Shown in pieces: positions 1-20,535 of a stretch of 20,535 bases of DNA. The DNA comes from a virus. Both the position numbers and the translations under genes were made by a program. Location of the stretch: the IMG/VR virus record IMGVR_UViG_3300050021_000188, positions 1-20,535 of that record; one strand, given 5' to 3'. Numbering within the stretch: position 1 is the first letter of the stretch; each line of letters starts with the position of its first letter. Below the pieces are notes generated by a model. That model searched no databases. It saw only the letters and a list, made by a program, of their open reading frames with translations, and was not told where the DNA came from.

Positions 1-1367
1 ACAGCGATAAATCCTGATATGTAATCCTCTACCGAAGTAAGTAATTGAAATCCGGCAGTCCGATTAATAGAAGGGTCCCAAATACTAAACGCATCGGGAG
101 AACTCCAACTTACAAGCGTAGGCTGCACGCCATCCACAGTTGAGTTACAATTTAATTGAAGCATGTATTCATCAAGTATGTCGATGAATTGACCTGCGGT
201 ATATGTTGTGGCTACAACGTAACTGGTTCTAGGCGTATATGCATACAGTGTACTCGTACTATACACACTAATATACGCAACACCAGCCACAACCTTAACT
301 GCTACTGGAAGTCCGTGAGTAAGAGTAGGCCCATCCGTAGCACTAAGATCAAATTGAAACTTAATCGTGCCATCTGTCTGTAGCGTGGCAATATACGCAT
401 TCCCGTACTGATCTACAGCACAGAGATAATTTGCACAATTAAAGATCAAACACGCGACAGCATTTATCCAGTATCCCGCGGGAATAATAGGAAATGGTAT
501 TGCGGTATTAAAGTACGCTGCCGTGCCACCTGTATCCGCAGTATATATCGTGGGTATGTTACAAGAGACGACAATCGTAGTAGTATTTGGAGTCTCTTGA
601 GCTACATAAGTACCATTTAATCCAGCCTCGGTGGCGCTGGTATATGTAAATGACATTCCGAAATAAAAATTTGCTGGCAATGCAGAAACAGCGAAACTCA
701 ATACTGTAGCATAAGCACCTACAACAAGCGAGGGCGTCGCTGAAGTAACTGTAAACGTGCTATTAGTAGGAGTAGTTGGTATGGAGGTATTTTGCGTGAA
801 ATATGTTAATACGCCAGTTACAGGTGGAGCTATACCGCCTGATTCTACTGCTACCAAAACTCCGCCATACGGGAGTACAGATGATATAGGTATCACTAAA
901 CCACTAATAAAAGTAGTACCATTTGGTATCGCAGTAACTACTTGTAGTAGATAAATAGGCACAGGATAGCCAGTAGGTGTATATGTATAAATAAATGTCT
1001 GCCCGACTGTTACGATGCTACTATCTGGTACTGTAAATGTTCCAGTACCAAAATAGCCATAAGGAGAAAACAAGCTAAATCTGCCCAAAAAATCGCTAAA
1101 AGCACAACTAACGCCAGTAAGCGTTTGTACAACCGGCGGATCACTCGGAGGCGTAGTCGGTGGAATAAGCTCCAAATCCCACTTGCTATTCTGACTCGCT
1201 ATATTCGAGTAACACATCAATCCATTCCGCAGCACAACTCCATCCTGCGTAACACATTGATTCGGATCAATATCCACCGGACTCTTGTTCGACGCAACTC
1301 CGCCCCACGGTTCTTCGTAGTAAATCTCGAAGTGATTCCCGGTTGTTTTACGAAGACCGCTAGGCAT
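1..1367 (-). CDS. Tail hub / head-completion-like virion protein (partial, 3' end outside window)
   Basis: The reading frame is open from an ATG at 1367 to the window edge, about 455 codons, so the C-terminus is missing. The start has an AGGA ribosome site 7 nt upstream. The protein is rich in Thr, Val, Pro and Gly with many short beta-like stretches. Around residues 410-450 it carries a segment reading VSWSSPDAFSIWDPSINR followed by a hydrophobic run. This resembles the region that precedes the beta-propeller in P22 gp10-like packaged-DNA stabilisation (tail hub) proteins. The family assignment is an inference from that motif and from its place at the end of the capsid module. A tail fibre or other Ig-like virion protein is the main alternative. 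It lies 12 nt downstream of the preceding small structural gene and is likely co-transcribed with it. Confidence 0.6.
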   Translation of the reverse strand, partial: MPSGLRKTTGNHFEIYYEEPWGGVASNKSPVDIDPNQCVTQDGVVLRNGLMCYSNIASQNSKWDLELIPPTTPPSDPPVVQTLTGVSCAFSDFLGRFSLFSPYGYFGTGTFTVPDSSIVTVGQTFIYTYTPTGYPVPIYLLQVVTAIPNGTTFISGLVIPISSVLPYGGVLVAVESGGIAPPVTGVLTYFTQNTSIPTTPTNSTFTVTSATPSLVVGAYATVLSFAVSALPANFYFGMSFTYTSATEAGLNGTYVAQETPNTTTIVVSCNIPTIYTADTGGTAAYFNTAIPFPIIPAGYWINAVACLIFNCANYLCAVDQYGNAYIATLQTDGTIKFQFDLSATDGPTLTHGLPVAVKVVAGVAYISVYSTSTLYAYTPRTSYVVATTYTAGQFIDILDEYMLQLNCNSTVDGVQPTLVSWSSPDAFSIWDPSINRTAGFQLLTSVEDYISGFIA

Positions 1368-1379
1368 AGTTTTGTCCTA

Positions 1380-1649
1380 TTACTTATTAATAAAGACCGA
1401 AAGTGTACCGGAAGTCATAGTAGTAACCACCAGCCCATTAACCCACCCAAGCGTCCCGGTGGGAAATGGATCAGTAGTAGCAGCTACTTTATTGATAATA
1501 ACATTTCCATTCTGATCCTTTACAACCAGCTGCGCTGCCGCTGTCGGATCATTCCAGATCATTTCCTTAATATAAATTCGCCCTGACCATACGAGATTCG
1601 TACTCGCGGTATCCAAATACCAAGGATTCGCACTGATGTTATTTGCCAT
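1380..1649 (-). CDS. Small phage structural-module protein, 89 aa
   Basis: This 89-residue protein starts MANNISANPWYLDTA and has a GGAG site 5 nt before the ATG. The N-terminal NPWYLDTA, then a Trp-rich middle (VWSGRIYIKEMIWND) and VVKDQNGNVI, match the look of small beta-rich proteins found next to tail-hub genes in many podophages. I do not know a proven function. It has no cysteines, signal peptide or membrane segment. It sits 8 nt after the stop of the cysteine-containing gene upstream and 12 nt before the large tail-like protein. It is probably a virion or assembly component translated from the same message. Confidence 0.75.
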   Translation of the reverse strand: MANNISANPWYLDTASTNLVWSGRIYIKEMIWNDPTAAAQLVVKDQNGNVIINKVAATTDPFPTGTLGWVNGLVVTTMTSGTLSVFINK

Positions 1650-1657
1650 TTAATCTC

Positions 1658-1930
1658 CTAGATGAATATATCATCATTACTTCCGTCAAGTGACGGCATG
1701 GTTAGTTTTGGATCGGGCATTAAATCTGGTTCAAAAATAAATGTGCTCTCGGCATCCGCGATTGCTTTGTCGATTTGTCCAATTAGCGGGTATGCATCAA
1801 AGCATTTCGCGTCCAGCAATTTTCCACGTTGCCATTGTAACTTCGTAATCGGAGTACGATCCCCGCATCTCCCACAGAATGCCCACGCACCCTCATTAGA
1901 TGTATGTTTATTCGGAAGTCCGTAGCTCAT
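1658..1930 (-). CDS. Small CxxC-containing phage protein, 90 aa
   Basis: The 90-aa protein has a strong AGGAGG site 4 nt upstream of its ATG. Near residue 19 it carries FCGRCGDRTPITKLQW, a CxxC knuckle, followed by QRGKLLDAKCFDAYPLIGQ with a third cysteine. Related small proteins in phage virion modules usually have two CxxC pairs forming a zinc ribbon. Here the second pair seems reduced to a single Cys (residues near LLDAKCFD), so zinc binding may be altered. It sits between the lysozyme-like gene and the 89-aa structural gene. The C-terminal 25 residues are acidic. The function is unknown; a role in virion assembly is inferred only from position. Confidence 0.75.
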   Translation of the reverse strand: MSYGLPNKHTSNEGAWAFCGRCGDRTPITKLQWQRGKLLDAKCFDAYPLIGQIDKAIADAESTFIFEPDLMPDPKLTMPSLDGSNDDIFI

Positions 1931-1938
1931 ACATCCTC

Positions 1939-2301
1939 CTACAGATAATTATCAATAAGTATATTTCGTGTAAGTCCTGTCCATGCGCAGACATTATTAA
2001 TATACTCTTCCGTGTTATTCTCCACCGGAGGAGCATACTTATAAATCATATCCGCAATCGAAAGCCCAGCATAATGCTGTTTCAGTAGCGCGCGCATCGC
2101 AGCGAATCCTGCTTCCACAGTTGGAAAATACGCAAATCTCGGAGTCCGTGGAGGCGGAATAGTCTCAATCCTCAACGCCCCAAACGAATGCGCAAACGCT
2201 CCAAACTCAATATCTCCCGGATTATTATTCCTTGTCGCCCGCCCACCAACCACCCCAAAGCCTTCCATTCTCGCAATAGCTTCACAAATTGTCACATTCA
2301 T
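1939..2301 (-). CDS. Lysozyme-like peptidoglycan hydrolase (virion-associated or endolysin)
   Basis: I place the start at the ATG at 2301 (120 aa) because GGAG lies 7 nt upstream. A longer frame to 2331 has no such site and runs into the terminator U-tract. The protein reads AIARMEGFGVVGGRATRNNNPGDIEFGAFA, then RFAYFPTVEAGFAAMRALL and a C-terminal YAPPVENNTEEYINNV. This is the layout of small lysozyme/transglycosylase-like proteins encoded among phage structural genes: a Glu after a short helix, the RNNNPGDI loop, and a late YAPP.EN.T..Y motif. Glu13 (in MEGF) is the likely catalytic acid by analogy. It has no signal peptide, so it is either a virion ejection enzyme or an endolysin released by a holin. 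It directly follows a strong terminator and may need its own or read-through transcription. Confidence 0.7.
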   Translation of the reverse strand: MNVTICEAIARMEGFGVVGGRATRNNNPGDIEFGAFAHSFGALRIETIPPPRTPRFAYFPTVEAGFAAMRALLKQHYAGLSIADMIYKYAPPVENNTEEYINNVCAWTGLTRNILIDNYL

Positions 2302-2320
2302 ACAATCTCCATTCCCCAAG

Positions 2321-2362
2321 AAAAACCCCACTAGACGGGGGAGAGGGCCAAATCTAGTGGGG
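2321..2362 (-). terminator. Intrinsic terminator after major capsid gene
   Basis: On the minus strand, CCCCACTAGA (2362-2353) and TCTAGTGGGG (2335-2326) form a perfect 10-bp stem with a 17-nt loop, followed at once by TTTTT (2325-2321). It lies about 80 nt downstream of the capsid stop codon and just before the lysozyme-like gene. A rho-independent terminator here would set the high capsid to downstream gene ratio typical of phage late operons. Confidence 0.85.
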
Positions 2363-2364
2363 CC

Positions 2365-2415
2365 GACGTACTATGAATCAAAGAACTCTGTGAAGAGGTT
2401 TGGTCATAGTACGTC
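2365..2415 (-). other. Stem-loop with perfect 12-bp inverted repeat
   Basis: GACGTACTATGA (2365-2376) and TCATAGTACGTC (2404-2415) are perfect inverted repeats around a 27-nt loop. The loop itself can fold a small AAC-TCT/AGA-GTT hairpin. It has no U-tract of its own and precedes the terminator at 2321-2362 by a few bases in the direction of transcription. It could protect the 3' end of the capsid mRNA from exonucleases, or be a processing site. Confidence 0.7.
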
Positions 2416-2440
2416 TAGCTCCGCTGGTTTTTACGGTAAA

Positions 2441-3400
2441 TTAAGCGCCGTTGCTGCCCCAAGTTCCCAGCCAATCTGTAGCACCCGCAGACATACGCAT
2501 CGTAGTTTTCTGCTTCATCGCACCTGTGTCAAAGTCCTCATCGAACTCGTCCTCAGGATTCTGCCGCATGAAAACAGTAAGCGAATGATTCTTCTTGTCC
2601 GCAGTCATAAACCACGGGCCGGCGTTCGTGAAATAATGACACACCATGTAGCTCAGGTCTTCCCCAAGCAACGAGTTAATATCATTAGTATCCGTTGCAG
2701 GCTTCCCGCTAGAGCCAAAAATCTCACGCGCGAGAAAACGATTCTCAGGAGCAATTAGCACCTTTGTGGGCTTCAGATTAATCGGCAAGCCCTGAGAATC
2801 AACCAACCGCTCAAACTGCGTAGTGCCAAGCTGCACGCCAGTGAAAGACAAATCAATATCAGTTGCAGGACGATTCGGGAAAGTCCCGGCTGCGCTGATA
2901 AGATTTGGCAAACTAGCCCACGTCGAAGTAGCAGAAGGGCCACCAAGCAGTGGATGTGCATTATTGAACAACGAAATACCATCAGTAGTCGTTACATTCG
3001 CGGAAAATCCCTGGTTCAGGATATTGAACGCAACAATTTCCTTAGTATATCGAATAGACCGCGCCAGTGCTTTCGGAGCCGTCTTAATAACGCCGTACTT
3101 CGCATCCTGCCAAAGTTCCTTGGAAGTCCGCACAGCAAGCGCGTATGTCAGATGGTAATATCGCTTATCGCCACCCTGAATCATTTCAGTATACGCTACG
3201 GGCGTATTTTCCGGCTTTTCCTGAAGCGGGCCAAATCCAGCCATCTTCAAGTCCTGCTCATACTCGGAGTCCGAGGTTTTCACATTAAAAATTGCCTGAT
3301 ACTCTTCAGCACGCTGTTCCGTCTCAAGTGCATCAACATAGATTTTGTGCAAACCTGGGGCCATAAGTTTGGCAAATGCTCCACGAACTTGTGTTCCCAT
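2441..3400 (-). CDS. Major capsid protein (Mu gpT-like, HK97 fold)
   Basis: The 319-aa protein has an AAGGA site 8 nt before its ATG. It shows the features of Mu-like major head subunits: an N-terminal helix region (LHKIYVDALE), YEQDLKMAGFG and VAYTEMIQGG near residues 47-77, then TSKELWQDAKY and FNNAHPLL near 145-152, and IAPENRFLAREIFG near 215. The C-terminal part, KNHSLTVFMRQNPEDEFDEDFDTGAMKQK, fits the P-domain and the end of the A-domain seen in this family. Its place after scaffold and decoration-like genes agrees. The gene is followed by two stem-loops and a terminator, as expected for the most abundant virion protein. No protease gene is seen, so capsid maturation may not involve cleavage by a locally encoded enzyme. 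Confidence 0.88.
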   Translation of the reverse strand: MGTQVRGAFAKLMAPGLHKIYVDALETEQRAEEYQAIFNVKTSDSEYEQDLKMAGFGPLQEKPENTPVAYTEMIQGGDKRYYHLTYALAVRTSKELWQDAKYGVIKTAPKALARSIRYTKEIVAFNILNQGFSANVTTTDGISLFNNAHPLLGGPSATSTWASLPNLISAAGTFPNRPATDIDLSFTGVQLGTTQFERLVDSQGLPINLKPTKVLIAPENRFLAREIFGSSGKPATDTNDINSLLGEDLSYMVCHYFTNAGPWFMTADKKNHSLTVFMRQNPEDEFDEDFDTGAMKQKTTMRMSAGATDWLGTWGSNGA

Positions 3401-3428
3401 AATTTATATCCTTCTTAGTGCTGAATTG

Positions 3429-4079
3429 TTAGAGTACGATTTGAGCTGCTGTGGAGAGAACCTGAAAGCGTACGCGAGCGTTCACAATATAAACACCGCC
3501 AACTGCTGTCTGGTCAATAGGATTAATATCAACTAACGTAACAACAGTATTTGTTCCGGCAGTGACCTTCGCAGCATCGACATACCATTGACCACTAGCA
3601 TCAATCGTGAGGCCAAATTGTGTGCCAATCATAGCCTGTGTAGGAGTATAATTTGCGGCCGTAGTACCAGTCGAATCATCGAACGTAGCTTCAAAAATAC
3701 TCGGCGCAACAGAATTCTCAAACAACGTACGCCCATCTGTAGTCGGAGTACCAACTGCGATATTAAAAGCACTCGGCTGATTAGGCACATTGCCATACGT
3801 CTGAATAGCAGTAGGTGGCCCAACTTGTCCAAATGCCCCTGGAGCACCCTTGCCTGCCGTACCAAGATTTGATCCCGGAATAAGAGTAAACCCGGCAATC
3901 GCATTCGTGACTGTAGTCCCATCCCATGCCTGAACAAATCCAGACACAAGCTCTACGGGGGTTCCCATTTTAAAAGTCTGCCCCGCTGCTTCAAGTTGAG
4001 CCGAAGTCAATGGCGTAAGACCTGTAATAGTCTCCACCACGGAAATCGGCTGATGATAAGTAAGATTCGGTCCTGCCAT
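3429..4079 (-). CDS. Probable head decoration / capsid-stabilising protein
   Basis: This 216-aa protein has a GAGG ribosome site 8 nt before the ATG and ends 28 nt before the capsid gene starts. It is rich in Thr, Ala, Gly and Val, with small beta-forming segments such as MGTPVELVSGFVQAWDGTT and VVTLVDINPID, and lacks Cys. The segment GTPVELV.G.V..W is reminiscent of beta-tulip decoration proteins such as lambda gpD relatives. Its place immediately upstream of the capsid gene is where decoration proteins usually lie. The assignment rests on composition and synteny, not on a diagnostic motif. Confidence 0.6.
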   Translation of the reverse strand: MAGPNLTYHQPISVVETITGLTPLTSAQLEAAGQTFKMGTPVELVSGFVQAWDGTTVTNAIAGFTLIPGSNLGTAGKGAPGAFGQVGPPTAIQTYGNVPNQPSAFNIAVGTPTTDGRTLFENSVAPSIFEATFDDSTGTTAANYTPTQAMIGTQFGLTIDASGQWYVDAAKVTAGTNTVVTLVDINPIDQTAVGGVYIVNARVRFQVLSTAAQIVL

Positions 4080-4095
4080 AGTTAAAACCTCGCTG

Positions 4096-4833
4096 TTAAA
4101 TTGTTACGTCTGGAGAATAAAACTCCATCTTGTTCTGCGTTTTCGCACCCTGATAATCATTTCGGCTATCAGATTTTGACATAAACTGTTCTGCACCCCG
4201 CGCTGCGCGTTTATGAATCTCTGTGTTCTTCGTAAGCCCCACAGCACGCTCGTGCGCAAATCGTAATGCCCTGTAATATGTATCCTTATCAATTTTCATT
4301 GCTACAACATCGTTGATTGAATAATGTCCATCTGCATCGAGAGAGGGTTGAATTGCTCTCTTACTTGCCTCATCATGCAAATCATTTGGCTCAATATAAG
4401 TAAAACCCTTCCCCATAAGCTCGCCAATTCGCTGTGGATTCTTATTCACCCATCGCGGTTCATAATTGGCATCTTTGAGTGTAATAGCAAGCCCATCAGC
4501 ACTCATAAAGGGCTTGGCTTCTATTGGGAAATCAAGATCATAAACTTGATCGAGAGTTACTTTTGAGAAATCTGTAATTGGTGCTGCGCGTTTTGGGAGA
4601 ACCTGCCCAACAAGTCCCGCATCAAACTTTGCTTCCGCGATCTGTTTACGCACACTCGCCTCAATATCCTGCGAGAGTTTCAAAACATCCGCTGCTGTTA
4701 AAGGCTTATTCGCATCATCAACTACAAGTGGCGGTTTAGCAAGCACATGCTTCACAGTAGCAGCCGCTGCTTTCATATCATCACCGCGCAAATCCGCGGT
4801 GATTTCCTCAACATCCTGCTTGTTATTAGACAT
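4096..4833 (-). CDS. Unknown capsid-module protein, 245 aa
   Basis: The ATG at 4833 overlaps the end of the scaffold gene by 8 nt (ATGTCTAA) and has GGGAG 7 nt upstream, indicating translational coupling. The N-terminal 75 residues are charged and probably helical. The middle reads LDQVYDLDFPIEAKPF, YEPRWVNKNPQRIGEL and GFTYIEPNDL. Then come DADGHYSINDVVAMKIDKDTYY and a basic Ala-rich stretch. YEPRWVNK plus DVVAMKI look like a conserved phage protein of unknown function found between scaffold and capsid genes. I cannot assign a reaction. A structural or assembly-chaperone role is inferred from position and coupling. Confidence 0.8.
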   Translation of the reverse strand: MSNNKQDVEEITADLRGDDMKAAAATVKHVLAKPPLVVDDANKPLTAADVLKLSQDIEASVRKQIAEAKFDAGLVGQVLPKRAAPITDFSKVTLDQVYDLDFPIEAKPFMSADGLAITLKDANYEPRWVNKNPQRIGELMGKGFTYIEPNDLHDEASKRAIQPSLDADGHYSINDVVAMKIDKDTYYRALRFAHERAVGLTKNTEIHKRAARGAEQFMSKSDSRNDYQGAKTQNKMEFYSPDVTI

Positions 4834-5536
4834 AAGTCATCTCCCGTTTACTAGCTCCCCACTCCTTCTCACTCATACCAAAATTCTTAGCAATCTTCTT
4901 TTCATCCTCAGTGAGTGTTGTAGAATCCTCGCCAGCTTTTCCACCACTCGGTGCTCCTGTAGAACCGCCCTCGAAAATTCCGCTTGTATTGCGAGCTTTG
5001 ATTTTTCCCTCAGTGATTTCTTTCTGATGGTCAAAGCAAGCAATCTTGTAGCAATTCTCAAGCGAACCAGAGTTTGAACGCTGTGCAAGCGGAAGAGACT
5101 CGATCAAAGCATCTGTGCGCTCTTTTACCGCGCCGTGATAATACTCTTTCTCCCCAAGCGTCTCACGCTTTGCTTCCCGCGATGCAAGCATCATCAATGC
5201 ACGATTCGTTCCCTGCAATTTTTCATCAATCGCAGATTCAGGATCAAGCATCATTCGCTCACCAAAATCTCCCTGCTCTTCTTTTTTAGCAACAGCCGCA
5301 CGTTTAGCCTCAGCCGCAGCACGCTCCGCACGCTCAGTTTTCATCAACTCAGCCATTTCCTGCATAGGCTTCATTGCTTCCGCTTGCTTAGTTTCCAGCG
5401 CAGTAAACTTCTCAGCAAGCGTCTTATCAAGATTTTCCTGAAATTCCTTTGGCTTGAACTCTACATCTTCAAGCCCCACATTATCATCATCCGCTCTGGG
5501 CGCTAACGACCCATCTTTCTGTCTAAACCATCCCAT
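4826..5536 (-). CDS. Capsid scaffolding protein
   Basis: I choose the ATG at 5536 (236 aa, MGWFRQKDG) because GGGAG is 6 nt upstream; the ATG at 5542 directly abuts that site. The protein is highly charged, with a long predicted coiled coil (about residues 30-95: EFQENLDKTLAEKFTALETK, then Ala/Glu/Arg/Lys-rich repeats). A Gly/Ser-rich linker (GIFEGGSTGAPSGGKAG) follows, then a short C-terminal helical segment ending EKEWGASKREMTYV. This composition, and its place between portal and capsid, match phage scaffolding proteins, whose basic helical C-terminus binds the capsid subunit. It lies 10 nt after the small overprinted gene and overlaps the next gene by 8 nt. Confidence 0.75.
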   Translation of the reverse strand: MGWFRQKDGSLAPRADDDNVGLEDVEFKPKEFQENLDKTLAEKFTALETKQAEAMKPMQEMAELMKTERAERAAAEAKRAAVAKKEEQGDFGERMMLDPESAIDEKLQGTNRALMMLASREAKRETLGEKEYYHGAVKERTDALIESLPLAQRSNSGSLENCYKIACFDHQKEITEGKIKARNTSGIFEGGSTGAPSGGKAGEDSTTLTEDEKKIAKNFGMSEKEWGASKREMTYV

Positions 5537-5546
5537 AGTCATCTCC

Positions 5547-5855
5547 CTATTGCTGATTTGGTGCTACTCTAAAAGCATTCATAAAAGCAACTAAGCCAAT
5601 AATATCATCATACACTTGCAACTGCCCCCGGAGATACGCCTTATCCTCCGGGGTTGCATCCTGCTTATCAAAGAAATCATCCTTATACTGATCCGCCTGT
5701 GCCAGCAGGTACTCCAGCAGAAATTGTCCCGCTGGTAGTTGGAATAGCGCCTTGATTGCTAACTTGGCCCCCATTAACTGCTTGAGGGCTTCCTCCTCCG
5801 GGAGATTGCGCACTTTGGGGTTGGCCAGGAGCGCTTTGCTGTGCATTAGGTTCAT
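5547..5855 (-). CDS. Small gene overprinted on the portal C-terminus, 102 aa
   Basis: The ATG at 5855 has a clear GGGAG site 5 nt upstream, inside the portal gene. Its first 173 nt lie in a different frame of the last 57 portal codons; the rest is unique and ends 10 nt before the scaffold start. The protein is well formed and largely helical: EEEALKQLMGAKLAIKALFQ, LPAGQFLLEYLLAQADQY, then DATPEDKAYLRGQLQVYDDI. It has no Cys or signal peptide. I do not recognise the family. Small proteins between portal and scaffold often join the procapsid. In the overlap the portal tail is low-complexity Gln/Pro/Ser/Gly, whereas this frame looks like a folded protein. This suggests the small gene is the more constrained one. 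Confidence 0.75.
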   Translation of the reverse strand: MNLMHSKALLANPKVRNLPEEEALKQLMGAKLAIKALFQLPAGQFLLEYLLAQADQYKDDFFDKQDATPEDKAYLRGQLQVYDDIIGLVAFMNAFRVAPNQQ

Positions 5856-7653
5856 TTTGTCTCCCTTGCTTGATAATCGAAGGAACTGGAATTAGCCGTG
5901 CTGCATCATCGTGGCCAAAGTTTTGTACAATTTCTTTATAAAGCGATTGCTTTGCACGAAGCACATCTATGTAATAAGCACTCAAATCAGGCGGTATTCC
6001 AGGAGTTCCAAGTGCTTGCACCATCTGAGCATCCTGCGTATACAACTGCGTGAGCGTTTGAGAGAGCATAATATCATTCTGCTTCTCCAATTCCTTATTC
6101 ATCGACGCCGTAGACGCACGTACCGATAAACCAAGTTTTCCAGATTTGATATTCTCAAACGCATCTCGGAGTGCTTCTGCATTATCACCGAATTGACGCA
6201 GCTTTTTTCCGAGACCGAAACTAGCATACATCTTTGCGAACTTGGTTCCCGCCCTGCTGTGAGCACTTCGCATATCGGACATGCGCAGCCCAGTTCTAGA
6301 ATTCTGCTGTTGTAGGACTGCGAAAGTCCCTTGGCTGCTATAAATTCCTCGTTTGCTATTGACAATCCCGCCACCTGTACCTCCTGTAGCTGGGTCAATT
6401 CCGGTGCGCTCTTTTACAAGAGCGAGTGAGATATTCTCGCCATCCAGATTATCAGCTTGTAAATTTCCAGTATCAAGTCGCTCTATTTCATTTTGATCTG
6501 CTGGTACTAAAACACCGGGATAGAACTGTAATATTGAATGCAACTTACTATTCTTATTAATACGAAATGTTGTACTATTTGCTAACGTCTTCGCATTAAT
6601 TCGCTGCCGATGCAGCTCAGAAATCTCATCCTGATACGCTTTCAACATCTCAGCAAAACCATAACCATAATACTGGTCATCATCATATGCGAGCTTAGCA
6701 TCCTCGAATATATCCATGTTATCTGGATAGTAATTATAGAATGCCGCTAATCTCGTTTTGCTCGCTGGATGATGCAAGCATACAAGCCGAAGATTCTCCC
6801 CATTATGTTGATACCGATACCAGCATTCATAAATATCATACTCGTCAGAAAGAGAGCCAGAACCAGTATCTTGCAAGCCCTGATTGCGCTCGTTATAATT
6901 TTGAAGCACATCCGACTGTGAACGATCTGGCTGCGCGATAATCTTATCTAGTGCTTTATCATCAAAGAATTTAAGTGCCTTCTTATCCTCCAGCGTCTTC
7001 CGCGAGCATGTCATTATATGACATTTGAACTTAGAATCTTCGAGTTTCTGATACGAAATATCTGTAAGAAACTTATTCAGTGGCACATTCTCAGGACGTG
7101 GGCCATCAAAACGAATAACATCCTTCGTCTCATATTTCGCCGCTGCCGAGTCCATATCCCCTGTGGAAACATACTGAGTCTCCACATGATACAGCCACGG
7201 GAATTTAATAATCCCTGTGCCATTACGAATCGTGGAGGAGAACCATGCTTCCTCTACACGATAAAAATCTAACTCAGCAGGATCAAGTGCCATGTTGCTA
7301 AGAAATTTCTCGGTAGCAGAACGCTGGTCATCTCCCTTTCCTGCTTCAATATCACCATAAATCTTTGCTGACCACAGCGGATCAGTCATGTACATAGCCA
7401 TTACTCGCGCGAGTAGATTATCAGAATTCGAGGCTACGATTTGAATTTCAATATTCGATGCGCCCGGCCACGGAATATCACGGTTCTCCGTGAGAGGAGT
7501 GCCTTTGTACAATCTGGCAAACTCTTTTAGCTTACTCTCACGGAAATTCCGCGTGCGCTCATACCAGTAAGTAGTAGTTTCCTCCACCCACTTCCACATA
7601 TCCTCTGTGGCGTCCTTCCCGAAATTAATCTTGACTGGACGAATTGCTGGCAT
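5683..7653 (-). CDS. Portal protein
   Basis: The 656-aa protein starts MPAIRPVKINFG with AAGGGA 9 nt upstream. The hallmark is PWPGASNIEI at residues 61-70, preceded by a Trp/Tyr/Arg-rich helix (MWKWVEETTTYWYERTR), as in portals of many podophages. Later segments YECWYRYQHNGE and DDQYYGYGFAEMLKAYQDEI fit the wing and stem. LHRQRINAKTLANSTTFRIN and ERTGIDPATGGTGGG also fit. Twelve copies should form the DNA channel at the capsid vertex and dock the terminase. The last 60 residues are disordered, rich in Gln, Pro, Ser and Gly, and are overprinted by a second gene. The start overlaps the holin-like gene by 29 nt, so translation is likely coupled. Confidence 0.88.
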   Translation of the reverse strand: MPAIRPVKINFGKDATEDMWKWVEETTTYWYERTRNFRESKLKEFARLYKGTPLTENRDIPWPGASNIEIQIVASNSDNLLARVMAMYMTDPLWSAKIYGDIEAGKGDDQRSATEKFLSNMALDPAELDFYRVEEAWFSSTIRNGTGIIKFPWLYHVETQYVSTGDMDSAAAKYETKDVIRFDGPRPENVPLNKFLTDISYQKLEDSKFKCHIMTCSRKTLEDKKALKFFDDKALDKIIAQPDRSQSDVLQNYNERNQGLQDTGSGSLSDEYDIYECWYRYQHNGENLRLVCLHHPASKTRLAAFYNYYPDNMDIFEDAKLAYDDDQYYGYGFAEMLKAYQDEISELHRQRINAKTLANSTTFRINKNSKLHSILQFYPGVLVPADQNEIERLDTGNLQADNLDGENISLALVKERTGIDPATGGTGGGIVNSKRGIYSSQGTFAVLQQQNSRTGLRMSDMRSAHSRAGTKFAKMYASFGLGKKLRQFGDNAEALRDAFENIKSGKLGLSVRASTASMNKELEKQNDIMLSQTLTQLYTQDAQMVQALGTPGIPPDLSAYYIDVLRAKQSLYKEIVQNFGHDDAARLIPVPSIIKQGRQNEPNAQQSAPGQPQSAQSPGGGSPQAVNGGQVSNQGAIPTTSGTISAGVPAGTGGSV

Positions 7654-7825
7654 TGTTTGTTATCCCTTTGATTCCAAGAAGTGTCGAACCAACACCAGCG
7701 AAGTAATATCCAATCGCCATGTTGTAATGTACTGCAATTATCATAGAGGAGAAAAGAATCAACACACCCCAAAATGCGTGTGGAAGATTTCCAATCTCGG
7801 TTAAGAACTTTGTAATACTGTCCAT
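7625..7825 (-). CDS. Small membrane protein, holin-like
   Basis: This 66-aa protein has AAAGGAG 5 nt before the ATG. Two adjacent hydrophobic segments are visible: about residues 15-36 (HAFWGVLILFSSMIIAVHY) and 38-55 (AIGYYFAGVGSTLLGIKG). A short polar tail (NNASNSSSQD) follows. Size and topology fit a class II-like holin, which makes lesions in the inner membrane so that a signal-less lysozyme can reach the wall. There is no diagnostic sequence motif, so any small phage membrane protein remains possible. Its 3' end overlaps the portal start by 29 nt. Confidence 0.6.
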   Translation of the reverse strand: MDSITKFLTEIGNLPHAFWGVLILFSSMIIAVHYNMAIGYYFAGVGSTLLGIKGITNNASNSSSQD

Positions 7826-7842
7826 TTTTTCTCCTTTCTTAA

Positions 7843-8238
7843 TTACGGAGTAGGGGACATTCCAGCAGCTACAGCACTTGCAGTGGGTGCGGCAACAGTA
7901 GTAACTACATCCACCTTAATATCCTCATACACCTTCTCTACCACTGGAATAAGCTGTGCTTCAATTACGTTCTTAAAGTATGCTTCTACATCAGCAACAA
8001 TCGCAGTATCCGCTGTCCAATTCAATCCCTCAGCTGCAATAACCGTGGCAATATCACCATCAATAGCAAGCGCACCATTCAATACCGCTTTAAGCATAGT
8101 ATTGATTTTAGTGCGATCAGCTACGAGCGTATTAATCACCTTATCAGTTTTTGCGACGATAGTAAATACCTTCGCAATATCCTTTGCCAATACAACCGGA
8201 CTGTCTACCACATCCTTCAAAATACTTGTCATACTCAT
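7843..8238 (-). CDS. Unknown phage protein, 131 aa
   Basis: GGAG lies 6 nt before the ATG at 8238. The protein is Ala/Val/Ile-rich and mainly helical (DVVDSPVVLAKDIAKVFTI, then VINTLVADRTKINTMLKAVL), ending in AAPTASAVAAGMSPTP. There are no Cys or charged clusters and no clear membrane helix. It lies between two small membrane-protein genes, 1 nt after the preceding stop, in what looks like a lysis cassette inserted between terL and portal. The function is unknown; amphipathic helical proteins of this size near holins may modulate lysis, but that is inference. Confidence 0.75.
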   Translation of the reverse strand: MSMTSILKDVVDSPVVLAKDIAKVFTIVAKTDKVINTLVADRTKINTMLKAVLNGALAIDGDIATVIAAEGLNWTADTAIVADVEAYFKNVIEAQLIPVVEKVYEDIKVDVVTTVAAPTASAVAAGMSPTP

Positions 8239-8239
8239 G

Positions 8240-8506
8240 TTATTCTCCTGTTGTTGTGATATGTTCTCTCAAAAATTGAGTGAGCAAAGTTCCTTGTGCT
8301 TGATTAGCTCGATCATGCCGTTCTAATGATTCAAGTCGCGCCTCAATCGTAGCTTTATACTCCGCATCCGTTCTTGCCATATCTGTTAGTGTCCCATTCA
8401 TCTTAATAAGCAAATGAACACAGAATGTGAAAAATGCACCCAATCCAGCAGTAAAAAGACTCGCCAGCCAAATCACTAAACTATCTGGCAATGTGACCAT
8501 GTTCAT
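8240..8506 (-). CDS. Membrane-anchored coiled-coil protein, holin/spanin-like
   Basis: The ATG at 8506 immediately follows the terL stop codon (TAAATG), with GGGG about 9 nt upstream; an in-frame ATG two codons on is an alternative. The 88-aa protein has one N-terminal membrane helix (residues 8-34: SLVIWLASLFTAGLGAFFTF and on). A soluble helical part rich in Arg/Glu follows (ATIEARLESLERHDRANQAQ) and can form a coiled coil. One membrane helix plus a coiled coil is typical of inner-membrane spanins and of XhlA-like lysis accessory proteins. No lipoprotein partner is visible. The lysis role is inferred from topology and neighbours. Confidence 0.65.
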   Translation of the reverse strand: MNMVTLPDSLVIWLASLFTAGLGAFFTFCVHLLIKMNGTLTDMARTDAEYKATIEARLESLERHDRANQAQGTLLTQFLREHITTTGE

Positions 8507-10348
8507 TTAATTATACCCCACAGACGAATTATGTATATTTCGTTTATACTGCTCTTTCCGACGGAGAATCTCGAATTCTATCTCGTCAGTATTTGTGTCG
8601 AAATCCCAGACCTGTGGGCCGTAACCCAGAGTATCAAGTACATCAATTAATCTGCCACTTGGGTATGATTCAAATTCTTCGATGAACTCTTCCATACCTA
8701 CTGTGTTGATCCAGAACTCACCACGAGAAAATATCGGGCCGAGTCCTTCAATTCGCATTTTCTTAGCATTTGCTGTTTTCGGAGTTTGTAGCTCCTTGAT
8801 TGTAAGTGCTGCATATCTCGGATCACGCGCTGCTTTTTCTTTGATTATGTAATCCATGTGGTACTTGAGATATTTTTGGGCGGCGATAGTCTCCATATAG
8901 ATACAATCCAGCTTCCATACGTTGACGGCAAGATCTAGCATAACTCCGATAAATTCATCAGTACCACACGCTTTTGCCCATACATCTAGAAGGTATATCC
9001 TGCGAGGGTCTTCTGCGATTCCAGTAACTGTGATAGCATGTCGGCAGCGCCCATCGTTTCCTGAATGATTAGGATCGACTATCATGTAGCGTTTGAGATT
9101 ACGAGGGCTAATGTCCTCTTCTACATCACCATCTAATACTTTGTGCCGGATATTTACTTTCGTGCGCGTGCGTGTTTTGCCGCTTGAGTCGAATGGAATC
9201 ACATCCATGTATGTAAAAGAGTGGTCTTTTACAAATTCAAAACGGCGCAAATTCTTGAGTTTAAATTTTACCTCACTCGGATTTATTGGCGCGTTAAGAT
9301 ACTGGCAAGAAAAAATGTAAGTACCGAGACGCTTACGATAGCGAGCCAACTTTTCATAGTTAAACGATTCGGGAAAAATAGGAATCCCGAAAGGGTGGAG
9401 CGGACAGCAGCCACCCAGCGCGCTATGCGTTGTGAAATTGAAGTAAGTTTCATGCTCTCTCAAATGGCTATTTAAATCTTTATAACTCCACCGATTTCCA
9501 ACTACAAGCTCGTCATTATCTCGCCCACCATCATCTTGCTCTGCGTCGAATGCACCTACAAGATACTTATGATACTCAATAGTCTTCGCCATTGTAACAT
9601 CTGATTCATATGCTTCCCGACCTACAAGATCGTCCTGAATCACAATATCATAATGTCGTGACTGTAATGCGCCACCTACTCCAATGAAATCGAAAGTTCC
9701 TTCGCCCTGTGCTGTTGAACCTTTCGTGCGCATCTGGCAGAAAGATTCTTTGTTTTGAGTACAACTTGCGTCAGGCAATATCTCAGGAAATACATGCTTA
9801 AATATATCATTATTCTGATAATGCCCCTGCAATCTAACACCCAACTTTGAGGCATTTGTAATAACTTCGGATGCGAGGAGGATACGTATATCTTGATTAT
9901 GTACATACTTCATCCATTGAATCCAGCGATCTCCGTAACCGAGGGCACGCATGTATAATTCATCTTCGTAAGTAAATGAAAGAGCGCGCCAGAGTGAGTA
10001 GCATTCTGTGTATGTTGTGGATTTATAGTGTCCGCGAGGAATTTCAATACAATCTTTGATTCCATCCTTTTCTACAACCTTACACATTTGATAATGCAAA
10101 TTTTGTTCGGGATTTGGATTCTTCTGAAATCTACTCTTTCCAAGTACGCGGGTTGCGAAGTAAAATAAAGAACCCTGCGAATTCAATCGATGAATCATTC
10201 GGAGCGTAGTAGGATCATTGTGAATCGGAGGAAGCATTTTCCAACTAGAGGTTACTGAGCCAGGAAGGTATAAACCACCAGTTTCACTATATAGATATTC
10301 CTGCTCCGCGTCAGCTACATCTTTTAGATCGTGAGTAGTGTAGCTCAT
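8507..10348 (-). CDS. terL: Terminase large subunit
   Basis: This 613-aa protein is the DNA-packaging motor. The ATPase part shows a Walker A variant IPRGHYKST at 103-111 and a Walker B DIVIQDD at 234-240, where DD replaces the usual DE. A coupling-like segment VVGNRWSYKDL follows near 282. The RNase H-type nuclease half has YMIVDPNHSG with Asp425, IYMET with Glu486 and RLIDVLDTLGYG with Asp569 and Asp572, the expected acidic metal ligands. It cuts concatemers and pumps DNA through the portal into the procapsid. The start has AGGA about 6 nt upstream. The 273-nt gap to terS is unusual because these genes normally abut; that gap holds the structured element at 10349-10621. Confidence 0.93.
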   Translation of the reverse strand: MSYTTHDLKDVADAEQEYLYSETGGLYLPGSVTSSWKMLPPIHNDPTTLRMIHRLNSQGSLFYFATRVLGKSRFQKNPNPEQNLHYQMCKVVEKDGIKDCIEIPRGHYKSTTYTECYSLWRALSFTYEDELYMRALGYGDRWIQWMKYVHNQDIRILLASEVITNASKLGVRLQGHYQNNDIFKHVFPEILPDASCTQNKESFCQMRTKGSTAQGEGTFDFIGVGGALQSRHYDIVIQDDLVGREAYESDVTMAKTIEYHKYLVGAFDAEQDDGGRDNDELVVGNRWSYKDLNSHLREHETYFNFTTHSALGGCCPLHPFGIPIFPESFNYEKLARYRKRLGTYIFSCQYLNAPINPSEVKFKLKNLRRFEFVKDHSFTYMDVIPFDSSGKTRTRTKVNIRHKVLDGDVEEDISPRNLKRYMIVDPNHSGNDGRCRHAITVTGIAEDPRRIYLLDVWAKACGTDEFIGVMLDLAVNVWKLDCIYMETIAAQKYLKYHMDYIIKEKAARDPRYAALTIKELQTPKTANAKKMRIEGLGPIFSRGEFWINTVGMEEFIEEFESYPSGRLIDVLDTLGYGPQVWDFDTNTDEIEFEILRRKEQYKRNIHNSSVGYN

Positions 10349-10621
10349 CTATATTCCTTTTGCGCGGAGAGCGCCGCCTTCGGCGGCTCCGTGGATAGTC
10401 TGAGCCACTGCGCTCCGCAGCCCTTCGGGCTGCTACGCTTGTCCCCACTTTACTAACACCTTCCCAGAAGAGATTTGTAATAGGCGAGGTCTACTTGTTA
10501 TACAAGCATTTCTAATACGCAACCCTTCTGGTGAGGTGTTCTGGTTGTGAGTGGGGACGCACAGAGCCAACTTTTGTTACTTGATTGCGCAGCAGAATTC
10601 TTCTTTAAAGTAGACCTCGCA
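10349..10621 (-). ncRNA. Structured terS-terL spacer with long-range pseudoknot (candidate RNA)
   Basis: This gene-free spacer contains several strong complementarities. P1 is GTCCCCAC (10441-10448) with GTGGGGAC (10551-10558), 8 bp perfect. P2 is 10455-10470 with 10525-10540, 16 nt with one mismatch and one G-U on the plus-strand reading. PK is GCGAGGTCTACTT (10484-10496) with AAGTAGACCTCGC (10608-10620), 13 bp perfect. One PK arm is inside the P2 loop and the other lies outside P1, so together they make a pseudoknot. Nearer terL are GC hairpins with TTC loops (10373-10387 and 10417-10433). The right PK arm ends one base from the terS stop codon. Strand is uncertain because complementarity is symmetric; minus is assumed from the flanking genes. 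A packaging-related RNA, a regulator of terL or a cos/pac DNA structure are all possible. Confidence 0.6.
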
Positions 10622-11272
10622 CTAATTCGGTAGTGTATCTGGCTTGATAGCATCAAGCATTCGATCCAGACTTTCCTCTGTTTGAATATCAGAAAGCTCG
10701 AACTTGGTAATCTCGCTTGCAGCACCGCTCTTGGTAAAAGAGTTCGGTGTGCTTGTGCAAGGGACTTCTTGAATTGGGGGCGCGTTGCTGAGCAAGGATA
10801 GCAAATTCGCAGCGACCAGCGGATCAACTTGCATGTTCGGCACTTGCTCTATGCTCACGCTTGTTTTAGAAACCTTCGCCAGATTTCCTTCGCGGTCAAG
10901 AATATCAGTCGCAGCCTTGTACTGTAACTGCGCTCCGAGCTTACCCAGCGCCGCTGCTTTGATAACATTCATAGCAGTCGGAACCATATCACGAAGTTCC
11001 TGACGAGCGTTGTCGATGTTCGCACGCAACTGCGCGTCGTAGCTAGAAAGCACACCACAACTCAGCTCCATGACTTTAGCATGGAACTCTGGGAGCTGTC
11101 GAACCAGCACAACTGTTTGCTGATGACAGTTTAGCATATTCGCTATTTGTGCATTGCTGAATCCACTCGGATCAAGCGTCAGCCGTGCAATTCGCTCAAT
11201 CTTCAGCATTCGCTTGTACGTCATTTGCAAGCGGGGGTTTAGTGCGGATGGCTTTCCTGGAGTGTGTACCAT
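10622..11272 (-). CDS. terS: Terminase small subunit-like DNA-binding protein
   Basis: The 216-aa protein has a helix-turn-helix near residues 38-62 (FSNAQIANMLNCHQQTVVLV) followed by RQLPEFHAKV. It then has a long helical oligomerisation region with AATDILDREGNLAKVS near 120-136. AA.DILDREG and the HTH position are typical of phage small terminases, which bind the packaging start site and hand DNA to TerL. GGAG lies 10 nt before the ATG, and the preceding gene's stop is 2 nt upstream. The C-terminal 60 residues (EVPCTSTPNSFTKSG and on) look flexible and may bind TerL. Identification rests on HTH, size and position next to terL. Confidence 0.8.
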   Translation of the reverse strand: MVHTPGKPSALNPRLQMTYKRMLKIERIARLTLDPSGFSNAQIANMLNCHQQTVVLVRQLPEFHAKVMELSCGVLSSYDAQLRANIDNARQELRDMVPTAMNVIKAAALGKLGAQLQYKAATDILDREGNLAKVSKTSVSIEQVPNMQVDPLVAANLLSLLSNAPPIQEVPCTSTPNSFTKSGAASEITKFELSDIQTEESLDRMLDAIKPDTLPN

Positions 11273-11274
11273 AG

Positions 11275-11475
11275 TTATAGCACTCCAGCAGGACTGATAT
11301 CTTCGACCAGCACAGAGAGCGCTAGAAATTCCTCAATGCTATTATCAGGAAAAAGTTGCCGCTTCACGGCCCCACGCTGTGCGGAGGGAGCGGGCTGGCC
11401 AGTCACCAGGGATTTATCCCATGCATACTTAGCTTTGAATTTCTCCAAGCTATCAAGTACATTCGACTCGCTCAT
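11275..11475 (-). CDS. Unknown small protein at the head of the packaging operon, 66 aa
   Basis: I choose the ATG at 11475 (MSESNVLDSLEKFKAKYAWD) because GGGGAG lies 6 nt upstream and a minus promoter is placed 36 nt further up; the frame is open further but runs into that promoter. The 66-aa product is charged and helical at the N-terminus, has a basic Pro-rich middle (LVTGQPAPSAQRGAVKRQLF), and ends in a hydrophobic acidic helix (SIEEFLALSVLVEDIS). No known motif was seen. It is the first gene of the late block and ends 2 nt before terS, so it is probably coupled to it. Confidence 0.7.
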   Translation of the reverse strand: MSESNVLDSLEKFKAKYAWDKSLVTGQPAPSAQRGAVKRQLFPDNSIEEFLALSVLVEDISPAGVL

Positions 11476-11517
11476 ACTCCGCTCCCCTTTCCCGCGCACC
11501 CGCGCCGCACTGTGTTT

Positions 11518-11546
11518 ACTATATATAGATAGGGGCAAAAAATCAA
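11518..11546 (-). promoter_or_regulatory. Sigma70-like promoter for the packaging/capsid block
   Basis: On the minus strand, TTGATT (11546-11541) and TATAGT (11523-11518) are separated by exactly 17 nt; the hexamers match consensus at 4/6 and 5/6. Transcription would start near 11511, giving a leader of about 36 nt before the ATG at 11475. Confidence 0.65.
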
Positions 11547-11551
11547 TAGGG

Positions 11552-11591
11552 TATAGCGTGGGGTATAGCGGTATTGGAATAGCGTATAGCG
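11552..11591 (+). repeat. Short TATAGCG repeats upstream of the late promoter
   Basis: TATAGCG occurs at 11552, 11564 and 11585, with a variant AATAGCG at 11578. They lie just upstream of the -35 box of the minus promoter, where activator or origin-binding proteins often bind. Copies are short and irregularly spaced, so function is uncertain. Confidence 0.45.
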
Positions 11592-11731
11592 GCCCCTCCG
11601 GGGCAGGCCCCCGGCCATCGCCCAATAGCACCGCCCTTCGGACGAGCAGCTTCGCTGCTGGAGTATACTTCAGATTTTAGTATACAAGTAGGTACGAATT
11701 TTTCAAAAATTTGTATGGGGCCTCCCCGGCC

Positions 11732-11756
11732 ATCGAAAAAAGTTTTTCGATTTTTT
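11732..11756 (+). terminator. AT-rich hairpin with T-tract, possible terminator
   Basis: ATCGAAAAA (11732-11740) and TTTTTCGAT (11743-11751) form a 9-bp inverted repeat separated by AG, and T residues continue to 11756. It resembles a weak rho-independent terminator for the plus strand, though no plus-strand gene ends here. The stem is A/T-rich, so it may equally be a bendable DNA site. Confidence 0.35.
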
Positions 11757-11768
11757 GGGGGTGGGTAT

Positions 11769-11811
11769 GTAACTATATTAGTTACATATAGAATGTAACC
11801 ATAAGAGTTAC
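11769..11811. promoter_or_regulatory. Two tandem operator-like dyads GTAAC-N7-GTTAC
   Basis: Two 17-nt dyads have the same half-sites and spacing: 11769-11785 (spacer TATATTA, itself extending the dyad) and 11795-11811 (spacer CATAAGA). Their centres are 26 nt apart. Two more GTTAC half-sites lie at 11864-11868 and 11875-11879 in direct orientation. Repeated dyads of equal geometry in a divergent intergenic region are typical of repressor or activator binding sites. The binding protein is not evident in this window. Confidence 0.6.
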
Positions 11812-11934
11812 AGATAGAATTGGTAGCATAGTATGTGGCATGTGTCAAGTAAATAATGAGGGAGTTACTACTTAGTTACTGTTGTATACTTAGTACTGTA
11901 GTGAATAAGTGTGCGGAGTACTTGACGAGAGCGG

Positions 11935-11940
11935 TATAAT
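11935..11940 (+). promoter_or_regulatory. Consensus -10 box facing the rightward block
   Basis: TATAAT at 11935-11940 is a perfect -10. A TTGACG at 11922-11927 is only 7 nt upstream, too close to serve as its -35, and no good -35 exists at 16-18 nt. The promoter may therefore need an activator. It lies 50 nt before the first rightward gene. Confidence 0.5.
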
Positions 11941-11990
11941 GAATCTAGCCCCAGTACGGATGAGGCGAGAAAGACTCCGATTGGAGTAGG

Positions 11991-12266
11991 ATGTATACCA
12001 TGCAGATTACAATTACACTCACAGATGCTCAAGAAACCGCCCTGTATATGATGGGCAAAGACGAAGATGCGCAGCAAGCAATCGCGCAGTCCACTTTCAC
12101 CGCGCGAGTCAAAGGCGACTTCAAACGGTATCGCGAAGCGGAGAAGAAAGTCAATGCAGGCATTTACGATGACTCATCCAAACGCGGCGCGAAGTGGTCA
12201 GAGTCCAAAGACGATTATCTCAAACGCATGGCTCAAGAATCGCTGGCTGTCATTGCAGAACTGTAA
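11991..12266 (+). CDS. Unknown small early protein, 91 aa
   Basis: This is the first gene of the rightward block. The ATG at 11991 has GGAG 4 nt upstream; the in-frame ATG at 12000 (MQITITLTDAQETALYMM) is 13 nt from it, so the exact start is open. The protein begins with a beta-like ITITLTDAQE segment and continues as charged helices (VKGDFKRYREAEKKVNAGIY, then SESKDDYLKRMAQESLAVIA). No Cys, signal peptide or membrane helix is present. I do not recognise the family. Position and size suggest an accessory early function. Confidence 0.7.
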   Translation: MYTMQITITLTDAQETALYMMGKDEDAQQAIAQSTFTARVKGDFKRYREAEKKVNAGIYDDSSKRGAKWSESKDDYLKRMAQESLAVIAEL

Positions 12267-12273
12267 CCTGCTA

Positions 12274-12311
12274 GTGCGCATATCCCAAGCATAGGTCTTG
12301 GACGTGCGCAC
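12274..12311 (+). other. Intercistronic hairpin
   Basis: GTGCGCA (12274-12280) pairs with TGCGCAC (12305-12311), and inside it CCAAG (12285-12289) pairs with CTTGG (12297-12301) around a 7-nt loop. It sits just after the stop of the first early gene and 4 nt before the GGAGG of the next. It has no U-tract, so it may be a processing or translation-control element. Confidence 0.65.
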
Positions 12312-12326
12312 AATGGAGGTCACAAT

Positions 12327-12575
12327 ATGCCACTACAATATCCGTACAATCCAAACGCGATGTATATTCGTATTGCACAAGCTGAAGCAATGCGAGAAAA
12401 GAATATGCGCCGTATGCGCTCCTGCGATGGACTCGCACGGCCACACAGCGTACACTATCAACCATCTCTGCGCGATTCCGCGCCTACACTCCACGATCTC
12501 GCACAAGGCACAAGCGTACATGCGCAAATGCTCGGCTTGCTACTCCGCCGTGCACAAGCTGAAGGGAGGATGTAA
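12327..12575 (+). CDS. Unknown basic small protein, 82 aa
   Basis: GGAGG lies 7 nt before this ATG. The product is Arg- and Met-rich (IAQAEAMREKNMRRMRSCDG) with a second helix of similar type at the end (MLGLLLRRAQAEGRM). It contains one Cys and no recognisable domain. Arg-rich helices suggest nucleic-acid binding, but this is only compositional. The stop codon TAA shares its last base with the ATG of the next gene, so the two are translationally coupled. Confidence 0.65.
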   Translation: MPLQYPYNPNAMYIRIAQAEAMREKNMRRMRSCDGLARPHSVHYQPSLRDSAPTLHDLAQGTSVHAQMLGLLLRRAQAEGRM

Positions 12576-12751
12576 TGGAGCACTTATTCGTATGCAATAA
12601 TTGTGAAGCACGCATAACCCTAGAACAGTTATGCTCGCTAAATCTGCCTTGTACAGAAGAACTCATGGTTTTCTGCCCTGATTGTGGCAATGATTCATTT
12701 ACGATCATATCTATAACAAAGGAGGAGTCATGCTCTTGCGACAATTCATAA
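12575..12751 (+). CDS. Small zinc-ribbon protein, 58 aa
   Basis: The ATG overlaps the preceding stop by one base (TAATG), with GGGAGG 5 nt upstream. The 58-aa product has CNNC at residues 7-10 and CPDCGND at 34-40, separated by 23 residues. This is a classic two-knuckle zinc ribbon that would bind one zinc ion. Extra Cys residues occur at 20, 26, 53 and 55. Small zinc ribbons are frequent in phage early regions and can bind nucleic acid or host proteins; the target is unknown. The downstream gene starts within its last 22 nt. Confidence 0.75.
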   Translation: MEHLFVCNNCEARITLEQLCSLNLPCTEELMVFCPDCGNDSFTIISITKEESCSCDNS

Positions 12752-12894
12752 CCTATCGCCTATCAGCACGCGCTGAACATCTCCAGCATGAGGCGCGTGT
12801 ATCTCTCTATCTCCGTCCATCTGCATTCCCAGCTCTCGCAGTTCGCTGGTATCTCGCAGCACGAATTGAGCGAATGCGTGCGAAGAACGTATAA
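12730..12894 (+). CDS. Unknown Arg-rich protein, 54 aa
   Basis: The ATG at 12730 lies inside the last codons of the zinc-ribbon gene and is preceded by GGAGGAG. The 54-aa product starts MLLRQFITYRLSARAEHL and ends AARIERMRAKNV. It is basic, helical and Cys-free. No family is recognised. Overlap and strong ribosome site support expression. Its stop codon is followed at once by the 3' end of the minus-strand candidate RNA. Confidence 0.6.
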   Translation: MLLRQFITYRLSARAEHLQHEARVSLYLRPSAFPALAVRWYLAARIERMRAKNV

Positions 12895-13118
12895 CACAAA
12901 TACTAAGTGTCTCATCGTTGGCTAACACACGGCGCACGCAACCTCTTTGTTATCAGCGCTATACACCCATCTCTGCCATCATATATGTTAGGTGGTCTAG
13001 ATGGGTGTGCCCGCGTGTCCGACCAACCTCTTCTCTCTCGTATTAGATTTCTCTCTATGCATTTCTCTCTAGCATTATCTCGTTTGTGCTAGATTTGAAT
13101 TTGTGCTAATGAGTGCTC
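12895..13118 (-). ncRNA. Candidate structured RNA, left copy of an inverted pair
   Basis: Read on the minus strand, this copy contains four blocks shared with the right copy: GGCACACCCATCTAG (13011-12997), AACATATATGATGGCA (12989-12974), TGATAACAAAG (12955-12945) and AGCCAACG (12923-12916). Separating segments differ but have the same lengths as in the other copy (7, 18 and 21 nt). The segment before the first block (GGTTGGTC, 13028-13021) pairs with GACCACC (12997-12991) after it, giving a 7-bp helix with one bulge where the right copy has a different helix. CCATC in the loop can pair with conserved GATGG downstream. In this copy only, AGATGGGTGT could instead capture ACACCCATCT. An upstream hairpin TCTAGCA/TGCTAGA is also present. 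The 3' end has a weak terminator-like hairpin (TGAG-ACA-CTTA then TATTT). The 5' end is uncertain. Confidence 0.6.
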
Positions 13119-13121
13119 TTG

Positions 13122-13150
13122 TATTATAAAAAAAAAATATTTTTATAATA
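13122..13150. promoter_or_regulatory. Central AT-rich palindrome with divergent -10 boxes
   Basis: TATTATAAAAA (13122-13132) and TTTTTATAATA (13140-13150) form a perfect 11-bp inverted repeat at the centre of symmetry between the two candidate RNAs. Each arm contains a perfect TATAAT, one on each strand pointing outward (plus 13144-13149; minus 13128-13123). No good -35 boxes are seen at 17 nt. It may be a divergent promoter for the RNA pair; a bidirectional terminator is the alternative, though T-runs outside the stem are lacking. Confidence 0.5.
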
Positions 13151-13155
13151 TATAT

Positions 13156-13379
13156 AGAGAAGAAAGCACAACTCTAATAGAGTATAGGGAAAGATTCAAT
13201 ACGAGCGAATCTGAGCATATGCGCGAAGCGCAGCATATCGAAAACAGACCTCGATAGGCATCGGCACACCCATCTAGCGAGGTCAACATATATGATGGCA
13301 TGGATCGAGACATCTTGATGATAACAAAGGGTTTGCGCGTTGCCTCGCACAGCCAACGACCGAACACTCGGTCTTTTTA
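13156..13379 (+). ncRNA. Candidate structured RNA, right copy of an inverted pair
   Basis: This is the mirror copy. Conserved blocks are at 13263-13277, 13285-13300, 13319-13329 and 13351-13358. The first block is the loop of a perfect 7-bp helix GACCTCG (13247-13253) with CGAGGTC (13278-13284). In the left copy the same helix has another sequence, so pairing is kept while bases changed. CCATC (13270-13274) can pair with GATGG (13294-13298) to make a pseudoknot. Upstream are hairpins AGATTC/GAATCT (13192-13212) and one with a GAA loop near 13217-13238. The RNA would end in the perfect terminator at 13358-13378. Opposite-strand frames here start at GTG without ribosome sites and are not taken as genes. 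Transcription start near 13156 is a guess from the -10 box. Confidence 0.65.
13358..13378 (+). terminator. Intrinsic terminator of the right candidate RNA
   Basis: GACCGA (13358-13363), loop ACAC, TCGGTC (13368-13373) and TTTTT (13374-13378) form a textbook terminator on the plus strand. No protein gene ends just upstream, so it points to a non-coding transcript. It also insulates the promoter that begins 5 nt later. Confidence 0.85.
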
Positions 13380-13382
13380 CTA

Positions 13383-13412
13383 TTGACACGCCTGTGGCGA
13401 TGGGTGTACTAT
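13383..13412 (+). promoter_or_regulatory. Strong sigma70-type promoter, possibly leaderless
   Basis: TTGACA (13383-13388, perfect -35) and TACTAT (13407-13412, 4/6) are separated by 18 nt. The expected transcription start is about 13419, which is the A of the ATG of the downstream gene. The message may therefore lack a 5' leader. Confidence 0.75.
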
Positions 13413-13418
13413 CTATAT

Positions 13419-14237
13419 ATGAACAAACGAGATCAGCAACGAGTTATGAGATACGATGAGGATATTGTGGAAGCAGAAGCATTGCTCGCGGAACAGTGTG
13501 AGATAGAATCTGCGTCTGACAATAAACTCTTGCTTGTATCTCGCGCGTATGAGCGTAAACTAGAGCGTATGCGTGCTGCACGTGCGAGGTTTATTCGTAG
13601 TTGTGGCCACGCTGCGAATCAGCAAGAGAGATATAATCTTATCATAGCGGAAAAACGTGCTGCTGTAGCGCGTGCTGTGTATGATTATTCGCAAGAGCTT
13701 GCGAGATATTCTGTGTTATGTGCTGGTGTTAGTATGCTCGCGGATGTCCAACGGGATGAGGATATGAAAATACAACATCAGCTTGTAATGCGAAAGAAGC
13801 GTATTATATCTGCACGGCAAGGCGCATTGGATCGGTGGATGCAGATAAATCCACATGATATTAGCGCACCTATGCCTGCGCGTGAGAATGAGGATGAGAT
13901 ATTAGCACCGCGAGAAATGAAAGTAAAACAACCGAATAACCGCGCGTTGATGACAATAGAAAATATGCCTGCGGATATGCAAGAAATTGCGCGTGCTAGT
14001 AGAGCAACATCAAATAGTATTAGCGTCAAGCAGGACACATATAGCGCGAGCTTTGCGCTACTCAACTCACAGCCTGCGCCTGATGCGTTTGCATTTACAC
14101 GCTCTGATATTGAACACACTGTAGATACGATGACGTTAGCGAATATCGCTGTGGATGTAGAAGTAGAACCAGAACGAGATGCAGAGTATATCAAATTCAT
14201 GCAAGGATTAGCAGTTGAAAGTGAGGAGATAAAATGA
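13419..14237 (+). CDS. Unknown coiled-coil-rich protein, about 272 aa
   Basis: I use the ATG at 13419 (MNKRDQQRVMRYDED) because the frame upstream runs through the promoter; the ATG at 13446 (MRYDEDIVEAEALL) is an alternative. No convincing ribosome site precedes either. The N-terminal half is Ala/Arg/Glu-rich and strongly helical (YERKLERMRAARARF, then YNLIIAEKRAAVARAVYDY), probably a coiled coil. The middle is basic, and the C-terminal third is polar with acidic end residues (VDVEVEPERDAEYIKFMQ). There is no known domain, Cys motif or membrane segment. It overlaps the next gene by 4 nt (ATGA). An early accessory function is inferred from location alone. Confidence 0.75.
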   Translation: MNKRDQQRVMRYDEDIVEAEALLAEQCEIESASDNKLLLVSRAYERKLERMRAARARFIRSCGHAANQQERYNLIIAEKRAAVARAVYDYSQELARYSVLCAGVSMLADVQRDEDMKIQHQLVMRKKRIISARQGALDRWMQINPHDISAPMPARENEDEILAPREMKVKQPNNRALMTIENMPADMQEIARASRATSNSISVKQDTYSASFALLNSQPAPDAFAFTRSDIEHTVDTMTLANIAVDVEVEPERDAEYIKFMQGLAVESEEIK

Positions 14238-14491
14238 TAACAGAGGTATATCCCAGTGGTACTGGGACATTCACAGCACGGATAACACATGGAAAGTCTA
14301 GTGCTATGCGAACTGGATTCCGCACACGCGAATCAGCACAGGCGTATCTTACAACGATGGAGCCGAGGATGGTATCCGTCACGGATATGCATGATCCTGA
14401 TGCGTATAGATACGCGCATAACGCAACTTACCGGCTACAGTTTGGTGGCCGACAAATGCCACATTATATTCTGCACTCTGAGAGGAATTGA
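14234..14491 (+). CDS. Unknown small protein, 85 aa
   Basis: The ATG overlaps the previous stop (ATGA), and GAGGAG lies 5 nt upstream, so translation is coupled. The product reads MITEVYPSGTGTFTARITHG, then GFRTRESAQAYLTTMEPR and ATYRLQFGGRQMPHYI. It resembles short beta-alpha folds in which an FRTRESAQAYL-like helix follows a strand, as in small integrase-arm or AP2-like domains, but the match is weak. No catalytic residues are evident. It ends 3 nt before the next ATG. Confidence 0.7.
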   Translation: MITEVYPSGTGTFTARITHGKSSAMRTGFRTRESAQAYLTTMEPRMVSVTDMHDPDAYRYAHNATYRLQFGGRQMPHYILHSERN

Positions 14492-14494
14492 GCC

Positions 14495-14722
14495 ATGCCA
14501 CGAGCTATGATATATACTTGCGTAGAGTGTGGCATACAAAAGAAAGAAGCGAATCATTGGTTCGTGCTGCGTAAGATTATCACAGGTTTTGTAATTGTAT
14601 CTTGGGCATTCGCATAAGAACAGCATTGGATCAATGACGAGGAATCAGATTATATCTGTGGCCAAGCGTGCGCACATAAACAACTCGATCAATTCCTACA
14701 ATTCACATCGGAGTCCGAATAA
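14495..14722 (+). pseudogene. Small Cys-rich zinc-binding protein frame interrupted by in-frame TAA
   Basis: From the ATG at 14495 the frame encodes 40 residues (TCVECGIQKKEANHWFVLRK and on) and stops at TAA 14615-14617. The same frame then stays open for 34 more codons with protein-like sequence (EQHWINDEESDYICGQACAH, then KQLDQFLQF) to TAA 14720-14722. The first part has CVEC and the second CGQAC, together a CxxC...CxxxC zinc site like that of the next gene. One base change (TAA from CAA or similar) would explain the break. It could be a pseudogene, a sequencing error, or read-through. GGAATTG before the ATG offers a ribosome site. The next gene starts 2 nt after the final stop. Confidence 0.65.
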
Positions 14723-14724
14723 CC

Positions 14725-14988
14725 ATGCCACATATTCCTGAACCGCAGTACGAATGCTTTACCTGCGAACACTACTTCACTCGCACATCTGCACTCATGG
14801 ACGGTGTTCCGACTGAGTACGCGACGGAATACTGTACACGCGCGTGCCAGCAACAGTTTACAGAACAGCTTGAAGCTGGTGCGCAAGCATCGAAAGATGC
14901 GGGATTAGATGAGCTGCAACGAGCGGTAGCGAGCACAACGTCTCTAACAGGAATAGCCGCGAAGTATGGATTGAAGTTGGCTAAGTAA
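14725..14988 (+). CDS. Small CxxC...CxxxC zinc-binding protein, 87 aa
   Basis: The protein has CFTCEHYFTR at residues 11-20 and YCTRACQQQFTEQL at about 36-49, a CxxC plus CxxxC arrangement like TRASH or MYM-type treble-clef zinc fingers. A helical C-terminal part follows (AGLDELQRAVASTTSLTGIA, ending AAKYGLKLAK). GGAG lies 11 nt before the ATG. The preceding interrupted gene has the same cysteine spacing and a similar Gln/Leu helix after it, so the two are likely tandem paralogues. The binding partner is unknown; this fold usually contacts nucleic acid or protein. Confidence 0.7.
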   Translation: MPHIPEPQYECFTCEHYFTRTSALMDGVPTEYATEYCTRACQQQFTEQLEAGAQASKDAGLDELQRAVASTTSLTGIAAKYGLKLAK

Positions 14989-15002
14989 TATAATCTGTAT
15001 CA

Positions 15003-15107
15003 ACGCAAGTATTTATATCTTGCGTGCTGTACTCTATGAGAGAACTAAGTTATGTAGATTGACCGGGACATTTTACATAACAAGAGCGTTGAAATAGAGC
15101 ACAGCAC
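15003..15107 (+). promoter_or_regulatory. Highly structured leader before the 63-aa gene
   Basis: Three helices fit this 130-nt gap: ACGCAAG/CTTGCGT (15003-15009 with 15019-15025), an outer arm pair 15024-15037 with 15094-15107 (13 of 14 paired), and inside it GTTATGTA/TACATAAC (15049-15056 with 15074-15081). The outer stem ends immediately before the GGAGG at 15108-15112. The first and outer helices compete for 15024-15025. This suggests a cis-acting translation regulator or a small RNA. Confidence 0.6.
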
Positions 15108-15121
15108 GGAGGGTATAAACT

Positions 15122-15313
15122 ATGAACAATTCAACGCATATATCAGAACCATTCGCACCACATACAAATGCACGTCATCCACGATTTACGCGTAAAGCAC
15201 TTGGTATAACTGCACGGCAATTCAAGAAGCAAAGAATTGCGCGGCTAGTATCGCTCGCAGAACAAGGAAAGATTGGCTATAGAAATATCATAGCAACAAA
15301 GGAGCTAGAATAA
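15122..15313 (+). CDS. Unknown basic small protein, 63 aa
   Basis: The ATG has GGAGG 9 nt upstream. The 63-aa product starts with a polar His/Asn/Thr segment, then becomes basic (RHPRFTRKALGITARQFKKQ) and ends in a helix (RIARLVSLAEQGKIGY). The ITARQFKKQRI stretch could be a nucleic-acid-binding helix. No known family was seen. The stop TAA shares its last base with the ATG of a tiny membrane peptide gene. Confidence 0.65.
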   Translation: MNNSTHISEPFAPHTNARHPRFTRKALGITARQFKKQRIARLVSLAEQGKIGYRNIIATKELE

Positions 15314-15399
15314 TGCAAATAGCTGCGATCTTCGCATTACTATTCACATTGCTTGTCTTCGTATTCTGTTCGTTCATAGTTCTGGATGCACAGAAGTAA
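15313..15399 (+). CDS. Tiny membrane peptide, 28 aa
   Basis: The ATG overlaps the previous stop by one base and has GGAG 8 nt upstream. The product MQIAAIFALLFTLLVFVFCS plus a short polar end is nearly all one membrane helix. Such peptides in phage early regions can modulate host membrane proteins or lysis, but the function here is unknown. Support comes from the ribosome site, TAATG coupling and a second similar peptide gene right after it. Confidence 0.55.
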   Translation: MQIAAIFALLFTLLVFVFCSFIVLDAQK

Positions 15400-15432
15400 T
15401 AACAGCCTAACGGAGTACCACAGAGAGGTATT

Positions 15433-15504
15433 ATGAACAGCACTGGTTGTGCAATCTTCGCTTGTCTGTTTATTACAGGAATTCTATTCCTATGCTTTTA
15501 CTAA
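15433..15504 (+). CDS. Tiny membrane peptide, 23 aa
   Basis: The ATG at 15433 has AGAGG 4 nt upstream. The product MNSTGCAIFACLFITGILFL ending CFY is a single hydrophobic helix with three cysteines. It follows the 28-aa membrane peptide by 33 nt. Expression is inferred only from the ribosome site and neighbour; the function is unknown. Confidence 0.45.
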   Translation: MNSTGCAIFACLFITGILFLCFY

Positions 15505-15511
15505 TATCAAC

Positions 15512-15660
15512 CAGCGATTATATCGCTGTGTACGGCTAGGCACTAAGCGGGGAATACTCGTGAATCCCTAACTGATATGTATTGTGATAAGGCTGCAGTG
15601 TCATCAAGCACAATATGTATAACAGGTATTAGCTGAATCAACAGCTATAGCCGTACACAG
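15512..15660 (+). ncRNA. Candidate multibranched structured RNA element
   Basis: A perfect 13-bp helix closes this gene-free stretch (15526-15538 with 15648-15660, arm CTGTGTACGGCTA). Inside it three smaller helices fit: GGGA/TCCC (in 15551-15569), TATTGTG/CACAATA (near 15579-15617) and TAGCT/AGCTA (near 15629-15647). A further hairpin CAGCGAT-TAT-ATCGCTG (15512-15528) sits at the left and shares 3 nt with the closing helix. The result resembles a four-way junction. The downstream gene starts 31 nt later. It is either a stable small RNA or a 5' regulator; no known class was recognised. Confidence 0.55.
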
Positions 15661-15690
15661 GAGTATAATACTGTATACAGGAGATGTACA

Positions 15691-15873
15691 ATGGCAGCGA
15701 AATATTCAGTTCATACAAAATATGTAGTTGGAACTTCCAGCTATGACACGCAACTTTCAACAATGTATTACGATGAGGCGTCTGCACAAAAGATGGCAAA
15801 CATCCTCAACAACGCTTACGATCTTGGTGTGTCGGATACCGAATCAAAGGCTGCAAAGGCCAAAGAATCCTAG
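15691..15873 (+). CDS. Unknown small protein, 60 aa
   Basis: GGAG lies 7 nt before the ATG. The product reads MAAKYSVHTKYVVGTSSYDT, then MYYDEASAQKMANILNNAYD and a charged tail with ESKAAKAKES. A beta hairpin followed by a DEASAQKMANILN helix looks like a compact domain that adapts to many small phage proteins. No catalytic motif is present. It is preceded by the structured element at 15512-15660 and followed by a promoter. Confidence 0.65.
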   Translation: MAAKYSVHTKYVVGTSSYDTQLSTMYYDEASAQKMANILNNAYDLGVSDTESKAAKAKES

Positions 15874-15892
15874 CCTTACCCGCACCTTTACC

Positions 15893-15921
15893 TTGACAGG
15901 AGGGCGCATGTATGCGACAAT
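15893..15921 (+). promoter_or_regulatory. Promoter with overlapping 13-bp palindrome
   Basis: TTGACA (15893-15898) and GACAAT (15916-15921, 4/6) are 17 nt apart. A perfect 13-bp inverted repeat, CGCATGTATGCGA (15905-15917) with TCGCATACATGCG (15931-15943), covers the spacer, the -10 and the start region. This is the geometry of a repressor operator, or of a strong hairpin if transcribed from further upstream. Confidence 0.6.
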
Positions 15922-15947
15922 GTAAGTAGATCGCATACATGCGTCGT

Positions 15948-16014
15948 CGTCAGTGTAAAGTAGCTACGCACTGAAAAAGCGCACTATAGTAATACGGGCA
16001 ACCCCCGTAGGAGA
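15948..16014 (+). promoter_or_regulatory. Hairpin-bearing 5' leader of the 177-aa gene
   Basis: Two hairpins fit the leader: TCAGTG/CACTGA around a GTAGCTAC palindrome (about 15949-15975), and TACGGG-CAACC-CCCGTA (about 15997-16013) just before AGGAGAG. Stable 5' hairpins beside the ribosome site often lengthen mRNA life in highly expressed phage genes. Confidence 0.5.
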
Positions 16015-16025
16015 GTAATAAATCT

Positions 16026-16559
16026 ATGTCAACCACCGCAGTTATCTCTGATCCTAACACAATCGCAACTCTTCCAATCAGCAGCGAAGTTCTGAACTAC
16101 ACCGCTATTGTCGAACTTGACGAGAAAGGTGTAATCCAGAAGAAGTCCCTCACTACCAGCTCCAAGCGTGTGGAAACGCTGGAAGCTGCTGATTACTCCG
16201 GCAAGGAAATCATCGCATTCAAGCAGACTGTTTCTCGCCCGGTTGTTGGTACGCTTGCGGGATTCACTGATCTGTTCCCGGATGCTGATGCGCAGCTTTT
16301 CATTATCAACCGCGGTTTGAGTGCGTTTGCTGATGCGAAGGTTCGTTCTGTATTCCTGGAAACTGATAAGGACGACACCGCGCTTGTTTTCCAGTCCACC
16401 ACCGGCACGTATGATCTTACCGCTGATGTGCAGGATACGCCAGCACGCAAGCTCACGAGCGAGGAAACTCTGGTCGCCAGCCTGCGCAAGATGGGAGTCA
16501 GTTCGGATATGATCTCGCAGGTGTTTGCGAGCTTGCAGGCGAACAAGGCTACTGTCTAA
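16026..16559 (+). CDS. Unknown, apparently highly expressed protein, 177 aa
   Basis: This gene has its own promoter, a hairpin leader and a strong terminator, so it is a single-gene unit. Its codons differ from neighbours, with many CGC, CTG, AAC, GGT and GTT, as in abundantly made proteins. AGGAG is about 12 nt before the ATG, a rather long gap. The product (MSTTAVISDPNTIATLPISS and on) has a beta-rich middle (VVGTLAGFTDLFPDADAQLF), no Cys, and a C-terminal helix (MGVSSDMISQVFASLQANKA). I do not recognise the family. A single-stranded-DNA-binding, anti-host or minor virion protein would all fit the expression signals. None is shown by motif. Confidence 0.8.
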   Translation: MSTTAVISDPNTIATLPISSEVLNYTAIVELDEKGVIQKKSLTTSSKRVETLEAADYSGKEIIAFKQTVSRPVVGTLAGFTDLFPDADAQLFIINRGLSAFADAKVRSVFLETDKDDTALVFQSTTGTYDLTADVQDTPARKLTSEETLVASLRKMGVSSDMISQVFASLQANKATV

Positions 16560-16593
16560 ACGATATACGCAATAGATTGCAGCATTTGAAGAC

Positions 16594-16630
16594 TGGCGCA
16601 CGTTCAGTAAAATGGGCGTGCGCCATTTTT
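16594..16630 (+). terminator. Strong intrinsic terminator
   Basis: TGGCGCACG (16594-16602) pairs perfectly with CGTGCGCCA (16617-16625) around a 14-nt loop, followed by TTTTT (16626-16630). It ends the 177-aa gene's transcript 70 nt after the stop codon. Confidence 0.9.
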
Positions 16631-16653
16631 AATTGTAGGGTAGGAGCATAACT

Positions 16654-16998
16654 ATGATCGCATGTGATTTAAATCACTATAATGATGCTATAATGTATCT
16701 AAAAGGTGCTAGACATGATTTATCTGTAGCAGCTGCAAAACTTCAAGCCATGGGCGAAGGAGATGGTTGGCCTGAGTGGTATAAAATGGCTGAAACTGAA
16801 ACGATAAGAGAGTTATTCCGGAAAGAAAAATGGTATAGCCCTGAAATGGATAATATACCAGAATTCATCTTATTTCGCGGATTGCTTAGTAATTGGACAC
16901 CGCGCAAAGAACAAGAGAGTCAAATAAAAATTGCTGCCGAGCGCATAGCAATTTATCAATGGGTAGAAGGTGAGATTATAAAAACATGGCACTCTTGA
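16654..16998 (+). CDS. Unknown protein, 114 aa
   Basis: AGGAG lies 7 nt before the ATG. The product is helical and aromatic-rich: LNHYNDAIMYLKGARHDLSV, GWPEWYKMAETETIRELFRK, then a C-terminal helix ending YQWVEGEIIKTWHS. One Cys is present near the start. No known domain was seen. Its last 13 nt overlap the start of the J-domain gene, which suggests the two are coupled and perhaps act together. Confidence 0.7.
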   Translation: MIACDLNHYNDAIMYLKGARHDLSVAAAKLQAMGEGDGWPEWYKMAETETIRELFRKEKWYSPEMDNIPEFILFRGLLSNWTPRKEQESQIKIAAERIAIYQWVEGEIIKTWHS

Positions 16999-17846
16999 GT
17001 AACGGTCAACTTGCGAAATGCCCGCGATGCGGGATGAATATAGCTGGTGTACGGCTAACCACGGGACAAATAGCATATCATTGTACTTGGACATTTTGCG
17101 AGGATAAGAATAAAACACTGTGGAATTCTGAGATTCTTGCGCGTCCTGTACTCACACAAGCGCAGAAAGATTCTTATCGCATATCCGCAATGCTAAAAGC
17201 AGGCCAGAGTAACGCGCAGATACCAGGATTTTTTGCACAAGCATACGCACAAGCACAAGCTCCAACTGGCTCGCATCCAAATAATACACAGCCGATATAC
17301 CCGATATACTCAGCACAACCGAGGCGCACTTCCATGAAAGAAATCCGAATAACATATCTCTACAACAATACAATCGTAGAACTATATTTCATAACCATGC
17401 CACGCAAAGGCTGGTTCAAAGACAACATCCAGCCAGTTATAGATGTTATGAAAAATATGATTCCCGCGAACGCGCGTGAATACGACCCCGCGACGTTCAA
17501 ATGGCAGATTGCGATTGAGTATTGGCCCGCGTTGCGACAGATATTGACCTCCACACAATTCGCGGTAAAGGAAGTATCGCCCTCTACTTCGCACGCGAAC
17601 GTACCCAAAGATTATGCAGAGAATTTCTATCACGCGCCAGTAAAACGCGAGGTTGAGACGAAGGAGTCTATACTTGTGCTGCTTGCAAAGCTACTCGGAA
17701 TCCATGAGGATATTGCGAGTATGGAGCTGGTCGCGCTGAAAAAGAAATATCGTGAGGCTGCACGCCGATACCATCCTGACCTCGGTGGAGATGCTGCGAA
17801 GATGGCGGAGTTGAATCGAGTTTGGAGTATATACAATACTAATTAA
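16986..17846 (+). CDS. Zinc-ribbon / J-domain fusion protein
   Basis: The 286-aa protein has three parts. Residues 12-38 hold CPRCG (C12, C15) and C33/C38, a likely zinc ribbon. Residues 115-190 form a beta-alpha domain (EIRITYLYNNTIVELYF, then EYDPATFKWQIAIEYWPALR) that looks like the HARP-type substrate-recognition domain, where a W after YDP..K is typical; this is a tentative match. Residues 228-286 are a J-domain with LLGI, LKKKYREAARRYHPDLGGDA and the HPD triad at 263-265, which stimulates Hsp70 (DnaK) ATPase. It probably recruits the host DnaK chaperone to a phage or nucleic-acid target. The start overlaps the previous gene by 13 nt and has only a weak ribosome site, so it likely depends on coupling. 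Confidence 0.8.
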   Translation: MALLSNGQLAKCPRCGMNIAGVRLTTGQIAYHCTWTFCEDKNKTLWNSEILARPVLTQAQKDSYRISAMLKAGQSNAQIPGFFAQAYAQAQAPTGSHPNNTQPIYPIYSAQPRRTSMKEIRITYLYNNTIVELYFITMPRKGWFKDNIQPVIDVMKNMIPANAREYDPATFKWQIAIEYWPALRQILTSTQFAVKEVSPSTSHANVPKDYAENFYHAPVKREVETKESILVLLAKLLGIHEDIASMELVALKKKYREAARRYHPDLGGDAAKMAELNRVWSIYNTN

Positions 17847-17855
17847 GGAGAAATT

Positions 17856-18113
17856 ATGCATACCGGAGCAGTCAGAGAGCTAGTAGCAGCAGCGGAAGAG
17901 GCGGCGGAATGGATACACGAGAGAACCACCCACAGCAAGATTGAGTACCTTCTCCGCGCATCGGTGGAAGCGGTCAAGGCGGAGGAGAAGCCGCAGACGC
18001 ATGAGTTCTTCTCAGGCTCAAGCAATGGATTTCGAGTGTTCTGCCAACACGAAGAGACGACACGCTGTGGCCTACCCCACGACGCACCGAGCCACCAGAC
18101 AGGAGGCAAATAA
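17856..18113 (+). CDS. Unknown small protein, 85 aa
   Basis: GGAG lies 6 nt before the ATG. The product has an Ala/Glu-rich helical first half (VRELVAAAEEAAEWIHERTT, then YLLRASVEAVKAEEKP) and a polar second half with two Cys and several His (FCQHEETTRCGLPHDAPSHQ). Cys and His spacing could bind a metal, but no standard motif is met. Its stop TAA shares a base with the next ATG. No family is recognised. Confidence 0.65.
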   Translation: MHTGAVRELVAAAEEAAEWIHERTTHSKIEYLLRASVEAVKAEEKPQTHEFFSGSSNGFRVFCQHEETTRCGLPHDAPSHQTGGK

Positions 18114-18301
18114 TGCGAATCAAGCGTAATACTGCGGGCGGACTAACTATAATAGTAGGCCGTCTATCAATATGGACTGACCCATGTGATAAATTCTGGA
18201 ATTTTGTATATGGCAACAACAGATTTAATGTGAATTTATATTTAGGTTGGCTGAATTTCAGTTTTGTGAAGAAAGGAGCATATGAAACTCATAATTCGTA
18301 A
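18113..18301 (+). CDS. Unknown small protein, 62 aa
   Basis: The ATG overlaps the previous stop by one base, with GGAG 8 nt upstream. The product is beta-like and aromatic: GGLTIIVGRLSIWTDP, then FWNFVYGNNRFNVNLYLGWL and a basic end. There is no signal peptide or clear membrane helix. No family is recognised. The following gene starts within its last 20 nt. Confidence 0.65.
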   Translation: MRIKRNTAGGLTIIVGRLSIWTDPCDKFWNFVYGNNRFNVNLYLGWLNFSFVKKGAYETHNS

Positions 18302-18572
18302 ACAGGGCGCATATTGGAATGTCGATTTCAATGGCGCACATCGCTTTTATCCTGACTATCTCGGCGCAGTTACATACGCTGATAAAACATGGCGGAGGTA
18401 TTATAAAGAGCAAGCAGCGCACTCGATGATACTTGCGCTTTCTGTGAATCTCTTGGAAGCTGATGAACTTGCGCTATACACCAAGCTCCGCAAGAACAAA
18501 TGTGCTGGAATCACTGTAAAACAATACGGTTACGTCAAAGGAATCTACGAACGACAAAAGAGAGCGTGGTGA
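18282..18572 (+). CDS. Unknown small protein, 96 aa
   Basis: The ATG has AAAGGAG just 3 nt upstream and lies inside the end of the previous gene. The product begins with a beta hairpin (MKLIIRKQGAYWNVDFNGAH), then helical segments (ADKTWRRYYKEQAAHSMILA, then LLEADELALYTKLRKN), ending in a basic stretch YVKGIYERQKRAW. The charge pattern suggests nucleic-acid or protein binding, but no domain is known to me. It ends 25 nt before the von Willebrand A gene. Confidence 0.65.
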   Translation: MKLIIRKQGAYWNVDFNGAHRFYPDYLGAVTYADKTWRRYYKEQAAHSMILALSVNLLEADELALYTKLRKNKCAGITVKQYGYVKGIYERQKRAW

Positions 18573-18597
18573 TATGCAGATAATTGGAGGCACTTGT

Positions 18598-19266
18598 ATG
18601 CCCAGTCTCACAGTAATACAGAAACCAATCGTCTCTAGCAACGGGCGAATTCTTACCGGATTGGCTGCGCGGAAAGCACAGCTCGCGTCTGAGCTTGGGT
18701 TGCCGCAGGAGCTAAAACCGGGGCAGATGGAGCATAGGATTGGAATAGTATTTGATGATTCTGGTTCTATGCGAACGGATATGATCGAAGACGCGCATGT
18801 AGGATGCGAGGAATTCTTACGCTACTGCGAACCGAATAAAACCGCGGTATGTGTATATCCTATGAACGCGGATGAGCTGTCGCTTAGTACGAATCTTCCT
18901 GCGCTCGCTATGCTTATCAATGGTATCCACGCAACAGGTGGGACTCCGTTGATTCAAAAGCTCAGTAAGATGCTGCGCGCGAATAAGCTCACACGTGCGA
19001 TTGTATTCAGCGATGGGTGTCCGCAGTTCTATTCAGACGTAGACTATAATTTCTGTGTGGAATCTAAGATTCCGGTAGACACAGTATTCATCGGCTCTGG
19101 CTATGGCAGCGAGTTTATGCAAAAGCTCGCCTCCGACTGCAATGGCATATTCTTGCAATTCGAGCGCGGGAAGTCTAATTTCCGTACTGCATTCAAATAT
19201 CTGAGTCCTGGGCTTCGATATATGCTTGCGGATAAGTCTTTCAAGGATCAAATACAAGGGAAATAG
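18598..19266 (+). CDS. von Willebrand A-domain protein
   Basis: I choose the ATG at 18598 (222 aa) because GGAGG is 7 nt upstream. The fold shows a full metal-ion-dependent adhesion site: VFDDSGSM (D53, S55, S57), TGGTP (T116) and FSDGCP (D139). These residues bind a divalent ion that bridges to an acidic residue of a partner protein. Such single-domain proteins often work with ATPases or in protein assemblies. There is no signal peptide, so it acts in the cytoplasm or virion. It is close to an FtsK-like motor gene; a functional link is possible but not shown. Confidence 0.85.
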   Translation: MPSLTVIQKPIVSSNGRILTGLAARKAQLASELGLPQELKPGQMEHRIGIVFDDSGSMRTDMIEDAHVGCEEFLRYCEPNKTAVCVYPMNADELSLSTNLPALAMLINGIHATGGTPLIQKLSKMLRANKLTRAIVFSDGCPQFYSDVDYNFCVESKIPVDTVFIGSGYGSEFMQKLASDCNGIFLQFERGKSNFRTAFKYLSPGLRYMLADKSFKDQIQGK

Positions 19267-19267
19267 C

Positions 19268-19468
19268 ATGAACACACCAACAGAATTTTTGACGGCGATA
19301 ACGCAAGAGCAAAAACAATCATGCACAAAGCGCGAGCGTTTGATACTAAACATATTATTCATCCTATGCCAAAACGCTGCTGCGAGATTTCGTAATAATA
19401 AGGACATAAAATCTCGTCTGCACTTACTTGAATCTAAGATGAATGATATTCACCCTGATTTGAATTAG
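19268..19468 (+). CDS. Unknown small protein, 66 aa
   Basis: The ATG at 19268 begins one base after the von Willebrand A stop codon, with AGGGA about 6 nt upstream. The product is helical (FLTAITQEQKQSCTKRERLI, then LNILFILCQNAAARFRNNKD) and ends KMNDIHPDLN. It has a weakly hydrophobic centre and two Cys. No family is recognised. It sits between the vWA and FtsK-like genes, 8 nt from the latter, so the three probably form one operon. Confidence 0.65.
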   Translation: MNTPTEFLTAITQEQKQSCTKRERLILNILFILCQNAAARFRNNKDIKSRLHLLESKMNDIHPDLN

Positions 19469-19476
19469 GAGATAGC

Positions 19477-20535
19477 GTGCCACCCACCCAAGAACAAGCA
19501 CTTATCACCGCGCTCCTATCTCAAAAGCTTTCTGCGCTACGTATTCGCGCGAACTTCGAGAGTGTCGAGCCGGGGCCAATAGTCACAACCTATTACATGC
19601 ATCTCGGTGCTGATATTCCTATCTCCAAAATAATGCGAGCGGAGGAAGACCTTGCGCTGGCAGTTGGAGCACCGAGTGTACTTATAACACGAAAGGGGGC
19701 TTCAATTGCGATTGCGATTCCGAATAAGAAAAGAACTGTCGTATCTTACGATTCTTGCTTGCATTCTCTTATGCAGGATACTACATGCAAGTTACCGATT
19801 ATGCTTGGTGTTGATACAAAAGGTAATGAGCAACATATTGATCTTACAGAATCGCCGCACATTCTTATTGCAGGTAGCACAGGCGCTGGAAAATCTGTCT
19901 TACTCGCGGCTATTATTAGTGGACTTGCAACAGCAAAATCAAAGCATGAACTTAAAATGATGCTTGTAGACACCAAGCAGCTTGACCTCACATTATTCGC
20001 AGACCTCCCACATGTAGTAGAGGTCGCGGATGATTTGGAGAAAGTACATTTGCTACTTGATCGTCTACACATCATAGTCCGCCAGCGTACAGCAAAGATG
20101 AAGGGTATAGCACGGAATCTTTCTGAGTATAATGCGCTGGGCGATCATCAACTTCCGTATTATGTAGTTGTTATAGATGAGCTTGCAGATGTGCTAATGC
20201 AGGATCGAAGTCATGGGAAAGGAATACGAGGTCTTTTACAAATATGTCGGGCCGCAGGAATCCACATCATCTGTGCTACCCAGCGTCCCTCTGTCGAAAT
20301 TATCACAGGAGATATTAAGGCTAATATCCTTACGAGAATTGCACTCAGATTGCCGTCTGGCGCTGACAGTCGTACCGTACTTAACGAATACGGAGCCGAA
20401 AAACTCCTCGGACGCGGAGATATGCTCATAGAATCCCCCTGCTTCGATCAAATAACCAGATTCCACGGGCCGTTTGTGAGCATGGCACATATAGCAAGCG
20501 TGTTGGATAACTGTGACGGTATTAGGAATAGTTAT
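19477..20535 (+). CDS. FtsK/SpoIIIE-type DNA translocase (partial, 3' end outside window)
   Basis: The frame begins at GTG 19477 with GGAG 5 nt upstream and is open to the window edge (353 codons). Residues 1-90 match the FtsK alpha domain (VEPGPIVTTYYMHLGADIPI, SKIMRAEEDLALAVGAPS, IAIPNKKRTVVS). The motor follows: Walker A GSTGAGKS at 133-140, KMMLVDTKQLDL near 160, Walker B VVVIDELAD near 230-238, ATQRPS at 267-272, and IKANILTRIALRLPSGADSR then LNEYGAEKLLGRGDML. FtsK motors form hexamers that pump duplex DNA. The usual N-terminal membrane domain is absent, so this would be a soluble motor, possibly for phage chromosome handling. Whether a gamma DNA-recognition domain follows cannot be seen. 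Confidence 0.9.
   Translation, partial: MPPTQEQALITALLSQKLSALRIRANFESVEPGPIVTTYYMHLGADIPISKIMRAEEDLALAVGAPSVLITRKGASIAIAIPNKKRTVVSYDSCLHSLMQDTTCKLPIMLGVDTKGNEQHIDLTESPHILIAGSTGAGKSVLLAAIISGLATAKSKHELKMMLVDTKQLDLTLFADLPHVVEVADDLEKVHLLLDRLHIIVRQRTAKMKGIARNLSEYNALGDHQLPYYVVVIDELADVLMQDRSHGKGIRGLLQICRAAGIHIICATQRPSVEIITGDIKANILTRIALRLPSGADSRTVLNEYGAEKLLGRGDMLIESPCFDQITRFHGPFVSMAHIASVLDNCDGIRNSY

Follow-up and report, generated by a model that had tools for sequence, protein, structure and literature searches.

Architecture of the locus in the window

The stretch of DNA analysed here, the window, is a 20.5 kb phage contig from IMG/VR. Its left part carries head and packaging genes on the minus strand (TerL, portal and major head protein), and its right part carries an FtsK-like gene on the plus strand. 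A full layout is available from a related 47.8 kb contig (G001), whose two ends overlap by 127 bases, so that it closes on itself, and which has all of its early genes on the plus strand and all of its late genes on the minus strand. The genes form two long arrays, early and late, that diverge and have promoter-like sites of their own, and the locus described here sits in G001 between a few small plus-strand genes and the first larger early gene. Separately, between the late and early promoters of the window, the plus strand at 11700-11900 holds repeated GTAAC...GTTAC dyads and a perfect hairpin, ATCGAAAAA/TTTTTCGAT with T6, part of which is retained in relatives (11689-11766).

The original prediction placed at this locus two mirror-image arms with four common blocks and equal spacers, and we recovered all of these in the window (Table 1), the spacers being 7, 18 and 21 bases in both arms. 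The two hairpins and the terminator that it had described are also present. Its remark that no protein gene lies upstream was not strictly right, since plus-strand genes at 11991-12894 precede the left arm and stop where that arm begins. A blastn comparison of the window against itself recovered the arm pair with an E value of 9e-9, and a repeat search did likewise. The pair is the top long inverted repeat of the window, with a score of 325 against a mean of 120 (SD 25; 8.1 SD), the next-best long inverted pair reaching 189 (2.7 SD).

Table 1 Features of the locus, with positions in the window.
Feature	Position	Strand	Description
Left element (arm)	12895..13110	-	Read outward leftward; about 170-215 bases, non-coding; SW against right arm z 12.3; blastn core 12937-13011
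Left blocks, mirror positions	13011-12997, 12989-12974, 12955-12945, 12923-12916	-	Sequence reading
Left hairpin	12991-12997 / 13021-13028	-	GG(T)TGGTC / GACCACC around shared loop CACACCCATCTAG; 7 pairs and one bulged T; alone not significant, p 0.33
AT-rich core	13115..13160	.	TTGTATTATA(A10)TATTTTTATAATATATATAGAGAA; sole such AT-rich stretch in scanned region
Inverted TATAAT boxes in core	13123-13128 (-), 13144-13149 (+)		Outward-facing
Right element (arm)	13161..13358	+	Read outward rightward; SW alignment with left arm; blastn core 13263-13337
Right hairpin	13248-13254 / 13278-13284	+	GACCTCG / CGAGGTC around shared loop; 7 bp; stem p 0.055 against shuffled flanks
Right blocks	13263-13277, 13285-13300, 13319-13329, 13351-13358	+	GGCACACCCATCTAG, AACATATATGATGGCA, TGATAACAAAG and AGCCAACG, respectively; sequence reading
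Intrinsic-terminator-like hairpin and T5	13358..13378 (hairpin 13358-13373, then TTTTT)	+	End of right arm; sequence
Promoter of first early gene	13383..13412	+	TTGACA-18-TACTAT; same promoter in 13 genomes checked
First early gene	13419..14237	+	272 aa; helical/coiled-coil protein, disordered C-terminal part

Beyond the right arm, the order of arm, TTGACA promoter and gene for a helical protein recurred in the 13 genomes examined for it. The distance from the -10 box to the ATG is 6 bases in the window, L011, L014 and L032, and 7 bases in L042 and L049; on this spacing, the first early gene appears to be leaderless. The structure predicted for its product, with low confidence, consists of four long helices and a disordered tail, for which we found no PDB structural match and no recognisable DNA-binding fold; the gene used as a search query found nothing.

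Distribution of the locus and joint change of its arms

A scan of viral contigs for the pattern CCATCT..CATATATGATGGCA gave six loci, all of them unrelated coding sequence spanning a constant 39 bases, and these were rejected. The comparison set was built from TerL relatives, with 80 of the 152 relatives of one TerL search taken in. The observation made in a single window is confirmed by this set and extends to a phage lineage. Relatives whose TerL identity falls as low as about 45-53% still have the AT-rich core at the same place; where a contig covers enough upstream sequence, the core usually lies 2.5-5 kb upstream of TerL. Its identity is 80-97% in close relatives, and in most distant relatives it persists as A8-A30 plus flanking AT; in a few relatives, such as L045 and L179, no core was detected at the threshold used. 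In most scanned regions a stretch of 93-100% AT is unique to the core, and pattern scans of all viral contigs with two forms of the core returned matches only from this lineage. The A-run of the core (8-30 A) was on the early-gene strand in every relative inspected that has one.

One distant carrier is the GenBank podovirus MW202554 (L186), which has both core and pair at a TerL identity of 32%. Its pair lies at 35650-36120 without annotation in the record, and its right arm contains a perfect DnaA box, TTATCCACA. Core and pair are also carried by a 47.7 kb contig that encodes TerL and was binned as Sulfuriferula sp. (JARLJL010000016.1; L142/L182); the bin is a possible hint at the host, or else the result of co-binning. 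No other inverted repeat scored higher than the pair anywhere in the window, G001, MW202554, G007 or the Sulfuriferula contig, where it reached 6.7-9.4 SD. Searching eight genomes with their own arms gave no third copy, so each has exactly two. The Saffermanviridae cyanophages PP, TR020 and A-4L resemble this lineage in their two-array gene order and related terminase; unlike it, they have no such inverted pair anywhere in their genomes. We searched the literature and found no description of the locus. Overall, the lineage is a large family of phages, uncultured and from soil and freshwater, that share one undescribed control region, and this region is an AT-rich core between two mirror-image, fast-changing elements of about 170 bases.

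When the two arms of one genome were compared, both read outward, usually 100-200 bases aligned at 64-84% identity (30 genomes, a set that includes some near-identical ones). SW z-scores against shuffles were mostly 4-15, with 5 of the 30 below 3 and MW202554 at 14.8, and the control in the opposite orientation gave z mostly near zero. Among 26 distinct genomes, the mean score of a left arm with its own right arm was 209, against 95 with foreign arms. Since own-pair scores lie far above foreign ones, both arms of one genome change together. Blocks such as TGTCAAAAATTCCG and TGAAAACAAAGG reappear between genomes. In many relatives (L119, L105, L140 and L155, for example) we also noted GAGAGAGAG tracts just outside or inside the left arms, the 9-mer being present in 13 arms.

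The arms are exchanged together with the neighbouring gene. The window and G001 have identical TerL and identical 16026-16559 proteins; between them the arms and the first early gene are replaced (about 25% identity for the gene), whereas the core and its surroundings, some 100 bases, are kept at 80%. Comparison of 12895-14211 with L040/L011 shows cassette exchange between phages whose TerL is 100% identical: both arms and the first early gene are swapped and the core is kept. Across 27 genomes, arm similarity followed first-gene similarity after the effect of TerL was removed (partial r 0.42, permutation p 0.0005), a correlation that physical linkage by itself could cause.

Coding, folding and transcription signals

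Protein coding was rejected for the arms, because indel lengths modulo 3 were distributed 40/173/54. A gene pair in the opposite-strand (inward) frames was likewise discarded, since the indels are not multiples of three. The region between the flanking plus-strand genes is non-coding. The original prediction could name no RNA class with these blocks, which agrees with Rfam, where curated and permissive thresholds gave only sub-threshold, hairpin-like chance matches.

The folding signal was clearest among the closest genomes. In the window, L011, L014 and L032, the loops are common to both arms and the stems differ, which favours a folded strand, and hairpins around the shared loop beat shuffled flanks in these four (Fisher p 0.003 outward, 0.007 on the other strand). 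Across 23 genomes, helices were 1.5 times commoner than in column shuffles. A helix of one arm was still paired in the other in 63% of cases, the same as the 63% of the shuffles, and two-sided changes numbered 30 versus 22.6 in shuffles that hold a third fewer helix pairs. The same genomes showed no preference for G-U over A-C on either strand, and RNAalifold gave weak z-scores, with the opposite strand often scoring better. These tests use pairwise alignments of fast-changing sequence, which limits their power.

As a general signature, then, the claim that pairing is kept while bases change is not supported: pairing is retained at the shuffled rate and two-sided changes are not enriched. The lack of significant covariation in further homologues, which the prediction had said would refute it, has been realised in part, yet alignment error limits that test. 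A recurring 3' hairpin, TAAGNN-13 nt-NNCTTA, was found in some arms. A covariance model of it (R1, 6 sequences) recovered the arms it was trained on, picked up one further arm weakly (L019, E 0.54) and missed the others, which indicates that this hairpin is not universal. The terminator-like hairpin of the window was not seen by eye at the right-arm end of the relatives inspected.

The outward -10 boxes of the prediction are present as TATAAT in the window, and a perfect outward TATAAT stands on both sides in the window, L011 and L014; across the lineage, the left boxes do not exceed chance (Fisher p 0.84) and the right ones are no better than the inward control, so that outward transcription starting at the core lacks support over the lineage as a whole. 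The RNA reading of the prediction is therefore partly supported: the two outward-facing non-coding elements and the loop hairpins of close relatives stand, and selected structure across the lineage is not supported. At the level of sequence, the data support a paired element, and not yet an RNA.

Candidate functions of the locus

Our preferred reading, by a narrow margin and at less than even confidence, is a cis-acting DNA locus, in its likeliest form a bidirectional replication origin. It is suggested by the unique AT-rich core, the inverted polar flanks, the single locus per genome and the co-diverging neighbour gene, and the strand-neutral structure signal fits a DNA element. The core of this single-copy locus would be where the strands are likely to melt, and a polar recognition element would flank it in two inverted copies. 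Both arms may be bound by a factor of the phage, for which the helical product of the co-diverging neighbour gene is a plausible candidate, and this binding would open the core; replication would then start there, with forks leaving both ways along the early (plus) and late (minus) arrays. Herpesvirus oriS and oriL are palindromic origins with an AT-rich spacer. The present locus resembles them in its AT-rich centre, its inverted flanking elements and its position as one locus beside early genes; unlike them, it has arms that are far longer, polar and without short repeated boxes, and it is a candidate origin only.

Features sought at an origin were found in part. A single AT-rich candidate unwinding region with flanking elements is present, and no strand-composition switch occurs at the locus, the GC-skew minimum lying about 1.4 kb off, at the gene-orientation switch, with the plus-strand genes left of the core keeping positive skew. 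Since skew is confounded with gene direction, it gives no independent support for an origin. DnaA boxes are not enriched (0.20 versus 0.38 per kb); a phage-specific initiator would not require them. The repeat search found no iterons or direct-repeat array, and typical initiator-binding arrays are unlike these long, polar, non-repetitive arms. Shared loops with differing stems, as in the closest relatives, are unusual for protein-bound dyads, and the adjacent protein also counts against an origin in having neither a recognisable DNA-binding fold nor a structural match.

A divergent pair of RNAs is the main rival and only slightly less likely. Two outward promoters in the core would yield putative folded leaders that act in cis on RNA polymerase, in the manner of lambda nutL/nutR or HK022 putL/putR, for read-through of both long arrays, the early one on the right and the late one on the left, and one factor, perhaps the adjacent protein, would read the shared loops. 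In lambda-type phages, nutL and nutR have a loop sequence that is common within a phage, differs between phages and diverges with the adjacent N gene. Our arms likewise share loops within a phage and diverge between phages and with the neighbour gene; no boxA/boxB pair was identified in them, however, and whereas lambda N is a small arginine-rich peptide, the adjacent protein is a predicted long helical bundle whose gene has a separate promoter beyond the right arm. The HK022 sites putL and putR, about 70 nt each with a common sequence, lie downstream of PL and PR, where exactly two related, folded, cis-acting elements head divergent early transcripts (PMC9378689). The present pair is similar in number; unlike putL and putR, its elements measure about 170 nt, directly border a common core and vary strongly among relatives, and our tests of them did not demonstrate strand-specific conserved structure. 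As with nut and put sites, exactly two homologous, long polar units, each close to where one of the long arrays begins, point away from a putative promoter region. The loop hairpins of the four closest genomes, the paired TATAAT boxes in three of them, the module-like divergence with the next gene, the terminator directly after the right arm of the window and the recurring 3' hairpin also fit, but compensatory change is not enriched, strand preference and an Rfam match are absent, the RNAalifold signal is weak and often exceeded by that of the opposite strand, and the left -10 boxes stay at chance level. Moreover, both arrays already have promoter-like sites, and a leftward transcript would be antisense to 1-3 kb of plus-strand genes. 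It is unlikely that the arms are phage RNAs of a new class, transcribed as a divergent pair, with loops that co-evolve inside one genome and alongside the adjacent protein, and that such RNAs govern processive transcription of the two genome halves in this large lineage of uncultured phages.

The quasi-palindrome near the early/late junction might also be a concatemer-resolution or packaging site, recognised when concatemers are cut. Its place upstream of the terminase genes fits this, as do linear relatives such as cyanophage PP, whose record ends lie between late and early genes, but PP, TR020 and A-4L lack the pair, contig ends of relatives do not cluster at the locus, and 1-3.5 kb with plus-strand genes separate it from the terminase genes; we regard this role as improbable. 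Slightly more improbable is a neutral quasi-palindrome, its arms kept alike because replication switches template at the A-tract, so that likeness within a genome would be mutational. The likeness does span almost the whole arm, core-proximal part included, with transitions to transversions among mismatches near 1:2, like unconstrained sites; the conserved position and unique occurrence in a very deep lineage that includes MW202554 argue for selection, as against neutrality do the blocks TGTCAAAAATTCCG and TGAAAACAAAGG recurring between genomes. A rightward transcript through both arms could, in principle, fold into a giant hairpin serving as the 3' untranslated region or terminator of the small plus-strand genes, which stop at the left-arm start, and, being an inverted pair, the arms necessarily complement each other within one strand. 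The G-U test, however, showed no consistent bias (C/T 71 versus 77, with an A/G excess that tracks base composition); the giant hairpin between left and right arms was rejected on this test, and we consider it very improbable.

The preferred origin and the pair of control RNAs are the roles that the control region may have. The lineage has many members in viral metagenomes, and in the GenBank genome the locus is unannotated. The concerted change of the two copies, together with module exchange with one gene between near-identical phages, makes the question directly testable. A single-copy conserved control locus this large would hold the key to how replication begins in these phages or how their two gene arrays are operated.
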